NCBI GenBank assembly: GCA_016937975.1 | Contig: JAFGVN010000142.1 | Span: 1-64,000, forward strand | Length of the DNA stretch: 64,000 nucleotides | Source: Clostridia bacterium | GTDB taxonomy: Bacteria > Bacillota > Clostridia > Peptostreptococcales > Acidaminobacteraceae | Direction of reading: 5' to 3' | Shown: positions 1 to 64,000 of the stretch, one piece after another | Position numbering within the stretch: the stretch's first letter is position 1 | Layout of the letters: each line of letters begins with the position of its first letter | The notes under the pieces: model-generated | Database searches by the model: none | What the model was told of the DNA's origin: nothing | The model's input: the letters and a program-made list of their open reading frames with translations, nothing else | Made by a program: the position numbers and the translations under genes

Positions 1-221
1 AAAAAGATTTTATTTGATTAAACTCTATATTCATAAGTATGTCTCCTTTTGGTCTATACTTATATAATTCGAGATAAATTTTAAAAATCCTTTTTGTAAT
101 TTTTTACCATTTTAATTATTCATATGGTAATATTTGTTTGGCGGAATATGAGTTATTGTATTAATTTTGATATTAATATGGAAGTTGTGATTGTTCTGAA
201 AAATGGTATAAGGAGATAATG

Positions 222-722
222 ATGCTAAAAGTCAATGAAATGAATGCAGAAGAAAAAAGGATTGAAATGCGGTTGAAGAATAAAGTAGGAATATTGCAAG
301 AAGAAGGAACTTGCCCTACGTGTAGGAATTTTGAGTTTGATGATGTTTACCCAAATGATGGCAGAGCTTTCTATGAGGATGATAAAATAATATGTTTATT
401 TGAGCAATATCCTAGAGCTGTTGGACATACCATAATCCTAACAAAAGAGCATTATGAAGATATATCTGAAATGCCAATTGAACTTGGAACACATATATTA
501 TCAGTAACTCAAAAAATCATAAACTTATTGAAAGAAAAATTAGGTGCTGAGAAAGTTTATATGTGCACCATGTGTGATGGGAAACGAAATCATTTACATT
601 TTCAACTCCTACCAAGATTCAAAGGTGAAACAATAGGTAGCAAGAATTTCGTAAGAGAAAGAGGTATTTTGAAAGACTATGAGGAAACTGTACAATTGTT
701 TGAAGGTTGTATGAAGGCTTAG
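222..722 (+). CDS. HIT-like protein with HxHxQ active-site motif
   Basis: The product is about 166 residues. It has the HIT-superfamily pattern: an HTIILTKEHY strand-helix near residue 70 and an NHLHFQLLPR motif near residue 122. The third histidine of the classical HxHxH motif is Gln, as in the GalT/Apa branch, so a nucleotidyl transferase or dinucleoside-polyphosphate phosphorylase/hydrolase role is plausible. CPTC at residues 31-34 and CTMC further on could bind zinc. Two adjacent ATGs exist (219 and 222); AGGAG at 211-215 is better spaced for 222. The gene stands alone upstream of the toxin remnant. Substrate is unknown. Confidence 0.7.
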   Translation: MLKVNEMNAEEKRIEMRLKNKVGILQEEGTCPTCRNFEFDDVYPNDGRAFYEDDKIICLFEQYPRAVGHTIILTKEHYEDISEMPIELGTHILSVTQKIINLLKEKLGAEKVYMCTMCDGKRNHLHFQLLPRFKGETIGSKNFVRERGILKDYEETVQLFEGCMKA

Positions 723-810
723 TAACTGTTATTATTGACGATAAATAATGTCTGAATCAATAATCAAAACTAAGCAATATATTTCACTCGCTTCATAGAG
801 TGATGGTATA

Positions 811-885
811 ATGTTGAAATTATATGAAGAAAATAGGCTATTAGAAATAGCATCCGATTTGCCTCTTTTATTGTATCAGTTATGA
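811..885 (+). other. Very short ORF (24 codons), possible gene remnant
   Basis: A 24-codon frame (MLKLYEENRLLEIASD...) lies between the HIT gene and the toxin fragment. It has no clear ribosome-binding site and I recognise no domain. It could be the tail of an eroded immunity gene from an earlier cassette, but nothing in the sequence proves that it is translated. Confidence 0.15.
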
Positions 886-896
886 TGAAAAAATAA

Positions 897-1319
897 ACTG
901 ATGAGGGGACGAGTAATCTTATAGCTCAGGTTGATGAGTTTGTTAAACTAGGTCAGCTAAGTGTAAAAAAAAATGCTTCTGGTGAAGTTACTGGTTGGGT
1001 ATCAACTAATGGCTTAGTTTACGGAATGGGTTCTGCACAAGGAAATAGAGTATTACATGTTCTCGAACATTTAACCCCAAATCCAAGTAAACCATTACAC
1101 ACCGTGTTTAATACTACGAAGGATAAGGTTCTAGGCGTAGTTGATGAAGCGTGGGCTCTAAGAAGTAAGGCAACATCCTCTGTATTACAGCAAAATGGTA
1201 ACCGTTTGCTTGAAATACCTATGGGTAAAGTAATTGGCACTAATGGTGAAGATGTTATTACAATAATAATTAAAGATTTAACTTCTGAAATAATAACAGC
1301 TTTCCCAAAAGCTAAATAG
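897..1319 (+). pseudogene. Orphan C-terminal toxin domain of a polymorphic toxin (start-less)
   Basis: The frame is open from just after TAA 894-896 to 1319, giving 140 codons with no plausible start at its head; the first ATG (1026) lies inside the conserved part. The block with HVLEHLTPNP, HTVFN, VVDEAWAL, PMGKVIGTNGE and a terminal ITAFPK matches, from memory, the tip domains of large secreted polymorphic toxins; I infer an RNase-like fold but cannot confirm it. The frame begins with DEGTSNL, encoded by a 15-bp sequence repeated downstream at 1627-1641. A small zinc-ribbon gene follows 10 bp after the stop. The arrangement is that of a displaced toxin tip plus immunity gene. It is probably silent unless recombined onto a full-length toxin. 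Confidence 0.65.
902..916 (+). repeat. 15-bp junction repeat, copy 1 (TGAGGGGACGAGTAA)
   Basis: Identical to 1627-1641. In the toxin frame it encodes the EGTS of DEGTSNL, at the exact head of the start-less toxin domain. This suggests a shared junction through which toxin tips are exchanged. Confidence 0.7.
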
Positions 1320-1329
1320 GAGGTGTGAA

Positions 1330-1545
1330 ATGAAGGTTTGTCCTTTTTGCTCTGGACAAGGTGCAATTCAGAAAGCAGTGATTAAAAAAGATGATACTAT
1401 CATATTCATTTGTGATGAATGTGATACTGTTTGGCTAACTGAGAATTTTGAACCAGATAGATGCGTTCGTTTCGAAGACGAGATGGAGAAACGTGGTTTA
1501 AAACCATTGTGGTCTGAATTAAAAGATATTGAAGCACTAGAATAA
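1330..1545 (+). CDS. Small zinc-ribbon protein, probable immunity protein
   Basis: This 71-residue protein has two CxxC knuckles (CPFC at residues 4-7, CDEC near 29-32) spaced as in a zinc ribbon, followed by an acidic helical tail (DEMEKRG, ELKDIEALE). A strong AGGAGGTG ribosome-binding site at 1319-1326 overlaps the toxin stop region, so the two genes are tightly linked. Small acidic proteins directly downstream of polymorphic toxin tips are normally the cognate immunity proteins, and I infer that role from position alone. An alternative is a small zinc-binding regulatory protein. Confidence 0.6.
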   Translation: MKVCPFCSGQGAIQKAVIKKDDTIIFICDECDTVWLTENFEPDRCVRFEDEMEKRGLKPLWSELKDIEALE

Positions 1546-1560
1546 GATGATAAGTATAGG

Positions 1561-1592
1561 AGGAGTGGTGGATAAATTCATCACTCCTTTCT
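1561..1592 (+). terminator. Terminator after toxin/immunity cassette
   Basis: AGGAGTGGTGGA (1561-1572) pairs with TTCATCACTCCT (1578-1589) through 12 bp including two G-U pairs, with a 5-nt loop and a short T run. Confidence 0.6.
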
Positions 1593-1626
1593 GCATGTGA
1601 ATCAAAACTCACTACAGTATAACATC

Positions 1627-1641
1627 TGAGGGGACGAGTAA
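1627..1641 (+). repeat. 15-bp junction repeat, copy 2
   Basis: Exact copy of 902-916. It lies in a short frame that opens after TGA 1598-1600 and reads ...SEGTSKLDVTG... before stopping near 1688. Both copies therefore read EGTS-(N/K)-L in frame and diverge afterwards, as expected for the stub of a second, deleted toxin tip. Confidence 0.6.
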
Positions 1642-1981
1642 ACTTGATGTTACTGGGTATGATGTACTTATACTAAAGGTATTATAACCAGATTGATACA
1701 TGAAAATAATATAAACACAAATAATGGAGGCTAGTAGAAAATTTCACTAGTTCTTTATTTTGTCTAATTTTTATGAACTCATACCATCATGCATATTTAG
1801 GACTCAGACAGAATTGTTTTTATGTAGAGAAAAAATAATCTTAATGTTCTATTTGTAAAAGCCATAGTTATAAAGATTTTTATAATTCTTTTATATTTTC
1901 TTTATATTTTTTTTTGTTTTGAAATAGATAATAGAATGAGAGGATGGATTTTTTTTTAATATTACTGAAGATAAAGAGAGG

Positions 1982-2833
1982 ATGAATCACTTGATTAAAA
2001 CAAAAAAAGCAATAGGGATTTTCATAGGATCAATTTTACTAATTAATGTTGTTTTAAGTGGATTGATAATTTTTAATGGTAGGGGCTTAGAGAACAATAT
2101 ACCCTATGCGCTTGGATTAATGTATTCACCTGCTTTAATTGGTATTTGCGTACAGATATTCTTTTATAAGAATATAAAGGGTTTCGGGTGGAAATTAGGT
2201 CAAATAAATCATTTACTAACATCTTATTTTGTACCGATATTTTATATTACTATATCGTACATGATATTTGGATTGCTGGGTTTAATTGAATTTGATGTTA
2301 ATTCTATAGCATCTTTAACTGCTCTTGATTTTGTCCAAATATTATTGATTAACCCAATATTACTTACCTTATTAATTGTAGGCGAAGAGTTAGGGTGGCG
2401 AGGATTTTTGCTCCCTAAATTATGTGAAGTTACAAGTTTTAAAAAAGCTTCCCTTGTAGTGGGGGTCATTTGGACACTTGTACATTATCCAATTTTAATT
2501 TTCTCAGATTATAGTCATGTTTCAACACCGTTATTATTTCAAGTCCTTAACTTCACATGCTTAGCCCTTAGTGTTAATGTCATCATTAATTACTTAAGGA
2601 TGGAATCAGGAAGTCTATTAACTGCAATACTATTTCATGCAGTACATAACTCGGTATTACAAGATTTCAATCAATTGATTATCCCTGACAGTGTCAGTGA
2701 ATATTTTTATTCTGAAACTGGGATTGCATTAGCAATGGTATGCATGTTAATGGTTATAATTCTTATTAAGTTGAAAAAAACCAGCTTCAACAACTCTTAC
2801 AGCAAAAGTCAATTGAAACAAAGGTTTGATTAG
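1982..2833 (+). CDS. CPBP-family intramembrane metalloprotease (CAAX/Abi)
   Basis: A protein of about 283 residues with roughly eight hydrophobic segments. Near residue 135 it has the CPBP signature EELGWRGFLLPKL (Glu-Glu and Arg motif 1), then WTLVHYPIL (motif 2 His) and FHAVHNSV (motif 3 His). These are the metal-site residues of Rce1/Abi proteases. Prokaryotic members are linked to prenyl-protein processing, bacteriocin self-immunity or unknown roles. ATG 1982 directly abuts GAGAGG, so TTG at 1991 (MIKTKKAIG) may be the real start. The gene is monocistronic, and its position after a toxin/immunity remnant could be accidental. Confidence 0.85.
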   Translation: MNHLIKTKKAIGIFIGSILLINVVLSGLIIFNGRGLENNIPYALGLMYSPALIGICVQIFFYKNIKGFGWKLGQINHLLTSYFVPIFYITISYMIFGLLGLIEFDVNSIASLTALDFVQILLINPILLTLLIVGEELGWRGFLLPKLCEVTSFKKASLVVGVIWTLVHYPILIFSDYSHVSTPLLFQVLNFTCLALSVNVIINYLRMESGSLLTAILFHAVHNSVLQDFNQLIIPDSVSEYFYSETGIALAMVCMLMVIILIKLKKTSFNNSYSKSQLKQRFD

Positions 2834-2917
2834 AATTTATAGATGTTCAATTTATGAATTTGAATATTATTCACTTTAAAGTTGAAAATGCCTTGGAGAT
2901 GAAGATTAAAAAATTAA

Positions 2918-3094
2918 ATGTATCCATTTGAAAAGATATTGTATAAAAATTGTGTTGAGAAAACAGAACTCAAAACTGCTGATTCAAGGAATTTTGGCAT
3001 GCTTGTCATTATACCCACCTTAGAGCATGAGTACAAAAATAATGATCCTATATGCTTGAGGACATATAAAAAACTAAAGGTGCAAAATTGTTAA
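2918..3094 (+). other. Short unassigned ORF (58 codons)
   Basis: The 2834-3130 gap has one frame from ATG 2918 (MYPFEKILYKNC...) with no evident ribosome-binding site. No domain is recognised. It may be a fragment of an eroded gene. Confidence 0.2.
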
Positions 3095-3129
3095 TATGTT
3101 GTTTCTTTTGAAAAAACTTTTAATTTAAA

Positions 3130-3152
3130 AGCCACATGATAGTCATGTGGCT
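3130..3152. terminator. Perfect hairpin, bidirectional terminator-like
   Basis: AGCCACATGA (3130-3139) pairs with TCATGTGGCT (3143-3152) around a 3-nt loop. The upstream side carries an A run, so it can terminate the minus-strand mscL relic; T-rich sequence follows on the plus side. Confidence 0.6.
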
Positions 3153-3158
3153 AATTCA

Positions 3159-3465
3159 TTACTTGTTTTCTTTTAATAAATCTCTTATCTCAGTGAGTAG
3201 AAGAATGTCTTCTGGTGTTTGTACTACTGCAGGTTCAGGTATATTTTTCATTTTCCAATCATGCGAATCAACATGAAGATGACAAAAGCAATAATTACAA
3301 AATTGACAGTATTTTGAATAAAACGACCATAATATACAGCTAATTCAGGTGTATCACCTATTGCTTCTTCAATAACCCATTTTAGACCATTAAAGTTGAC
3401 ATTACCTAGTAAAATACCTATGAGTGCATAATAATGTCATTTACTATAGATGTGACCATTTTACC
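3159..3465 (-). pseudogene. mscL: mscL relic (large-conductance mechanosensitive channel), truncated and frameshifted
   Basis: Read on the minus strand, three frames together reproduce MscL: GKMVTSIVNDIIM, then (after a shift near 3424) LIGILLGNVNF and RFIQNTVNFVIIAF up to RMIGK, then (after a second shift near 3250) NIPEPAVVQTPED and the typical C-terminus LLTEIRDLLKENK. The N-terminal 35 or so residues, including TM1's start, are missing upstream of 3465. One deleted base in what should be ATGCC(N)CTC causes the first shift, and TGA at 3248-3250 marks the second. The gene is clearly inactive. Confidence 0.8.
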
Positions 3466-3730
3466 TCTCTATAAGTAATAATTCTAAATTCCATAAATGG
3501 TTTTGGAGTCTGGATGCATATGATTCTGTAGTATGAAATATGAAATTTAGGTAGTTACAAATACATTTTAGCATTTATACAAGTATTAAATCATTATTGA
3601 TATACTTTTGATAAATAAAAAAATATATCATGTACATGTTGGTTAGTAGGAGACCAGGAGGTCAATTAGATAGAAAATGATATAGAAATTAAGAAGTTAC
3701 CATAATCGTGACTTTAACGCTTTTAAGCAT

Positions 3731-4150
3731 ATGCTTGGCACATATTTTAGAGATGATTTTAAATTTGAAATTAGTGATATGGGCATTGAAAAGATGTGTA
3801 ATCGAATCCTTAAGGATGTGAAGGATGAAATCCTGTTTTTAGAACTTATGATGATAGGGCAACAACCCGTTGGATTTATCAATTATCAAGTGGATTCAAA
3901 AAGAATTGATTGGTGTGAAAGAGAGGGTTGGGGATTTATTCGGGAAATGTATATGGATAAAGCTTTTCGAAATAGAAATTTAGGAAGGGTATTTGTATCT
4001 AGTGTTTTGAACACCTTGAAAGACAATAGCATCCAAGAGGTCTATTTAACTTCAGATGATTCAGGTGAATTCTTTATGAAATGTGGATTTACGAACTCTG
4101 GATGTATAAGTAAAATCAATGAAGATCCAATATATGAGATAAAAATATAG
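3731..4150 (+). CDS. GNAT acetyltransferase, 5' end damaged
   Basis: The frame encodes 139 residues with GNAT features: a mid strand QQPVGFINYQ, MYMDKAFRNRNLGR as the acetyl-CoA-binding R/QxxGxG/A-like loop near residue 80, and FFMKCGFTNSG at the C-terminus. The natural N-terminus seems to lie upstream. AGGAGG at 3656-3661 is followed by ATA GAA AAT GAT ATA GAA ATT AAG (a GNAT-like first strand) that stops at TAA 3703-3705, while NRDFNAFKH continues in the frame of 3731. So a start-codon change (ATG to ATA at 3670) plus a frameshift near 3703 has probably broken the gene. ATG 3731 is a default start without a good ribosome-binding site. Confidence 0.6.
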   Translation: MLGTYFRDDFKFEISDMGIEKMCNRILKDVKDEILFLELMMIGQQPVGFINYQVDSKRIDWCEREGWGFIREMYMDKAFRNRNLGRVFVSSVLNTLKDNSIQEVYLTSDDSGEFFMKCGFTNSGCISKINEDPIYEIKI

Positions 4151-4174
4151 CCTCTGGTTTTCAAGAGGCTTTTA
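4149..4174. terminator. Bidirectional terminator between convergent genes
   Basis: AGCCTCT (4149-4155) pairs with AGAGGCT (4164-4170), followed by TTTT. It overlaps the GNAT stop codon and precedes the stop of the minus-strand MFS gene. Confidence 0.6.
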
Positions 4175-5392
4175 CTATGCTGCCATATTTTCTTTCTTTG
4201 ATTTTCTGTCTCTTGAAGTAAACAACAAGAGAGAACCTAATAGTGCAAAGCATGAAACAATGTACCAAACGCTTAAAATACCAAATTGATCGCTGATGAT
4301 ACCTGCTAAAATTGGACCAACTATAAAACCTGCACGTCTCATTAAAGGTGGGAGAGCATTGATTCTTCCTCTGTGACTTTCTGGTGCATGACTTGCAATG
4401 TAAACATCTGTATTGGTTGCACCAAGAATTTCACCTATGGTCCAAATGAAAGTACCCACTAGGAAAAACAATGGGGTCTTCACAAAGGCAAACATGCCGA
4501 AACCGATTGTGTATAATAAACCATTTAAACCTAGAGCTGTTGTAGGTTTCATCTGCTTGGTTAAAATGGTGATGATAGGTGTTACGAAAGTGCATAAAAC
4601 ACCATTTAAAAACATCGTCATACCATAGGTCGCAGTCGCTTTGTCACCTAGGACATGTTTTGCTGTTAATGGCACTGCAAAGCCACTTTGAGAAAATGCT
4701 ATGAACAGAAGTACGATAACCGTTAGAAATTTAATAAGATGTGGATTCTCTTTTAAAATACTCCATGTGGTTCTGTTATGTTCAGCTTTTGCATGTTTGT
4801 TTTTTGTGTGTTGAGGTTGATGACTGGGTACAAAAATGAAGATCATTAAGACCGATAAAAACGAACTAAGGCCATCTCCAATAAAAAGCCAATTCAAGTA
4901 GTGATCAAATAGAAAGGCTGCAATGAGAGGTCCTATGGTAAAACCAATATTAATGGCGATATAATTCATAGAAAATGCAGATTTTCTGTGTTTCTCTTCG
5001 GTATTTTCAATAATTAGCGTTGAGCCCGATGGAGCCTGAATGCCTGAAGAGAATGAAGCTAATGCCAGTAACGGAATTAAAAGTGGATTTGGGACGTAAA
5101 CACAAAGAATGTAAAGTACACCATGTAATCCATGGAATATTATTCGAGTATATTTACTTCCAATCGTATCGATGATTCTTCCGCCTAATAAAATGCCAAT
5201 CATGCCAACAGCAGCATTGAATGAAACAACTAATCCCGTCTGAGTGTCAGTAAACCCTAATTCCTTTGCTAAAAATAAGGTGATAAAGGGTCCTACAAAA
5301 CCACCAATTCTGTTGATGATTGTGGAGAGCAGAATGATATAAGTTGTAAAAGGTATTTGTAAGTAAGATTTGATTTCTTTTTTGATTGACAT
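4175..5392 (-). CDS. MFS transporter, 12 TM drug-exporter type
   Basis: A 405-residue protein with about 12 hydrophobic segments in two halves and a charged central loop (HQPQHTKNKHAKAEHNR). After TM2 it has the MFS motif A-like GGRIIDTIGSKYTR, and in the second half SHRGRINALPPLMRRAG, typical of DHA1-type multidrug exporters. The start is supported by AAGGAGGGACT before the ATG. Substrate is unknown. Upstream on the same strand lies the remnant of a TPR-type regulator, which could once have controlled it. Confidence 0.85.
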   Translation of the reverse strand: MSIKKEIKSYLQIPFTTYIILLSTIINRIGGFVGPFITLFLAKELGFTDTQTGLVVSFNAAVGMIGILLGGRIIDTIGSKYTRIIFHGLHGVLYILCVYVPNPLLIPLLALASFSSGIQAPSGSTLIIENTEEKHRKSAFSMNYIAINIGFTIGPLIAAFLFDHYLNWLFIGDGLSSFLSVLMIFIFVPSHQPQHTKNKHAKAEHNRTTWSILKENPHLIKFLTVIVLLFIAFSQSGFAVPLTAKHVLGDKATATYGMTMFLNGVLCTFVTPIITILTKQMKPTTALGLNGLLYTIGFGMFAFVKTPLFFLVGTFIWTIGEILGATNTDVYIASHAPESHRGRINALPPLMRRAGFIVGPILAGIISDQFGILSVWYIVSCFALLGSLLLFTSRDRKSKKENMAA

Positions 5393-5481
5393 AGTCCCTC
5401 CTTAATAGACGTATTTCAATTCTATCACGAACTACGCCTTGATTCCATACTCTCAATAGGGTGAAAATAAATAAATGATAT

Positions 5482-5922
5482 CTATTCGATGTCATTCTTA
5501 CTAAGTATACTTTTAAGATTTAAAAACGGGTATTTTTTTGTGAAAGTTTCAAGATGTTTGTTGTATTTAGCTTCATAATTGCCATCTCTCAATAATGCTA
5601 AGCCTACATTAACAAAATTATCTCCATAGAAGTCCTTTAAATAAGATTTGTTTAAACCGGTTCTGATCATATAATAGGCTAAATTATTGATAGAAAATTC
5701 TTCATCAAAAATTTTGAGAGATTCTTTATATAATAAATCGATTTTCTCAAAATCATCTATTCGATGATAGTAGGTCATTAAATTCACAATAGTTAAGAAA
5801 TAATATCTCATGAAATCCCTATCGTTACGATAAAAATTTATTATTTCAAAGTGAACTGCTTCTAAAAGATCCAGGGTACTGATTAATTCATCCTTATAAC
5901 GAAAAATTGTTGAAAGCAGCAT
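5482..5922 (-). pseudogene. C-terminal remnant of an Rgg/PlcR-like TPR regulator
   Basis: The frame gives 146 residues from ATG 5922 but stays open to about 6005 (upstream codons read NLVRLDKLEIRII). It is all-helical, with TPR-like repeats (LLEAVHFEIINFYRN, IDDFEKIDLLYKESL, EAKYNKHLETF). This resembles the peptide-sensing half of Rgg/GadR-type regulators. No helix-turn-helix can be found before a stop near 6005, so the DNA-binding half is missing and the gene is probably a relic. Family assignment is by general pattern only. Confidence 0.45.
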
Positions 5923-6392
5923 GATAATTCTAATTTCTAGTTTATCAAGTCGGACAAGATTGTTTTTTAAATCTTGATGAATAGTGCTCGCACACTCGTT
6001 ACTTTAGTTGTGAGATAGAGCTTAAAATTTAGGCAGTATTAGGTAATTTAACCTGTAAATTGAGGGAATATTCAGATTAAATTCGGCACTAGCATATCTT
6101 GATATGGTGAAAATTACAAATTGATGAAGATACATGTGGATTTTAACAGACCATTTTACTTAAAAATGAATAGTATTATTTTATGGCTTGTTTATAGACT
6201 TAACTATGGAAGTTTAATGTGAATAGATTCATAAAGCTTTTTGGTTACGAAACTTCAGATTCTAAAATTGTGTCTTTATCTAACCTATCAACACAAATAA
6301 ATGATTTACAGTCTTCGTGACTTATGAGGGTTTCTTATACCTTTGAGATAAAATTATCCTGCCCAAACATATCGTTTAAAGTCCTTTTGTGC
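5923..6392. other. Intergenic stretch with only coding relics
   Basis: No intact gene is visible. The first ~80 bases extend the regulator remnant. A short minus-strand frame at 6245-6333 (reading ...HEDCKSFICVDRLDKD...) looks like a decayed coding fragment that I could not assign. The 3' end leads into the promoter of the TauE-like gene. Confidence 0.4.
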
Positions 6393-6398
6393 TATAAT
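6393..6398 (+). promoter_or_regulatory. Extended -10 promoter element of the TauE/MarR operon
   Basis: TGC-TATAAT sits about 20 nt ahead of the ribosome-binding site at 6409-6414. No good -35 is evident, consistent with an extended -10 promoter. Confidence 0.5.
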
Positions 6399-6418
6399 TA
6401 TTTCGTTTGGAGGTACTA

Positions 6419-7168
6419 ATGATTATACTTGTTTGTTTGGCAGGTTTTTTAGGTGCAATGGTAGATGCAATAGTAGGTGGTGGAGGATTAATTACAATTC
6501 CTGCATTAATGGCAACAGGCATACCAACCCATATGGCTCTAGGAACCAATAAATTTGCGTCGTCAATGGGGACGATTTCCAGCTCATATCATTATTATAA
6601 GAGTGGTGAAGTTGAATTTAAATTACTTAGGTATTTGCTTCCTTTATCATTATTCGGCTCCGCAATTGGTGTCTTGTCAGTTTTGGCTATAGATCCTAGT
6701 TTTTTAAGAGGATTTATTATTGTAATGGTGCTATTAATTGGTGGTTATACACTGCTTAAAAAAGAATTAGGTTTACATAGTACATTTTCAGGATTCGACA
6801 AGAAAAAAATCATATGGGCAATGGTCTTGGCACTGGCATTAGGATTTTATGATGGATTTTTTGGTCCAGGAACAGGTTCGTTTATTATTTTTGGTTTAAT
6901 TGGGATATTTGGATTTGATTTTAAGAAAGCCTCTGCCAATTCAAAATTAATGAATTTAACCAGTAATTTTACAGCACTTGTTCTATTTTTTATCAATGGT
7001 CGCATTGACTTTTCAATTGGCATTCCTATGGCATTGTCAATGATTATTGGTGCAAGAGTAGGTGCACATTTGGCTGTTAAAAATGGCGCTAAATTTATCA
7101 AACCCGTATTCATTTTAGTTTCATTCGCTCTTGTTGTAAAAATGACATTTGATATGATCGGAGGTTAA
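6419..7168 (+). CDS. TauE/SafE-family anion exporter (DUF81)
   Basis: A protein of about 249 residues with eight hydrophobic segments. The N-terminal half has GFLGAMVDAIVGGGGLITIP and the second half the duplicated GFYDGFFGPGTGSF, which are the two family repeats with paired Gly/Pro-rich re-entrant motifs. Members export sulfite, sulfonates or related C2/S compounds. ATG 6419 is chosen over an in-frame TTG at 6407 because GGAGGT (6409-6414) lies 4 nt before it. It forms an operon with the MarR-like gene, whose ATG is 1 bp after this stop. Substrate is unknown. Confidence 0.85.
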   Translation: MIILVCLAGFLGAMVDAIVGGGGLITIPALMATGIPTHMALGTNKFASSMGTISSSYHYYKSGEVEFKLLRYLLPLSLFGSAIGVLSVLAIDPSFLRGFIIVMVLLIGGYTLLKKELGLHSTFSGFDKKKIIWAMVLALALGFYDGFFGPGTGSFIIFGLIGIFGFDFKKASANSKLMNLTSNFTALVLFFINGRIDFSIGIPMALSMIIGARVGAHLAVKNGAKFIKPVFILVSFALVVKMTFDMIGG

Positions 7169-7169
7169 T

Positions 7170-7607
7170 ATGATCCGTGAAGAATTTAATATTACTTTGT
7201 TTGAATTCATTAACATGATTCAAAAATTAGGTTTTCATATGACTGAAAATTATCAACCTACAGGACTTTCAAAACTGGAGTATTCTATTCTCGAACAGTT
7301 ATATTACAAAGAAAATCAAAGTTTAAAGGATTTGATATTGTTGTTTCAAATCTCTGAGAGTACCATGAGAAGACATTTGAACAATTTCCTAAAAAATGAA
7401 TTGATCACAAGATATCAACCTCCTGCAAATAAGAGAAAGTGGTTATATAATATAACTAAAGAAGGTAAAACCTTATTGGATGCCTGTTATTTTGAAATAT
7501 TACAAAATGCTTCACAGAAATTTGAACATCTAGATGAAGAAACTTTAGAAAATACAATAGCCTGTATGGCTTATATGAGAAAAATACTAAGCATGGAATC
7601 TCGTTAG
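7170..7607 (+). CDS. MarR-like winged-helix regulator
   Basis: A 145-residue helical protein with a winged helix in the middle: SKLEYSILEQL, LKDLILLFQISESTMRRHLNNF as the HTH, and a wing containing QPPANKRKWLYNIT. Terminal helices (ACMAYMRKI) would dimerise it. It follows the exporter gene with 1 bp between stop and start; GGAGG lies inside the exporter's last codons. It probably controls the exporter operon in response to the transported anion. The terminator hairpin overlaps its stop codon. Confidence 0.75.
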   Translation: MIREEFNITLFEFINMIQKLGFHMTENYQPTGLSKLEYSILEQLYYKENQSLKDLILLFQISESTMRRHLNNFLKNELITRYQPPANKRKWLYNITKEGKTLLDACYFEILQNASQKFEHLDEETLENTIACMAYMRKILSMESR

Positions 7608-7622
7608 AGACCATGCTTTTAT
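7590..7622 (+). terminator. Strong terminator overlapping the MarR stop codon
   Basis: AGCATGG (7590-7596) and TCTC (7599-7602) pair with GAGA (7607-7610) and CCATGCT (7611-7617), followed by TTT. TAG 7605-7607 is in the loop. Confidence 0.8.
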
Positions 7623-7699
7623 TATTAAAAAAAGCTTAACTTTTGTACTACGCCTTTTGAAAGTTGAATATTAGGGTAATGGATGTAGGAGGTGATATT

Positions 7700-10600
7700 A
7701 TGACAATTGCATGTATTGATATAAATGATTCCTTACTGTTAAACGTTATCAGTGAGTTTAACAATGAGGTTGTGATTGAAAAAAATATGAACAGTGGATT
7801 GTCTTATGATTTCTGGATTATCTCAGAACAGTGGTATGTGAAGCATAAATCAGATCATAATTTTAATGCCTATAAAGTTTACGTCCTGGTTGAAACAATC
7901 AATGAAAGCATGATAGATGAAATGTATGAAGCCGGGGTATATGATGTTCTAAGGCAGCCCTTATCAAGACAATATATTATAAAAAGATTGCAGTTTATGA
8001 AAAATCCTCTTCATAATCAATTGGATTTTATAGAAGCTGCAGGAGAAATTGGCGTTTTTAAAATTGACTACTTAACTGGAAAAAGCTTTATTTCACCTTA
8101 TATTTTAAATCTTTTTGATTTGCCTTCTAATTCAGAAATAAAATTGGAATCCTTAGATCAATATATACATCCAGAAGATCGTGTTTTTGTCATGGGTTTA
8201 TATCAGAAGAAATATCTAAACCATATGAATTACACCATGGATTATAAGATTATCACTGCCAAAAAACATTTAAAGCATATTAGAAAGAAAGTAGTTTTTC
8301 ATTTACAAGGGGACCTATGTGTACAAGCCTATGGTACTTTTAGAGATGTTTCTGAAGAAATTGAATATAAAGATACCATAAATGAACTTGGAGAACGCAT
8401 GGGTTTGGCTGTGGAAGCAGCTGAAATTGGAATTTGGGATTATGATATTACTTCTGGGGACTTGATTTGGGATCCGCATATGTTCAAATTGCACCATTTG
8501 AGAATTGATACTCAGATGTTGGACATGAATGACTGGATGAACTATATTTCCCAACAGGATCGACAAAAGTTTATTGATAATCTTAAGGCAGCTGTAAATC
8601 ATCATCAAAAAATGGAAATCTCATATTCAATTCCTAAAGATGATCATGTTTCCTACTTACGTGCGACAGCAACTGTAAGTATGGACAATTTAAGCGCAAC
8701 AAGATTAATCGGTGTATGTTATGACGTGACTGAACGCGTCTTGAGAGAAAAACATTTAAGCAGTTTAAATGAAGCCTTGGAGAATCGAGTTAAGGAAAGA
8801 ACTGCAGAACTTGAAAAGGCAATTTTGAATAGAAAAATTGCTCAAGCAAGATTAGAATCCAGTTTGAATGTGGCGAATGTCGGCTTTTGGGAATGGTATG
8901 TTGACGAGGGTTGGTCATATGAAAGTAAACAATGGTTTGAAATGCTTGGAAGAAATAAAAGTGACTATCGCAATTCTACGGCTTTTTTTCATAATTTAAT
9001 GCATCCTGATGATGAACCTCATATGCGAGAAGTATTAGAGGAAGTAGCCACAGGAAAGAGACAAGAAATTCAAGAGGAATTTCGATTGAAGCATTTAGAT
9101 GGACATTATGAATGGATTATGGCAAGAGGTCGTATTATTGAATACCAGTCTGATGGTAAAGCTAAAATGGTTTCAGGTGTTCACATCAACATCAGTTACA
9201 TAAAAGAGAAGGAGAAACAAGTTAATCTGCTTTATTCTGCTGTATCAGCTTCACCTTTAGGTGTTGTCATTACAGATTCAGAAGGATTCATTAATTATGC
9301 CAATGAATCCTTTGAAAAGATAACGGGTTATGCGATGAGCGAAATTTTAGGTTACTCATGTGGCATTCTTAAATCAGGCTATCATGATGATGCTTTCTAT
9401 GAGAACCTATGGCAGACAATTAAAGACAAGAAGCAATGGAAAGGTGAATTCCTGAACAAAAGAAAAAATGGAGATTTATATTGGGAATCGGCTTCAATTT
9501 CGCCTATTTTAAATGAGCAAGGTGAGGTTTTTGCTTTTGTAACCTTAAAAGAAGATATCACAAGTAAAAAGGAACATGAGAATGAAATGATCCTGAGAAA
9601 TAAGCGGTTAACACGACAGCAGTGGATGTTGCAGCATTTAACTAGAAATAGTGATTTGACTCAAAGCAATATGCATGCAGGTTTAACCTTAATTACTGAG
9701 GCTATATGCAACGCGCTAGAAGTCAGTCATAGTTATATTGGCTTCTTTGAAGAGATGGATAGTGTTTTGGTTTGTGAAAGTTGCTATGATGCAGTTGAAA
9801 AGACATTTTTTATCTGTGAGAGAATTCAACATAAAGATTTTTCAAATTATTTTTATGATATGTTGGCGGGTAATTTAATTACATTGTCAAAAGATCAACG
9901 CTCTAATGCTTATAAAGATATGAAAAGTTATTTGGAAAAACAAAATATATATGCCAGTCTTCACTTTCCAATTCGTCTCAGAGGACAAGTAATTGGTGTG
10001 GTGCGTGCAGGTCATGAAATTGACGATCGACCATGGTTAACAGATGAAATTAGCTTTTTACGCTCAATAAGTGATTTGATTACGATAGTTTTGGAAACCC
10101 ATGAAAGAATAAAAGCACAAAATAAGGCTGAAGAGGCAACAAAGGTGAAATCAAGTTTTCTGGCAAATATGAGTCATGAAATTAGAACACCATTGAATGC
10201 CATTGTCGGTTTGTCCCATTTGATGCTGAAATCAAAATTGAATGATCAACAGGTAAACTATATGACGAAAATCAACAATGCAAGTAATCATTTGATGGTT
10301 ATTATCAATGACATTTTGGATTTTTCAAAAGCAGAAGCGGGCAAAGTAACTTTAGAAAATATTCCTTATTCCTTAATAAAGGTTTTAAATAACCTAAAAA
10401 GCATGGTTGAAAAAGACATACAAGAAAAACAGCTTTATTTCAAATACACGATTAATAACAATACACCAACCAATTTAATTGGCGACCCATATCGGCTGAC
10501 ACAAATTCTTTTGAATCTTGTTTCCAATGCCATAAAGTTTACAAAGCATGGTGGTGTTGAAATTATTGTGGATCGTGTTTACAGTGATATGAACAATGAT

Positions 10601-11839
10601 GAAATCGTCATGATTCAATTCCAAGTGATTGATACAGGTAAGGGGATGGATAAGAATACTATGAATACCTTGTTTGATTCTTTTGAACAGGGAGATAGCT
10701 CAATTACAAGAGAGTATGGAGGTTCTGGTCTTGGTCTTTCCATTTGCAAACATTTGGTTGAGCTCTTTGGCGGTCATATTGATGTTAATTCAGAACTCAA
10801 TAGGGGCAGTCAATTTAACTTTACCATCAACGCAACGCTCAATGAAGCACATTATGAAACCATAGAAACAGAAATGGAACAACTTGAAACTAAACATCAA
10901 ATTTCCTTAGCTATTGTAGATGATAATGACATCAACAGAGAAATTATATGTGAATTTTTAAAACCCCATGGTTATCTTCTGAAGGTGTTTTCAAATGGTC
11001 AAGATTTGATATCCTATTTGGAGCAGGGAAATATGCTATCCTTAATTCTTATGGATTTGCACATGCCAATGATGGATGGTTTTGAAACCGCCTCGATGAT
11101 TCGATCCAAACAGTTCAAGAATGTAATTCCTATTATAGCTATTTCAGCAGATTCAGAAATGGATGTCAAGGATCAAATGATTGAAGCTGGTATCAATGAT
11201 TATGTTTCAAAACCAATATTAGAGGCATCCTTATTGGATAAGGTGAAAAAATGGTTAGTCCCTGTAAGCTTTCAAAATATAAAACATTTGGATGTGGAAA
11301 AAGGATTGAAGCATTGCAATAACAATATGGAACTTTATGTTACGGTTCTCGAAAAAATTACACAAAAGTATGCTCTTGAAAAAGCCTCTGATCATCAAGA
11401 ACTTCTATTGAATCTTCATACTTTAAAAGGCCTCATGAAAAATATCGGGAATGATTATTTAGCAGATCAATTGGCTAAATTTGAAAAACAAGCAAAAGAA
11501 AATCAACTGGATAAAATGGAATTTGAAAAATTGATACACCAATATAATCGATTCACGGATCAAGTGAGTCAAGGTTTAAAAGTCTTTTCACACAGTGAGT
11601 CAAAGGCATTTAAGAAAGACAATAAGAAATTGGTAGAACTTTTGAATGCCTTAAAACAACCTTTAAAAAGTGGTATGATCAATGATATACAGATTCTACA
11701 AAATCAAATTAACAAGATGTATGTTCAAGATGGCATTGCATTACCCATTAAACAATTAGATCATGCAATAAAGAAATATAAGTTTGATGCTGCACAAGTC
11801 ATTATTGCAGCAATCTTAGATGAGATAGGAGAAACCTAA
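7700..11839 (+). CDS. Hybrid histidine kinase: REC-like, four PAS, GAF, HisKA, HATPase, REC, HPt
   Basis: A 1379-residue cytoplasmic protein without TM segments. The order is: an N-terminal receiver-like domain (1-110) lacking a clear phospho-Asp pocket; PAS domains at about 112-220, 241-350, 392-500 and 511-630; GAF at about 650-797; HisKA with NMSHEIRTPLN (His near 825); HATPase with GDPYRLTQILLNLVSNAIKF and GGSGLGLSI; REC at about 1069-1185 with Asp in LILMDLHMP; and HPt with LHTLKG near 1240. All modules of an intramolecular His-Asp-His relay are present. ATG 7700 is preferred because GGAGGT (7688-7693) precedes it; TTG 7664 has none. The stop overlaps the next start (TAATG), so the HD-GYP response regulator is the likely output. 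Confidence 0.92.
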   Translation: MTIACIDINDSLLLNVISEFNNEVVIEKNMNSGLSYDFWIISEQWYVKHKSDHNFNAYKVYVLVETINESMIDEMYEAGVYDVLRQPLSRQYIIKRLQFMKNPLHNQLDFIEAAGEIGVFKIDYLTGKSFISPYILNLFDLPSNSEIKLESLDQYIHPEDRVFVMGLYQKKYLNHMNYTMDYKIITAKKHLKHIRKKVVFHLQGDLCVQAYGTFRDVSEEIEYKDTINELGERMGLAVEAAEIGIWDYDITSGDLIWDPHMFKLHHLRIDTQMLDMNDWMNYISQQDRQKFIDNLKAAVNHHQKMEISYSIPKDDHVSYLRATATVSMDNLSATRLIGVCYDVTERVLREKHLSSLNEALENRVKERTAELEKAILNRKIAQARLESSLNVANVGFWEWYVDEGWSYESKQWFEMLGRNKSDYRNSTAFFHNLMHPDDEPHMREVLEEVATGKRQEIQEEFRLKHLDGHYEWIMARGRIIEYQSDGKAKMVSGVHINISYIKEKEKQVNLLYSAVSASPLGVVITDSEGFINYANESFEKITGYAMSEILGYSCGILKSGYHDDAFYENLWQTIKDKKQWKGEFLNKRKNGDLYWESASISPILNEQGEVFAFVTLKEDITSKKEHENEMILRNKRLTRQQWMLQHLTRNSDLTQSNMHAGLTLITEAICNALEVSHSYIGFFEEMDSVLVCESCYDAVEKTFFICERIQHKDFSNYFYDMLAGNLITLSKDQRSNAYKDMKSYLEKQNIYASLHFPIRLRGQVIGVVRAGHEIDDRPWLTDEISFLRSISDLITIVLETHERIKAQNKAEEATKVKSSFLANMSHEIRTPLNAIVGLSHLMLKSKLNDQQVNYMTKINNASNHLMVIINDILDFSKAEAGKVTLENIPYSLIKVLNNLKSMVEKDIQEKQLYFKYTINNNTPTNLIGDPYRLTQILLNLVSNAIKFTKHGGVEIIVDRVYSDMNNDEIVMIQFQVIDTGKGMDKNTMNTLFDSFEQGDSSITREYGGSGLGLSICKHLVELFGGHIDVNSELNRGSQFNFTINATLNEAHYETIETEMEQLETKHQISLAIVDDNDINREIICEFLKPHGYLLKVFSNGQDLISYLEQGNMLSLILMDLHMPMMDGFETASMIRSKQFKNVIPIIAISADSEMDVKDQMIEAGINDYVSKPILEASLLDKVKKWLVPVSFQNIKHLDVEKGLKHCNNNMELYVTVLEKITQKYALEKASDHQELLLNLHTLKGLMKNIGNDYLADQLAKFEKQAKENQLDKMEFEKLIHQYNRFTDQVSQGLKVFSHSESKAFKKDNKKLVELLNALKQPLKSGMINDIQILQNQINKMYVQDGIALPIKQLDHAIKKYKFDAAQVIIAAILDEIGET

Positions 11840-12900
11840 TGAAGAATACTGTACTCATCGTAGATGACACAGAAGAAAATATTGACATTTTAGTGGATTT
11901 ATTAAGGGAAGAGTATAATTTGCTGGTTGCTCTAAATGGGAAAAAGGCTTTGGACCTAGCTTATAGTCATGAACCTGATTTGATCTTACTAGATGTTATG
12001 ATGCCAGAAATGGATGGATTTGAGGTTTGTAAACAGTTAAAATCCAATTTAAAAACATCCAATATTCCTGTTTTGTTTTTGACGGCAATGTCAGAAATAG
12101 AAAATGAAGCTATGGGTATTCAACTTGGCGCAGTGGATTATATAAGAAAGCCTTTTAATCCTTTGATTATTCAATCGAGAATTAAGAGTAATCTACTGCA
12201 TAAAAATTATCAAAATGCCTTAGAAGAACAAGTTTTGGAAAGAACGAACCGTATTGAAAAAACTAAGGAAATTATCATTAAGAGCATGGGTGTTATAGCG
12301 GAATATAGAGATCCTGAAACAGGGGCTCATATAAAGCGAACTCAGAATTATGTGAAAGTCATGGCAGAATACTTAAGCAAAATTGAAAAATATCAAAGTA
12401 TCTTAACAAAAGAAGTGATTATTTCACTTTATAAAAGTGCTCCTTTACATGATATCGGTAAGGTTTCTATACCAGATGCAATTTTATTAAAAGCTGATAA
12501 ACTCACTGTTGAAGAATTTGAGATCATGAAAAAACATACAACAAAAGGACGTTCTGCCATTGAAGCAATTATGGTTGATTTGCCAGATGAATCCTTTTTA
12601 GCTCATGCCAGTGAAATTGCTTATTCCCATCACGAAAAATGGGATGGTACGGGATATCCTTTAGGCTTAAAAGGTGAAGAAATTCCTTTGAGTGGACGTA
12701 TTATGGCCATAGCTGACGTTTATGATGCACTGATCAGTAAAAGGATTTACAAACCACCTTATGATCATGAAAAAGCAAGAAAAATAATCCTTCAAGGGAA
12801 AGGAACACACTTTGATCCTGCCATGGTAGATGCCTTTCTTGTCCTTGAAGATACTTTTCATGCTATAGCCCTTAAATATACAGATGAACCTAGTGAATAG
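11839..12900 (+). CDS. Response regulator with HD-GYP c-di-GMP phosphodiesterase output
   Basis: A 353-residue, RpfG-like protein. The receiver domain (1-120) has VDDTEEN acidic residues, the phospho-Asp in LILLDVMMPEMDG, and KPF. A coiled linker leads to an HD-GYP domain (about 140-340) with HDIGKVSIPD, SHHEKWDGTGYP and IMAIADVYDAL; all metal-ligand and GYP residues are intact, so c-di-GMP hydrolysis is expected. The ATG overlaps the kinase stop, indicating translational coupling and a dedicated pair. Signalling by the upstream relay would therefore lower cellular c-di-GMP, affecting motility or attachment. Confidence 0.92.
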   Translation: MKNTVLIVDDTEENIDILVDLLREEYNLLVALNGKKALDLAYSHEPDLILLDVMMPEMDGFEVCKQLKSNLKTSNIPVLFLTAMSEIENEAMGIQLGAVDYIRKPFNPLIIQSRIKSNLLHKNYQNALEEQVLERTNRIEKTKEIIIKSMGVIAEYRDPETGAHIKRTQNYVKVMAEYLSKIEKYQSILTKEVIISLYKSAPLHDIGKVSIPDAILLKADKLTVEEFEIMKKHTTKGRSAIEAIMVDLPDESFLAHASEIAYSHHEKWDGTGYPLGLKGEEIPLSGRIMAIADVYDALISKRIYKPPYDHEKARKIILQGKGTHFDPAMVDAFLVLEDTFHAIALKYTDEPSE

Positions 12901-12920
12901 TTTCGCTAGGTTCAAAAAAT
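12885..12920. terminator. Terminator between convergent HD-GYP and helicase genes
   Basis: TGAACCTAG (12885-12893) pairs with CTAGGTTCA (12906-12914), extended inward by GAA/TTC, and is followed by an A/T-rich tract. It works on either strand. Confidence 0.75.
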
Positions 12921-14005
12921 TATTTTAACTGATTGTTTATGGCATTAAGAATGTCTTCATATGCTTTTTTTTCATCTTCATTTACAAAAGTAACTGTATT
13001 ACCCCTTTGATCAACACGACCTGTTCTCCCAATTCTATGAATATAAGATTCCGGTGATTCAGGTAAATCGTAGTTGATAACATGCGTCACACCTGTGACG
13101 TCTATACCTCTAGCAGCTACTTCTGTAGAAATGAGGTATTGTATCTTTAAATCTCTAAAAGCCTTCATTGCTTGTTGTCTCTTACTTTGAGGCATACCAC
13201 CGTGAAGTTTCATACAGTTGTAACCTGCCTGATGCAATGCTACTTCCAGTTGATCTACTCGTCTTCTAGTTCGACAAAAAATTATACTGAGAAATGGATT
13301 TTCTTCATTGAGGTAGCTACATAAATCAGCAAATTTGCCCCGTGGTGTTGTAAAAACAACATCTTTTGCGATATGACTTTGTTCATAGCCATCATCCTCT
13401 GCAGAAATAAACTCAGGCGTATCTGTTAAAGCGTAAACAAGTTTTTTAGCAGACTTAGAAAGTGTTGCTGAGAAGCCAAGGGTTTGATTCTTTTGAACAC
13501 ACCACTTGTTGATTTTAATGATATCATCTCTAAAACCCATTTCAAGCAACTGGTCAATTTCATCTAGGATTAGGCATTTTACCGTATTTAAATTGATCAG
13601 TTTTCTTTCATATAAATCCATAAATCTTCCAGGTGTAGCAATAATCATTTCAGGAGGATTTTTAAGTTTTTTCATTTGAGATTGAATATCTCGCCCACCA
13701 AAAACTGAAAGGATTTTTAAAGGTGTATTCAAAGCATGAGCAACTGATTCAATTTGCATAGCCAGCTCACGGGTAGGTGAGAGAATCACAACTTGAACCT
13801 CATTGTTCGGATTGGTTTTTTCCAGTATAGGCAATAAAAAAGCTAAAGTTTTACCGGAACCTGTTTTAGCTTCACCAAAAACATTTTTACCTTTTAGAAT
13901 TTCTGGAATACACAAACGCTGTATTTTTGTGGGTTCTTTTATATATTGAATGTTAAGGGTGGTGATGATCTCATCTGAGAGATTTAAATTTTCAAAAGTT
14001 TTCAT
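12920..14005 (-). CDS. Short DEAD-box-type RNA helicase (DEID motif)
   Basis: A helicase core of about 361 residues: Q motif EPTKIQRLCIP, Walker A AKTGSGKT, PTRELA, TPGR, motif II DEID in place of DEAD, SATLS, and motif VI HRIGRTGR after RGIDVTGVTHVINYD. There is almost no C-terminal extension, so it lacks the RNA-targeting tail of DbpA or CshA. The ATG at 14005 is preferred over an in-frame TTG at 14020 because AAAGGA sits just upstream of it. A role in RNA unwinding or ribosome assembly is likely, but the RNA target is not apparent. It is transcribed alone, divergent from degV. Confidence 0.85.
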   Translation of the reverse strand: MKTFENLNLSDEIITTLNIQYIKEPTKIQRLCIPEILKGKNVFGEAKTGSGKTLAFLLPILEKTNPNNEVQVVILSPTRELAMQIESVAHALNTPLKILSVFGGRDIQSQMKKLKNPPEMIIATPGRFMDLYERKLINLNTVKCLILDEIDQLLEMGFRDDIIKINKWCVQKNQTLGFSATLSKSAKKLVYALTDTPEFISAEDDGYEQSHIAKDVVFTTPRGKFADLCSYLNEENPFLSIIFCRTRRRVDQLEVALHQAGYNCMKLHGGMPQSKRQQAMKAFRDLKIQYLISTEVAARGIDVTGVTHVINYDLPESPESYIHRIGRTGRVDQRGNTVTFVNEDEKKAYEDILNAINNQLK

Positions 14006-14065
14006 GATTAATCCTTTCAACTTAGGCTATTATATCAGATAGATAAGAAAAGTAAAGATAAAGGA

Positions 14066-14093
14066 TTGCATTTTTTCAGTTTTAAGGTATTGT
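14066..14093 (+). promoter_or_regulatory. Promoter of the degV-like gene
   Basis: TTGCAT (14066-14071) and TATTGT (14088-14093) are separated by 16 bp and precede the ribosome-binding site AGGAGG at about 14100. Confidence 0.4.
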
Positions 14094-14111
14094 AGATACA
14101 AGGAGGCATTT

Positions 14112-15071
14112 ATGATTAAAATTATTGCAGATTCAACGTGTGATTTAAGTGATGAAATCATTGAGAAGTATAATATTGGTATTGCACCATTATCTATAAA
14201 AATAGGTGAAAAGGTTTATAAAGATCGAAAAGATATTACACCACAAGCTTTTTTTCCTATGTTGGCGGGTTTAAGTGAACTTCCGACTACAGCTATGCCT
14301 AGTCCAAATGAGTTTATTAGCTTATTTGAAAAGGCTGTAGAAGAGGGTGCTACAGAGATTTTGTGTATTACCATGAGCAGTGGTACCAGTGGTAGTTATC
14401 AGTCTGCTGTCATTGCAAAAGATTATTTTTCAGAAAATCATAATCAACCTGTCTATGTAGTAGATTCTAAATGTATGAGCCATGGAAGTGGCTACTTGAT
14501 CTTAAAATCAGCGATTTTAAGAGAACGAGGTGCTACATTCCAGGAAATTATCGATTTTAATGAAACTTATAAAACCAATATCAAACATTTTCTGTCTGTG
14601 GATGATCTAGATAATTTGATTAAAAGTGGACGATTGACGAATGTTTCTGCATTCATAGGAAAAGTATTAAAAGTTAAGCCAATTATGTCCATGAGAAATG
14701 GAAAGGGTGCTATTGTAGCTAAAGTCAGAGGCGGTAATAAAGTCTTTACCCATTATATTGAAGAATATAAATTGAGAGTTGATATTTTACTAACTGATTT
14801 TATCATAGTAGGTTATTCATCAGATCAAGCGAAGGCAGAAGTTTTAAAACAAATGCTCATCAATGAAGCCGGTTTTAAAGGAGACATTTATATCATGCAA
14901 ATGGGTGTTGCAGTTGGTACTCATGTTGGTCTTGGTGGATTATCATTATTTTTTGTAGAAAAAGGTGATCGTCATGATGGTCTAATTTTTAATGAAATGG
15001 GTGCTTTAATTGAGAAGAAAAATGAGATGATGGAAGTGCTAAAAAAATATAAAGAGCAAAAGAAAAAATAA
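14112..15071 (+). CDS. DegV-family fatty-acid-binding protein
   Basis: 319 residues, slightly longer than typical DegV (about 280) because of a Lys-rich C-terminal helix. It has the family N-terminus IIADSTCDLSDEI, the ligand-pocket motif TTAMPSPNEF, SSGTSGSYQSA, VVDSKCMSHGSG and SVDDLDNLIKSGRLT. DegV/FakB proteins carry fatty acids, presenting them to a FakA kinase for phosphorylation; no FakA gene is in the window. CAAGGAGGCATTT gives a clear ribosome-binding site. It is monocistronic, closed by a perfect palindromic terminator. Confidence 0.9.
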   Translation: MIKIIADSTCDLSDEIIEKYNIGIAPLSIKIGEKVYKDRKDITPQAFFPMLAGLSELPTTAMPSPNEFISLFEKAVEEGATEILCITMSSGTSGSYQSAVIAKDYFSENHNQPVYVVDSKCMSHGSGYLILKSAILRERGATFQEIIDFNETYKTNIKHFLSVDDLDNLIKSGRLTNVSAFIGKVLKVKPIMSMRNGKGAIVAKVRGGNKVFTHYIEEYKLRVDILLTDFIIVGYSSDQAKAEVLKQMLINEAGFKGDIYIMQMGVAVGTHVGLGGLSLFFVEKGDRHDGLIFNEMGALIEKKNEMMEVLKKYKEQKKK

Positions 15072-15093
15072 AGCCATCTTAAGATGGCTAAAA
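15072..15093 (+). terminator. Terminator of the degV-like gene
   Basis: AGCCATCTT (15072-15080) and AAGATGGCT (15081-15089) form a perfect palindrome directly after the TAA stop. The following tract is A-rich, so it may mainly serve as a 3' stabiliser or bidirectional element. Confidence 0.55.
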
Positions 15094-15106
15094 TACAACG
15101 TGCGTA

Positions 15107-15403
15107 TTATTCTGGATGCCAGAGGGTTTCCAGTGTTTTTAAATTACTTTCATATTGGATGTTTAATTTTTCAAGGTGATGATCAGCAGGATCTTGGAAT
15201 TTGACGAGATATCCTCCATGTCTTTTCTGAGTTGAATGATAGACATAATGATCATTCATAAACTTCTTAATCATCAATTTACATTCAGTTAATTCATGTT
15301 CCATTTCTTTTTTTTCTTCAATGAAACGGGTTCGCTGTGTTTCCTTTACCATCCCTCGACTTTTGTCATGCATTTTACATGTGTTGTGATTATTTTGACT
15401 CAT
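15107..15403 (-). CDS. Small hypothetical charged protein
   Basis: 98 residues, mostly charged and helical (EEKKEMEHELTECKLMIKKF), with no TM segment and no domain I recognise. Cys and His residues (HNTCKMHD, near residues 6-13) might bind metal. A clear GGAGG lies 7 nt before the ATG, so it is probably expressed. It lies between the convergent degV and the sensor-kinase operon on the same strand as the latter, but separated from it. Confidence 0.5.
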   Translation of the reverse strand: MSQNNHNTCKMHDKSRGMVKETQRTRFIEEKKEMEHELTECKLMIKKFMNDHYVYHSTQKRHGGYLVKFQDPADHHLEKLNIQYESNLKTLETLWHPE

Positions 15404-15469
15404 CCAATCGCCTCCTTTGTGGTTTAATTGTACCCGATAGGAGAAGAGATAAACAATGAATCCAAACTT

Positions 15470-16675
15470 TTATATGGTTGGTATTTTTATAATAAAAGTA
15501 TTCATATGATCTTGATATTTATAGTTGATTTTACCTTTATGCCTAGAAACAATACTTTTGGCAATTGATAATCCTAAACCATAACCAGAGCTATTGGTTC
15601 GTGCATGATCCACTTTATAAAAGCGATCAAAAATGAGTTCTTTGTCCTTAGTTGGAATATCTTCACCAGAATTTTTTACTGTCAAAATCACATTTTGATG
15701 AGATTTTATCAGTGAAACATGTATTGAGTTGGTTGAATACTTTATGGCATTGTCCATTAAAATCATGAAGACTTGAATGAGTTCATTCTTGTGACCCAAT
15801 AGAGTTATGTTGGGTTCCAAGTCATAATCGAGTTTTAAATTTGCTTCAAAGGCAAGAGATTCCAAGTTTAATAATTTGCCTTCATAGCATTCTGACAAGT
15901 TGATGAGCTCCAATTGTTTATGGGGTTCGAAGTCCAATCGACTTAAATCTAAAAGATTTTCTGTTAACTGCTTCATACGGATGGTTTCATCTTGAATAAA
16001 TTTCAGATGCATTTCCTCTTCTAAACCTGGCTTTCTCATCAGTACTTCAGTGTTACTTTGAATAACGGCTAGAGGGGTTTTTAATTCGTGTGATGCATCA
16101 GAAATAAATGTATTTTGCTTATCAAAGGCTTCTTGTATGGGTTTGATGGATTCGTTGGTTAAAAAGTTACTGGCAATAATAATGAAGATTAAGGTCATTG
16201 AAGAAACCAAAGCAAAAGTTATGATTAATTTATCAAGGATTTGCACATGGGTAGTGATATCGATAAAATGTATAATTTTTAGATTATCTCTTTCCATATA
16301 ACGATATGCCCATGTGACATCTCCATCAGAAATTTCACCATCTCCTAAGTTGGACAAGGCTTTTGCAGTTAAAGCTTCATAAAGGTTGTCTTCTGCATCA
16401 AAGGTAGAAACTAAATCTATAATATGGTTTTGGTTATCTATTTGTACACTAAAAGCAATGAGGCGTTTACTGGGATTTTCCTCCACAGGTGGAGGAAGTT
16501 GTTCAAAATCTTCTCTGAAAGGTTTAAATTGACTGACATCTTTAAACATCTTGTCAATAATTTCTTCTGTATTGTTGTAGGTTAACATATAAATCGTTGT
16601 AAATGATACGGCCATGATGATGACGATTAGTAGAATGTTTAAAGTTAACAATCTCCATTTTAATTTTCTAAACAT
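15470..16675 (-). CDS. Membrane sensor histidine kinase
   Basis: A 401-residue kinase. TM1 lies at about 10-30 and TM2 at about 150-172, bracketing a ~115-residue extracellular sensor rich in Glu and Pro (EQLPPPVEENPSK). Then come HisKA with DASHELKTPLAVI (His near 215), an N box LMDNAIKYS and a G box YGLGLSIAKSI. ATG 16675 is chosen because GGAGG precedes it and it is 1 bp from the stop of the response regulator; longer readings overlap that gene. It is the cognate partner of the OmpR-type regulator and probably controls the divergent VTC-CotH operon. Confidence 0.92.
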   Translation of the reverse strand: MFRKLKWRLLTLNILLIVIIMAVSFTTIYMLTYNNTEEIIDKMFKDVSQFKPFREDFEQLPPPVEENPSKRLIAFSVQIDNQNHIIDLVSTFDAEDNLYEALTAKALSNLGDGEISDGDVTWAYRYMERDNLKIIHFIDITTHVQILDKLIITFALVSSMTLIFIIIASNFLTNESIKPIQEAFDKQNTFISDASHELKTPLAVIQSNTEVLMRKPGLEEEMHLKFIQDETIRMKQLTENLLDLSRLDFEPHKQLELINLSECYEGKLLNLESLAFEANLKLDYDLEPNITLLGHKNELIQVFMILMDNAIKYSTNSIHVSLIKSHQNVILTVKNSGEDIPTKDKELIFDRFYKVDHARTNSSGYGLGLSIAKSIVSRHKGKINYKYQDHMNTFIIKIPTI

Positions 16676-16676
16676 T

Positions 16677-17348
16677 TTAAACCTCCAAGGCGTACCCGAC
16701 ACCACGTGTTGTTTTAATTTGGGTATCACTGTTCAAATATTTGAGTTTTTTTCTTAAAAATGAAATATATACTTCTACATTATTGTCTTCAACGTCAGAA
16801 TCATAACCCCAAAGTCTCTCAATAATCAATTCTTTTGGTGTGATCATTTTACCTCGCATCATAAAGAGTTGCATAATTTCACTTTCTTTTAAAGTCAATT
16901 TTACCGATTTATCCTTCCGAAATAAATCCAATGTATTGATATTAAAATTCAAGTCACCAAAGTTCAACACATCATCTGTAGTAATGTGGAGATGTCTTCT
17001 AAACTGAGCTTTTATACGAGCGAGTAATTCTTCAAATGCAAATGGCTTTGTAAGATAATCATCTGCGCCGATATTCAAGCCCTTTACACGATCCTCTAAT
17101 TGATTCCTAGCGGTTAGTAAAATAACTGGCGTGTTGATTTTTTCATTTCTTAGGGCTTTTAATACAGCTAAGCCATCCATTTTAGGCAACATAATATCCA
17201 GTAGAATCAAATCATATAAATCAGTTAATGCCATATCCAATCCTGAAATACCATCATAACTCATATCAACAAGATAATTTTCTGCTTGTAGAAGCGTTGA
17301 TAATGCAGAGGCTAATTTTTTTTCGTCTTCAATTATTAATAATTTCAT
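16677..17348 (-). CDS. OmpR-family response regulator
   Basis: 223 residues. The receiver (1-118) has EDEKK acidic pocket residues, phospho-Asp in LILLDIMLPKMDG and KPFAFEEL. The C-terminal winged helix (about 128-222) has LTLKESEIMQLFM, the recognition helix VEDNNVEVYISFLRKKL, and the terminal GVGYALEV hairpin. AAGGAAGG precedes the ATG. It leads a two-gene operon with the sensor kinase and is divergent from VTC-DUF4956-CotH. The shared intergenic region has three TTTAAG-type direct repeats with 11-bp periodicity, the expected operator form for this family, so it probably regulates both units. Confidence 0.93.
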   Translation of the reverse strand: MKLLIIEDEKKLASALSTLLQAENYLVDMSYDGISGLDMALTDLYDLILLDIMLPKMDGLAVLKALRNEKINTPVILLTARNQLEDRVKGLNIGADDYLTKPFAFEELLARIKAQFRRHLHITTDDVLNFGDLNFNINTLDLFRKDKSVKLTLKESEIMQLFMMRGKMITPKELIIERLWGYDSDVEDNNVEVYISFLRKKLKYLNSDTQIKTTRGVGYALEV

Positions 17349-17385
17349 AAAAACCTTCCTTATAATGGCATCATGACAAATCTAC

Positions 17386-17402
17386 CTTAAATCAACCTTA
17401 AA
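17386..17402 (-). promoter_or_regulatory. OmpR-type box 1 (TTTAAG-N5-TTTAAG on minus strand)
   Basis: CTTAAA at 17386 and 17397 are 11 bp apart; on the minus strand they read TTTAAG-GTTGA-TTTAAG. The spacing suits an OmpR/PmrA-type dimer, and the site lies upstream of the regulator gene. Confidence 0.6.
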
Positions 17403-17422
17403 ACTTGATAGCTTTATATAAC

Positions 17423-17439
17423 CTTAACATTACCTTTTA
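17423..17439 (-). promoter_or_regulatory. OmpR-type box 2 (degenerate)
   Basis: CTTAAC (17423) and CTTTTA (17434), again 11 bp apart, read TAAAAG-N5-GTTAAG on the minus strand. This is a weaker copy of the same repeat in the middle of the divergent intergenic region. Confidence 0.45.
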
Positions 17440-17466
17440 TGTATTGGAATAAGAACCTTGAGAAAA

Positions 17467-17499
17467 TTTAAGATTTATTTAAGTTTTCCATTCTATACT
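17467..17499 (+). promoter_or_regulatory. Promoter of VTC operon with OmpR-type box 3 over the -35
   Basis: TTTAAG at 17467 and 17478 (11-bp spacing) covers the -35 position of a promoter whose -10 is TATACT (17494-17499). No consensus -35 is present, so activator-dependent transcription by the adjacent OmpR-type regulator is likely. Confidence 0.6.
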
Positions 17500-17517
17500 T
17501 CAAGTGAGGTGAGGAAC

Positions 17518-18252
17518 ATGTCAAAAGATTTATTTAAACGCATTGAAAAAAAGTACATTTTAAATCAGAAGCAGTTGCAAGATATATTAAAGGATTTAGA
17601 AGAAAGATATTTTTTAATTGGACCATGTAAAAAGTACTTGTTGCAAAATATTTATTTTGATACCTATGATGATCAGTTGATGATTAGGTCCATTAATAAG
17701 CCGGCATTTAAGGAAAAAATCCGATTGCGTGCTTATAATCTTGTAGATATGGAGAGCTATGTTTTTCTGGAAATTAAGAAAAAATATAAAGGTATTGTCT
17801 ATAAAAGTAGAAGTCAAATGACTTTGCTAGAAGCCTATTATCTCATTCATACCCAAGAATTACCTGAAATAAAAAACTATCATAATCTAATGGTGTTAAA
17901 AGAAATCCAACAATTTGTCCAAAAATATGTTTTAGAAGAAAAAACCTATGTGGGCTATGAACGTCATGCTTTCGAAAAAGATGGCTTAAGAATCACCATT
18001 GATGAAAATATTTTAACGCGCCACGATAAATTAAGATTAGAATTTGGCTATTGCGGCTCCCCGCTATTAGAACAAAATGAAGGCATTATGGAGATTAAAA
18101 CAACAGATGCTATTCCAATTTGGCTATCACAAATTTTACTTGAACATGGAATTTTCCCAGATTCCTTTTCAAAGGTAGGAACAGATTTTATTCAAAGTAA
18201 ACAATCCGTAACAAGAAAGAAGGAAAAAAAATATGTTGAACAGCATTATTAG
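17518..18252 (+). CDS. VTC-domain polyphosphate polymerase-like protein
   Basis: 244 residues matching the VTC tunnel-fold domain. It has basic and acidic pairs in order: FKRIEKKYIL (residues 5-14), YFDTYDD, KEKIRLRAYN, FLEIKKKYKG, YERHAF, TIDENI and GIMEIKTTDAIP, ending with SKVGTDF. In yeast Vtc4 these residues bind ATP and polyphosphate. It is the first gene of an operon with DUF4956 and CotH proteins, a combination found repeatedly in Bacillota. ATG 17518 follows GAGGTGAGG; an upstream ATG-less extension overlaps the promoter and is rejected. The actual product (polyP or another polymer) is not shown by sequence. Confidence 0.85.
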   Translation: MSKDLFKRIEKKYILNQKQLQDILKDLEERYFLIGPCKKYLLQNIYFDTYDDQLMIRSINKPAFKEKIRLRAYNLVDMESYVFLEIKKKYKGIVYKSRSQMTLLEAYYLIHTQELPEIKNYHNLMVLKEIQQFVQKYVLEEKTYVGYERHAFEKDGLRITIDENILTRHDKLRLEFGYCGSPLLEQNEGIMEIKTTDAIPIWLSQILLEHGIFPDSFSKVGTDFIQSKQSVTRKKEKKYVEQHY

Positions 18253-18910
18253 TTACACTTCAACAACACCATTAACCTTGATGGATGCGCTGGTATTATT
18301 TCTAGTTTCGATAATTTTGGGCTTAATGATTAGCCTTACTTATATGAGAACCAGTAAGAATGGAAAGTATGTTTCTACATTTGCGATTACTTTAATCGTA
18401 CTTCCCATGATTATTGCTGCTATTATCATGCTTATTGGTAGTGATATTGCTAAGGCTTTTTCATTGGCTGGTGCTTTCTCAATTATTCGTTTTAGATCCG
18501 CTCCAGGAGATCCAAAAGATATTACTTTTGTATTATTTGCTTTGGCAGCAGGCCTGGGAGCAGGTGTAGGTATTTGGTGGTTTGCTTTGATTTTTACAGT
18601 TTTAATGTGTTTAATAATGATTGTCATTCACATTTTCAAGTTTGGAAGCTCAAATCAAAACATGCACCAACTGAAAATTACAATCCCTGAGGATTTGGAT
18701 TATGCAATGGTATTTAATGAGGTTTTTAGTTTGTTTACGAAAGAACATCGCTTGATACAAGTTAAAACCATTGCAATGGGGAGTTTGTATCAGTTAACCT
18801 ATGATATTACTTTGCTCAAAGAAAGAGATATAAAGACCTTAATAGATGAAATAAGATGTAGAAACAGCAACCTAAACATTGTATTACAACCTATTGAAAC
18901 AGAATTTTAG
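18233..18910 (+). CDS. DUF4956 membrane protein
   Basis: 225 residues with four TM segments in the first 140 residues and a soluble C-terminal ~85-residue domain with a beta-alpha-beta look (QLKITIPEDLD ... IDEIRCRNSN). The signature IIRFRSAPGDPKD between TM3 and TM4 matches the family. It overlaps the VTC gene by 20 bp, showing translational coupling. Members are consistently next to VTC and CotH genes, so it may be the membrane partner of the polymerase; no activity is established here. Confidence 0.85.
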   Translation: MLNSIISYTSTTPLTLMDALVLFLVSIILGLMISLTYMRTSKNGKYVSTFAITLIVLPMIIAAIIMLIGSDIAKAFSLAGAFSIIRFRSAPGDPKDITFVLFALAAGLGAGVGIWWFALIFTVLMCLIMIVIHIFKFGSSNQNMHQLKITIPEDLDYAMVFNEVFSLFTKEHRLIQVKTIAMGSLYQLTYDITLLKERDIKTLIDEIRCRNSNLNIVLQPIETEF

Positions 18911-18919
18911 GAGAAAAAA

Positions 18920-20359
18920 ATGAAAAAGATAATGATTATTGTACTGATGTTTACCTTGATATTGTCAGGGTGTGCGACAATTGATGGAAATATTTCTACT
19001 CTAAGTAATGATGTAATGGATTATACAGATTTGTTTGGTATGAAAATTCATGACATTAACGTACAAATTGGAACTTCTGATTATGAAGATTTACTTGAAA
19101 ATCCATTAGATGAAACATACTATTCAGTAAGTTTGACCGTGGATGATCAAACTTTTGGAAATGTTGGTTTTAGAACAAAAGGAAACAGTACATTAAGAAG
19201 TGTTGCTTCTTCAACGTCAGATCGTTATAGCTATAAAATCAATGTAAGCAAATATGAAGATCAAGAGTTATACGGATTAGAAGAGTTTGTTCTTAACAAT
19301 ATGTTTTCCGATCCAACTTTTATGAGAGAGTATATCAGTTATACAGCCATGAATGATAATGGAGCTATAGTACCTCTTGTTAGTTATGCCAATGTTTCGA
19401 TTAATGATACTTTGAAAGGTTTATATCTTATGGTGGAGACTGTCGATGATAGTTTTTTGAAAAGACAATTTGGCAGTAATGAGGGTAATTTATACCGATG
19501 TGATCAAGGGACAACGCTACTTGTTAAAGAGGGTGTTTACTCTGAAAGTGTAGAACAGAAAAATGGTTCAGATGAAAGTAAATCGGATTTATATGCTTTC
19601 ATGGATATTTTAAATGCTATGCCTGAAGGAGAAAAAGGAGATATTGAGGATGTCTTAGATGTTAACAGTGCATTAAATTATTTTGCTGCTAATACGGTAA
19701 TGCAAAGTTATGACAGCTATAATGGTCAGTTTGCTCAAAATTTCTATTTGTACAACCATAATGGTATCTTTACAGTTATTCCATGGGATTACAACATGTC
19801 ATTTGGTACATTTGGAAATGGCGATATGACAAATGCTTCTATTGCTGAACCGGTAATTGGTACCTCACTAAATGAAAGACCACTGATTGAAAACCTTTTG
19901 GCTGTAGAGGAATACCGTGAAACATATTATGAACTAATCAAAAAATATGTCGAATACTTTGAAGATTTGGAAGTGCAGGTATCAGAATTGAAGAATTTAA
20001 TTGAAGCTTCAGTTTTAGAGGATCCAACTAAATTTAGTACGACTGAACAATTTGAAAGTACAACAGTATATCAAGAAAATGGTGAAACTGCAGTGAATAT
20101 GATGAATAACCAAAGAAATCCTGGTGAAATGTTGCCAGGAATGGAAGATGGGCAGATGACGGAACAACCACAGGACATGAATAATCAACCCCCTCCAGAT
20201 AAAAGTGACAGACCTGATATGAATAAAAATGAAATGCCATTGAATCGAGAGGGTAAAGAGGATCAAATGATGTCAGGTAATAGTGTCTCTTTAATTAATA
20301 TTATGAAAGCACGGTTGGAAGCCATTAAAACTCAACTAGAACAATTAGGTGTTCAATGA
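18920..20359 (+). CDS. CotH-family kinase-like lipoprotein
   Basis: 479 residues with a lipoprotein signal (LILSGC, Cys at 18). CotH-fold features are FRTKGNSTLR near residue 90, LYLMVETVDDSFLKRQFG near 165, and IPWDYNMSFG near 290, which carries the Asp expected for metal/ATP binding. The tail is low-complexity, rich in Met, Gln, Pro and Asp (roughly 390-450). CotH of Bacillus phosphorylates spore-coat proteins; extracellular lipoprotein forms beside VTC genes are common and of unclear substrate. It is the last gene of the operon, 9 bp after DUF4956, with GGAG before the ATG. Confidence 0.85.
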   Translation: MKKIMIIVLMFTLILSGCATIDGNISTLSNDVMDYTDLFGMKIHDINVQIGTSDYEDLLENPLDETYYSVSLTVDDQTFGNVGFRTKGNSTLRSVASSTSDRYSYKINVSKYEDQELYGLEEFVLNNMFSDPTFMREYISYTAMNDNGAIVPLVSYANVSINDTLKGLYLMVETVDDSFLKRQFGSNEGNLYRCDQGTTLLVKEGVYSESVEQKNGSDESKSDLYAFMDILNAMPEGEKGDIEDVLDVNSALNYFAANTVMQSYDSYNGQFAQNFYLYNHNGIFTVIPWDYNMSFGTFGNGDMTNASIAEPVIGTSLNERPLIENLLAVEEYRETYYELIKKYVEYFEDLEVQVSELKNLIEASVLEDPTKFSTTEQFESTTVYQENGETAVNMMNNQRNPGEMLPGMEDGQMTEQPQDMNNQPPPDKSDRPDMNKNEMPLNREGKEDQMMSGNSVSLINIMKARLEAIKTQLEQLGVQ

Positions 20360-20360
20360 A

Positions 20361-20394
20361 GAAAAAGGATTAGTTTATTGACTAATCCTTTTTC
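20361..20394. terminator. Bidirectional terminator, CotH/dehydrogenase
   Basis: GAAAAAGGATTAGT (20361-20374) pairs with ACTAATCCTTTTTC (20381-20394) over a 6-nt loop. It gives T runs on both strands and overlaps the 3' end of the minus-strand gene. Confidence 0.85.
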
Positions 20395-21269
20395 AAATAA
20401 TTTTTTAGATTATTTAGAACAGTATTTGCAAGCCGCTTTCTTGCAGTTTTTGTAAACCCTGTGACTTGTTTGGTTAAAAATACATTTGGATAGGTGCATA
20501 ATGTATCTCTTTCTTCTTGTGAAAGTGATACACCATCTAAATAGGCATAATGACTTTCATTTTTTAACCATTCCAACAAACTCTCTTGATCATATGTTGG
20601 CGTTAAGCTCGTATTGAAAAACATTTTATTGCCTTTAAATTTTTTTAGAAGAACTTCATCCAATGGTTTTACATGTCGAGGTAAATGCGTTGTGATAACA
20701 TCACAGGTTTCAACGAGTTGATCAAGGGGAAGATAAGTATAGGGTACTGATTTTTCGGAACGATTGTAATAATAAATAGACATTTTAAAAGCTTCACATG
20801 CCTTTGCGACTTTTTCTCCGAGAATGCCCATACCGATAATACCTATTTTCAAATCGGATAATTCTATTTGTTCCGAAAAGAGTTGAGGACCTTTTAATCC
20901 TTTTATACGTTGAATCATCTCACTGATAATATATTCAACAACACCTTCATCACCATAATGTTTAACATCTGTAACAGTTATATTTTGATCCCAAGCATAT
21001 TTGACATCTACATTAGAGGCTTCGGGGGTAATTAAGCTACAACATAAGCCAATGTATTTGAGTTGGGGTAATTGAGATAAAATACTTTTAGGAATTTTAG
21101 TATTCCAAGATACCAATAAACCATCTGCATCTTTAAGACGGTCAAGAATTTCACTTTCATCCGTTGGATAGTCTTGATAAAAAATAATTTCTTCAGCGAT
21201 TTTTTCTAGATCATCTTTTATGAATTCTTCTATGCCTGTTTGGTCTACACTTACAAGTTTCTTTAACAT
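20382..21269 (-). CDS. D-2-hydroxyacid dehydrogenase-like protein with unusual active site
   Basis: 295 residues with the fold of NAD-dependent D-2-hydroxyacid dehydrogenases. The Rossmann motif GIIGMGILGEKVA lies near residue 143, NRSEK supplies the expected NADP/NAD-selecting position, and THLPRH is the P-loop after beta-4. The usual catalytic Arg motif (N-x-x-R-G) is NTSLTPTYD here, and the usual PH-x-G histidine region is KQVTGFT, so both triad positions look substituted. It may be an inactive homologue or use other residues. AGAGAGGA precedes the ATG. The gene is monocistronic and convergent with cotH. Confidence 0.75.
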   Translation of the reverse strand: MLKKLVSVDQTGIEEFIKDDLEKIAEEIIFYQDYPTDESEILDRLKDADGLLVSWNTKIPKSILSQLPQLKYIGLCCSLITPEASNVDVKYAWDQNITVTDVKHYGDEGVVEYIISEMIQRIKGLKGPQLFSEQIELSDLKIGIIGMGILGEKVAKACEAFKMSIYYYNRSEKSVPYTYLPLDQLVETCDVITTHLPRHVKPLDEVLLKKFKGNKMFFNTSLTPTYDQESLLEWLKNESHYAYLDGVSLSQEERDTLCTYPNVFLTKQVTGFTKTARKRLANTVLNNLKNYLKKD

Positions 21270-21398
21270 ATGTTATCCTCTCTCTCTAAAACAGTTTAAA
21301 AAAAGTTCTGAAAAAAAGCAACAGAGATTACGAAAATATTACACAGGACATAAGCATATGGATATTTGATATACTTTAAGAAAGACAAAGGAGGTTGT

Positions 21399-22295
21399 AT
21401 GGAAGTTATTCGATTAAATGAAAATTATCTTAAAGCGTTTAAAACCTATATGGAAACCTATAAATTAGTTCATGATGAATCCTATTTATATCCTGATGAT
21501 ATTGAAGAATTTAGCATAAATGAAAAGAATCCCACATATTTGCTATTAGAGAATAATCAAATTATAGGTTGTTTGTCCTTGATGCTCATGGATTATTTTG
21601 TTGCAGGTGAGAAAACACGTGTAAGGATTTTTCATTGTAAAAATCAACTGCTAGAGCATTACCAGTTGTTATGGAATGCCATGGAAGCTTTACCAAAGGA
21701 AGTAAAAAAAGTGGAACTTTTTATTCCCGATTCTTTACCCACAACCATTGAAATCTTTAAGCAACTGAGTTTTGAATACTATAGAACAGCATATGTTATG
21801 GTGCGTGAAAATCAACCGGATGTAAGTTTTCAATTTCCAGAGGATTTTTCTTTGAAAACTTATCGTACTCATGAAGACGCAAAAAATTATGCTTTTGTAC
21901 GTAACAAAGCGTTTCAGTTTTTAAAGGGTTCTGAAGTACCAATTACTGAAGACATTGTGATTGAGTTGTCAGAAGAACCTTATATGCTAGAAAATGGCAT
22001 ACAACTACTTTGGCATAATGAGCAACCAGTAGGCGTTATTCGAATGACCAAAGAAGAGGATCATGGAAAGGAATACTCATTCGTTGCCCCCATTGCTTTA
22101 CTTCCAGAATATCAGGGTAGGGGCTTGGGATATGAACTGCTAAAGGCTGGTATTGCACTAGGAGAGAAAAATAATTTGAAAAACACCATGCTTTCAGTAA
22201 ATGCTGAAAATAGAGATGCTTTGAAACTATATTTCAAAACAGGTTTTGAAGTGGATATGGCTTTATCTTGTTTGCAAGCTAAAATTTCCTCTTAA
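21399..22295 (+). CDS. GNAT acetyltransferase with tandem GNAT halves
   Basis: 298 residues. The C-terminal half (about 150-295) is a full GNAT domain with LLPEYQGRGLGYELLKAG as acetyl-CoA-binding motif A and VNAENRDALKLYFKTGFE at the end. The N-terminal half (1-140) has the same alpha/beta pattern without the pyrophosphate loop (ENNQIIGCLSLM), so it looks like a degenerate GNAT copy. ATG 21399 is chosen because AAAGGAGG (21388-21395) directly precedes it; an in-frame TTG at 21366 lacks one. The substrate is unknown. Confidence 0.82.
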   Translation: MEVIRLNENYLKAFKTYMETYKLVHDESYLYPDDIEEFSINEKNPTYLLLENNQIIGCLSLMLMDYFVAGEKTRVRIFHCKNQLLEHYQLLWNAMEALPKEVKKVELFIPDSLPTTIEIFKQLSFEYYRTAYVMVRENQPDVSFQFPEDFSLKTYRTHEDAKNYAFVRNKAFQFLKGSEVPITEDIVIELSEEPYMLENGIQLLWHNEQPVGVIRMTKEEDHGKEYSFVAPIALLPEYQGRGLGYELLKAGIALGEKNNLKNTMLSVNAENRDALKLYFKTGFEVDMALSCLQAKISS

Positions 22296-22326
22296 AACCA
22301 ACAAAAGAACCATTATTCGACCCTAT

Positions 22327-22360
22327 ACAAAACGACACATTAGTTTGTGTCGTTTTGTGT
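22327..22360. terminator. Bidirectional terminator, GNAT/EAL genes
   Basis: ACAAAACGACACA (22327-22339) pairs perfectly with TGTGTCGTTTTGT (22346-22358) over a 6-nt loop, overlapping the last codons of the minus-strand EAL gene. Confidence 0.8.
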
Positions 22361-24874
22361 TTCTATTCGCTTCATATAATCCTCTAGGGATAATGGTTTG
22401 CTATAGTAATAACCTTGAATGATTGTATCAGGATATGCTTTAATAACTTCAATTTGCTCCTTGTATTCAACGCCTTCTGCAATAATGGTCATATCATATA
22501 GTTGTGCAAGTTTAGCTATTAAATGGTAAAGTTGGACAGATTTTTCTTGGTGGTGAATATGGTCTACAAAGGCTTTATCAATTTTTAGGAAGTCAAAGGG
22601 CAGTTCTTCTAGATAGCTTAAAGAGGAATAGCCTTTCCCAAAATCGTCCAGTGCAAATCTCACACCTGAGGTTTTGATATGCTTCATGATTTCGCTTGCT
22701 TTTTTTAAATCAGAAAATCCAGATTCCTCAGTTATTTCAAGGGCTAACCAGTGGGTGTCTATATCAGCTTTTTTTATGAGCTCCAACAAATCTTCTGCCA
22801 TATTTTGACTTTCAAATGTATAGGTGGACATATTTACTGAAATTTTCATATAAGGCATGTTCAAACGCTGCCAAATTTTTATTTGCTCACATGCTTTCCG
22901 AATCATGTAAAAATCCAAATCTCTCATGAGACCATGTTTTTCAGCAACACTTAAGAATTGATCGGGAAAAATTGTACCTTTTTCTTTATGAAACCATCTA
23001 ATCAAAACTTCTGCACCAATGGTTTTCTCTGCATAAAGTTCTGTTTGTGGTTGATAGAAAAGTGTAAAGTTTTCATTTGCCAAAGCTTCTTCGATATCGA
23101 TGACCATCTCTTCTTCTTTTACGTAAGCTTGATACAAGCCGTCATCAAAGAGTACCCATTGATGAATGATATTGTTATTTTTTGCATAGTGCATAGCACT
23201 TTCTAGATATTTTTTTATTAATAATACATCAGGCTTAAAATCTTTGGTGTAAAGGTAACAGCCACTTATATTAATTTTGTCAGCAAAATCGTTATTACTT
23301 TTATATGCATCAAAGGATTTGAAAAGGTCATCTAAAAGGCTTTTATAATCAGTTCTTGAACTGTACAACATAAACTGATTACTGTCTGTTCTTGAAGGAA
23401 TGACGTCTTTCAATTGAGTCAAAAGGTTTGCCCATTCAATGAGAATTCTGTCGCCTTTATCATGACCATAAAGGTCATTTGTAAGTTTAAAATGCCTTAA
23501 ATCAATTAAAATCATAACACCATAGCTAAGATTTTCCTTTTTGAGTCTTTCAGTAAAACCATAGGTATTTGGCAAATAAGTGAGTTGGTCGTGTTTAAAT
23601 AAATAATTTAACCGTTTCCTTTCGTTGAGATTTAATATGTATCTTACAGAATAAGTAATCAGCAAACTTAATCCGATACACAATAAAACAATAAGAAGGA
23701 TGATTAACTTCTGATGAGATTCTTTTTCATCAAGCATGGCTAACATACTTTGTCTTAACAACCGACTTGGATTTTCATAAATGATTAATTCTTCCAGTGA
23801 ATTCTTATAGTTTTGAAGTTCGGGTTGAATTAAAAAACCATATGAAAGGGTAGCTGTACTAATTTTGTTGATGTAAAGTGAAGGAACATCTAGCTTACTG
23901 CTGGAAAACTCATAAAAACTTTCAGTCAGATATAAAGTTACATGATTCTTATTTAATCTTTCAAGGATTTCTTCATAAGTTGTATTGGTATTCATTAATA
24001 GATTCTGATTGGGATAATAGATTTCATCAGGTAACATCAATGTGTTGATTCTAAAATCGGGATCGTAGTTGCTTGTGACCAAATAGTTTTCTTCGAAGAA
24101 TAAAATGCTGTTCTTATCATTTACAGTCAGCAATACATCGATTTCCTTTTGATTAAATAATTCAAGGAGTTTATCTGGTTCTCCAGATATAAATTCCAAG
24201 TTAAAACCTAATAAACTCGCCCACTGCCTCAATAGAATAGGAGAGACACCATATATTTTGTTGTCTTTAATATAGGAAACAGGTGGCAACTGAAACATAC
24301 CTATTTTAAGGGTATGAAGAGAAAAATCTGATTGTTGAAAAGTGTAATGTTCTTGTATATCCAAATTGTTTTGCTCATGAATCCAGTTGTCGATTGTTCC
24401 AATTTGTCCATGATAAGAAAGCCATTTAGTCAAGATTTCATCAAGGGGTGATTCTGCTTTAAAATGGATGACGTCATAGATGTCGGCATATTCCACAAAA
24501 GTATATCCTTCATCAAAAAGATAATCGCCATTATAAGGAATCTGTATTTGATTGGAACCATTATCATAAATAGCCTTTGGCCATGAAAACATTTCTTGTG
24601 TTAGATGCTCTTCATAAAGAAAACCTACCGTTAAACCTAACTCTTTTTTTATAAGTGCACTGATATTTTTTAATGTACTACTGCGTGTGAAATAGCCTTC
24701 CTCAACATAGATGTTATGATAGTTTGGATTGGTTTTTATCCAATTAATTTCATCTTTTGTTAGATGATAGGGATTATAATCTACATTCATATTAATCACA
24801 TAGAGACCAAATAGAATGATAAAAATAAAGAAGGTTATAAGTACGCCTTTTGTATTGATATTCTTATTCATCAA
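22340..24874 (-). CDS. Membrane c-di-GMP enzyme: SBP-like sensor, degenerate GGDEF, EAL
   Basis: About 844 residues. TM1 lies at 10-30, then an extracellular part containing a type-3 solute-binding-like domain (from about 165: LKIGMFQLPPVSY ... GVSPILLRQWASLLGF), TM2 at about 390-412, GGDEF at about 430-590 and EAL at about 600-840. The GGDEF active site reads RTDSNQF, so diguanylate cyclase activity is unlikely. The EAL part keeps AEVLIRW (EVL for EAL), SVNMS, EITEE, DDFGKGYSSL, KIDKAFV and EGVE, consistent with an active phosphodiesterase. It starts 11 bp inside the end of the RsgI-like gene, so the two are co-translated. It probably couples an external small molecule to c-di-GMP breakdown. 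Confidence 0.9.
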   Translation of the reverse strand: MMNKNINTKGVLITFFIFIILFGLYVINMNVDYNPYHLTKDEINWIKTNPNYHNIYVEEGYFTRSSTLKNISALIKKELGLTVGFLYEEHLTQEMFSWPKAIYDNGSNQIQIPYNGDYLFDEGYTFVEYADIYDVIHFKAESPLDEILTKWLSYHGQIGTIDNWIHEQNNLDIQEHYTFQQSDFSLHTLKIGMFQLPPVSYIKDNKIYGVSPILLRQWASLLGFNLEFISGEPDKLLELFNQKEIDVLLTVNDKNSILFFEENYLVTSNYDPDFRINTLMLPDEIYYPNQNLLMNTNTTYEEILERLNKNHVTLYLTESFYEFSSSKLDVPSLYINKISTATLSYGFLIQPELQNYKNSLEELIIYENPSRLLRQSMLAMLDEKESHQKLIILLIVLLCIGLSLLITYSVRYILNLNERKRLNYLFKHDQLTYLPNTYGFTERLKKENLSYGVMILIDLRHFKLTNDLYGHDKGDRILIEWANLLTQLKDVIPSRTDSNQFMLYSSRTDYKSLLDDLFKSFDAYKSNNDFADKINISGCYLYTKDFKPDVLLIKKYLESAMHYAKNNNIIHQWVLFDDGLYQAYVKEEEMVIDIEEALANENFTLFYQPQTELYAEKTIGAEVLIRWFHKEKGTIFPDQFLSVAEKHGLMRDLDFYMIRKACEQIKIWQRLNMPYMKISVNMSTYTFESQNMAEDLLELIKKADIDTHWLALEITEESGFSDLKKASEIMKHIKTSGVRFALDDFGKGYSSLSYLEELPFDFLKIDKAFVDHIHHQEKSVQLYHLIAKLAQLYDMTIIAEGVEYKEQIEVIKAYPDTIIQGYYYSKPLSLEDYMKRIETQNDTN

Positions 24875-26741
24875 TAACCTCGTTTTCTAAATTATTGAGA
24901 ATTTCAAGTTGCTGCAAATAGAAGGTATATGCGTTATTTTTACGATTAATGGCTTGGGCATATAGATCTTTCAATTCATTTAACAAATCTTCATGGGTTT
25001 TTATTCTATTTTTAAATTCAGCAATAAGGGTTTTTAATCTTTCAGGTGTTTCTTTACTGACCTCAATGTTCTGATCAATGACGGCTAGGCGGTTAATATA
25101 AACATCATACTTTTCATTTATTTCCAATACGACCTGATTATAAGTCGCTTCTGCAGCTGAAATTACTTTGTCAATTTCACTTTGCAAGCTACTTGCCTGA
25201 TCGTACAAGTTATTACTAGTTGCCATTCTTGATTTATACAAACTATATGCCGAATTATATGCATTGATGAAACTTGTGAAATTCTCATTGGCACTGGAGA
25301 GTGTGCCCGATTTTTGATTGATAATTGTTATCATATTATTCAGTGAAGCAATCTCCTCTTCAAATGCACCTGGTAGTACATCTAAAATCTCTTGTGATCC
25401 TATTAACCCATTATAGTAGTTAAGCCAATCATTTATTTCTTGTTTGGTTATTTCTGCTTGTTGATTTAAAGCACTGCTTGCAGCAGAACTAATCCTTGAA
25501 GCTTCGCTTTTCAAATCCTTAACTTGCTGTTGTTCTGAGGAAGTTTGGTCAATAGCTGCTTGTTTTTCATTCTGTGCTACACTGATTTCCTGATCACGCA
25601 CCTCTAAGGTGGTTAAAATATCTACCCGTTCTGCCTCATAAGCCCCAATAATTTCATAATACTCGGTTTCGTTTTTTTGAAGGATATTTAAATCCTTAGT
25701 TTCTGATTCAATGGCACTTTCTTCAATTGCCATTTTACTTTCATAATCCTGACAGACATCTTTTTCTTTTAAGTATTCCTGGTAGGCATCCTTTACAACA
25801 TATTTTTGTGTACTGATTTTTTCCTGTTGAGCTGCTAGTGCTGCTTCATGTGCGCTAGTATCTTCGGCTACTTCATCAACAACTTCTTCAGAAGCTTCCT
25901 CATCAGATGCATCTTCAATAACAGCTTCATCTGTTATTGGGGCTTCATTTTCTTCTTCTGTATATGTTTCGGTTACTTCTTCTTCATCGTTTATTAATTC
26001 AATATGATCAATAGGATAAAAGTCATCTACTTTTTCCAAATATGGCTCAAGAACTTTGTATGCATTTTTAATAAAATCATTATCTTCGGTGATTTCGATA
26101 TGATGATTCGCCAACCAGTTTTTCAGCTTATAACGGCCAATTGTAAGAGAAGCCTTTTGAGCTGCTTCATATTCTTCCTTTGTAATTTCAAAGGTTAAAA
26201 CAACATTACCCATAGCCCAATTGCTGTCACTTACAAGCTGGTTAAAGACATCAGGTGCAAGGTCACTTATAGGATAATACCCGATGAGTATTGGATCTTC
26301 TGGATTCAAATAGCCATTTTTAATGACTGTCTCTGTGAGTCTGTTAAATACTGTTGATAATGGTTGTCCTTTATACTTAAAGTCCAGAAGTGCTTGTGAC
26401 GTATCTGTCATCGTTTCGATTTTAAGGACATTTAAGTCTTCATCAATGAAAATGCTAAATCCAGGATTTACATCATAGGAAATTTCGGCGATGCTTTCTG
26501 CCTCAGTATTTTGATTTAAAAAGAGAGCGCTGACAACGACCAAAATGATAAACATGGAAACTGAAGTACCAATTTGACGATAGCTGATATTGGAAAATCC
26601 TTTATAAATGTCTTTCTTTGAAAACTCAATGGTTTCACCAACGTTCACTTGTGAACGAAACTTAATTCTTTCAATATTGTTTTCTTCAGTTTTTACAATC
26701 ATAAATTTACGTTCGATTTTAGTAATAATTCCTTTATTCAT
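24864..26741 (-). CDS. RsgI-like membrane anti-sigma-type protein with long coiled coil
   Basis: About 625 residues. The N-terminal ~50 residues (GIITKIERKFMIVKTEEN ... VGETIEF) match the RsgI N-terminal anti-sigma domain. A TM segment lies at 59-76, then an RsgI-type extracellular beta domain (SYDVNPGFSIFIDEDLNVL and TSQALLDFKYKG), an acidic linker near 260-300 and a long coiled coil to the C-terminus. RsgI proteins hold the SigI sigma factor and sense polysaccharide or other signals outside. No sigI gene adjoins it here; its partner is the overlapping EAL gene. GGGGTGA precedes ATG 26741; a longer reading starts at 26756 without support. Confidence 0.75.
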   Translation of the reverse strand: MNKGIITKIERKFMIVKTEENNIERIKFRSQVNVGETIEFSKKDIYKGFSNISYRQIGTSVSMFIILVVVSALFLNQNTEAESIAEISYDVNPGFSIFIDEDLNVLKIETMTDTSQALLDFKYKGQPLSTVFNRLTETVIKNGYLNPEDPILIGYYPISDLAPDVFNQLVSDSNWAMGNVVLTFEITKEEYEAAQKASLTIGRYKLKNWLANHHIEITEDNDFIKNAYKVLEPYLEKVDDFYPIDHIELINDEEEVTETYTEEENEAPITDEAVIEDASDEEASEEVVDEVAEDTSAHEAALAAQQEKISTQKYVVKDAYQEYLKEKDVCQDYESKMAIEESAIESETKDLNILQKNETEYYEIIGAYEAERVDILTTLEVRDQEISVAQNEKQAAIDQTSSEQQQVKDLKSEASRISSAASSALNQQAEITKQEINDWLNYYNGLIGSQEILDVLPGAFEEEIASLNNMITIINQKSGTLSSANENFTSFINAYNSAYSLYKSRMATSNNLYDQASSLQSEIDKVISAAEATYNQVVLEINEKYDVYINRLAVIDQNIEVSKETPERLKTLIAEFKNRIKTHEDLLNELKDLYAQAINRKNNAYTFYLQQLEILNNLENEVIDE

Positions 26742-26856
26742 AATTTCACCCCACATTTTATGTATACCTTTTTTTATGCATTGGTAACAAAATTCTACTT
26801 AAAATAAATAATGTGAAAATTATATCAAAATTGTTTTATATGCTTTTAAATATTGT

Positions 26857-26862
26857 TATAAT
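26857..26862 (+). promoter_or_regulatory. Extended -10 promoter of the PilZ gene
   Basis: TGT-TATAAT stands 22 nt upstream of the AAAAGGTGG ribosome-binding site; a TTGTTT at 26831 is too distant for a normal -35. Confidence 0.45.
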
Positions 26863-26894
26863 ACCATTGAACGAGGATAAAAGGTGGTTGTAAA

Positions 26895-27263
26895 ATGCGG
26901 ATACATAAAAGAATCTCTTTTAGAAGTAAAATTGATGTTTACCGTATATATGATGCAAAAGGGCAATTGAATGTCTTGGAGGAACCCATTCATTTGGAAG
27001 TTTTCGATATTTCTTTAGGTGGTCTTGGTGTTCTATCAAAAAGGTTTCAGTTAAATGCTTCTATGTTGGAGTTTACATTATATGTACAAGAAATACCTTA
27101 TAGAGTGATTGCCAAAGTGGTATGGCATGAAACCAATGAAATTTTTCATCGTTATGGACTAGAAATCATTGGACATAACAATATGCTCTTTAGATATTTA
27201 AAAGAAATGATCAATGGGCAGGGAAGCACAATCGATACTTATGCCTTGAACATGAATCCTTGA
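26895..27263 (+). CDS. PilZ-domain c-di-GMP receptor
   Basis: 122 residues forming a single PilZ barrel. RIHKRISFR at the N-terminus supplies the RxxxR switch and FDISLGGLG the D/NxSxxG motif, both needed for c-di-GMP binding, followed by beta strands (YRVIAKVVWHETNE, YGLEIIG). There is no effector domain, so it likely acts by binding a partner. AAAAGGTGG precedes the ATG. It is divergent from the RsgI-EAL operon, so a c-di-GMP degrading sensor and a c-di-GMP receptor share one intergenic region. Confidence 0.88.
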   Translation: MRIHKRISFRSKIDVYRIYDAKGQLNVLEEPIHLEVFDISLGGLGVLSKRFQLNASMLEFTLYVQEIPYRVIAKVVWHETNEIFHRYGLEIIGHNNMLFRYLKEMINGQGSTIDTYALNMNP

Positions 27264-27270
27264 AAATAAG

Positions 27271-27298
27271 AAAACAGCACAATGCGTGCTGTTTTTAG
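27271..27298 (+). terminator. Terminator after the PilZ gene
   Basis: AAAACAGCAC (27271-27280) pairs with GTGCTGTTTT (27286-27295) over a 5-nt loop, ending in a T run. It also faces the end of the minus-strand gene at 27300. Confidence 0.8.
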
Positions 27299-27299
27299 A

Positions 27300-28019
27300 T
27301 CATTCTGATAGTAGAGCTTCCAAGGATTTTTTTATAGTAGAGAAGGTTAAATCATGACTTTCACAATAATCTCTTACGGATAAGATTTGATTTGGCATTT
27401 CACCAACAATTGATATGATTTCTTCTTCTGTTATGCCCCATGTCATAATCTCAGAGAATGTTGTGTTACCTTTGATGATCAAAGTGCTTTCTTCTTCTAA
27501 TTCGTGGTTTTCTTCAATGGTTGTTAATGTTTCTTCATCGAATACCATCAAAACATTATCCATAGTAAACCTCGCCATATAGGCCTTCTGTTCTTCAGTA
27601 GGTGTGCCCTCATTGAGAAGGATATCTACAGCTGATTTAAACAAATAAGTATCTTCATTTAATTCTATTGGCAAACCTAAATATGCTGCTACAAAGAATT
27701 GAACCGAACCATTCCCAATTTCTGCATCTCCTAAAAGACCATCGTAAATTCCTGATAAATCACCAGATTTTGTATTTTCCATATCTGGATAATTTGATAG
27801 ACCAAAGGCTTCTGATAAGGTATCTATAGGAATATGGAAGAATTCGCTAATTTCTGAGAAAGTGAATGACCCACGAATACTTGATGGATCATATGTACCA
27901 TCTTCGTATCTTGTAGGTGTCTTTTCGTCTGTAAAAAGATTCATGTTGTTGATGAGAAGGTATCCACCTAGAATAACAACAATTAATAAAAGGGCTAATA
28001 TATTTTGATTAAGCTTCAT
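27300..28019 (-). CDS. Membrane-anchored protein of unknown function, partner of the NapH-like gene
   Basis: About 239 residues with one N-terminal TM (ALLLIVVILGGYLLI). The rest is a repeated small helical module: SFTFSEISEFFHIPIDTLSEAFGL near residue 50 and TTFSEIMTWGITEEEIISIVG near 195 share TFSEI plus an I-x-x-x-x-L helix pattern. Modules of this type recur beside or within ferredoxin-type membrane proteins, but I know no function. It overlaps the NapH-like gene by 11 bp, so they are one unit. ATG 28019 follows GGAGGG; the TTG further upstream lies within that ribosome-binding site. Confidence 0.6.
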   Translation of the reverse strand: MKLNQNILALLLIVVILGGYLLINNMNLFTDEKTPTRYEDGTYDPSSIRGSFTFSEISEFFHIPIDTLSEAFGLSNYPDMENTKSGDLSGIYDGLLGDAEIGNGSVQFFVAAYLGLPIELNEDTYLFKSAVDILLNEGTPTEEQKAYMARFTMDNVLMVFDEETLTTIEENHELEEESTLIIKGNTTFSEIMTWGITEEEIISIVGEMPNQILSVRDYCESHDLTFSTIKKSLEALLSE

Positions 28020-28836
28020 TTTTATACCCTCCAATCTTAATGGTTACAGTATCTTCTACTGGACATATATTGTCTGAGGAACACTCTAAACATCTGATAC
28101 AACTGCTGTCATGGATGACTTCCTTATTCATGATTTCTATGTTCATTGGACAAGTCAAATCACAAGCATGACAAGAGATGCAAGTTTTCTTGTTTCTTCT
28201 TAATTTGAAGATGCTGAAGCGATTGGTAATCCCTAGCAAGGCACCATATGGACACGCATATTTGCACCATGGTCTCTCGACTAAAAGTGACAACAGAATA
28301 GTAAAACCTAAAACAACAAAAGCTGAAATTACTACTTCACCTGTCCAGAAGTTAAATAAAGCGTAATATGGATCATAATCTTTAAAAACAAGATAACCTG
28401 ATTTAGCAGTGACATACAGCACCCATATTAGAACGAAATATCTGAAATACTTCATGATTTTATCAAGTTTTTTTGGTACAAATTGATTGTATCTTTTTTT
28501 GAAAATCTTCTTGCCTATCTTTCCAAGGAATTCTTGGAATGAACCTAAAGGACAAACCCACGAACAAAAGACAGGTCCTGCAATAATGGATGTTATAAAG
28601 ACAAGACCCATTAAAATAACTGCACTTTCATGGATTTTTTGTACAAATGTTCCTGTTGTAAATAATTGATACAAAGTGACAACCCCGCCAAATGGACAAA
28701 TGCCATGGAGAGAATCATCACCAACAAAACTAATTCCATCACCTGTTTCAACAAGTTGATGGTTAATGACCACTAGTGTAATCAAACCAAAGAACAAGAG
28801 TTGAACCAGATGTCTAATTTTGAATTTCTTTTTCAT
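28009..28836 (-). CDS. NapH/CcoG-like membrane 4Fe-4S protein
   Basis: 275 residues with four or five TM segments. Two intramembrane Cys motifs are CSWVCPLGSF and CKYACPYGALLG, and two C-terminal 4Fe-4S ferredoxin motifs are CISCHACDLTCP and CIRCLECSSDNICP. This layout matches polyferredoxins (NapH/CcoG/YccM) that pass electrons across the membrane. ATG 28836 follows GGGAGGTAATACAT. The redox partner is not obvious; the co-translated helical-module protein is the best candidate. Confidence 0.85.
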   Translation of the reverse strand: MKKKFKIRHLVQLLFFGLITLVVINHQLVETGDGISFVGDDSLHGICPFGGVVTLYQLFTTGTFVQKIHESAVILMGLVFITSIIAGPVFCSWVCPLGSFQEFLGKIGKKIFKKRYNQFVPKKLDKIMKYFRYFVLIWVLYVTAKSGYLVFKDYDPYYALFNFWTGEVVISAFVVLGFTILLSLLVERPWCKYACPYGALLGITNRFSIFKLRRNKKTCISCHACDLTCPMNIEIMNKEVIHDSSCIRCLECSSDNICPVEDTVTIKIGGYKNEA

Positions 28837-29086
28837 ATGTATTACCTCCCAATTTCTATTTAGTTTAACAATCTTTTGTGACAATTGTGTGTCAAACAAA
28901 TGTAATCAGCAAAATAATGAACACAATTATAAATATTGGAATGGTTGAGGGGTGAAATGAAAGCATTTGGTATGTGATTAGGATAAATTATGAAGTTAGC
29001 TTTATTATAGAAATATTAGTCATCTTAATCTGTCGGTTAGGTGTGTCATGTAGAATTAAGTATACGGATGATGACTTGAAATATGG

Positions 29087-29092
29087 TATAAT
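29087..29092 (+). promoter_or_regulatory. Extended -10 promoter for the small zinc-ribbon gene
   Basis: TGG-TATAAT is 12 nt upstream of the AAAGGAGG ribosome-binding site (29103-29110); no clear -35. Confidence 0.5.
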
Positions 29093-29114
29093 AGCTTAGT
29101 GTAAAGGAGGCGTT

Positions 29115-29273
29115 ATGGAAGTTATATATTATAAATGTAAAACTTGTGGTTTTGTACATCAGGTGCCTTCATATTGGAGTGATCATGCACCTGAAGAAGC
29201 AATTGAAATGTCACATATTAACCTTGAAACAAAGGAAATGTGTGAAGATGTACTAGTTTTGGTCAGAGATTAG
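29115..29273 (+). CDS. Small CxxC protein (52 residues)
   Basis: A short gene with an excellent AAAGGAGG ribosome-binding site, an extended -10 promoter and its own terminator. The product starts MEVIYYKCKTCGFVHQVP with a CKTC knuckle at residues 8-11 and a lone Cys near 43, so it could be a half zinc ribbon or redox protein. It resembles small rubredoxin-like or FmdB-like leaders only loosely. Function is unknown, but the surrounding signals make it a real gene. Confidence 0.7.
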   Translation: MEVIYYKCKTCGFVHQVPSYWSDHAPEEAIEMSHINLETKEMCEDVLVLVRD

Positions 29274-29294
29274 AAAACTATTAAAAGCATACAA

Positions 29295-29322
29295 AAAGAG
29301 GTTTGATAATCAAACCTCTTTC
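29295..29322. terminator. Bidirectional terminator
   Basis: AAAGAGGTTTG (29295-29305) pairs with CAAACCTCTTT (29311-29321) over ATAAT. It lies between the small CxxC gene and the convergent aldo/keto reductase. Confidence 0.8.
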
Positions 29323-29371
29323 ATATTTCAATGATTAAATTATTGATGATTAGCTCTATAATGTGAATTAA

Positions 29372-30382
29372 CTATTCTCCAAAAGCTTCTTTTACTTGCT
29401 TCATTTTATCTATAATTGGTAAGTTGTATGGACATCTTGGAAGACATTTGCCACATTCAATACATGCACTTGCTTTTACAGGTTGTTTTGCATAATAGGT
29501 TGTTGCATAACCAGTCATTTTGTAACGGTTGAGGTAACCTTCTGCAATGAACATTGCAGGAATATTAATACCAACTTCACAAGGTGCACAGTAACCACAT
29601 CTTCTACAGAAATTACCTTGGAGTTCATTGACAATCGCTTCAGCTTCAGCTTCTTCATCGTCAGTAAACTGATAATTGCCATTTGCTACTAAAGCATTTT
29701 GATAAACTTCATCAGGCTCTTCCATTCCTGGAATCACCAATGAAACATTTTTATTTTGAAGAATGTATTTGATACTTAAGGTACCATTTGTAATTGCGCC
29801 ACCTGCAATAGGCTTCATACAAATCACTCCAATATTTCTTTTGTGGGCTTTTTCGAATAATGCTTCTGCTTGTCTTTCCACTAAGTTATAAGGAAATTGA
29901 ATGGTTTCAAAAGGCATCGACTCAATATTCGCCAACAGAAGATCTACAGAATGAGCAGTAATACCAATATGTTTAATTTTACCTTGTTCTTTTGCTTCAA
30001 CTAAGGCTTGATAAGCACCAGTAGGTCCCATAATAAAATCATAATCTGCCTGATCTTTGACAAGATGAAGCTGGTATAAATCAATATATTCTGTTTTTAG
30101 ATTATTTAAACTGATTTCGATATCTGCCTTCATTGCCTCGTAATCTTTTGCCATAGATTTTGTAGCTAAATAAAACAAATTACGTTTGCCGACTAAGGCG
30201 TTGCCCAAAAATCCTTCTGATACGGTGTAACCACGTGCAGTATCAATGAAGTTTATACCGACACGTTCCATTTCTTCTACTATTGCATTTACTTTTTCTT
30301 GATTAACACGTTGAATTGGAATACCACCAAAACCGACGCTTGTTACACTTAACCCTGTTTTGCCTAAAATTCTTTTCTCCAT
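29372..30382 (-). CDS. Aldo/keto reductase with C-terminal 4Fe-4S ferredoxin domain
   Basis: 336 residues. The N-terminal TIM barrel (1-270) has the AKR tetrad: Asp and Tyr in FIDTARGYTVSE, Lys in LATKSM and His in LYQLHLV. The C-terminus has two Fe-S type Cys groups, CRRCGYCAPC and CIECGKCLPRCP. The fusion is typical of anaerobes and suggests electron supply from ferredoxin as well as NAD(P)H. GGAGGGCAC precedes the ATG. It is monocistronic; the substrate is unknown. Confidence 0.9.
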   Translation of the reverse strand: MEKRILGKTGLSVTSVGFGGIPIQRVNQEKVNAIVEEMERVGINFIDTARGYTVSEGFLGNALVGKRNLFYLATKSMAKDYEAMKADIEISLNNLKTEYIDLYQLHLVKDQADYDFIMGPTGAYQALVEAKEQGKIKHIGITAHSVDLLLANIESMPFETIQFPYNLVERQAEALFEKAHKRNIGVICMKPIAGGAITNGTLSIKYILQNKNVSLVIPGMEEPDEVYQNALVANGNYQFTDDEEAEAEAIVNELQGNFCRRCGYCAPCEVGINIPAMFIAEGYLNRYKMTGYATTYYAKQPVKASACIECGKCLPRCPYNLPIIDKMKQVKEAFGE

Positions 30383-30498
30383 GTGCCCTCCATAATCATG
30401 AACAGTATAACATAATGCAAATTTTTTTGAAACATGATGTCTGAAAACAGGCAGTAAATAAGTCGTACTTGTGATATGATTATGCCAAGGAGTGTGTT

Positions 30499-31956
30499 AT
30501 GGAATTAAAACATGATTGGTGTTATGACATCATCCAAACCAAAGATAAACGTTATGATGGAAGTTTTTACACTGCCGTAAAATCTACAGGAATTTATTGT
30601 AGACCCATCTGTAAAGTACCAGCACCTAAGTCGGAAAACTGTGAATTTTTTTTGACAGCTGAAGCTTGTGAGGATGCAGGTTATAGACCTTGTATGCGAT
30701 GTAGACCTGAATTGGCACCGAAATTCTCAGAGTTTGAGCAAAGAGAGACCCTATTCCATCAGATTATGATTTTTTTTGAGAAGGAAAATTATAAATCTGC
30801 TTTGGTAAAGGATGCAGAACTGGAATTCGGTATTACTTCAAGGCATATTCATAGATTGTTTAAGGAAGCTATAGGTGTAAGCCCCATGCAGTATATCTTA
30901 ACAAAAAGATTACATCGAACAAAGCTTCTATTAACAGACACAAATTTAAAAATGAGCGAGATAGCAGAACTTTCAGGCTTTCAGAGTATCAGTCAGTTTA
31001 ATGCAGCTTTTAAAAAGCATTACAAAATAGCGCCTTCTCAAATGCGTAAGAAGCAGAAAAGCACAGAAGATGGCTTTGTTGTTTTCTTATCCTACAAGCC
31101 GCCTTATGACGTCAAAAGCATGTTGGATTTTTTCAGAAAAAGAATCATAGAGGGTGTAGAGTATTTTTGTGGTGATGTCTATTATAGAGTCATAGCCATC
31201 CAAAAGGATAATACCTATCATAGAGGTTGGATCAGTGTTTCATTTATTGAAGAAAAAAATCAAGTTAAATTAACAATAGACGATCAACTGAAAACTGTAT
31301 TCTTTGAAGTGATTGAGAGGGTTAAGAGAGTATTTGATTTAAATCATAATCCTAGTGTTTTACCAGAAGGCATTCATAATGGCGTAAGATTACCTGGTGC
31401 TTTTAGTTTATTTGAAATTGGAGTCAGAGGGATTATTGGTCAACAAATTACCGTACGGGCTGCACAAACGATTGGAGGCAGATTAAACGTATTGGGCGCA
31501 GAGGTTATGACGCCTATAGAAGGTTTAAATAAAGCTTTTATAGAACCTGAAAAGATCTTAGAAATGACAGATTACAAAAGAATCTTAGGTGAACTAGGTG
31601 TGATTAACAGTAGAGCAGAAGCGATATACAACCTTGCAAAGCGCATTGTAAACAGAGAACTGAAAGATGATGGTACCATGAATGTTCACGAAATAGCCCA
31701 TGTGTTGTTATCTATTAAAGGGATTGGGCCATGGACTTGTGACTATATTTTAATGCGAGGCTTAAATTGGCCAGATATTTTTCTGATTTCAGATATTGGC
31801 GTAAAACATGGTCTGGAAGCTTTAAATGTTATGACTACCTTAAACAATGAATCCAAAACTGAGATTAAGAAGCATTACACAAAAGAGGGATTAGAGTATG
31901 CAGAAAGGTTTAGACCTTATCGCAGTTATTTAAATATACAATTATGGCAGGAGTAA
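30499..31956 (+). CDS. Ada-AraC-AlkA fusion, 3-methyladenine DNA glycosylase/regulator
   Basis: 485 residues in three parts. The Ada zinc/methyl-phosphotriester domain (1-75) has YCRPIC (methyl-accepting Cys) and PCMRCRPE. An AraC-type HTH (about 90-190) has ITSRHIHRLFKEAIG and SEIAELSGFQSISQFN. The AlkA glycosylase domain (about 200-485) has the helix-hairpin-helix LLSIKGIGPWTCDYIL followed by the catalytic Asp in FLISDIGVKHG. The protein can sense alkyl damage, activate genes and excise N-alkylated bases. CCAAGGAG precedes the ATG. It is co-transcribed with ogt; their stop and start are 2 bp apart. Confidence 0.92.
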   Translation: MELKHDWCYDIIQTKDKRYDGSFYTAVKSTGIYCRPICKVPAPKSENCEFFLTAEACEDAGYRPCMRCRPELAPKFSEFEQRETLFHQIMIFFEKENYKSALVKDAELEFGITSRHIHRLFKEAIGVSPMQYILTKRLHRTKLLLTDTNLKMSEIAELSGFQSISQFNAAFKKHYKIAPSQMRKKQKSTEDGFVVFLSYKPPYDVKSMLDFFRKRIIEGVEYFCGDVYYRVIAIQKDNTYHRGWISVSFIEEKNQVKLTIDDQLKTVFFEVIERVKRVFDLNHNPSVLPEGIHNGVRLPGAFSLFEIGVRGIIGQQITVRAAQTIGGRLNVLGAEVMTPIEGLNKAFIEPEKILEMTDYKRILGELGVINSRAEAIYNLAKRIVNRELKDDGTMNVHEIAHVLLSIKGIGPWTCDYILMRGLNWPDIFLISDIGVKHGLEALNVMTTLNNESKTEIKKHYTKEGLEYAERFRPYRSYLNIQLWQE

Positions 31957-31958
31957 AT

Positions 31959-32441
31959 ATGTATTTTAGTTATGCATCAAAATGGGGAAATATCATATAT
32001 TTATTAGAAAATGAGAGTATCAAAGGTATTTGGTTTGAAGACCAAAAGTATTTTCCAGACATTGAAGAACCGATTTTTATTGGTAAAAATTCTCATAAAA
32101 TCGTGGAAGAGCTGAAAGCCTATGAAAGAAAGGAACTTCGTGAATTTTCCTTAGACTTAGAAATTAAAGCCACACCTTTTCAGAAGATGGTATGGGAAGT
32201 ATTACTTGAAATTCCCTATGGCGAAACCGTTAGTTATAAATGGGTAGCACAGAAAGTAGCCCAAAGAATGGGTAAAGCCTCCATGTCATCACAGGCAGTG
32301 GGGCAAGCAATTGGAAGAAATCCATTCAGTATTGTGATCCCTTGTCATCGTGTTATAAGTTCAAGTGGTAAATTAACTGGTTATGCCGGTGGAATAGAAA
32401 AAAAAGAAGCTTTGCTGATGCATGAAAAAAATGACCATTAA
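31959..32441 (+). CDS. ogt: Methylated-DNA--protein-cysteine methyltransferase
   Basis: About 160 residues. The active site is IPCHRVISSSGKL with the acceptor Cys, followed by TGYAGGIEKKEALL; FQKMVWEVLLEIPYG is the HTH/Arg-finger region. This gives suicidal removal of O6-methylguanine. ATG 31959 lies 2 bp after the Ada-AlkA stop with GGAG 7 nt before it; an overlapping ATG at 31944 lacks a ribosome-binding site. The pair reconstitutes the complete adaptive response: the methyltransferase part that E. coli Ada carries in one chain is separate here. Confidence 0.93.
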   Translation: MYFSYASKWGNIIYLLENESIKGIWFEDQKYFPDIEEPIFIGKNSHKIVEELKAYERKELREFSLDLEIKATPFQKMVWEVLLEIPYGETVSYKWVAQKVAQRMGKASMSSQAVGQAIGRNPFSIVIPCHRVISSSGKLTGYAGGIEKKEALLMHEKNDH

Positions 32442-32452
32442 GGTCATTTTTC
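32427..32452. terminator. Bidirectional terminator, ogt/SDR
   Basis: AAAAATGACC (32427-32436) pairs with GGTCATTTTT (32442-32451) over ATTAA, overlapping both stop codons. Confidence 0.8.
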
Positions 32453-33082
32453 AATTATGATTTCACTTCTACCATCATTCTTTTCAAAAATTTCCATAGC
32501 GACGTCCTTTGGAGATTTTAACTTTGAAGGCTCTTTTATGTGATTGCTTTGATGCCAAAATGGTGTGTCCATACCACCCATATAAACTGCAGTGACTTGT
32601 AGGGGGAGTTCCTTTTGAAGTGCTTCAGTGAAACCTCTTACACCAAATTTAGTTGCAACATAAACCGATTCATTCACCTTTCCCTTTAGTCCGGCTGTTG
32701 AAATGATATTCATGACTTGTTCTTTTACTTTTGGTAAAAATGCATGGGTTACTAAAATGGTACCTTTTAGATTAATGTCAATCATTTCAACAATTTCTCT
32801 TTTGTTAAGCTCTAAGAAAGAGCCAAAATAGCCTATACCAGCACAATTAATCAAAAGATCAAGATCTGGCAACTGTGAGGCAAGATGCATGACAGCATTG
32901 TTATCAGAAATATCCAATGGATAACCTTGCACTTCACCATAGGGTTTTAGGTGATGAAGGGCATAATCCAATTTTGATTTTGAACGACCTAAAATAATGA
33001 CTTGATGATTTTTTTCAAGATAGAGTTTGGCAAGTTCGTAGCCCAGACCACTGGTACCACCTGTAATCAGAATAGTTTTCAT
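32444..33082 (-). CDS. Short-chain dehydrogenase/reductase
   Basis: 212 residues, a compact SDR. TGGTSGLGYELA is the cofactor loop, LGRSKSKL suggests NADP preference, and NCAGIGYFG is the NAG motif. The catalytic Tyr and Lys are in YVATK, with Ser upstream in ISTAGLKGK. The substrate-binding C-terminal part is short. ATG 33082 follows AAAGGA; the longer frame to 33118 has no ribosome-binding site. It is transcribed toward the repair genes and is not part of their operon. Confidence 0.88.
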   Translation of the reverse strand: MKTILITGGTSGLGYELAKLYLEKNHQVIILGRSKSKLDYALHHLKPYGEVQGYPLDISDNNAVMHLASQLPDLDLLINCAGIGYFGSFLELNKREIVEMIDINLKGTILVTHAFLPKVKEQVMNIISTAGLKGKVNESVYVATKFGVRGFTEALQKELPLQVTAVYMGGMDTPFWHQSNHIKEPSKLKSPKDVAMEIFEKNDGRSEIIIEK

Positions 33083-33193
33083 GGCATATCCTTTCTCTTT
33101 GTTAAGTATAGTATACACCTTAAAATTACCCCAAAAAAGAGATGTTAATAAATTGAGTTGAAAGATAATAAAATATCCTATAAAATTGAGTTA

Positions 33194-33205
33194 GAACGTA
33201 TGTTC
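33194..33205. promoter_or_regulatory. LexA (DinR) box GAACGTATGTTC
   Basis: A perfect GAAC-N4-GTTC palindrome that also satisfies the purine/pyrimidine constraints of the Bacillus DinR box. It is 22 bp upstream of the YcaQ-like start, so SOS control of that gene is likely. Confidence 0.75.
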
Positions 33206-33227
33206 TTTAGGTGTAAGAGAGGTTATT

Positions 33228-34439
33228 TTGACAAATCCAATAATTAGTAAAAGTAAGGCAAGACAATTTCTGGTTAATCATCATCATCTCAGTGATTATG
33301 ATTTAATAGGAAAATCGGGCATTCTGCAATTTGTTACTGAGACAGGCTGTATTCAATATGACCCGTTAAATGTAGTGGGTAAGAATGCTGATTTAGTGTT
33401 ACAAGCTAGAATTAAGAATTATAAGGAAAAACAGTTGTTTGATATGCTCTATAAAGACCGTACCTTAATAGACGGCTGGGATAAAATGATGGCAATCTAT
33501 TTAACCACTGATTTTCCCAACTTTAGTAGAATCAGAACTCGAAGAACTCTAGCAAGTGAGTCAGAGATGGCTTACCGAGATATGTCAGATGCTTTAGAGG
33601 TTGTTGAAGAAGTTAGAGCAATGGTTCATAGATCAGGACCTTTAATGGCAAGGGATTTAAGTATAGGAGAAGGCAATAAGGGGAGATGGGGACATCGGAA
33701 ACTTTCTAGTGTTGCTTTGGATTATATGTTTCATCGAGGTGAACTAGGCATACATACGAAGAAAAACACTCATAAATCTTTTGATTTAATTGAGAGGCTA
33801 TTACCTGAAGAGGTGATTTCTAATGAAGATCCCTTTGATGATGATGAGGCATTCTATAAGTGGTATGTTTTAAGAAGAATTCGATCCATGGGTTTGTTAT
33901 GGGCAAGAAACGGTGGTGCATGGTTAGGACATTTTATTTATAAGAAAGAAATCAGAAACAAAGTAATTCAAATGCTATTAGAAGAAAATCTTATTACGAA
34001 AGTGTTTATAGAGTCTATTAAGGAACCTTTCTATGTTTTAACAGACTATTTAGAGATTTTACTGAATACAGAAGTCAGCAACAAGAAGAAAGTTAGATTT
34101 TTAGCTCCTCTTGACAATCTTATGTGGGATAGAGATCTCATTGAACAGGTTTTTGATTTTAAATATACCTGGGAAGTTTATGTGCCTGAAAGTAAAAGAC
34201 AATATGGTTACTATGTTTTACCTGTTCTTTATGGCAATGAATTTATTGCGAGGTTTGAACCTAACTTATATCGTGGTGAAACATTCTGGTCCATTAAAAA
34301 TTGGTGGTGGCAAGAGAACATAAGAAAGACAAAGAAATTAGAAAAAGCTTTAATCACTAGTTTTAAATCCTTTAGCAAGTATCTTGGTGCCAGTGGGCTA
34401 GATTCTTTATGCTTGGAAGAAGTTTTGAAAGACTTTTGA
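33228..34439 (+). CDS. YcaQ/AlkX-like winged-helix DNA glycosylase
   Basis: 403 residues of the HTH_42 family. The N-terminal helices carry GCIQYDPLNVV, whose Q-x-D matches the catalytic pair of E. coli YcaQ. Further family blocks are DGWDKMMAIYL, HRSGPLMARDLS, RRIRSMGLLWAR, FLAPLDNLMWDRD and RFEPNLYRG. Relatives unhook DNA interstrand crosslinks and excise bulky N-alkyl adducts. The start is TTG after GAGAGGTT, in frame with no better ATG. A LexA box lies just upstream, and the Ada-AlkA/ogt operon is 800 bp away, placing it in a DNA-damage cluster. Confidence 0.85.
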   Translation: MTNPIISKSKARQFLVNHHHLSDYDLIGKSGILQFVTETGCIQYDPLNVVGKNADLVLQARIKNYKEKQLFDMLYKDRTLIDGWDKMMAIYLTTDFPNFSRIRTRRTLASESEMAYRDMSDALEVVEEVRAMVHRSGPLMARDLSIGEGNKGRWGHRKLSSVALDYMFHRGELGIHTKKNTHKSFDLIERLLPEEVISNEDPFDDDEAFYKWYVLRRIRSMGLLWARNGGAWLGHFIYKKEIRNKVIQMLLEENLITKVFIESIKEPFYVLTDYLEILLNTEVSNKKKVRFLAPLDNLMWDRDLIEQVFDFKYTWEVYVPESKRQYGYYVLPVLYGNEFIARFEPNLYRGETFWSIKNWWWQENIRKTKKLEKALITSFKSFSKYLGASGLDSLCLEEVLKDF

Positions 34440-34454
34440 TTGTTTATGTGAAAT

Positions 34455-34504
34455 AAACCACCTCCAGAAGTTAAATCTATAAATAACTTTTGAAGGTGGT
34501 TTAA
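34455..34504. terminator. Long hairpin terminator
   Basis: AAACCACCTCCAGAAGTTA (34455-34473) pairs with 34484-34502 with one mismatch and one G-U, then T/A-rich sequence. It ends the YcaQ-like gene. Confidence 0.65.
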
Positions 34505-34535
34505 TTCATTAAAGTATATTTTTCACGAGCAAATA

Positions 34536-35516
34536 TTATTCAGCTAGAGCAGATATCATTTTATATTCTGCGAGATCTGAATAAAGCTCACCAATATAAG
34601 GGTTGCGCTTTGTTTTGATTACTTTATAGCTCATATATAGAATGACAAGAACGTTGACGAATAGTGCTAGAAAACTGATTACAAACATGATTGTTGAATT
34701 GTAAGAAGAGGCAACTGAAAACATTCCTTCATCTTGGAACCTTGGAAAAGTTTGAGCAAACATACACCAAATCGCTAAGGTTTGTGCACGATGTTGAAGC
34801 CATGCACCTTTTCCAACTGTAAATGCACATAAAGTAGGTGCAATCAGTAAAGCTAAACCACAATACCAAGAGTGACCGGGTAAACAGTTGTAGGTATAAG
34901 CAAAATTCCATAGATCATAAGCCAAGATCCAGAACCAAAGCATATCTGGCCAGAGCATGTCTTTGCTGGCATCTTTTTTTGTTTTCTTTCTAATTTTAAT
35001 GCCTACCCAACCTGTGATTGCTAGAATATTTAAAATACCAGCGAAACCATTCATGAAGTTCCATGAACCGCCTAAAACATACATGGCTTCATCAGCAAGT
35101 ATACCGCCACCTTGATATAAGAATCCTACTTGAAAGTCTCTAATGACTGCTTCAAGAATGTTGATGGCTAAAATGGCAGGTGGAAAGTAGAGTGCCCATT
35201 TCTGAGATGAGAGCTTCCATTGCTTACCTGTTTTTTTTGATTTGAATTCCAAATGTCTAATACACCAAAAGCCGATACTGCCTGCAGTAGATGAATAGAC
35301 TTTGGCCAAATGAAACCAGTCAGTATAGGTGGTGTCTTTCATCGCTGTGAACCAAAGGACAGATAAGGTAATAGGCAAAATTACAAAGCTAAAAAAGCCG
35401 ACCCACTTGTAACGTCTCGAGACTTCGTTAAAGCCAAATAATAAAACAAATACAATAATCCATACGAGCCATACATTAAATAATGTTGCGCCTGCGTCAT
35501 AGTTAAATCTAAACAT
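34536..35516 (-). CDS. DUF5692-type multi-pass membrane protein
   Basis: 326 residues with eight or nine TM segments and many Trp residues (VWLVWIIVF, WPDMLWFWIL, FAYTYNCLPGHSWYCGL). I match it to the DUF5692 family from the conserved stretches around GFNEVSRRYK and the Trp-rich central block; no function is known. GGAGG precedes the ATG. A TetR-type gene lies upstream on the same strand with an inverted repeat in the gap, so it may be a target of that regulator. Confidence 0.65.
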   Translation of the reverse strand: MFRFNYDAGATLFNVWLVWIIVFVLLFGFNEVSRRYKWVGFFSFVILPITLSVLWFTAMKDTTYTDWFHLAKVYSSTAGSIGFWCIRHLEFKSKKTGKQWKLSSQKWALYFPPAILAINILEAVIRDFQVGFLYQGGGILADEAMYVLGGSWNFMNGFAGILNILAITGWVGIKIRKKTKKDASKDMLWPDMLWFWILAYDLWNFAYTYNCLPGHSWYCGLALLIAPTLCAFTVGKGAWLQHRAQTLAIWCMFAQTFPRFQDEGMFSVASSYNSTIMFVISFLALFVNVLVILYMSYKVIKTKRNPYIGELYSDLAEYKMISALAE

Positions 35517-35580
35517 GTTTATCCTCCATATAAATAATTCCGTACTATGAAATTCTATCGAATTTTATACCTATGGTTCA

Positions 35581-35606
35581 ATAGACAAAAAAAAGAAAGT
35601 GTCTAT
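35581..35606. promoter_or_regulatory. Inverted repeat ATAGACA-N12-TGTCTAT, possible TetR operator
   Basis: A perfect 7-bp inverted repeat lies between the DUF5692 and TetR-type genes, about 65 bp upstream of the former's start. The half-sites are far apart for a typical TetR operator, so a hairpin is also possible. Confidence 0.35.
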
Positions 35607-35694
35607 TTTAGACCCTTCAATTTTGCGGAAGAAATAAGTGATATCGTTGTAAGTGATTCTTATTTTATTGAATGAAATCTGTAAAAAGCTTTCC

Positions 35695-36279
35695 TTAGAA
35701 ACCCCAATGGAGTTTTTCTTCATCAGCAAATGCTTTTACGGATCTTGGTATACTTCCAGAAATCATGATTTGTAGCTTTTTTAATAGTGTTTCAGGTTCT
35801 TCTTTCATGCCGTCGTTAATCCAATCCATCATTAATCCATTAAATACATGTCTGTAAAAATTAACAATGAATCTACAATCAATCTCTAAAAGTTGAATGT
35901 CTTTACTTTTCATGCATTCTGTTACAACATCTTCTAATAGTTTGTTTGATAGACCAATGAAGAATATATTGGCTTCATCTCGATAGGACGTGTAATATAT
36001 ATTTAAGATCATCTTTGAATTTCGTTTTAAGTATTTTAAAGTTGCAAGAAAGCCTCCATGCCAAGTGTCAAAGGTTTTGTTTTGAGCAATTTCTACAAAT
36101 ATTTCTTGTGTAAATATTTTTTTGAAAATATCAAACTGATCTGAAAAATGATTGTAAAATGTCTGGCGATTGATGTGACAAATCTCACATACTTCGGTTA
36201 CCGTTATTTTATCCATTGATTTGTGAGAAATCAATTCTTTAAATGTATTCATGATTTTAGCTTTTGCACAAATTTTCAT
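35695..36279 (-). CDS. TetR/AcrR-family regulator
   Basis: 194 residues. The N-terminal HTH has KELISHKSMDKITVTEVCEICHINRQTFYNHF, with the canonical T-x-x-x-I-C-x-x-x-x-I-x-R-x-T-F-Y-x-H-F pattern. The C-terminal ligand domain is helical and contains LEIDCRFIVNFYRHVFNGL, close to DhaS-type or TetR_C_33 regulators. ATG 36279 follows AAAGGTGG; the longer reading to 36348 lacks a ribosome-binding site. The likely target is the downstream membrane gene. Confidence 0.85.
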   Translation of the reverse strand: MKICAKAKIMNTFKELISHKSMDKITVTEVCEICHINRQTFYNHFSDQFDIFKKIFTQEIFVEIAQNKTFDTWHGGFLATLKYLKRNSKMILNIYYTSYRDEANIFFIGLSNKLLEDVVTECMKSKDIQLLEIDCRFIVNFYRHVFNGLMMDWINDGMKEEPETLLKKLQIMISGSIPRSVKAFADEEKLHWGF

Positions 36280-36629
36280 TTTTCTTACCACCTTTAAGGC
36301 TGTTTGGATCATATGATATGATTTCTTTTCATAAACCCATTGTAACATATGGATGTGTTCATTCCTATTTTTAAAGGTGCAATGAAATCTGAAGGTAGTT
36401 TATGATTATTTCCTGTTATTTGGAATCCTGGATTGACTAGAAGTGCATCAATGGAATCTACAGTTTTTTCGTGATGAAGTGGTTCAAAAAGCGTTTATCA
36501 AGTTGAATTTTGGGTATACATTGATTGCCCATTGAAATTGCTTTTGTCCTCCTCGACCAATGTGTCGATTTTTTTTGAGTTTAGAGGAAATGTCATAGGG
36601 TAGATTTATACTGAAAGGGAGGTGATGTT
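36280..36629. other. Intergenic region with a possible coding relic
   Basis: A short minus-strand frame (36309 to about 36490, reading ...DALLVNPGFQ...) has coding-like composition but no start and no recognised family. TCGAC (36553-36557) and GTCGA (36564-36568) followed by eight Ts make a small plus-strand terminator-like hairpin. Nothing else is evident before GGAGGTGAT at about 36618. Confidence 0.35.
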
Positions 36630-36917
36630 GTGAAAGTAAAACTAGAAAAGAATTTGCTTAACTACATGCATACTCAACAAATGAACAATATAATGTTGAA
36701 GATGGAACATGATGATTTTAGTGGTTATGATGTCAATTCTAGACATCCTTATATCAGTTACCAAAAGCCAAAATTCATGAAAGGATACGATACATTTTCT
36801 GTAGACGATATAACAGTTTATGTAGAAAAAGGTATTCATGCTAGAAATGATGAATTATTATTTGTAGATGATAATTTTAAAGGTATTCATAAATGTCAAG
36901 TCATTGGTGTAGATTAA
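36630..36917 (+). CDS. Conserved-type small hypothetical protein
   Basis: 95 residues, starting at GTG after a strong GGAGGTGAT. It is mainly beta with acidic loops (KYDTFSVDDITVYVEKGIHARND, FVDDNF), and the C-terminus FKGIHKCQVIGVD has the only Cys. The pattern loosely recalls HesB/iron-sulfur assembly-like small proteins (GI-x-x-x-N/D-x-x), but the Cys set needed for that is absent. I cannot assign a function. A terminator follows. Confidence 0.55.
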   Translation: MKVKLEKNLLNYMHTQQMNNIMLKMEHDDFSGYDVNSRHPYISYQKPKFMKGYDTFSVDDITVYVEKGIHARNDELLFVDDNFKGIHKCQVIGVD

Positions 36918-36941
36918 CAATTATATGAATGGTTGAAATGA

Positions 36942-36970
36942 GAAGATGGTAAAGGCTGTCTTCTTTTTTT
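36942..36970 (+). terminator. Terminator after the 95-residue hypothetical gene
   Basis: GAAGA (36942-36946) with partial inner pairing meets TCTTC (36959-36963), followed by a T run. Confidence 0.5.
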
Positions 36971-37061
36971 GATGGGCTTTCTTTCCTTTCTCAAAGCTTC
37001 CGTCGGAATCGCTTAAAACTCGGAAATCTGGGTATATATATAAATTGAAGAAGGTGATGAA

Positions 37062-38894
37062 ATGAATTCATTTATAATACAAATCAAAAATGCTTTAAAA
37101 TATGGGTACAAGTCCATTACAGTTTTTCCCACTTCATTTTTATCAGCATTGGGATTTGCCATTGTAACAATTATAAGAATTGAAATCAACTGGCAGTCTG
37201 AGATCAGTAACAATTATTTGTTTAGCTGTCTTCATTGGTCCTTAGCTTTTGGGGCTTTTCTTGGATTGGCTGTATTGACTGTTGTGAAACAAAAGAATGG
37301 GAACAAAATGAAAGAAGGGATTGCCAATGTTCTTGTGGGATTTGTAGTAGTTCTTACTTTTTTTGTGCTTTATTTTCTTGAAAGTAAATCAAAAAACTAT
37401 GCTGGATATTATGTTATAGCTGATGACGTGAGAGGTAGAATGATCGTCATGATTCTCTTATCCATCCTAACTTTTATCTTAAATAGTGGGAGCAATCCAG
37501 CTTCTTCTTTATTTATGACACAAAAGGCTATGGTTGTTGCCTTACTATATGGGATTGTGGTCATGTCTGGAGCGTCTTCTGTCGCTGCTGCCGTAAAAGG
37601 ACTTCTTTATCCTAACTTGACTGAAAAGATTTTTATGTATGTTTCAGTTTTCTCGGGACTCTTAGCTTTTTCAGTGTTCTTAGGACATTTTCCAGATTTT
37701 AGTTTGGGAGAGGACGATCCTAGAAGAGCTCAATTGGAGCGACAACCAAACTTTGTAAAAGCACTCTTTCAATATATTCTAGTCCCCATTATTTTAGTTA
37801 TGACAGGGGTTTTGATCCTTTGGGTTGCTAGAGTTTTGTTGCAAAATGTTTGGCCTCCGTTTGTACTGTTGTCAAGCGTTTCAACCACCTATGTTCTTTC
37901 TGGCATATGGTTACACATGATGGTTTCTGAAGCTGAAATACCTCTTGTTAAATTGTATAGACGTATTTTCCCAGTTGGAGGATTATTGGTCTTGTTATTT
38001 GAAGTATGGGCCATCATGAGGCAAATCAGCCACTTCGGTATTAAGTATACGGAGTACGCATTTGTAGTATTGGTGATTTTCGCAGTGATTTCCACAGTGC
38101 TGTTAATCTTTAATCATAAAAAAGCTTATGTGATGATCCTTATGCTCGTTGGTGTATTGGGATTAGTAATGGTCATGCCCTATTTTGGCTATTATGATTT
38201 GCCTGTTAGAAATCAAATCAGTCGATTGGAAGAAACCTTGATTGCTCAAGAAATGTTAGTAGAAGGTGTTCTTCAACCCGCAAACCATGAAATTTCTCTT
38301 GAAGACAAAGAAATGATCACAGATGCTGCAATGTTTCTCATTGGTACTCAGGAGGCACCATCTTATTTATCTCAAATCATGTTTAATCCAACAGAATTTA
38401 AAAAGAGTTTTGGATTTGAACCAACATATTCTGAAATGGATGAAGTGTGGTTTGGAAATGGGAATAAAGGATTGACGTTGGAATTGACCGTGAATGTCAT
38501 CTCCAGTTCGGATTATGACTTTATACTTTTGCCTGCCTATCCCTATAGAGAAGGCATGGAAGATTTTTCAAAAGGTGCTGTAAAAGAGGGTGAATATAAA
38601 CTTTTAATGCTCATTAAAGACGACAACAGTCCTGGACTGATACAAGTAGTGAATGCACAAGGTATCGTTATGGAAGTGAATATGTCAGATTACTACAACA
38701 AGCTCCTTAACAAATATCCATTAAAAGCAAAATGGCAACGAGAGCAAGTTTTTGAAGACTTAGTTTTAAGAGCAGAAAATGATGACCTTAAACTCATGGT
38801 GGTCTTTAGATATCTTGAAATTAGTATGGACCCACAAGGTGATCAAATGTATTACTACGCAGATGTTCTCATGGGTTTGTTAAAGGAAAAATAG
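37062..38894 (+). CDS. DUF4153-type membrane protein
   Basis: 610 residues. The first ~375 residues contain about 11 or 12 TM segments, and the remaining ~230 form an exposed alpha/beta part. The central hydrophobic block with LLQNVWPPFVLLSS and YRRIFPVGGLLVL fits the DUF4153 family, whose members share a fixed order of helices and a late soluble domain. Function is unknown. AAGGTGATG precedes the ATG. It stands alone; no obvious partner. Confidence 0.65.
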   Translation: MNSFIIQIKNALKYGYKSITVFPTSFLSALGFAIVTIIRIEINWQSEISNNYLFSCLHWSLAFGAFLGLAVLTVVKQKNGNKMKEGIANVLVGFVVVLTFFVLYFLESKSKNYAGYYVIADDVRGRMIVMILLSILTFILNSGSNPASSLFMTQKAMVVALLYGIVVMSGASSVAAAVKGLLYPNLTEKIFMYVSVFSGLLAFSVFLGHFPDFSLGEDDPRRAQLERQPNFVKALFQYILVPIILVMTGVLILWVARVLLQNVWPPFVLLSSVSTTYVLSGIWLHMMVSEAEIPLVKLYRRIFPVGGLLVLLFEVWAIMRQISHFGIKYTEYAFVVLVIFAVISTVLLIFNHKKAYVMILMLVGVLGLVMVMPYFGYYDLPVRNQISRLEETLIAQEMLVEGVLQPANHEISLEDKEMITDAAMFLIGTQEAPSYLSQIMFNPTEFKKSFGFEPTYSEMDEVWFGNGNKGLTLELTVNVISSSDYDFILLPAYPYREGMEDFSKGAVKEGEYKLLMLIKDDNSPGLIQVVNAQGIVMEVNMSDYYNKLLNKYPLKAKWQREQVFEDLVLRAENDDLKLMVVFRYLEISMDPQGDQMYYYADVLMGLLKEK

Positions 38895-39031
38895 TTGTTA
38901 ATTGGTCATATCGTGAATTTGATGTGGCTTCTTTGTGCGTTGAATTTTAATTGCGATTTTATAAGATTGGCATTGTATGAAACATAATTTATAATATTAA
39001 TTAGGTAAACGAAATAACGAGGGGGCACATC

Positions 39032-40066
39032 ATGAGAATTATAAGAGTAGCATTATTGGGATTTGGCAATGCAGGCAAAGCCTTTGGAGAGCTGTTGATT
39101 AAAAATGAACAACGCATGAAAGAAGAGTTGGATGTTAAAATCCTAGTTACTGGAGTGGTTACCGGCACTCGAGGAGCAATTATCGATGAAGAAGGTATAA
39201 ATCTTAGAAAAGTCATTGATGATTTAACTGAAACGGGTCGTTTTTCAAAGGATACTAAGGGTCTTTGTAATATGACCACGAAAGAAGTAATTCAAGAGGC
39301 AAATTACGATGTCGCCATAGAAATCACACCTTTGGATGTCTTTACAGGTCAACCTGCTTTAGAGCATATCATCATGGCTATGAAAAGAAAGAAACATGTC
39401 ATTACAGCCAATAAAGGACCTTTAGCTCATGAGGGTAAATATTTAAAAGCTTTGTCAAAATCTCAAAACATACAATTTTTTCATGAAACCACAGTGATGG
39501 ATGGTACACCTATTTTCAATTTAGTGGAAGAAACCTTGCCATTTTGCAAGATCCAGGAAATCCATGGTATTCTGAATACCACGACAAATTTTGTATTGGA
39601 AGAAATGGCAAAAGGGAAAACTTTTGATGAAGCCATGACAGAAGGTCGAAAAAGAGGCTTTGTTGAAGCGGATCCATCCCTTGACATTGATGGTTGGGAT
39701 GCTGCCGCCAAATTGATGGCATTGATGAATGTCCTCATGGAAACCAATTTAAAACCACAAGACATCCACCGTACAGGGATTGGAAATGTAACAGCGGAAG
39801 ATATTGCTGCTGCTTCAAATGAAGGCAAGGTTATTAAACTCATCTGCAAAGGTCGATTCGAAGGGGGTAAACCCGTGGGAATTGTAGAACCTGTAAGTAT
39901 ACCATTAAAAGATGCATATGCTTCAATTTCAGGAACTTCTTCAGTGGTATCTCTAGTGACAGATTTAATGGGAACAGTTACTATAACAGAGCATGACCCT
40001 GAAATTGAACAAACGGGTTATGGTATTTTCAGTGATCTGATTAGACTCATCAAAAAAACACAATAA
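39032..40066 (+). CDS. hom: Homoserine dehydrogenase (no ACT domain)
   Basis: 344 residues, shorter than classical Hom (about 430) because the regulatory ACT domain is missing. The Rossmann motif is LLGFGNAGKAFGELL; ITANKGPLAHEGK contains the catalytic-region Lys; ETTVMDGTP and the substrate motif EADPSLDIDGWDAAAKL follow. It converts aspartate semialdehyde to homoserine for Thr and Met synthesis, or the reverse in catabolic forms. Lack of ACT suggests no threonine feedback. GAGGGGGCACATC precedes the ATG. It is monocistronic with a strong terminator. Confidence 0.9.
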   Translation: MRIIRVALLGFGNAGKAFGELLIKNEQRMKEELDVKILVTGVVTGTRGAIIDEEGINLRKVIDDLTETGRFSKDTKGLCNMTTKEVIQEANYDVAIEITPLDVFTGQPALEHIIMAMKRKKHVITANKGPLAHEGKYLKALSKSQNIQFFHETTVMDGTPIFNLVEETLPFCKIQEIHGILNTTTNFVLEEMAKGKTFDEAMTEGRKRGFVEADPSLDIDGWDAAAKLMALMNVLMETNLKPQDIHRTGIGNVTAEDIAAASNEGKVIKLICKGRFEGGKPVGIVEPVSIPLKDAYASISGTSSVVSLVTDLMGTVTITEHDPEIEQTGYGIFSDLIRLIKKTQ

Positions 40067-40094
40067 ATCTCAGTTGAAATTATTTGATTGAAAA

Positions 40095-40136
40095 TGAAAC
40101 CCGAAAGTTCTCAAGGTAGGACTTTCGGGTTTCATA
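40095..40136 (+). terminator. Strong terminator after hom
   Basis: TGAAACCCGAAAGT (40095-40108) pairs perfectly with ACTTTCGGGTTTCA (40121-40134), 14 bp. Confidence 0.85.
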
Positions 40137-40252
40137 TGGTTATGCCTTTGCTTTGCGTGCATCTTATAAACGAAAAGGAAGTCATCCATTTCATTTGAGA
40201 ACAGATGTGTTTCAAGGTTAAAAAAAGTGTATAAAATAAAGGGAGGTGCAAT

Positions 40253-40963
40253 GTGGACATTATTTCAAAACATCCCGAGGACATTGAAAGGTTCAAATTA
40301 TTTGGCAACCATCATCTTATGACCATTGCTATAATGTTTGTGCTTTCTGTGATAATAATTTTAATGGCAAAAAAATACAAAAGGAGCATTAAAATATACT
40401 TGATCATTAGTTTGATTTTCATGGATGGGAGTTATAGACTTTGGGGTGGATTTTATCAGGGCATTGACCTAGAAGTATTTTTTACCTTGCATCTTTCAAG
40501 TGCAGCTGTGATCTTAACGATTCTGACTATGCTGCACTACAAACAGATTTTGTTCGATGTGTTGGTATACTTGGCTTTGCTGGCTGTTCCTCAAGCAATC
40601 ATTACGCCTGGCATTATTCACTACGGATTTCCCCACTTAAGATTTTTTCACATCCTTTGGATACATTTTACAGTTATAACTGCCGTGTTTTATATGTTGC
40701 TCATAGAAAAACACAGACCGAGTAAACAAAGCTTAAAAAGGGCATTAGTTGTGACCCATATCTATGGTGTGTTAGTCTTCATCATCAATAGGATCTTTGA
40801 TACCAATTATATGTTTATTGGAAGAAAAACCTCTGCAGTGACCGTGATTGATTATTTGGGACCATGGCCTTATTACATTCTTTCGCTGGATCTCATCTTA
40901 ATTATCACCTTCTGGTTGTTAAGTTTAATCTTCAAACGGGTTTTTAAAGACGGAAATTCTTGA
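40253..40963 (+). CDS. YwaF-like (TIGR02206-type) membrane protein
   Basis: 236 residues with six TM segments. It has family hallmarks: an N-terminal HHLMTIAIMF helix, LHLSSAAVIL, then NRIFDTNYMFIGRK and DYLGPWPYYILSLD near the C-terminus. It starts at GTG 40253 after GGGAGGTGCAAT. No biochemical role is known for the family. It precedes the T-box region but has its own transcription start upstream. Confidence 0.75.
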   Translation: MDIISKHPEDIERFKLFGNHHLMTIAIMFVLSVIIILMAKKYKRSIKIYLIISLIFMDGSYRLWGGFYQGIDLEVFFTLHLSSAAVILTILTMLHYKQILFDVLVYLALLAVPQAIITPGIIHYGFPHLRFFHILWIHFTVITAVFYMLLIEKHRPSKQSLKRALVVTHIYGVLVFIINRIFDTNYMFIGRKTSAVTVIDYLGPWPYYILSLDLILIITFWLLSLIFKRVFKDGNS

Positions 40964-41002
40964 CTCCAAATATTTCCTGTGATAACATAATTTTAAAATT
41001 TA

Positions 41003-41031
41003 TTGACCATAGTTATAAACTTTGGTATAGG
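41003..41031 (+). promoter_or_regulatory. Promoter of the T-box leader
   Basis: TTGACC (41003-41008) and TATAGG (41026-41031) are separated by 17 bp and lie just before the leader's stem I. Confidence 0.6.
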
Positions 41032-41035
41032 TATT

Positions 41036-41250
41036 GAAAGAGACCAGTAAACAATAAAAATTCTTTAAGAGAGCCGATGGGTGGTGGGAATCGGTAGAAA
41101 TATTGTTGAATATCCCTCTTGAACTGATTGCTGAAACTATAGAATTTAGGAGTAAGTTAATCCGATTAATCTTCGTTATCAGATTCGCATTTGATGGAAT
41201 GTTGTACGATGGTTGATGATAGAGTTTCGTATAATCGAAACTCTTTTTAT
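41036..41250 (+). ncRNA. T-box leader with Ile (AUC) specifier; antiterminator core degenerate
   Basis: The leader shows a T-box stem I. AAGAGACCAGTA has the AGTA of the specifier loop. AACAATA (41050-41056) pairs with TATTGTT (41101-41107). The apical part AGAGAGCCGAT ... ATCGGTA has the usual AG-bulge/distal loop look. After TATTGTT the 3' strand reads GAA-T-ATC-CCTCTT; aligned to the glyQS T-box (GAA-A-GGC-A), the specifier is AUC at 41112-41114, that is isoleucine. GAGTTTCG (41222-41229) pairs with CGAAACTC (41236-41243), followed by five Ts, as the terminator. A canonical AGGGTGG-N-ACCGCG antiterminator element is not intact; the closest stretch is around 41189-41203. The next genes are a 40-codon Ile-rich ORF and a methyltransferase, not ileS or ilv. 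Confidence 0.7.
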
Positions 41251-41275
41251 ATTGGGTGGAAAGTGAGGTGATTGT

Positions 41276-41398
41276 GTGAGTAAAAGTGACATTAGTGACA
41301 TTAGTGATATTAGAGGCATTGAAATTATCAATAAACTATTATTAAAAAGGAGATACTTTTATGAGTTACAATCCTGCAATTCCAAGAGAACGGTATAA
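41276..41398 (+). CDS. Ile-rich small ORF after the T-box, possible leader peptide
   Basis: GTG 41276, 5 nt after AGGTG, opens a 40-codon frame with Ile at positions 6, 9, 12, 15, 17 and 18 (SDISDISDIRGIEII). Its first part is a 9-bp tandem repeat (GACATTAGT, GACATTAGT, GATATTAGA). The frame runs over the methyltransferase start (41361) and stops at 41396-41398, so it could couple translation to that gene. Six isoleucines behind an Ile-specific T-box would make a natural attenuating leader, but a chance product of repeat expansion is also possible. Confidence 0.4.
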   Translation: MSKSDISDISDIRGIEIINKLLLKRRYFYELQSCNSKRTV

Positions 41399-42197
41399 TA
41401 ATTATGAAGACAGAGAATGGACACGATTAGAAAAAGATGGTCATGGCGAACTTTTGTATCGTGTGCACTTAGATATCTTAAAGAGACAAGTTAAAAAAAG
41501 TGATTGGGTGTTAGAAATTGGTGCAGGTTCAGGACGTTATACTAAAGATCTTGTACATTTATGTCATGGCTTGACAGTTGGTGATATCAGTGAGCATCAA
41601 ATAGAATTCAACAAAACTAAAATGGAAGAATTGTCTTTATCACAGAAAGTAGATGCATATCATGTCATCGATGTGTTAGATATGAAAATCTTTCCAGATG
41701 CATCCTTTGATCGTATTGTTTGCATAGGTGGTGTCATCAATTATCTATTAGACAAAGAAAAAGAAGCCATTGAAGAAATGTTAAGAGTTTTAAAACCAAA
41801 TGGGAAGTTAATACTAGGCGCTATGAGTTTTATAGGAGCTTCTTTATACTATCTGGAAGGTATAAGATCTGAAAAAGAGCAGTTTGGTATAGAGGCTACA
41901 AAATGGCTTTTTCAAACTGGCATTCAAGATGAGGAACATTACCCAGTACCGAGTAAACATTATGTCCATATGATGAGAAGTGATGAAATGGAGGCATTAT
42001 TTGAAACGCTTCCCGTTAAGATTGTAGAGCGAAGTTCTGCAGGTTTATATACCCAAGCTGGGGATGAAGCTATTGAAAATGCAAGAAAAGATCCAGAATA
42101 TTGGGAGTTTATTGTAGAAAAGGAAATAGAATTTACAAAACTGCCTGGCACTTTAGACTGTGGCATGAATATCATTTATGTTGTCCAGAAAGATTAA
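41361..42197 (+). CDS. Class I SAM-dependent methyltransferase
   Basis: 278 residues. Motif I is WVLEIGAGSGRYTKD near residue 50, the acidic end of beta-2 is TVGDISEHQIE, post-motif II is IDVLDMKIFPDASFDRIVCIG, and LRVLKPNGKLILG is motif III. The C-terminal ~110 residues include a lid-type insertion (KHYVHMMRSDEMEALF) typical of UbiE/small-molecule methyltransferases. AAAAAGGAGAT precedes the ATG. It is the only full-length gene behind the Ile T-box, so its expression may rise in isoleucine starvation. The substrate is unknown. Confidence 0.85.
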   Translation: MSYNPAIPRERYNNYEDREWTRLEKDGHGELLYRVHLDILKRQVKKSDWVLEIGAGSGRYTKDLVHLCHGLTVGDISEHQIEFNKTKMEELSLSQKVDAYHVIDVLDMKIFPDASFDRIVCIGGVINYLLDKEKEAIEEMLRVLKPNGKLILGAMSFIGASLYYLEGIRSEKEQFGIEATKWLFQTGIQDEEHYPVPSKHYVHMMRSDEMEALFETLPVKIVERSSAGLYTQAGDEAIENARKDPEYWEFIVEKEIEFTKLPGTLDCGMNIIYVVQKD

Positions 42198-42226
42198 TGC
42201 AACGTATGTAATGTGAGAAAAAAGAT

Positions 42227-42273
42227 AACCATACTTTTATACCTTGAAATTGGGTAAAAAAAGTATGGTTTTT
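42227..42273 (+). terminator. Terminator after the methyltransferase gene
   Basis: AACCATACTTTT (42227-42238) pairs with AAAAGTATGGTT (42259-42270), followed by TTT. Confidence 0.7.
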
Positions 42274-42369
42274 GTCAGTTCACATACATTCAAAATCAGA
42301 CTAACTTGAAATGAGGTTTTTAATTCTTTTTGTATGTGAAGGGATAATAATCTCATTAAGGAAGTTCTA

Positions 42370-44028
42370 TTACAAATCCATTTCAGAGAATTTTTTTAGT
42401 GCCCATTTAAAAATTGAAGTATAGATGACGAAACTAAGAACCGACATTAAAACACCATATATACCAACGACAAACAAAAGATTTAAATTCATTTTTATGG
42501 TCAAATATCCAGGTCCAAATCCTAAGAGGGCTGCAACGAGAATCAAAACGACTAGGTTCATGTTTTGCTTTACGGCTTGAGTTTCACTGTCCCAAATGAG
42601 CTTTGGTTTGATTAAATCAATGGTAATACCGATGAAATTAATTAAAAGGATGCCAATGATACCAAAAATCAGACCTATGAAAACATTAAGTACTGAAACC
42701 TTAAGCATGATCATACCAATAGAAAGAAAGATAAGACTTATTATCCCTAATACGACACCAACCAATACTTTTGATAGGATCTGCTTTTCAAGGTGAAAAG
42801 GCAAATACTTCATCACATAGGCACTACTTCCTTCTCTTGAAATTGCAGTTGTTGAAACCCCATTTATACCACCGAGAAACACACCTGCACCAAAGAAAAT
42901 AGGAATGATATTCGTAAGCTTCGTACTATTGGTTAATAGATTCATAAGTGCTTCAATGTCTGGATCGCTTTTTGGTGAAACAATAAATATGATTACAAAT
43001 ATAATCGGGAGTAGTACACTGACCAATACATTATTTAACATATAAATTGGGGTGCGTAACAGAATCTTTATTTCTTTTTCCATCATACAAATCATCTGGT
43101 TTTTACGACGGGTAATACTTGACCATTCCTTTGTTGCAATTGCTTCTTCAGCGTTTGACACTTCACTGATGCCTAGTAAGCCTTTGAAATAAATTTTGTT
43201 GGCTAGAAAGAAAAATACGAATACGGATAGAAATGCAATCACAAAGAAAATACCAAGTTGAAGCAATCCATTTAAATCATTGCTTTGAATCAAGGCGTTC
43301 GTAGCATTTGAAGTACCGGGGAATAGACGTCCGATGACATTAACAAAGGAGTTCTGTCCCTTCATCACCAATGCAACGAGTTCACTTTCTGTTTGCCCTG
43401 CCATCATTAACTTTTGCAAGGATAAGTTAAATCCAAGAACTACGAGTAGGATGACGACACCACTTAACATGGTGACACGTTCTTTGTTTTTTCCGATATT
43501 GGAAAATCGCATGATAATCATAACGAGTATTGTACCAATTGCGAGTGGAACAATAGGTAGAATTATTAGAATTAAAAAGGCATAGAGATAAAAGATAAAA
43601 TCAAAGCCAGCTTTTACGCCAAAGGTAATGATCATTGGCACGTAAATCATGATATAGATCAAATACTCCAAAAGCAAAATGACAAGCATTTTTGATGATA
43701 TGATTTCAGAGGGTTTAAAGGGCATATGTAACAAGGTCTCTGCATCTTTGCTAAAATACAGAACCGATACAGCTTGTATGGAACCAAAGAAGAACGTAAC
43801 AATCATGAGCAGGGCAATACCATAAGCGAGGATAATGCCTTCCTGATCAATACGAACTAAAGCGGAATATAAATTACTTACCATAAAGACGATAGACAAA
43901 GAAATCGGTAACAATAAAATCAGAAAGAATAAAGAAAGCCATTTGTTGATTTTTTCATTCTTACTAAAATTGAAAAAACTATTGTTCTTTATGAGTACTT
44001 TTGTTAAGGTTAAAATTTTATGCATCAC
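42370..44028 (-). CDS. ABC transporter permease, ABC-2 exporter type
   Basis: About 552 residues with roughly 14 TM segments in two halves, similar to the large Bacillota permeases annotated as putative ABC exporters (one chain acting as a full permease). The N-terminus is NNSFFNFSKNEKINKWLSL; loops carry FSKDAETLLHMPFKPSEI and SREGSSAYVMKYLPF, the two equivalent coupling-type segments. Its start overlaps the ATPase gene's end by about 10 bp, so they form one transporter. Two adjacent ATGs (44028, 44025) are possible. The substrate is not evident. Confidence 0.82.
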   Translation of the reverse strand: MMHKILTLTKVLIKNNSFFNFSKNEKINKWLSLFFLILLLPISLSIVFMVSNLYSALVRIDQEGIILAYGIALLMIVTFFFGSIQAVSVLYFSKDAETLLHMPFKPSEIISSKMLVILLLEYLIYIMIYVPMIITFGVKAGFDFIFYLYAFLILIILPIVPLAIGTILVMIIMRFSNIGKNKERVTMLSGVVILLVVLGFNLSLQKLMMAGQTESELVALVMKGQNSFVNVIGRLFPGTSNATNALIQSNDLNGLLQLGIFFVIAFLSVFVFFFLANKIYFKGLLGISEVSNAEEAIATKEWSSITRRKNQMICMMEKEIKILLRTPIYMLNNVLVSVLLPIIFVIIFIVSPKSDPDIEALMNLLTNSTKLTNIIPIFFGAGVFLGGINGVSTTAISREGSSAYVMKYLPFHLEKQILSKVLVGVVLGIISLIFLSIGMIMLKVSVLNVFIGLIFGIIGILLINFIGITIDLIKPKLIWDSETQAVKQNMNLVVLILVAALLGFGPGYLTIKMNLNLLFVVGIYGVLMSVLSFVIYTSIFKWALKKFSEMDL

Positions 44029-44743
44029 GTGTCATCTCCAAAAATAGGTTTTCCAGTGAATCATCATTTTTTTGAACAGCTTTTAAAGATTCCATATTGC
44101 CGTGGAACTGGATTTGTCCATTGTTGATGATAAAAACTTCATCGCATATTTTTTCAGCAACTTCTAAAACATGGGTAGAGAAAAATACTGTATTACCATT
44201 GTCAGCATGTTCACGCATCATCTGTTTCAAAACAAAACTTGATTTTGGATCAAGTCCTGTCAAGGGTTCGTCTAGAATCCATACATTTGGGTTATGAATC
44301 AATGCACCCATAATGACAATTTTTTGTCTCATACCGTGGGAATAACCTAGAATCTTATCTTTTAGAGCCTTATCCATTTCAAGTCTAATAGACATATCTT
44401 TAATACGAGAGGTACGATCTTCTTGAGACACACCATAAATATCAGCCATGAAGTTCAAGTATTCGATGCCTTTAAGTCTTAAGAATACATCTGCATCATC
44501 AGAAACAAAGCCCATTTCCATCTTGGCTTCAATAGCCTGAGTATCCATCCTATATCCATTAATATTTATGGTGCCAGTATCTGGTTTGATGATACCCGTA
44601 ATGATCTTTAAAGTGGTGGTCTTTCCTGCACCATTTGGACCAAGAAAGCCAATGATTTTTCCACTTTCAATGGTGATATCCAAATCTTTTACAGCCGTTA
44701 CACCATTGGAATAGGTCTTCTTTATATCCGTTAGTTTGATCAT
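44018..44743 (-). CDS. ABC transporter ATP-binding protein
   Basis: 241 residues with complete ABC motifs: Walker A GPNGAGKTTT near residue 35, Q-loop region MEMGFVSDDAD (where the usual Q is displaced), signature LGYSHGMRQK (SHGM instead of SGGQ), Walker B VWILDEPLTGLD, and the switch His in FFSTHVLE. This set is typical of ABC-2 exporters (drug, lantibiotic or Na+ types). GGAGGTGG precedes the ATG. It is the first gene of the operon with the permease. Confidence 0.92.
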   Translation of the reverse strand: MIKLTDIKKTYSNGVTAVKDLDITIESGKIIGFLGPNGAGKTTTLKIITGIIKPDTGTININGYRMDTQAIEAKMEMGFVSDDADVFLRLKGIEYLNFMADIYGVSQEDRTSRIKDMSIRLEMDKALKDKILGYSHGMRQKIVIMGALIHNPNVWILDEPLTGLDPKSSFVLKQMMREHADNGNTVFFSTHVLEVAEKICDEVFIINNGQIQFHGNMESLKAVQKNDDSLENLFLEMTRDA

Positions 44744-45107
44744 GCATCCACCTCCATAGGTTTAAGTGATTGATTTTTCTAGTTATATGTACTATATTAC
44801 CACAAAATAACAATGTGGAAACAATTTGATGGCATGGATAATGGTTACATCTGAATATTTCACAAGCAGATGATTTCAAAGTTTAGCATAAGAAATAATC
44901 TGATTAAATGAAAGGCATCCATTTGGTCTGACATCAATATCACTTTGCGATACAACTCAAAATTTGCAGATTGTTTGATTCTTGATTAGTTCAAATTTTA
45001 TTGGGAATAATGCCAATAGAGAATCTGAATAGACTTGAAAATAGTGGCTTCATTTCTGAGTTGAAAGGGTTTAAATTGAAGTGTTGTATAAAGTTGAGGA
45101 GAATGAA
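44744..45107. other. Intergenic region without recognisable gene
   Basis: Both flanking genes are transcribed away from it, so it holds their promoters, but no convincing -35/-10 pair was identified. No hairpin, repeat or small ORF with a ribosome-binding site was found. Confidence 0.4.
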
Positions 45108-45599
45108 ATGGATATTTATGAATTTGCAATGAAAATGGAGTTAGATGGAAAAAAACACTATACTGAGCTAATGGAAATTGCTGATAATAATGGTGTGAAA
45201 GTACTATTTAATATTTTGGCGCAAGAAGAACAAGCTCATTATGATATTCTAAAAAGTTTACAAAACAAGATAGAGTTGGGTTATGAATCCAAAGTACTAG
45301 ACATGGCAAAAAATGTTTTCGAAATGATGTTTGAGGGTTCCGATCAAGTGAAAACCATGCTAAGTGGTGATGCGTTAGTGCATGCACTGAAGCTTGAAAA
45401 TGAAAGTATTGCATTTTATAAGGAAAAAATGATTGCTTCAACAGACGAACTCGAAAAGAAAACTTTCAAGAAATTAATGGTTGAAGAAAAAAAACATTAT
45501 TTCTTGATTGAGAACCTTTATGATCATATCAGCGGTGGTTTAATTAGAGGCATAGAAAGTGCGGAATTTCAACAGATGGATGATGAAGAGTTAGAATGA
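45108..45599 (+). CDS. Rubrerythrin-like ferritin-family protein
   Basis: 163 residues forming a four-helix bundle with two diiron half-sites: E...H-Y in MELDGKKHYTELM and EEQAHYDIL, then LENESIAFYKEK and EEKKHYFLIENL. There is no C-terminal rubredoxin domain, so electrons must come from a separate protein. The likely role is peroxide reduction or iron handling under oxidative stress in an anaerobe. ATG 45108 follows GAGGAG; the GTG at 45081 is not supported. Monocistronic. Confidence 0.88.
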   Translation: MDIYEFAMKMELDGKKHYTELMEIADNNGVKVLFNILAQEEQAHYDILKSLQNKIELGYESKVLDMAKNVFEMMFEGSDQVKTMLSGDALVHALKLENESIAFYKEKMIASTDELEKKTFKKLMVEEKKHYFLIENLYDHISGGLIRGIESAEFQQMDDEELE

Positions 45600-45644
45600 A
45601 ATACATATTTTCATTCAGATGATTATTTAAAATAATTTTAAAGG

Positions 45645-45673
45645 CTGTCTTTAATTTGGGGCAGTTTTTTTTT
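45645..45673 (+). terminator. Short-stem terminator with nine Ts
   Basis: CTGTC (45645-45649) pairs with GGCAG (45660-45664, one G-U), followed by a run of nine Ts. Confidence 0.5.
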
Positions 45674-45833
45674 CTTCAATAACAACACTGTTATCTTATA
45701 GAGCCTAAAGGAAAGATGATTATTAAAATAATAAGGTATACTTATTGTATTGTTAAGCGACAAATTAATGGCTTCTGTTTCATGCAGGTGAAAGTTTAGG
45801 AGCGATATAGTCGTAATATGCTTATATCTGTGG

Positions 45834-45839
45834 TATAAT
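45834..45839 (+). promoter_or_regulatory. Extended -10 promoter of the dbpA-rsmH operon
   Basis: TGG-TATAAT occurs 31 bp upstream of the helicase ATG. No strong -35 was found. Confidence 0.5.
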
Positions 45840-45870
45840 CGGTATCTACAGTTAGAAAGAAAGTGAAGTT

Positions 45871-47304
45871 ATGAGTGCATTTATAGAATACAATTTAAGT
45901 GATTCAATTTTGAAATCACTGAAGTTAATGGGCTATGTAAGCCCAACTGAAGTACAGAAAAGAACAATACCTGTTATTTTGAGAAAACAGGATCTGATAA
46001 TCAAGTCTGAAACAGGCAGTGGTAAGACTGCGGCGTTTGCCATTCCAATCATCGAAAACGTTGAATGGGATGAAAATACTCCTCAAGTACTTGTCTTGAC
46101 ACCGACGAGAGAACTTGCACAACAAGTTGGTGAAGAGATGTTCAACATCGGTCGGTTGAAACGCATGAAAGTGGTAACGGTTTTTGGCAAATCGCCGATC
46201 CATCATCAAATTAGAAACCTCAAGGAAAAGACACACATAGTGGTCGGTACACCTGGTCGGGTATATGATCATATCGAAAGAGGGACTTTGAACTTGTCAA
46301 GGATTAAGTATATCGTTCTTGATGAAGCAGACGAAATGCTCAATATGGGATTCGTTGATCAAATCAATCAGATATTAGATAATGCACCAAAGGATATTGT
46401 GATGACTCTCTTGTCTGCTACTTTGCCTAAAGATGTATCAGAAATATGCGATACATACATGAAACATCCCAAAATTGTTGACTTAGAGAACATAACGACA
46501 ACAGACCGTATCGAAGAAATCAGGTATGACGTTAGAAAAAAAGATAAGGCAAAACTTTTGCTGGATGTTACTAAAATTGAGAATCCAGACAGCTGCATTG
46601 TATTCTGTAACACAAGATTAGAAGTGGATGCTGTATTTGATTTACTGAGTAAGAACGGCTATCCTGTGAAAAAACTGCATGGAGGCATGGAGCAGGATTT
46701 ACGAACAAACGTGATGATCAACTTTAGAAAAGGCCACTTCAGATATTTGGTTGCGACAGACGTTGCAGCTAGAGGAATTGATATTGAAAATATCTCTCTT
46801 GTGATTAACTATGATCTTCCTGAAGAGGCAGAAATCTATGTTCACAGAATAGGGCGTACAGGTCGTAAAGAAAACTTTGGAAAGGCAATCTCTTTTGTTT
46901 CGGAAGATGAATATCTGCTTGGTAATATTGAAAGGTTAACAGGTGTTGAATTAAGAAGTGTGTGTGCTCCCAAAGAAGATGAGGTTGAAATGTTGATCGG
47001 TATGTTTGAAGAAAAGATCAACACAAGATCTGTAATTATACATGAAAAGCATCCAGCGCTCCATAAAGGCATTTTGAAGCTTCATATTAATGCGGGTAAG
47101 AAGACTAAGATGCGGGCTGGAGACATTGTAGGTACACTCTGTAACATAGAAGGTATGACAAAAGATGATATAGGTAATATCAGTATACAAGATGTATCAA
47201 CATATGTTGAGATACTCAATAATAAAGGGGATATGGTATTAAAGGTACTTCAGAACAAGCCTATTAAGGGTAGACTTAGAAAAGTCAGTCGAGTAAATCA
47301 ATAA
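45871..47304 (+). CDS. dbpA: DbpA-type DEAD-box RNA helicase
   Basis: 477 residues. Core motifs are SPTEVQKRTIP (Q), SETGSGKTAAF, PTRELAQQ, TPGR, LDEADEM, LLSATLP, RGIDIENISLVINYD and HRIGRTGR. The C-terminal ~75 residues (ILKLHINAGKKTKMRAGDIVG ... GNISIQDVSTYVEI) are the RRM-like DbpA/YxiN domain that targets hairpin 92 of 23S rRNA. The role is 50S assembly. It is 10 bp upstream of an rsmH paralogue, so two rRNA-acting enzymes share an operon. The ribosome-binding site is weak (AAGTGAAG). Confidence 0.88.
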   Translation: MSAFIEYNLSDSILKSLKLMGYVSPTEVQKRTIPVILRKQDLIIKSETGSGKTAAFAIPIIENVEWDENTPQVLVLTPTRELAQQVGEEMFNIGRLKRMKVVTVFGKSPIHHQIRNLKEKTHIVVGTPGRVYDHIERGTLNLSRIKYIVLDEADEMLNMGFVDQINQILDNAPKDIVMTLLSATLPKDVSEICDTYMKHPKIVDLENITTTDRIEEIRYDVRKKDKAKLLLDVTKIENPDSCIVFCNTRLEVDAVFDLLSKNGYPVKKLHGGMEQDLRTNVMINFRKGHFRYLVATDVAARGIDIENISLVINYDLPEEAEIYVHRIGRTGRKENFGKAISFVSEDEYLLGNIERLTGVELRSVCAPKEDEVEMLIGMFEEKINTRSVIIHEKHPALHKGILKLHINAGKKTKMRAGDIVGTLCNIEGMTKDDIGNISIQDVSTYVEILNNKGDMVLKVLQNKPIKGRLRKVSRVNQ

Positions 47305-47314
47305 GGGGGGCGGA

Positions 47315-48358
47315 ATGGAAGAAAAACCACACAAAAGACGGGTGAGATACAAAGGGACACATCCTAGAAACTATAAGGAAAAATACAAAGAACACGCCCC
47401 TGAGAAATACAGTGACACCATTGAAAGAGTCATTCAGAAGGGATCAACACCTGCTGGCATGCATATATCTATTTGTGTTGAAGAAATCTTGGATTTTCTT
47501 CAGATAAAACCAGGTATGAAAGGTCTTGATGCCACATTGGGTTATGGTGGTCATTCATCTAAGATGTTGGAATGCCTACAGTCAGAGGGACATCTTTATG
47601 CTCTGGATATTGATCCGATTGAGCTTCCTAAAACAAGAGAACGCCTTCTTAAGAATGGCTACGGCCCTGAAATTCTCACAATTAAGCAGCTAAATTTTGC
47701 TGATATTGATAAAGTAATCGAAGAATCTGGTCCCCTTGACTTTATCTTAGCGGATCTGGGTGTATCCTCAATGCAGATAGATAATCCTAACCGTGGTTTT
47801 TCTTATAAGGCTGAAGGTCCTTTGGATTTAAGATTGAATCCTAGGAAAGGCCTATCGGCTGCAGAACGGTTAATAAATATCAGCCAACCTGAGTTAGAGG
47901 GTATGTTGATAGAAAATGCTGATGAACCTTATGCCCATGAGATTTCTATGGCAATTGCTGCTGAATTGAAAATGGGCAAGAAAATCAACACAACGACAGA
48001 ACTTCAACAGGTTATTGAAAAGTCACTGAATTTCATACCTCAGAAAGATAGAAAAGAAGTCGTTAAGAAATCGTGTCAACGTACTTTTCAAGCACTGCGT
48101 ATCGATGTGAATGAGGAGTACGAAGTCCTTTATCAGTTCTTGGAAAAATTGCCTAATGCTTTAGCGCCAGGTGGACGTGTTGCTATATTGTCTTTCCATT
48201 CAGGAGAGGATCGTCTTGTTAAGAAATCGTTCAAGAGACTTCTGGGACAAGGTGTTTATAGCGAAATAGCACCAACGATCATCAGACCTTCAGCTGAAGA
48301 ATGTTTCAAGAACAGCCGGGCTAAATCTACTAAAATGAGATGGGCCATCAAGGCCTAA
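47315..48358 (+). CDS. rsmH: RsmH-type 16S rRNA m4C1402 methyltransferase (paralogue)
   Basis: 347 residues. It has the RsmH pattern: STPAGMHISICVEEILDFL (in place of the usual HxPVLL), LDATLGYGGHSSKML as SAM motif I, DIDPIEL, ADLGVSSMQIDNPNRGFSY, GPLDLRLNP, ALRIDVNEE, AILSFHSGEDRLVKK, and the end SRAKSTKMRWA. The location beside dbpA, not mraZ/ftsL, and a basic 45-residue N-terminal extension suggest the second copy seen in some Clostridia. AAGGGGGG precedes the ATG. It may modify C1402 or a related cytosine. Confidence 0.85.
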   Translation: MEEKPHKRRVRYKGTHPRNYKEKYKEHAPEKYSDTIERVIQKGSTPAGMHISICVEEILDFLQIKPGMKGLDATLGYGGHSSKMLECLQSEGHLYALDIDPIELPKTRERLLKNGYGPEILTIKQLNFADIDKVIEESGPLDFILADLGVSSMQIDNPNRGFSYKAEGPLDLRLNPRKGLSAAERLINISQPELEGMLIENADEPYAHEISMAIAAELKMGKKINTTTELQQVIEKSLNFIPQKDRKEVVKKSCQRTFQALRIDVNEEYEVLYQFLEKLPNALAPGGRVAILSFHSGEDRLVKKSFKRLLGQGVYSEIAPTIIRPSAEECFKNSRAKSTKMRWAIKA

Positions 48359-49062
48359 TTGAGATACCATCAAGTATCACTTTTATATGATATATATTTA
48401 CATTTGATTTAATGAGTGCTGTAATAGGTGAGTAGGCCTATCATTTATTCATTTTTCATCCATATCTATGATTTTTGTAGGTAAATTACACTGATCAGTC
48501 AGTGCAGACTTGAATTTTGATTTAGTCATAACTTATACTAAAGTATCCATTATTATGATCTATTTTAGACCTGTAATTATGTTAAAACTTAGGCATTATG
48601 CCTTCGTTTTCAAGTCTATTTTTTTAGAAATGTCACTAATAAAGAACCGCCAATGCTATTGAAATGAAAGCATTGGCGGTTTTGTTATGTCTTAACTATA
48701 TGGGTGTTTCTATTTATACGTTGAATCTAATAATCGAGTCAAATGGTGCCTACTGAGTGCTTTTGAGTTAAGGAACTAGTTGATTGAGTCGAATTGAGTC
48801 AATATTTTTGATATAGTTAATTTGGCTACTACACCATCGTTACACCCATGGGTGATTTGACATTAGGGTGCAATGGCAATATGTAATCATTGAAGTAAAG
48901 AGCCTTCGGCTTGCTGTTGGGTGAATCGTTGGCTCATTTACTTTGATATCCTATCGGTAATTTATGGAATCTGAGAATCATATACGCTATAATAGTAATA
49001 GTGGCTGTAATGTCGCATATAACAATAAATGAGAATTTACTTGATAATATAGAGAGGTAAGT
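48359..49062. other. 700-bp intergenic region at the edge of the defence island
   Basis: No gene is visible. It contains a strong terminator (48645-48684), a TTGAGTC direct repeat with 10-bp spacing (48784-48802, TTGAGTCGAATTGAGTCAA) plus a related copy near 48734, and a 12-bp bulged inverted repeat (AAGTAAAGAGCC 48894-48905 with 48932-48944). A TATAAT at 48988-48993 may serve the Shedu-like gene. The repeats could mark an insertion boundary; no tRNA or integrase is present. Confidence 0.5.
48645..48684. terminator. Strong isolated terminator hairpin
   Basis: AACCGCCAATGCT (48645-48657) pairs perfectly with AGCATTGGCGGTT (48669-48681), then TTTG. It is nearly 290 bp after the rsmH stop. Confidence 0.75.
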
Positions 49063-49872
49063 ATGAGACTGTTTCAGAGAGATTACAATGTGTTAACTCC
49101 AGAAGAAAGAGCAGAATGGGCTAAACTTGATCACGAAGCTAGATTAGATGAGAACGGCGAGGTCATGCCTATGGGGATACGTAAGACAAATTTCAAGCAA
49201 CTACCTAAGGCAGTTAGACATCACAAAGGTCTTTTTCCGAATAACTACTTAGATATAGAAGGACTAAAGCAAGTTAAAGAACTAGAGATTCAAATAGATA
49301 GGTTCGAGTTACTGTTGAATGATGGTTCTACTAGTGAAAGAACTATATTGAATTATATAAATCAAGGTAACTACCATTTGATTGCTTCTATACTACGCGG
49401 TTATAACTTTGGTCATCATAACGCATATATGTTTAAGGAATTTCCTTTAGGTTCAAGTCATAGACCTGATTATTTGCTAATAGGTAAAAACTCAGGTGGA
49501 TATGAGTTGATATTTGTTGAATTAGAATCAAATAAAGGTTCTGTTACTCTTCAAGATGGTGAGTTTGGTGACGTTATAAGAAAAGGTATTCGTCAAGTTG
49601 AAGATTGGAACGTTTGGCTTCAGGCTAATTATTCTAACCTTTCAGAGTATTTAAATAGATTGAAGAAAGAAGCAGATTCTTTGCCTACAGAGCTGTACAC
49701 TTATGATTCAACAAGAATTCATTTCGTAGTTGTTGCAGGCCGAAGGTACGATTACAATGATCTCACATACAGTAGACGAAGAAGACTGAAGGATACAAAT
49801 AAGATAAATGTTTTACACTATGATAATTTAATTGATTTGGCAAAATCAGCAATTGGAGAGAGCACATATTAA
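49063..49872 (+). CDS. Shedu-like (SduA, DUF4263-type) antiphage nuclease
   Basis: 269 residues. The C-terminal ~150 residues follow the SduA plan: FKEFPLGSSHRPDYLLI (Asp near residue 135), then LIFVELESNKG (Glu residues of a PD-(D/E)XK-type site, about 150-157), a helix with RQVEDWNVWLQ, the VVVAGRRYDYNDL strand with SRRRRLK, and INVLHYDNLIDLAK at the end. Shedu proteins cut phage DNA as single-gene defence systems. The N-terminal ~110 residues are variable and match nothing I know, as usual in this family. AGAGAGG precedes the ATG. It lies 72 bp upstream of hsdM, at the head of a restriction island. Confidence 0.75.
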   Translation: MRLFQRDYNVLTPEERAEWAKLDHEARLDENGEVMPMGIRKTNFKQLPKAVRHHKGLFPNNYLDIEGLKQVKELEIQIDRFELLLNDGSTSERTILNYINQGNYHLIASILRGYNFGHHNAYMFKEFPLGSSHRPDYLLIGKNSGGYELIFVELESNKGSVTLQDGEFGDVIRKGIRQVEDWNVWLQANYSNLSEYLNRLKKEADSLPTELYTYDSTRIHFVVVAGRRYDYNDLTYSRRRRLKDTNKINVLHYDNLIDLAKSAIGESTY

Positions 49873-49944
49873 GTGCATGTTTTAGTTTTCTAAGACCATT
49901 TGTCATATCCATTAAATTATTCACTTATAAAAGGAGATAAAGAA

Positions 49945-51453
49945 ATGAAGCTATCACTACAACAATTAGAAACCAAGCTGTGGGATTGTGCAAATGTACT
50001 CAGGGGATCACTAAGCTCAGCACAATACATGGACTATATCTTTGGCATGATGTTCCTTAAGCGGATGAATGACCAATTTGACCTTGAGCAAAAGAAAATC
50101 AAAGCCGAGAAAGCGGACCTACCTGAAGAATTCTTGACTGAAATGCTGGAGGATGCATCTTCATACCATACCTTCTTTGTGCCAAAGCAAGCACGTTGGG
50201 AAAAGCTTAAGAACCTCAACTTAAATATTGGCCCAGAACTGGATAAAGCCTTTCATGCCATAGAAGACGAACCTAAAAACTCAGAGCTTGTTGGTGTCCT
50301 TACAACAGCAAACTATAACGATAAAGAGCGTGTACCTGATGCCAAGCTTAACCAGCTGCTACAGATCTTTGACAGTATGAACCTGTCCAATGAAGGTCTT
50401 GAGAAGCCTGATATAATGGGTGATGCTTATATGTACCTACTTAAGCAATTTGCTGATGATGGTGGTAAAAAGGGTGGCGAATTTTATACACCTGAAGAAA
50501 TCAAAGAGCTCATGGTAAGAGTCCTACAACCAACAGAAACAGATGCCATCTATGACCCTACTGTAGGTAGTGGTGGTTTCCTGATTAATGCCATCGAATA
50601 TGTTAAAAAGCAAGGTGGCAACCACAAGAACGTTCAAGTTTACGGTCAAGAGATTAACCTATCGACATGGGCCATCTGTAAGCTTAATATGTTGCTGCAT
50701 GAAGCCCGTGGTGCTATTATCTATAAAGGTGATGTTATCAGAGAGCCAAAGAATCTAGAAGGTGCAACCCTTAAGACCTTTGATAAAGTCATCGCTAACC
50801 CACCATTCTCATTGAAGAACTGGGGAATTGAATTTGCTCAAAACAACACCTACCACCGCTTTAGCTATGGCGTTCCACCTCAATCCTACGGAGACTTGGC
50901 CTTTGTAGAACATATGATTGCCTCGCTTAACAGCAAGGGTAAAATGGCGACCGTTGTACCTCACGGTCTGCTCTTCCGTGGTGGAGCAGAAGGTAGTATT
51001 CGTCAAGGCATCTTGGAAGATGACCTGTTTGAAGCGATTATTGGTCTACCACAAAACCTATTCTATGGTACAGGTATACCTGCTGCTGTACTGGTGCTAA
51101 ACAAGCATAAGCCTGCTGAAAGAAAAGGCAAGGTACTCTTTATCGATGCTAGCAATGACTTTGCAAAAGATGGCAACAAGAACAAACTTAGACCAGAAGA
51201 TATTACTGCTGTTGTTAAGGCTTATGATGCCTTTGAAAAGATTGAAAAGTATGCAGAGGTTGTTTCTCTTGATGAAATCCGTGACAACGATTATAACCTC
51301 AATATCAGTCGTTATGTGGATACCACTGAGGAAGAAGAAACTGTAGATATCAATGCTGTGGCAAGACGTATATCAGAGCGGGAAAGCAGACTTGAGGCAT
51401 CTAGAGATCAAATCAACGAGTTCATGCGTGAGCTTGGGTTTGAGACGATATAG
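49945..51453 (+). CDS. hsdM: Type I restriction-modification methyltransferase subunit
   Basis: 502 residues. N-terminal helical HsdM_N (LETKLWDCANVLRGSL ... DYIFGMMFLKRMND), then the N6-adenine methyltransferase core: GGEFYTPEEIKELM, DPTVGSGGFLINA as the SAM motif and NPPFS as the catalytic (D/N)PPF motif, plus GVLFRGGAEGSIR. It methylates the host recognition site in complex with HsdS. ATG 49945 follows AAAGGAG; the longer frame from 49900 has no support. It begins an operon through at least 58100. Its codon choice looks richer in G/C than the genes on either side. Confidence 0.95.
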   Translation: MKLSLQQLETKLWDCANVLRGSLSSAQYMDYIFGMMFLKRMNDQFDLEQKKIKAEKADLPEEFLTEMLEDASSYHTFFVPKQARWEKLKNLNLNIGPELDKAFHAIEDEPKNSELVGVLTTANYNDKERVPDAKLNQLLQIFDSMNLSNEGLEKPDIMGDAYMYLLKQFADDGGKKGGEFYTPEEIKELMVRVLQPTETDAIYDPTVGSGGFLINAIEYVKKQGGNHKNVQVYGQEINLSTWAICKLNMLLHEARGAIIYKGDVIREPKNLEGATLKTFDKVIANPPFSLKNWGIEFAQNNTYHRFSYGVPPQSYGDLAFVEHMIASLNSKGKMATVVPHGLLFRGGAEGSIRQGILEDDLFEAIIGLPQNLFYGTGIPAAVLVLNKHKPAERKGKVLFIDASNDFAKDGNKNKLRPEDITAVVKAYDAFEKIEKYAEVVSLDEIRDNDYNLNISRYVDTTEEEETVDINAVARRISERESRLEASRDQINEFMRELGFETI

Positions 51454-51462
51454 GGGGCCTTT

Positions 51463-52776
51463 ATGACAAATGATTTTGTTAAAACAGAGTTAGGACTTTT
51501 GCCTAAAGATTGGTATGTAATGAAACTGAGTAGAATGATAAAAGATGGAATTATCATAGGTCACTTGGATGGAAATCATGGACAGTTATACCCTAAACGA
51601 GAGGAGTTTATTAGTGAAGGTGTGCCATACATCAGCGCAAACTGTATTGTTAATGGTAAAGTTGATTTTAAATTGAGTAAGTATCTATCTAAAAATAGAG
51701 CTGCTAAATTCAAGAAAGGTGTAGCACTTAATAATGATGTACTATTTGCTCACAATGCTACGGTTGGACCTGTAGCTCATCTAAAAACTGATGAGGACTA
51801 TGTAATACTTGGAACGTCATTAACATACTATCGTTGTAATGTGGATAAATTAGTGCCCGAATACTTGATGTATTACATGGACTCACAAATGTTTAGGCAT
51901 CAGTACGAAAGAATCATGGGGCAGTCAACTAGAAATCAAGTGCCTATTAGTACACAGAAAGACTTTAAACATGTTATCCCACCCCTCCCTGAACAAAAGA
52001 AAATCGCCAAGATCCTCTCAACGGTTGATGGGCATATTGATGAAGTCGATCGCATGATCGAAGACCTGAAAGAACTGAAAAAAGGTCTGATGCAGAAGTT
52101 GTTGACTGAAGGGATTGGGCATACAGAGTTTAAGGATAGTGAAGTTGGGCGGATTCCTGTTGAGTGGGATGTTAAGAAGCTTTATGGTTGCATTCACAAG
52201 GTTCTAGATTACAGGGGTAGAACTCCTAAAAAGTTAGGAATGGATTGGGGTGAAGGTGATATCCCTGCACTATCTGCAAATAATGTGAAAATGGGTAAAG
52301 TTGATTTAACATTACCAACTTATTATGGGTCGGAAGAACTACATGAAAAATGGATGAATGATGCTGATTTAGAGTTTGGTGACGTATTAATGACAATGGA
52401 AGCTCCTTTGGGTAACGTTGCTCAAGTCCCTACGAATGGAAAGTATATTCTAAGTCAAAGAGTGGTAGCTTTCAAAGTTAAACCGATAATCTCAAACAAC
52501 TATTTAAGGTATTTGCTAATGTCGCCAAGATTTCAAAAGGAATTAGAGTTGCATTCTACTGGTACCACTGCAAAAGGGATAAATCAAAAGAATCTAAGTA
52601 AGTTGTATATTACAGTACCACCAATAGGTGAGCAAAATAGGATTTCGACAATATTGTCTTCAGTGGATTTACGATTAAATGTGTATGAAGAGCAATTGGA
52701 AGAATTTGTTGATTTGAAAAAGGGTCTAATGCAACAACTTTTAACAGGTAAAACAAGAGTTAAAATAGATAATTAG
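51463..52776 (+). CDS. hsdS: Type I restriction-modification specificity subunit
   Basis: 437 residues with two target-recognition domains. TRD1 is about 1-170 and conserved region 1 follows (PPLPEQKKIAKILSTVDGHI, then ELKKGLMQKLLTEG). TRD2 is about 215-375 with the matching repeat (PPIGEQNRISTILSSVD ... KKGLMQQLLTGK). Each TRD begins with the standard lead-in (GLLPKDWYVMKLS and GRIPVEWDVKKL). It directs HsdM and HsdR to a bipartite DNA site, which cannot be read from sequence. It starts 9 bp after hsdM. The more AT-rich TRDs against a conserved core suggest domain exchange. Confidence 0.95.
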   Translation: MTNDFVKTELGLLPKDWYVMKLSRMIKDGIIIGHLDGNHGQLYPKREEFISEGVPYISANCIVNGKVDFKLSKYLSKNRAAKFKKGVALNNDVLFAHNATVGPVAHLKTDEDYVILGTSLTYYRCNVDKLVPEYLMYYMDSQMFRHQYERIMGQSTRNQVPISTQKDFKHVIPPLPEQKKIAKILSTVDGHIDEVDRMIEDLKELKKGLMQKLLTEGIGHTEFKDSEVGRIPVEWDVKKLYGCIHKVLDYRGRTPKKLGMDWGEGDIPALSANNVKMGKVDLTLPTYYGSEELHEKWMNDADLEFGDVLMTMEAPLGNVAQVPTNGKYILSQRVVAFKVKPIISNNYLRYLLMSPRFQKELELHSTGTTAKGINQKNLSKLYITVPPIGEQNRISTILSSVDLRLNVYEEQLEEFVDLKKGLMQQLLTGKTRVKIDN

Positions 52777-52787
52777 GAGGTGCTAGT

Positions 52788-53027
52788 ATGGCTAACTCAA
52801 CATATCATGTTGTTCCAAATGCAAAGGGTGGGTGGAGTGTCAAAAAACGTGGTTCAGAACGAGCAACTCGCACTTTTGATAAAAAGGAGTCAGCTCAGAA
52901 ATTCGGAGTACAAATAAGTAATAAAAACCACTCTGATCTAGTAGTACATAAAAAAGATGGCACAATACAGAGTAGAAAAACAGCGAGCGTCAAAGCAACT
53001 AAAACGCCTATGGCAAAGAAACGGTAG
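52788..53027 (+). CDS. DUF2188-type small basic protein
   Basis: 79 residues. The N-terminal ~50 residues (YHVVPNAKGGWSVKKRG ... FDKKESAQKFGVQIS) form the compact DUF2188 domain, whose pattern HVVP-x-x-x-GW-x-V is clear; HKKDGTIQSR follows. A Lys/Thr-rich tail (TASVKATKTPMAKKR) suggests nucleic-acid binding. TTAGGAGGTG gives a strong ribosome-binding site 11 bp after hsdS. Its place between hsdS and the TIR-like gene suggests an accessory role, not shown by sequence. Confidence 0.75.
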   Translation: MANSTYHVVPNAKGGWSVKKRGSERATRTFDKKESAQKFGVQISNKNHSDLVVHKKDGTIQSRKTASVKATKTPMAKKR

Positions 53028-53035
53028 GTGATTAC

Positions 53036-53674
53036 GTGATATATGAAAAGAATGTATTCATTAATTGTCCTTACGATAAGGAGTACTTTAAGCTTCTTAG
53101 ACCGATTGTATTTACAGTTATAACAATGGGGTATCATCCTAGGTTAGCACTCGAAACATCGGATTCAGGCGAAAATAGGATTGACTTACTTTATAAATTA
53201 ATAGATGAATCTCAATATAGTATTCATGATTTATCAAGATTGCAATCGTCTGAAGAGAATGAGTTTTACAGGTTAAACATGCCATTTGAATTGGGACTTG
53301 ATTTTGGGTGTAGGAAATATTCTTCTGATGATAAATATCGTAATAAGAGAAGTTTAATCCTTGAAAAGAGTTACTATGATTACAAGAGAGCTTTATCAGA
53401 TATATCTGGTATGGATATAAAACCACATAATGATGAACCACAAAAGGCGATTAAAGCTGTTAGAGATTGGTTTTCAGAAACTGTAGGTGTTAGAAGACCA
53501 CCTTCAGCATCAAAAATATGGGAAAACTTCATGTACTTCTATGATGATTTTTATGTTAAAAGAGAAGAAGAAGGTTTTACAAAAAAAGAAGTTGACACGC
53601 TACCTATGTGTGAGTTACTAGACTATATGGAAGAGTGGGTACAAGGCGGAAGTATCGAAGTAACCACTGCTTAG
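53036..53674 (+). CDS. TIR/deoxyribosyltransferase-like putative NAD-acting effector
   Basis: 212 residues starting at GTG. The N-terminal ~130 residues have the layout of TIR/NDT-like nucleotide-processing folds: VFINCPYDKEYFKLLRPIVF (strand-helix), YHPRLALETSDSG, RIDLLYKLIDESQYSIHDLSR, and FYRLNMPFELGLDFGCRKY, whose Glu (in PFELG) matches the position of the catalytic Glu in these families. RSLILEKSYYDYKRALSDISGMD follows, then a helical tail with AIKAVRDWFSE. I recall this as a widespread uncharacterised family. It lies inside the hsd operon, 8 bp after DUF2188 and 12 bp before hsdR. It is a candidate abortive effector or a regulator of the nuclease. Confidence 0.55.
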   Translation: MIYEKNVFINCPYDKEYFKLLRPIVFTVITMGYHPRLALETSDSGENRIDLLYKLIDESQYSIHDLSRLQSSEENEFYRLNMPFELGLDFGCRKYSSDDKYRNKRSLILEKSYYDYKRALSDISGMDIKPHNDEPQKAIKAVRDWFSETVGVRRPPSASKIWENFMYFYDDFYVKREEEGFTKKEVDTLPMCELLDYMEEWVQGGSIEVTTA

Positions 53675-53686
53675 GGAGGTGATAAC

Positions 53687-56600
53687 ATGTCGTATTTAGG
53701 AAATGAATATATATTAGTTGAAAAACCAGCTATAGGTTATATGACAGATCACCTTGGTTATACCTATCTTGATGGTAGAGAACTAACAAAGGATTCTGGA
53801 AATCGAGCTTCTAATCGTGATGTGATTCTGACTAAATACCTAGTAGAAAGATTGAAGGCACTTAACCCTTGGATGAATGAATCTAGCTTAAGTAAGGCTG
53901 TTGATGTCCTTGCAAATGGCTCACAACATGGTACTTCTCTTAATGAAATCAACGAGAATATCTACAAGATTATCGTTAATTTAAATTACTCCATCGAACA
54001 AGCTGATGCATCAGGTAAGAAGAAACATCATACTGTAAAGTATATTGACTTTGAAAACATGAATAACAACACATTTCATGTTGTATCACAGATGAAGATC
54101 AAGGGTGTTAACGAGACCTGTATACCTGATCTGATTATTTATGTGAATGGTATTCCAGTTGTTGTGATAGAGTGTAAATCACCCTTCAAAGAGATGGAGT
54201 CCAATGTAAAGTTAGGAAAAAAAGATGGCTATGAACAACTTCGTCGTTACATGAACCTTCGTGGTGCTATTGATGATGAGGGAATTGATAAGCTCTTCCA
54301 TACCAACTTTATTACAGGAATCTTCAACAAGTATCATGGTTATGTGGGTACTATCTCTTCTAAGTATAATCATTACTTAGAGTGGAAAGATCCATATCCA
54401 TTTAAGAAGTCAGATATTGAAGATGTTAAGAACAATGGTCAGAACTTATTCATACAAGGGATCTTGGAGAAAGAGAATCTACTAAAGATCATGCAGCACT
54501 TTATTCTCTTTGAAGAAGATGGTGGTAAGAAGATCAAAAAGGTAGCAAGGTATCAGCAATTTAGAGCGGTGAATAAAGCACTTGCAAGGATTGAGTCAGG
54601 TAAAACACCTTTGGAGCGTGGTGGCGTAATATGGGCAACTCAGGGTAGTGGTAAATCCCTGTCGATGGTGATGCTGGCTCGTATGATTCGCCGTATGGAG
54701 TCGCTGAAGGATTCTACCATTGTAGTAATAACAGACCGTATAGATTTAGATAAACAGATCTATGATACCTTCTGTCGTGTGTTCCCTGAGCTAACGCTGG
54801 CAGCCAAAGAAGAAGACAAACTATTGGTCCGTGCAACATCTGTTAAAACTATGAAAGCTTTACTTGCTAAAGCACAACCAAAGATCATTATGACGACCAT
54901 ACACAAGTTCCAAAGTGAGAAGTCTGACAAGGTGATATTTGAGGACGATCATCAAAATGGTGGTTTGTACTTTGAAGAAGATATTGAAGTTCTGTCGAAC
55001 AAGTCTAATATCATTGTCATGACGGATGAAGCTCATCGTTCACAGTATTCATCACTAGCACAGAACATGCGAATGGCATTACCTAATGCTGCATTCATAG
55101 GCTTTACAGGTACACCAATTGAAAAAGATGATAAGGACACCTATCGTACCTTCGGTAAGAAGATCGATCAATATACCTTGTCTGAAGCTGTTGAGGATGG
55201 TGCTACTGTTGGTATCCTCTATGAAGGTCGTAAACCAGAACTTCAGATTAAAGTAGATACCCTTGAGGATGTATTCTCTGAAACCTTCTCTGAATACTCA
55301 GAGGAAGAACGAGAAGCCATTAAACAAAAGTATGCTAATAAACAAGCCATTGCAGAAGCTGATGAGCGTGTAGATGAAATTGCTAGAGACATTCTACAGC
55401 ATTACAAGGACAACATTTACCCCAATGGATTCAAGGCTCAATTAGTCTGTGTCAGCCGTCGTGCTTGTGTTAAGTATTATGATGCAATCAATAAACATAT
55501 GGCAGACTTCTTTGAGGAGCCACTTGAGGCTAAAGTTATATACAGTTGTGAAAATAACGAGCAACCTTATCTAAAGGCTCATCGTACAACGAAGCCTGAA
55601 CAGGATAAGATCATTGACCGGTTTAAGATGACTATTGAGGAAGATCGTTTAAGCTTCATTATTGTTAAAGACATGCTGTTGACTGGATTTGATGCACCTA
55701 TAGAACAGGTTATGTACTTAGACAGACCACTCAGAGAGCATACATTGCTTCAGGCTATTGCTAGAACCAACCGTACCTATGTGAGAGAGACAGAAGAAAT
55801 TAATGAACATGGAGAAGTTGTAAAGCATACAGCAGCTAAACCTTATGGTTTTATCGTTGACTACTATGGTATTTCAAACAATCTAGAAGAAGCCCTTGAA
55901 GTCTTTGATAAATCAGATATTGAAGGTCAAATGGAAGACCTGAATGACCTCTATGGAAGAATGCAAGACTATAAAGAGGCTGTTCTAAGAATGTTTACAG
56001 GTGTTGATCGTTCTGATCTAGATGCTGTAATGCGTGTCATTGAACCAGAGAACAAACGAGCTGAGTTTGAAATGGCTTATAAACGTTATGCAACAGCACT
56101 AGAAGCATTAATGCCTAATCATGTAACCAAAGATGATTTGAATGACCTTAAGTGGATGGCTTATGTGCGTGCTGGTGCTAAGGCTAGATTTGAGCCTGAA
56201 AAGACTGTTGATATTGCTGACTGTGGTGAGAAAGCTAGAGCTATCATATCAGAGCATTTAAAGGCCAAAGGAGTTTACCAGTGGATACGTCCTATATCCT
56301 TATTAGATACTGACTTTAATGAAAAAATGGACACTTTGAAGTCTGATGAAGCTGTTGCGTCTAGTATGGAACACGCTATTAGACATGCCATTAATGTTAA
56401 CATGGAAGATAATCCTGTTCACTATACGTCACTACTAGAAAAATTGCAGCAAATACTCGATGAAACTAAGCTCAGTTGGGAAGAAAGAAGGGCTAAGCTT
56501 AAAGAGTTCATTGATAAGGAGATGGCTCACAGTGAAGAAGATGAAGCTTCTAAGTTAGGTTTTGATTCTAGGAAGGATTATGCTTTCTATCTTAAAATCA

Positions 56601-56902
56601 AAGAAATACTTGGAGAAGAAGTTCAATCGGACATGGTTGCTGAAACACCTGCTGAATACCTGTCGGATTCAGATGTTAACCTCTATAAGGATATGACTTA
56701 TGATGTGGTTAAATCCATTAAAGAAAACCGCTTAGATGGGTTTGAAGTTAATAAGGCTAAGGCCGATCAGCTTGAGAAAGCAATTCAGAACTCAATCATG
56801 ACTACTAAGTACTATAACTTTGGTTATCAAAAGCTGAAGCAATTGGTGAACCCGCTTCTTGAGTTAGCTAAGAGACATTTTGCTACAAATGATGAAGGGT
56901 AG
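53687..56902 (+). CDS. hsdR: Type I restriction endonuclease/translocase subunit
   Basis: 1071 residues. The PD-(D/E)XK nuclease is near residues 155-170 (PDLIIYVNGIPVVVIECKSP, with Asp, Glu and Lys). The helicase core has Walker A TQGSGKSLSMV near 320, DEAHRSQYS near 450, TGTPIEKDD, VKDMLLTGFDAP and QAIARTNRTY. The C-terminal helical part contacts HsdM. All catalytic residues for ATP-driven translocation and cleavage are present. AGGGAGGTGATAAC precedes the ATG. No frameshift is seen, so the restriction system appears intact. Confidence 0.95.
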   Translation: MSYLGNEYILVEKPAIGYMTDHLGYTYLDGRELTKDSGNRASNRDVILTKYLVERLKALNPWMNESSLSKAVDVLANGSQHGTSLNEINENIYKIIVNLNYSIEQADASGKKKHHTVKYIDFENMNNNTFHVVSQMKIKGVNETCIPDLIIYVNGIPVVVIECKSPFKEMESNVKLGKKDGYEQLRRYMNLRGAIDDEGIDKLFHTNFITGIFNKYHGYVGTISSKYNHYLEWKDPYPFKKSDIEDVKNNGQNLFIQGILEKENLLKIMQHFILFEEDGGKKIKKVARYQQFRAVNKALARIESGKTPLERGGVIWATQGSGKSLSMVMLARMIRRMESLKDSTIVVITDRIDLDKQIYDTFCRVFPELTLAAKEEDKLLVRATSVKTMKALLAKAQPKIIMTTIHKFQSEKSDKVIFEDDHQNGGLYFEEDIEVLSNKSNIIVMTDEAHRSQYSSLAQNMRMALPNAAFIGFTGTPIEKDDKDTYRTFGKKIDQYTLSEAVEDGATVGILYEGRKPELQIKVDTLEDVFSETFSEYSEEEREAIKQKYANKQAIAEADERVDEIARDILQHYKDNIYPNGFKAQLVCVSRRACVKYYDAINKHMADFFEEPLEAKVIYSCENNEQPYLKAHRTTKPEQDKIIDRFKMTIEEDRLSFIIVKDMLLTGFDAPIEQVMYLDRPLREHTLLQAIARTNRTYVRETEEINEHGEVVKHTAAKPYGFIVDYYGISNNLEEALEVFDKSDIEGQMEDLNDLYGRMQDYKEAVLRMFTGVDRSDLDAVMRVIEPENKRAEFEMAYKRYATALEALMPNHVTKDDLNDLKWMAYVRAGAKARFEPEKTVDIADCGEKARAIISEHLKAKGVYQWIRPISLLDTDFNEKMDTLKSDEAVASSMEHAIRHAINVNMEDNPVHYTSLLEKLQQILDETKLSWEERRAKLKEFIDKEMAHSEEDEASKLGFDSRKDYAFYLKIKEILGEEVQSDMVAETPAEYLSDSDVNLYKDMTYDVVKSIKENRLDGFEVNKAKADQLEKAIQNSIMTTKYYNFGYQKLKQLVNPLLELAKRHFATNDEG

Positions 56903-56909
56903 GTTAAGT

Positions 56910-57371
56910 ATGCCAAGTTATAAATGGTCAAAGCTGGATTACCTTCAAGTTGGCCAGTATTCAGAGTACTATGCAAAAATGGAGTTTACAACATATGGGT
57001 TCGATGTATTTACATCAGAAATTGATGATCATGGTATTGATTTCATTGTTAAGGTAAGAGATGGTTTGTACTATGAAATACAAGTAAAGGCTGCTCGTTT
57101 AGATCGAACAAGTTATGTGTTTGCTAAGAAATCAAAGTTCTCTATTGATAATTCAAATTTATATATGGTTTTAGTTTTGCTAAATGAAGATGAAAGTCCA
57201 AATATTTATTTGATACCATCAGGAGCTTGGATAGTTGAAAATGATCTTTTTAGGAATAGAGATTACATTGGTAAGAAAAGTGTGCCTGAATGGGGATTGA
57301 ATATATCAAAAAAGAATCTACATTTGCTGGAGGAGTATAGATTGGATCGTCAAATTGTTAATCTCCAATAA
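56910..57371 (+). CDS. Small PD-(D/E)XK-like protein (DUF4365-type)
   Basis: 154 residues. GQYSEYYAKMEFTTYGFDVFTSEIDDHGIDFIVK gives an N-terminal helix plus catalytic Asp near residue 43, and YYEIQVKAARLD gives the E-x-Q-V-K signature of DUF4365/Holliday-junction-resolvase-like nucleases. A beta-rich end (LYMVLVLLNEDESPNIYLIP) completes the core. ATG 56910 is 7 bp after the hsdR stop with AGGGTAGG before it; longer frames overlap hsdR. Position suggests a component or add-on nuclease of the restriction island. Confidence 0.65.
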   Translation: MPSYKWSKLDYLQVGQYSEYYAKMEFTTYGFDVFTSEIDDHGIDFIVKVRDGLYYEIQVKAARLDRTSYVFAKKSKFSIDNSNLYMVLVLLNEDESPNIYLIPSGAWIVENDLFRNRDYIGKKSVPEWGLNISKKNLHLLEEYRLDRQIVNLQ

Positions 57372-57392
57372 ATAGATTGTTAAGGTGAAAGA

Positions 57393-58100
57393 ATGGAAAT
57401 AACATATGGTACTAAGGTCATTAAGTTTGATGTGACTTACCGTAAACGAAAAACAATAGAAATTGGTGTCGAACCACCTGACCTTGTAACTGTCGTTGCC
57501 CCTGAAGGTATAGCTGATGATGTCTTGTTGAAGCATGTTAAACTGAAGGCTAAATGGATTGTACAGAAATTGTATGAAATACGAGAAATCCAGACTAGGC
57601 ATATTGACCGTGAATATGTAAATGGAGAATCATTTCTTTATCTTGGTCGGAACTATACTTTGTATATTATGGATGATGATTCACTTAGAAAACCAATAAC
57701 GAAACTATTTCAGGGAAAGTTCATCATATATACACCAACACGTGATCAGATCAAGTTAAAAGCCTCGATGGAAGACTGGTATAGGCAAAAGACTCTTGAA
57801 AAAGTTCTAGAACGTGTGTCATATTATCAAAAATATTTTGAAGTTAAACCAAGTGCAATAAAAGTGAAAGAACAAAAGAAACGATGGGCAAGTTGCACAT
57901 CTAAGAGAGAATTATTGTTCAACTGGCGTTGTACAATGGCACCGTCATGGGTGCTGGATTACATAGTTGTTCATGAGATGTCTCACATGCTAATAATGGA
58001 TCATTCAAAGGCATTTTGGTCTTTAGTTGAACGTATTATGCCTGATTATGAAAAACGTCGTGAGTGGCTAAAAAACTATGGTATAAAGATGGATCTATAG
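57393..58100 (+). CDS. YgjP-type (DUF45) zinc metallopeptidase
   Basis: 235 residues. The core motif VVHEMSHMLIMDHSKAFW contains HExxH plus the third-ligand His of the YgjP/WLM-like gluzincin set. It is preceded by KRWASCTSKRELLFNWR, the typical G/S-x-C-x-x-x-G-x-L-x-x-N-W-R block, and by a beta-rich N-terminal domain (TIEIGVEPPDLVTVVAPEG). Relatives are regularly encoded beside type I hsd genes, with unknown function. AAGGTGAAAG precedes the ATG. It is the last gene of the operon; a terminator follows. Confidence 0.85.
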   Translation: MEITYGTKVIKFDVTYRKRKTIEIGVEPPDLVTVVAPEGIADDVLLKHVKLKAKWIVQKLYEIREIQTRHIDREYVNGESFLYLGRNYTLYIMDDDSLRKPITKLFQGKFIIYTPTRDQIKLKASMEDWYRQKTLEKVLERVSYYQKYFEVKPSAIKVKEQKKRWASCTSKRELLFNWRCTMAPSWVLDYIVVHEMSHMLIMDHSKAFWSLVERIMPDYEKRREWLKNYGIKMDL

Positions 58101-58192
58101 TCTTGTTTATTGAGATTGTTTCAAAAAGATTGATAGCGATAATATTGCTATATTAAATTATATTTAATTTATTAATGTCATAAACGTTACGA

Positions 58193-58220
58193 AAGCCTCT
58201 GGTTAAATCCAGAGGCTTAT
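58193..58220. terminator. Terminator closing the hsd operon
   Basis: AAGCCTCTGG (58193-58202) pairs perfectly with CCAGAGGCTT (58209-58218) over TTAAAT, with T-rich sequence next. It also serves the convergent XRE gene. Confidence 0.8.
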
Positions 58221-58231
58221 TTGATATCGAT

Positions 58232-58723
58232 TTATTTTATATGTACTTTTTCGTTGATCATATCCTTGATCACATCTACAATATGTTGAACATTATCTAA
58301 GTTATGCATAATATCTCTTAAACGTTCTACTTCATCAGGTGTTACTTTACCATCTGCTAATATATCAAATAACTCTTCTTTGAAGAAGTTAAGTTCTTTA
58401 TTAGCGTTGATTAGACCATAACCGGCCTCGAAGAGTGATTCGGGTTGAAATCCTGAACCAACTGTTCGATTATAGTATTTTCCAATATCACAGTGACCAG
58501 AACAGTACGCTCTCGTAAGTTTTGAACAGTTATAAACTTCAGCTAACTTAAGTGCTAAGGAAGGATTAGCATTCTCTTCGTTAGCTTCTAATCGTTTTAT
58601 TGTTGATAAGCTGGTATCTGCTAATTCTGCTGCTTTTTCCTGACTAATCCTTTTGTCGCGTTGATCTTGTTTATTGTTATAATCAAGTCTTGCTTGTTGA
58701 AATATATTGTATGAATCAAACAT
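58232..58723 (-). CDS. XRE-family regulator with C-terminal helical domain
   Basis: 163 residues. The HTH lies at about 27-70: ISQEKAAELADTSLSTIKRLEANE, a standard Cro/C1-type helix pair, followed by NPSLALKLAEVYNC. The C-terminal half is helical with CSGHCDIGKYYNR and a possible EF-like acidic turn (LADGKVTPDEVERL). Similar regulators appear in integrative elements and restriction islands. GAAAGGGG precedes the ATG. It is divergent from the small membrane peptide gene and convergent with the hsd operon. Confidence 0.8.
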   Translation of the reverse strand: MFDSYNIFQQARLDYNNKQDQRDKRISQEKAAELADTSLSTIKRLEANEENANPSLALKLAEVYNCSKLTRAYCSGHCDIGKYYNRTVGSGFQPESLFEAGYGLINANKELNFFKEELFDILADGKVTPDEVERLRDIMHNLDNVQHIVDVIKDMINEKVHIK

Positions 58724-58875
58724 AAGAGCCCCTTTCTTCTTTCTTTAATTATAGTTCAAAAATGAGCTATATTCAACGAAATTAGCATTTTCGAGACATG
58801 GTATTCCTATATATAGATTGATATACTAAATGTATAAAGAATGACAGTAAAAAGAAAAACGAAAGGAGGAGTATT

Positions 58876-59019
58876 ATGAATAAATCAATCAGATTATTAA
58901 TGTTGGTATTGGTGACTTTGTGGGTGATTTTACCAGATCCTATTCCTGGACCAATAGATGATATTTTACTTATCATGATGACATACGCATCATCAAAAAA
59001 GCAAAAGAGAATAAGTTAA
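58876..59019 (+). CDS. 47-residue membrane peptide
   Basis: GAAAGGAGGAG before the ATG is a near-perfect ribosome-binding site. The product has one strong hydrophobic segment (LLMLVLVTLWVILPDPIPG), a conserved-looking PDPIPGPIDD turn, a second short hydrophobic stretch and a basic tail (SSKKQKRIS). The turn resembles the short loop found in DUF1232/YkvA-like membrane proteins. It may be a small membrane toxin or regulator; function unknown. The exonuclease gene follows 35 bp later with an identical type of ribosome-binding site. Confidence 0.6.
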   Translation: MNKSIRLLMLVLVTLWVILPDPIPGPIDDILLIMMTYASSKKQKRIS

Positions 59020-59054
59020 AAAAGTCTTCACAAAATATGTGAAAGGAGGACATG

Positions 59055-59720
59055 ATGAAGATTTTTATTGATTTGGAGATGAATCCAATTTCTAAAAAAT
59101 ATATTTTAGAAAGAAAAATCTGTAAGGATGAGATAATTGAAATTGGAGCAGTAGCATTGAATGATCAAGATGAAATCGTTAGTGAGTTTAAGACATATGT
59201 TAATCCTGAGTATAATGATCATATTAGTCGCTATATTTATAAACTTACTGGCATTTCATCAGAAGTGGTACATAAAGATAATAACTTTGAAGTTGCGCTT
59301 AATAGATTTATCAAATGGTGTGAAGATATTTCGAGTAATGAATATTATGAAATTTATGCATGGAGTAAACATGATATTGAACAACTGAAAAAAGAAGCAA
59401 GTCTTAAACAGTTAGATCATTTATTAAATCAAAATTTTCTTGATAAATGGGTTGATTATCAGATCATGTTTTCCGAAATATTTGGCTTTAAAAAAATACT
59501 TTCATTGGGTAAAGCTGTTGAAATATTGGATTTAGATTTCCAAGGAAATCAACATGATGCATTGAGTGATGCTTTAAATACAGTAAAAATATATCAAGTG
59601 TCTAACAGTGAAGAAGCCTTTGATAAAATAGTAAAACCGATTAGAGAAGTGTTTGCTCAAAGTGAACCACTTTGTATATCTCTAGAAAGTATCTTTAAGA
59701 AATTGGATTTAGTGTTGTAA
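59055..59720 (+). CDS. DEDDh 3'-5' exonuclease (KapD/DnaQ-like)
   Basis: About 221 residues. ExoI is IFIDLEMNP (Asp, Glu), ExoII lies near YAWSKHDIEQL (Asp), and ExoIII is HDALSDALNTVKIY (His, Asp); all four acidic residues and the His are present, so the enzyme should be active on single-stranded ends of DNA or RNA. The C-terminal ~40 residues are outside the core. Two adjacent ATGs (59052, 59055) follow AAAGGAGG. It is in an accessory block, not beside replication genes, so a role in defence or RNA processing is open. Confidence 0.82.
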   Translation: MKIFIDLEMNPISKKYILERKICKDEIIEIGAVALNDQDEIVSEFKTYVNPEYNDHISRYIYKLTGISSEVVHKDNNFEVALNRFIKWCEDISSNEYYEIYAWSKHDIEQLKKEASLKQLDHLLNQNFLDKWVDYQIMFSEIFGFKKILSLGKAVEILDLDFQGNQHDALSDALNTVKIYQVSNSEEAFDKIVKPIREVFAQSEPLCISLESIFKKLDLVL

Positions 59721-59783
59721 TATTTAATTAGACCTTTAGGTGGAATGGAAAATAATAATGGAAAAATAATGAAAGAGGGTAAA

Positions 59784-60005
59784 ATGACAATTTATAAAAC
59801 AAATGAGTGGAGTGGGTATGGTAAGCAAAATTATTACTGGAATGAATATAGATTAGAAGGTAATGAAGTTGTCAAGTACAAGTGTCATAGACAAAAGTTT
59901 TTTGATGGCAATGAAAACTGTTGGCAAGAAGACGAGAGTCGAGAGGAATCATGGGCAGTGGATAGTGAATTTTTACCAGAGTGGTTGAAAGGTTACATTT
60001 CTTGA
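59784..60005 (+). CDS. Small hypothetical acidic protein
   Basis: About 73 residues from ATG 59784, which has GAGGG before it; an earlier ATG at 59745 has AGGTGG too close. It is rich in aromatic and acidic residues ([41 protein letters not shown]) with one pair of Cys. No family is recognised. A terminator follows. The aromatic surface suggests a small binding protein such as an inhibitor, but that is speculation. Confidence 0.45.
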
Positions 60006-60297
60006 AAGGCTTAATAACAGTAATAATAATAAATTACATTAACAATTACTTTGTAAAAAGGGATCAAAATTATGAAACATAAGATTTGATCCCTTTTTTG
60101 GTTGAACTAAAATTTTATTTTTAATTAGTATTGAAATAAATCATTATTAAGATATAGAAAAGGTATTAGTATCCTGCTAAGTCTCGTTAATAGAAAGTAA
60201 TTGAGTTAAAGGATTTCTAGAATTGATAAACTTCATTTTATGAACTCTAACTATAAGGAAAATGTATTATGATGACATTTTATATTATTGAAAGTAT
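60006..60297. other. Intergenic region with terminator only
   Basis: Contains the terminator at 60055-60099. The rest is AT-rich with no gene or repeat that I can support. Confidence 0.4.
60055..60099 (+). terminator. Strong terminator
   Basis: AAAAAGGGATCAAA (60055-60068) pairs with TTTGATCCCTTTTT (60085-60098), ending in a run of six Ts. Confidence 0.85.
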
Positions 60298-60732
60298 TTA
60301 CAATTTTCCAAGAAAAGGCAATGATTCATTCTCTAGCATAATGTTAACATCAATGAAGCTTATAGAATGATTGATACAGTAAATGAGTATTGCATCTCTT
60401 ATGTCTTTGACGTAAAGTGATGATTTACCGGCGCATTTTAGAAGGTAATTAGATTCTTCCAATGACAAATTTGCTCCAATACAAAGTTGTAAAACTTTAT
60501 CTCTAGATGGATTTCTTCTACCTTCTCGTAATTGATAACCAGTAGATTCTGCGACGTTAGATGCCCTTAATATCTCTGAAAAAACAAGCTCTTTCTTGTC
60601 AATAATATTAGAAAATGCAATATGAAAAGGTGTTGATTCGAAATTTTCATAGTTATCATTTATGAATGATTTTATATTGGTTGTATTATTCAATAAGTTA
60701 TTTAAATATGAAGTAGAATTATTATTGGTCAT
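60298..60732 (-). CDS. HTH protein of the kinase-linked XRE-like family
   Basis: 144 residues. The central HTH reads FSEILRASNVAESTGYQLREGRR followed by NPSRDKVLQLCIGANLSLEE, NYLLKCAGKSSLY, RDAILIYCI and a final short helix. This PSRDKV ... RDAIIIYC pattern is a family I recall as commonly paired with Ser/Thr kinase genes in Bacillota. The N-terminal ~45 residues are Asn-rich and flexible. ATG 60732 follows AAAGGAG. It is divergent from the kinase, with a shared 70-bp control region, so it is likely both its regulator and perhaps its substrate. Confidence 0.7.
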   Translation of the reverse strand: MTNNNSTSYLNNLLNNTTNIKSFINDNYENFESTPFHIAFSNIIDKKELVFSEILRASNVAESTGYQLREGRRNPSRDKVLQLCIGANLSLEESNYLLKCAGKSSLYVKDIRDAILIYCINHSISFIDVNIMLENESLPFLGKL

Positions 60733-60741
60733 TTTGTCTCC

Positions 60742-60790
60742 TTTATTGTTTAATAAAATTGTAACATGTATACTATTTATAGACAATAAA
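60742..60790. promoter_or_regulatory. Divergent control region with inverted repeat and kinase promoter
   Basis: TTTATTGT (60742-60749) and ACAATAAA (60783-60790) form an inverted repeat spanning the kinase promoter, which has -35 TTGTTT (60746-60751), 17 bp, and -10 TATACT (60769-60774). The layout suggests a repressor bound at both half-sites, plausibly the divergently encoded HTH protein. Confidence 0.5.
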
Positions 60791-60802
60791 TGGAGGAATA
60801 GT

Positions 60803-62755
60803 ATGTCTATAAACGAATTTTATGAGAGTGTCGAATATGATCTTCAACATTCGGATGTCGGAAAACGATTAATGAATGATTATGATTTAGTATCCTTAAC
60901 ACATAAGGGGAGGAATAGTGAAATCTATTTGATTAGTAATAATAAAAATGATCTCATATACACTTTAAAATGCATCAAGAAGCAAAAGGATTTGACTTTT
61001 AATTTCAACGGGTTGAAGTTACTTAATAGCACTCATATAGTTCCTATCATTGAAACTGTCGAAAGTGAAAATTATTATTACATTATCAAGCAGTTTATAG
61101 AGGGAGAAAATTTAAGTGACTATATTTTAAAAAACGGTCCTTTAAAAAATAGAATGCTGGATAAGTTCGTTGAAACTATATGTAGTGTTTTTAAAGATCT
61201 ACATATTAATCAAGCAACGCCTATTATATATAGGGATTTAAAACCTGAAAATATAATTCTCACGCCGACAAATGAGTTTGTACTGATTGATCCTGAAACC
61301 TGTAGACTTATTAAACATGAGAATACATCAGATACATTTTATGTAGGAACTCATGGTTATGCTTCACCAGAACAATATGGATTTAACCAATCTGATGAAA
61401 GGTCTGATATTTATACTATTGGCACCACATTATATTTTGCATTAACAGGTTATAAACCAATTGCAGATATTGAAAGAAAATATTTAAAGAATGTTCCATT
61501 GAAATGGCGGAAAATTATAGTGAAGTGTACAAGGTTTAATCCTCGCAAAAGGTATCAGTCAATCACTAAACTGGATTATGCTATGAAGAAAACTACGAGA
61601 CCTTTAACGAATCCTATAATTTATTTAACTTTAATTCTTTCAATGAGTACCATAGGCGTTTATTTTCTACTCTCTCAACAAGTTAATTCTTTGATGTCTG
61701 AATCAATTCGTGAACAAGATGAAAGTGATTCAGTATTTGAATCAGACAGTAAATTTAGTCTAGAAAAAGACCTGTTACCGGTTCTGGACGAAGAGCGTTT
61801 CGGTAATATCATAGCCTTAAATGAATATGAGCTTTATGATAGGAATGAATACATAGAAGAAATGGAGCAAGAAAATAATAAATCAGAGAATCAAAGTCAA
61901 GATGCAGGTGATGAAGTATTAATAACTTCTACCCATAATGCCATTGATGAAGTAGTAGATGACCCTGAAAAAAATGATAAAGAAGATTTAGTTGAAGATG
62001 ATAGTGCTGAGATAATAGAGGAAACTCATTACGCTTCTGTAGAAAATGTGATTTTGGATATGAACCCAATTGGAGAGGCTTTAATTGTTCATGAGTCTAA
62101 AAATGTTTTTACTTTTGATTTAGATGAAGCAAAGTTAAGGTCAGAACAAAAGATGTTTACTTATTTTTCGGTAATACCTACAAAAGAAATGGAATCTGAT
62201 TCAACTATTAAAGAAGCAATTTATACCTCAGTGATTTTTAAAACAAATGTTCTTGCATATGAAGTGGGTGATGGTTATAAAATAGACTTAGACTGGAATA
62301 ATAAAGGATATATTTTACTTATTATGAATGAAGATTATGAATGTCTTGGCTACTACTATTATAATCTAGATGATTTCACACCAAGTGCGAATAGTTCTTT
62401 GAATGATGAGAGTATCCAAAATGATAAGCAAGATTTGATCCCACAAAATATTTCAGAATATGTTACATTAACGGACATGGGAAACATGGTAAACGTTGCT
62501 ATAGACCGTGAAGGATTGCCTGAAGTGCTACAATCCTTTGAATATCTTCATATATATCAATTACAAGAAAATTTGAGTGATGGTGTTATAAGATATTATA
62601 TGGATGATGCACAAAATTTTACATCTGGGATTTCAAGATATAATGATGAATTTGGCTTAAATACAGGATATGCAGATGTTCAATATGGATATTTGAGCTT
62701 CATAATGGATTCTGAATACAATGTAATTGGTTATTCCTATAATAATTTGAAATAG
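60803..62755 (+). CDS. Membrane Ser/Thr protein kinase with duplicated extracellular domain
   Basis: 650 residues. The kinase domain spans about 20-265: glycine loop HKGRNSEIYLI, Lys in YTLKCIKK, catalytic loop YRDLKPENI (Tyr for His), then LIDPET where DFG is expected (Asp kept, Gly replaced), and YASPEQYG with SDERSDIYTIG. A TM at about 270-292 is followed by an acidic linker and two similar extracellular units (about 412-523 and 545-650), each ending in a G-Y-x-x-x-I-M-x-x-x-Y-x-x-x-G-Y-x-Y-x-N-L pattern. There are no PASTA repeats. GGAGGAATAGT precedes ATG 60803. It is divergent from its HTH partner. Confidence 0.85.
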   Translation: MSINEFYESVEYDLQHSDVGKRLMNDYDLVSLTHKGRNSEIYLISNNKNDLIYTLKCIKKQKDLTFNFNGLKLLNSTHIVPIIETVESENYYYIIKQFIEGENLSDYILKNGPLKNRMLDKFVETICSVFKDLHINQATPIIYRDLKPENIILTPTNEFVLIDPETCRLIKHENTSDTFYVGTHGYASPEQYGFNQSDERSDIYTIGTTLYFALTGYKPIADIERKYLKNVPLKWRKIIVKCTRFNPRKRYQSITKLDYAMKKTTRPLTNPIIYLTLILSMSTIGVYFLLSQQVNSLMSESIREQDESDSVFESDSKFSLEKDLLPVLDEERFGNIIALNEYELYDRNEYIEEMEQENNKSENQSQDAGDEVLITSTHNAIDEVVDDPEKNDKEDLVEDDSAEIIEETHYASVENVILDMNPIGEALIVHESKNVFTFDLDEAKLRSEQKMFTYFSVIPTKEMESDSTIKEAIYTSVIFKTNVLAYEVGDGYKIDLDWNNKGYILLIMNEDYECLGYYYYNLDDFTPSANSSLNDESIQNDKQDLIPQNISEYVTLTDMGNMVNVAIDREGLPEVLQSFEYLHIYQLQENLSDGVIRYYMDDAQNFTSGISRYNDEFGLNTGYADVQYGYLSFIMDSEYNVIGYSYNNLK

Positions 62756-62760
62756 TTTAA

Positions 62761-62785
62761 GAACACGGTCGCCGTGTTCTATTTT
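62761..62785 (+). terminator. Terminator after the kinase gene
   Basis: GAACACGG (62761-62768) pairs with CCGTGTTC (62772-62779) over TCG, then TATTTTTA. Confidence 0.8.
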
Positions 62786-62899
62786 TATGCAAATTGCAAA
62801 AGTTTACTTAGTACCATTTTGATAAAATAAAGTAAGTATATGAAGAGAAGTGTTACACAGTTCAATAGTTTTTGTGTCGATATTAGAAAGGGAGGACCA

Positions 62900-63370
62900 A
62901 TGTTCAATAATAAAATGAAATCAAACCTAATGGTATCAGAAGAAGGGATAGCAACATATCAGTTTGAATATGATAATCTTGGAAAGGGTCTGAGTCGTAA
63001 AATCAGAAGAACAACGATAGAAATACACGATAACAAAGTAAAGCTATTCGAAAAGTTAACTAGACCATTTAGAAAGACAAAAGAGCTTGAGACTGAAATT
63101 ACAGTTGAGAATATTAATAGAATAATTAGCAAAAAAACTATTTATTGGTACGATATCTTTTGGATTGTGATGAGTTTCCTAATTGGATTTGTAAATCCTT
63201 TAGGATTTTTAGGTGTTGCAATATTCTTGTACTTTGGAATTAGAACAGTTTTGATTATTAAAACGGTAAAAGGTGATCATAAGATCTTAATCAAAGGCAA
63301 TAACTCTGATGTAGAAGATTTAATAAACTGTCTGAGAGCTAAAAATCCTGAAATAATAATTAAAATTTAA
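62900..63370 (+). CDS. Small membrane protein with PH-like layout
   Basis: 156 residues. A beta-rich N-terminal part (TYQFEYDN, TTIEIHDNKVKLFEKL, ETEITVENINRII) is followed by two close hydrophobic segments (WYDIFWIVMSFLIGFV and GFLGVAIFLYFGIR) and a C-terminal beta-alpha unit (HKILIKGNNSDVEDLINCL). This resembles membrane PH-type proteins that cradle a hairpin of two TMs, but no family is certain. GGGAGGACC precedes ATG 62900; a longer frame from 62840 is unsupported. It is followed 21 bp later by the secreted metallopeptidase gene, so the two may be one operon. Confidence 0.5.
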   Translation: MFNNKMKSNLMVSEEGIATYQFEYDNLGKGLSRKIRRTTIEIHDNKVKLFEKLTRPFRKTKELETEITVENINRIISKKTIYWYDIFWIVMSFLIGFVNPLGFLGVAIFLYFGIRTVLIIKTVKGDHKILIKGNNSDVEDLINCLRAKNPEIIIKI

Positions 63371-63391
63371 TATGAGATAGAGGTGAGTAGT

Positions 63392-64000
63392 GTGTTCAAC
63401 AAATATTTAAAGCAACTGATGGCAATTACAATAAGTATCATTTTGCTTCAAACATTAGTATTTGCGGATGAAATTGCAGATAGTTTTGATGTTAAAGATG
63501 AGGGTGTCATTGATTTTTATAAATACTATGATACGGTAACATTTACAATATATACAAAGGAAGATCTTTCTCTTGAAGAAAATAGCGAGAAAAAAGAGAG
63601 AATGGATCAAATTATTACCCTGTTTGAACCTCTATTGGTACAAGAGACATCGGATCTTGGACCGGTAAGAGATATGAACTCAAATAATAAATTTTATATT
63701 CTATTTCATGATATGGGTGTTATGGGATTGGTTTCTTACACACATCCTGAAAGAAATGGTGAAGATATTTTGGAAATCAATGATGTCTATTTAGAACCAA
63801 ACTCTGGCTATATGATTGAAGGATGTGTTGGAACTATGATTCATGAGATTCAACACCTGATCCATAAACCTATAGATGTGGATGAAACAACTTTTGTGAA
63901 TGAGTTAATGTCGGTTTGGGCTCAATATTACTATGTACCAAATCAAGGTACAACAAGGAATCAGGAATATTTATATCGGTTAAATCATGATAATGTTGAT
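63392..64000 (+). CDS. Secreted HExxH metallopeptidase, cut by the window edge
   Basis: The frame opens at GTG 63392 after AGAGGTGAG and runs off the window with no stop, giving at least 203 residues. A signal peptide (LMAITISIILLQTLVFA, cleavage near ADE) is followed by MIHEIQHLIH near residue 152 and FVNELMSVWAQYY near 169, an HExxH ... NE spacing that recalls M30 hyicolysin-type peptidases. It is probably secreted and zinc-dependent. Alternative starts inside the signal peptide are possible. The C-terminal part is not visible. Confidence 0.7.
   Translation, partial: MFNKYLKQLMAITISIILLQTLVFADEIADSFDVKDEGVIDFYKYYDTVTFTIYTKEDLSLEENSEKKERMDQIITLFEPLLVQETSDLGPVRDMNSNNKFYILFHDMGVMGLVSYTHPERNGEDILEINDVYLEPNSGYMIEGCVGTMIHEIQHLIHKPIDVDETTFVNELMSVWAQYYYVPNQGTTRNQEYLYRLNHDNVD

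Follow-up and report, generated by a model that had tools for sequence, protein, structure and literature searches.

A probable two-step isoleucyl-tRNA sensor ahead of an accessory methyltransferase gene in a Clostridia bacterium

A 64,000-nucleotide stretch of a Clostridia bacterium genome (contig JAFGVN010000142.1, positions 1 to 64,000, forward strand; the window in what follows) carries a methyltransferase gene that is probably governed by a two-step sensor of isoleucyl-tRNA and that behaves as an accessory gene across the Bacillota. Features read from the sequence are a T-box with an AUC specifier, a terminator, a conserved and isoleucine-biased leader open reading frame with near-invariant isoleucine codons, and a compensated pairing between the leader start and the methyltransferase start (Table 1). 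In the proposed first step, the T-box would bind uncharged tRNA-Ile and transcription would pass the terminator. In the second, acting on the finished mRNA, the leader start region would pair with the methyltransferase start region and mask the methyltransferase AUG. When Ile-tRNA is short, a ribosome held at leader isoleucine codon 6 or 9 would sit on the leader-side arm, breaking the pairing and opening the methyltransferase start; when it is sufficient, ribosomes would run on across the methyltransferase start and the mask would reform. We infer that both steps respond to uncharged tRNA-Ile, that a ribosome stalled at codon 6 or 9 frees the methyltransferase start, and that the non-canonical antiterminator of the window is still functional.

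Table 1. Positions of the regulatory features and of the methyltransferase gene in the window.
Feature	Position	Strand	Basis
T-box leader, stems I to III	41025..41192	+	RF00230 placement, 87.6 bits; also retrieved by whole-genome search
Specifier codon AUC (isoleucine)	41112..41114	+	RF00230 alignment and calibration on same-genome T-boxes with confirmed genes
Candidate non-canonical antiterminator, GUUGUACGA (41201-41209) with UCGUAUAAU (41227-41235)	41201..41235	+	predicted pairing and shuffles
Intrinsic terminator, AGAGTTTCG-TATAAT-CGAAACTCT then T run	41221..41244	+	terminator search and folding
Shine-Dalgarno-like GAGGTGAT of leader ORF	41265..41272	+	sequence; similar G-rich site at same place in other leaders
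5' arm of start-to-start pairing (41270-41276 and 41280-41287)	41270..41287	+	over leader start
Leader ORF, 40 codons, GTG start, MSKSDISDISDIRGIEIINKLLLKRRYFYELQSCNSKRTV	41276..41398	+	ORF list and conservation; overlaps methyltransferase start out of frame
3' arm of start-to-start pairing (41355-41362 and 41367-41373)	41355..41373	+	over methyltransferase AUG
Class I SAM-dependent methyltransferase, 278 aa	41361..42197	+	ORF and profile/fold matches; Shine-Dalgarno AAGGAG at 41348-41353

The isoleucine-specific T-box described in the original prediction is recovered by a covariance-model scan with RF00230 under permissive filters (E 8.7e-20). Its score lies slightly below Rfam's gathering score of 93, which is why a scan of the whole window returns zero Rfam matches above gathering. 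A whole-genome RF00230 search gives 27 T-box matches in the same genome, 22 of them above the cut-off. The covariance alignment shows that stem I, the GAA/AGUA motif and stem III of the window T-box fit the family, so the earlier description of a degenerate core applies to the antiterminator and not to these parts. Folding of the whole T-box region is unremarkable and uninformative (z -0.61), and the region used as a DNA query against 41 genomes (its own and 40 relatives) finds, besides itself, only short stretches at six sites, each 30 to 55 bases long. We note that a homoserine dehydrogenase gene (39032-40066), whose product feeds threonine and isoleucine synthesis, lies one gene 5' of the T-box, possibly by chance.

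The specifier was read by comparison with other T-boxes of the genome that precede NCBIfam-confirmed genes. In the window it lies in the context GAA-U-AUC-CCUCUUGAAC, and the corresponding sequences are ATC-CCTCTTGAGC for ilvA, GGC-GCTTTGGAGC for glyS and ATG-GCCCTGGAGC for metG. Six calibrators (glyS GGC, metG ATG, argS AGA, aspS GAC, ilvA ATC and an ATC upstream of ilvC) have the specifier immediately 5' of a 10-base stretch ending in GAR plus one base, and the window ATC occupies the identical register; tyrS is a seventh, with its TAT one base farther away. The specifiers of valS, leuA and leuS (GTA, CTC and TTG) were read by eye, and the landmark pattern did not pick their specifier region. 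This calibrated register makes the alignment-based reading of the window specifier as AUC solid, as had been claimed from the letters alone.

The antiterminator had been called damaged, and indeed the canonical UGGNACC-type bulge core is missing from the window T-box, whereas a UGGN-A-(A/C)-C core is present in 25 of the 27 T-boxes of the genome. The terminator is distinct, with one found by the terminator search against a mean of 0.1 in shuffles, and a folding energy of -10.7 kcal/mol (z -5.4). Between the two lies a candidate for a non-canonical antiterminator, a helix of nine pairs (two of them wobbles) that takes part of the terminator 5' arm and loop; its 3' strand is common to both structures, and the helix is predicted to exclude the terminator. 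Directly 3' of its 5' strand is a UGGU (41210-41213), and because tRNA-Ile ends in ACCA this could hold the tRNA end. A pattern search for tRNA-Ile in the same genome found none. When the sequence before the terminator is dinucleotide-shuffled, a nine-pair helix that abuts TGGT and extends into the terminator arises in 5 of 5000 shuffles, or in 30 of 5000 with any TGG, a statistic chosen after the helix was seen; an earlier test, requiring five perfect pairs, was reached by chance in 263 of 5000 mononucleotide shuffles. We read the 41201-41235 element as possibly a working antiterminator of non-canonical form. Past the terminator, a second GGGTGGAA stretch (41254-41261) makes an unlikely displaced T-box core, as its fourth bulge base would not match a discriminator A.

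Elsewhere in the genome (contig C26) we note tandem T-boxes upstream of ilvC, of which the first (L010, 1501-1741) reads ATC (Ile) and the second (L027, 1501-1714) GTA (Val) by eye. The second is the sole other T-box among the 27 without the canonical core; the single core match listed for it sits at the start of the stretch and belongs to the preceding T-box.

An alternative is that the window T-box is a decaying remnant and that the leader ORF alone still regulates the methyltransferase. Decay would fit the RF00230 score below the cut-off, the loss of a bulge that nearly all T-boxes of the genome keep, and the finding that L078 and L080, two of the closest relatives of this methyltransferase, have no T-box before the gene even at a permissive threshold. 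Against it stand the intact stems I to III and AUC, the strong terminator, and the helix beside UGGU that competes with that terminator. We regard decay as a serious though somewhat doubtful explanation.

The second proposed sensor is the small ORF that follows the terminator. The frame is as originally described, with six isoleucines within 13 residues, at codons 6, 9, 12, 15, 17 and 18. It was compared across 33 loci (the window, L078-L108 and L109), and as L079 is cut off upstream, 32 of these are readable. An intact leader ORF is present at 27 of the 32, the window included, and the objection foreseen in the original prediction, that the ORF might not be conserved, therefore falls away. 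The intact leaders follow the pattern M-x-x-x-(D/G)-(I/V)-x-(D/G)-I after a strong Shine-Dalgarno-like site, with isoleucine at codon 6 in 26 of 27 and at codon 9 in all 27; beside these, codon 5 is D or G, codon 7 mostly S, and codon 8 D or G. Of the other readable loci, L097 has a frame-broken leader, and L096, L098, L100 and L107 are without a leader of this kind. Intact leaders begin at -67, -73, -76 or -85 from the methyltransferase AUG, and these differences in length never alter the frame with respect to that gene.

Across the codons of the 27 leaders that lie ahead of the methyltransferase ribosome site, isoleucine makes up 122 of 452 in the leader frame (27%), compared with 60 of 452 (13%) and 12 of 425 (3%) in the other two frames, and with a mean of 10% and a maximum of 14.6% in 1000 mononucleotide shuffles. 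In-frame stops number zero, against 38 and 101 in the other frames. The association with the methyltransferase is also strict within a genus. In a set of 100 genomes from the genus that includes Paenibacillus tritici, a search allowing up to three mismatches finds the leader pattern in 15, once in each and in every case directly before the methyltransferase, which is itself present in 16; the sixteenth (G870) has no such leader within 160 bases upstream of the gene. From these sequence comparisons we infer that the leader ORF is translated.

A helix between the leader start region and the methyltransferase start region emerged both from single-sequence folds and from RNAalifold on 20 leaders. 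In the window all 15 of 15 pairs are standard, and in two of these both partners have changed (GC to AU and CG to UA). In an alignment of 20 of the 27 intact leaders (A4), with 15 pairs scored, 91.7% of cells are paired, compared with 36 to 54% when the partners are slid. Cells changed on both sides number 11, against 2.6 plus or minus 1.4 in shuffles, and the covariation score is 0.224 against 0.145, neither value being reached in 500 shuffles. Two of the five measures separate less well: five pairs have both-side changes, compared with 2.2 (15 of 500 shuffles reach it), and there are 12 further pair types, compared with 11.1 (173 of 500). One slid control, at -3, has four both-side pairs, 8 cells and a covariation of 0.192, but with 53.7% of cells paired. 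Counted without gaps in 43 sequences, which include the broken L097 and give 23 distinct arm pairs, 88.7% of cells pair, against 37 to 52% when slid, and duplex energies average -14.8 kcal/mol compared with -8.0 for shuffled 5' arms, the lowest of 500 being -9.9.

The energetic picture is more modest, with a consensus fold energy of -1.29 kcal/mol (RNAalifold, 20 leaders) and unremarkable single-sequence folds of five leader regions (z -1.4 to +0.25). The majority of the both-side changes come from one clade, that of the T-box loci, and the pairing is weak there, with 10 or 11 of 15 pairs gapped, 8 or 9 ungapped, and helix energies of -5.9 to -7.4 kcal/mol (three of the four measured). With the usual ribosome footprint, a ribosome held at codon 6 or 9 would overlie the leader-side inner arm wholly or partly, and one farther on would release it. 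The two near-invariant isoleucine codons would be explained by a ribosome held there covering the arm.

The combination of T-box, leader and methyltransferase is not confined to the window. At L101, L103, L105 and L108 a T-box lies directly 5' of the leader and methyltransferase with a score of 94 to 98 bits, above the Rfam cut-off, so that five of the 32 readable loci have all three (window included); L105 has an additional T-box downstream of the methyltransferase. The specifier loop UUGAAUAUCCCUCU is common to the window and these four, in which the UGGNACC bulge has an altered form, UGGUAUAAC. Rfam scans find no T-box before the methyltransferase at the remaining 28 of the 32 fetched loci (L078-L109); 22 of these were scanned with permissive filters and L097 through its duplicate L065, while L094, L100, L104, L106 and L107 were scanned at gathering only, where a T-box as weak as that of the window could escape. 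By similarity to the window T-box the four rank 8 to 11 of 60, behind the metG T-box of the same genome among others, and so lend no support to shared descent with it. Placed on the methyltransferase tree, the T-box label needs three changes. At L103, in Lutispora, we note an ORF (1-2070, minus strand) that resembles an NRPS condensation domain by eye and faces away from the T-box and methyltransferase.

The gene downstream of the leader is neither ileS nor an ilv gene, as had been noticed, and encodes a class I SAM methyltransferase. Its predicted structure is confident (mean pLDDT 89). The whole-length fold matches that stand out are to CmoM and TM1389 (Z 26.8, 26.4 and 25.2; the next is 21.4), and the best among the chains compared is CmoM, a tRNA cmo5U34 methyltransferase, with Z 26.8 over 249 residues at 15% identity; likeness of fold does not in itself reveal what an enzyme does. 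The protein falls well short of the NCBIfam models for CmoM (PRK11036, 28.4 bits against a cut-off of 366) and for Erm (23.5 bits against 212). Residues R26 and Y247 are given as carboxylate-binding in CmoM (PMC10516636). By eye alignment neither is kept in the window protein, the computed profile alignment spanning residues 40-152 only. A PADLOC match to Mad2 is limited to the general methyltransferase domain.

No close relative of the methyltransferase is present in 60 near genomes, where the best by E-value have 27 to 29% identity, and 397 other genomes of the phylum give no relative at E <= 1e-40. Plasmids have no close relative (all 17 records are under 60% identity, and the one covering over 80% is at 22.8%), nor do phages (one record, 26%). 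Among contigs of named genomes a single-protein query gave none, while an alignment-based query gave 31 orthologous loci at 58 to 77% identity; four relatives in another family of the same class are judged to be the same stretches as four of these 31. Carriers include Paenibacillus, Fontibacillus, Clostridium, Mobilitalea, Herbinix, Anaerosolibacter, Lutispora and uncultured Clostridia. A scan of viral contigs yielded one further locus (L109, 2176-6833), obtained twice, a phage contig on which the leader and methyltransferase have an HTH repressor-like gene on one side and terminase and portal genes on the other. On the methyltransferase tree the window protein groups with those of Mobilitalea, Herbinix and a Lachnospiraceae MAG (98/89). 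Taxa are mixed, with two Oscillospiraceae MAGs among Paenibacillus and Paenibacillus turicensis among Clostridium, a pattern that a mobile gene would be expected to produce. Occurrence is also patchy among relatives, the gene being present in 4 of 22 genomes in a second set besides the Paenibacillus one above.

Several other methyltransferase arrangements are noted. At L091 (3001-5848), in Clostridium manihotivorum, the frame is cut short to 231 residues, with group II intron sequences a little way 3' of it. In the same genome as the window (contig C95; L071, 743-2316) a distant paralogue (29%) directly follows trpA, and in two genomes of the same genus (L142, 1255-3523, and L141, 1079-3198, both minus strand) a T-box is followed by ilvA or asnA and then by a small methyltransferase. 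It may be more widespread for amino-acid operons to end in a methyltransferase gene.

Further signs of isoleucine control come from gene neighbourhoods and from one distant orthologue. The gene lies beside ilv genes at three of the 31 named loci only: in the order ilvD, ilvA, a RidA-like gene, leader and methyltransferase at L094; ilvD, ilvA, leader and methyltransferase at L095; and ilvB, methyltransferase, ilvD and leuA at L100, where the methyltransferase AUG follows the ilvB stop by two bases. At the remaining loci, with flanks of about 3 kb or less, no neighbouring ORF of at least 90 residues is similar to the ilv genes of these three. Just two neighbour families occur at more than two loci: ilvD, at those same three, and a small protein encoded at three loci in Paenibacillus, which we take to be MazG-like and which has no NCBIfam match. 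A different device is seen at L107, where the orthologue (58% identity, with an in-frame stop in this MAG) is preceded by an unrelated 26-codon leader with six isoleucines and then a terminator. In single-sequence folding, a ribosome held at isoleucine codons 12-13 leads to a structure that uses up the terminator 5' arm, and the terminator forms without a ribosome or with one at the stop codon. It also forms with the ribosome at isoleucine codons 20-21, which tells against the sensor reading.

The most likely role of the methyltransferase is in the response to isoleucine shortage, either in branched-chain amino-acid metabolism or in protection from an agent that blocks isoleucine charging. The ilv clusters favour a branched-chain metabolic step under shortage, whereas patchiness and phage carriage favour protection against charging blockers. 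The specific proposal that the enzyme protects against natural isoleucyl-tRNA synthetase inhibitors, which make uncharged tRNA-Ile build up no matter how much isoleucine is available, is compatible with two-step regulation, and both sensors would read the uncharged tRNA; an accessory gene in 16 of 100 and 4 of 22 genomes, in mixed-taxon clades and on a phage, is what a defensive gene would look like. We nonetheless think it rather unlikely, as the gene sits inside ilv clusters at three loci and one literature search turned up no title about methylating such a drug.

Another reading, after the example of erm control, makes the leader an arrest peptide that senses a drug or ligand, the conserved D-I-S-D-I serving as arrest motif and isoleucine being incidental. 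The conservation of codons 5, 7 and 8 next to the isoleucines, the erm-like layout of leader and methyltransferase, and the patchy, taxon-mixing and phage-borne distribution of the unit all suit it, but the isoleucine T-boxes ahead of the unit, the unrelated isoleucine-rich leader of L107 and the ilv clusters indicate isoleucine itself, and we judge an arrest peptide improbable. That the small ORF encodes a methyltransferase substrate or a microprotein with its own function, and not a sensor, is least credible of all in spite of its conserved N-terminal sequence and its strict linkage in 15 of 15 Paenibacillus genomes having it, given that its C-terminal end lies over the methyltransferase ribosome site and start and is for the most part dictated by them, that its length varies by 6 to 18 nt among groups with little common beyond (D/G)-I-x-(D/G)-I, and that its start pairs with the methyltransferase start.

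Within the two-step reading, a broader scenario can be put forward tentatively: that leader and methyltransferase form a mobile cassette, moved among distant Bacillota and carried by phage, and that the gene is an isoleucyl-tRNA stress gene under up to three unrelated isoleucine-sensing RNA devices (a T-box, a start-to-start translational attenuator and a classic transcription attenuator). The enzyme might then catalyse an unrecognised methylation tied to isoleucine, for example C-methylation of 2-oxovalerate to the isoleucine keto acid, or the disarming of isoleucyl-tRNA synthetase inhibitors. Here RNA control reveals function, since an orphan methyltransferase under several unrelated isoleucine devices is very probably tied to isoleucine or its tRNA, and this makes the orphan family directly testable. 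The leader, in which one ORF start masks the next and near-invariant isoleucine codons fall where a held ribosome would cover the mask, would serve as a portable, compact sensor of starvation.

Parts of this arrangement have counterparts among known systems. Like members of the RF00230 family, the window has stems I to III, an AUC specifier and a terminator; unlike them, it lacks the canonical UGGNACC bulge. In erm-type attenuators a ribosome stalled on a short leader ORF unmasks a methyltransferase start, and the same layout is proposed here; the differences are that the window sensor would respond to Ile-tRNA, that the mask is formed by the leader's own start region, and that the methyltransferase is not an Erm. 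Wels et al. list one 'Ile related hypothetical' gene (LBA1071) under an isoleucine T-box (PMC2494555), and the literature searched, as listings and a few passages, holds no report of this leader or of an isoleucine T-box before such a methyltransferase.

The closest parallel is anti-TRAP of B. subtilis, which is described as induced by uncharged tRNA-Trp through a T-box together with tRNA-dependent ribosome stalling (PMC4027176, PMC11255114). As in the anti-TRAP (rtpA, at) operon, one uncharged tRNA would be sensed twice in the window, by a T-box at transcription and by stalling at translation, the latter predicted here; anti-TRAP senses tryptophan and its product is a regulatory protein, while the window has isoleucine and a methyltransferase. 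The primary papers on this tandem sensing are reportedly those of Chen and Yanofsky from 2003 and 2004. The anti-TRAP leader has a run of Trp codons and ends before the rtpA start, unlike the window leader, which overlaps the methyltransferase start and pairs its own start with it. Two isoleucine sensors in series had been thought new. The pairing of T-box and leader recurs at four other loci with T-boxes above the cut-off, but the claim of newness in kind gives way before the anti-TRAP precedent; as tandem tRNA-Trp sensing is known there, the window is an isoleucine variant and not the first of its kind. What is new relative to anti-TRAP is isoleucine, the methyltransferase target, the overlapping leader that masks by start-to-start pairing, and the wide horizontal spread, and the tandem layout suggests that anti-TRAP, with its tryptophan sensing, does not stand alone.
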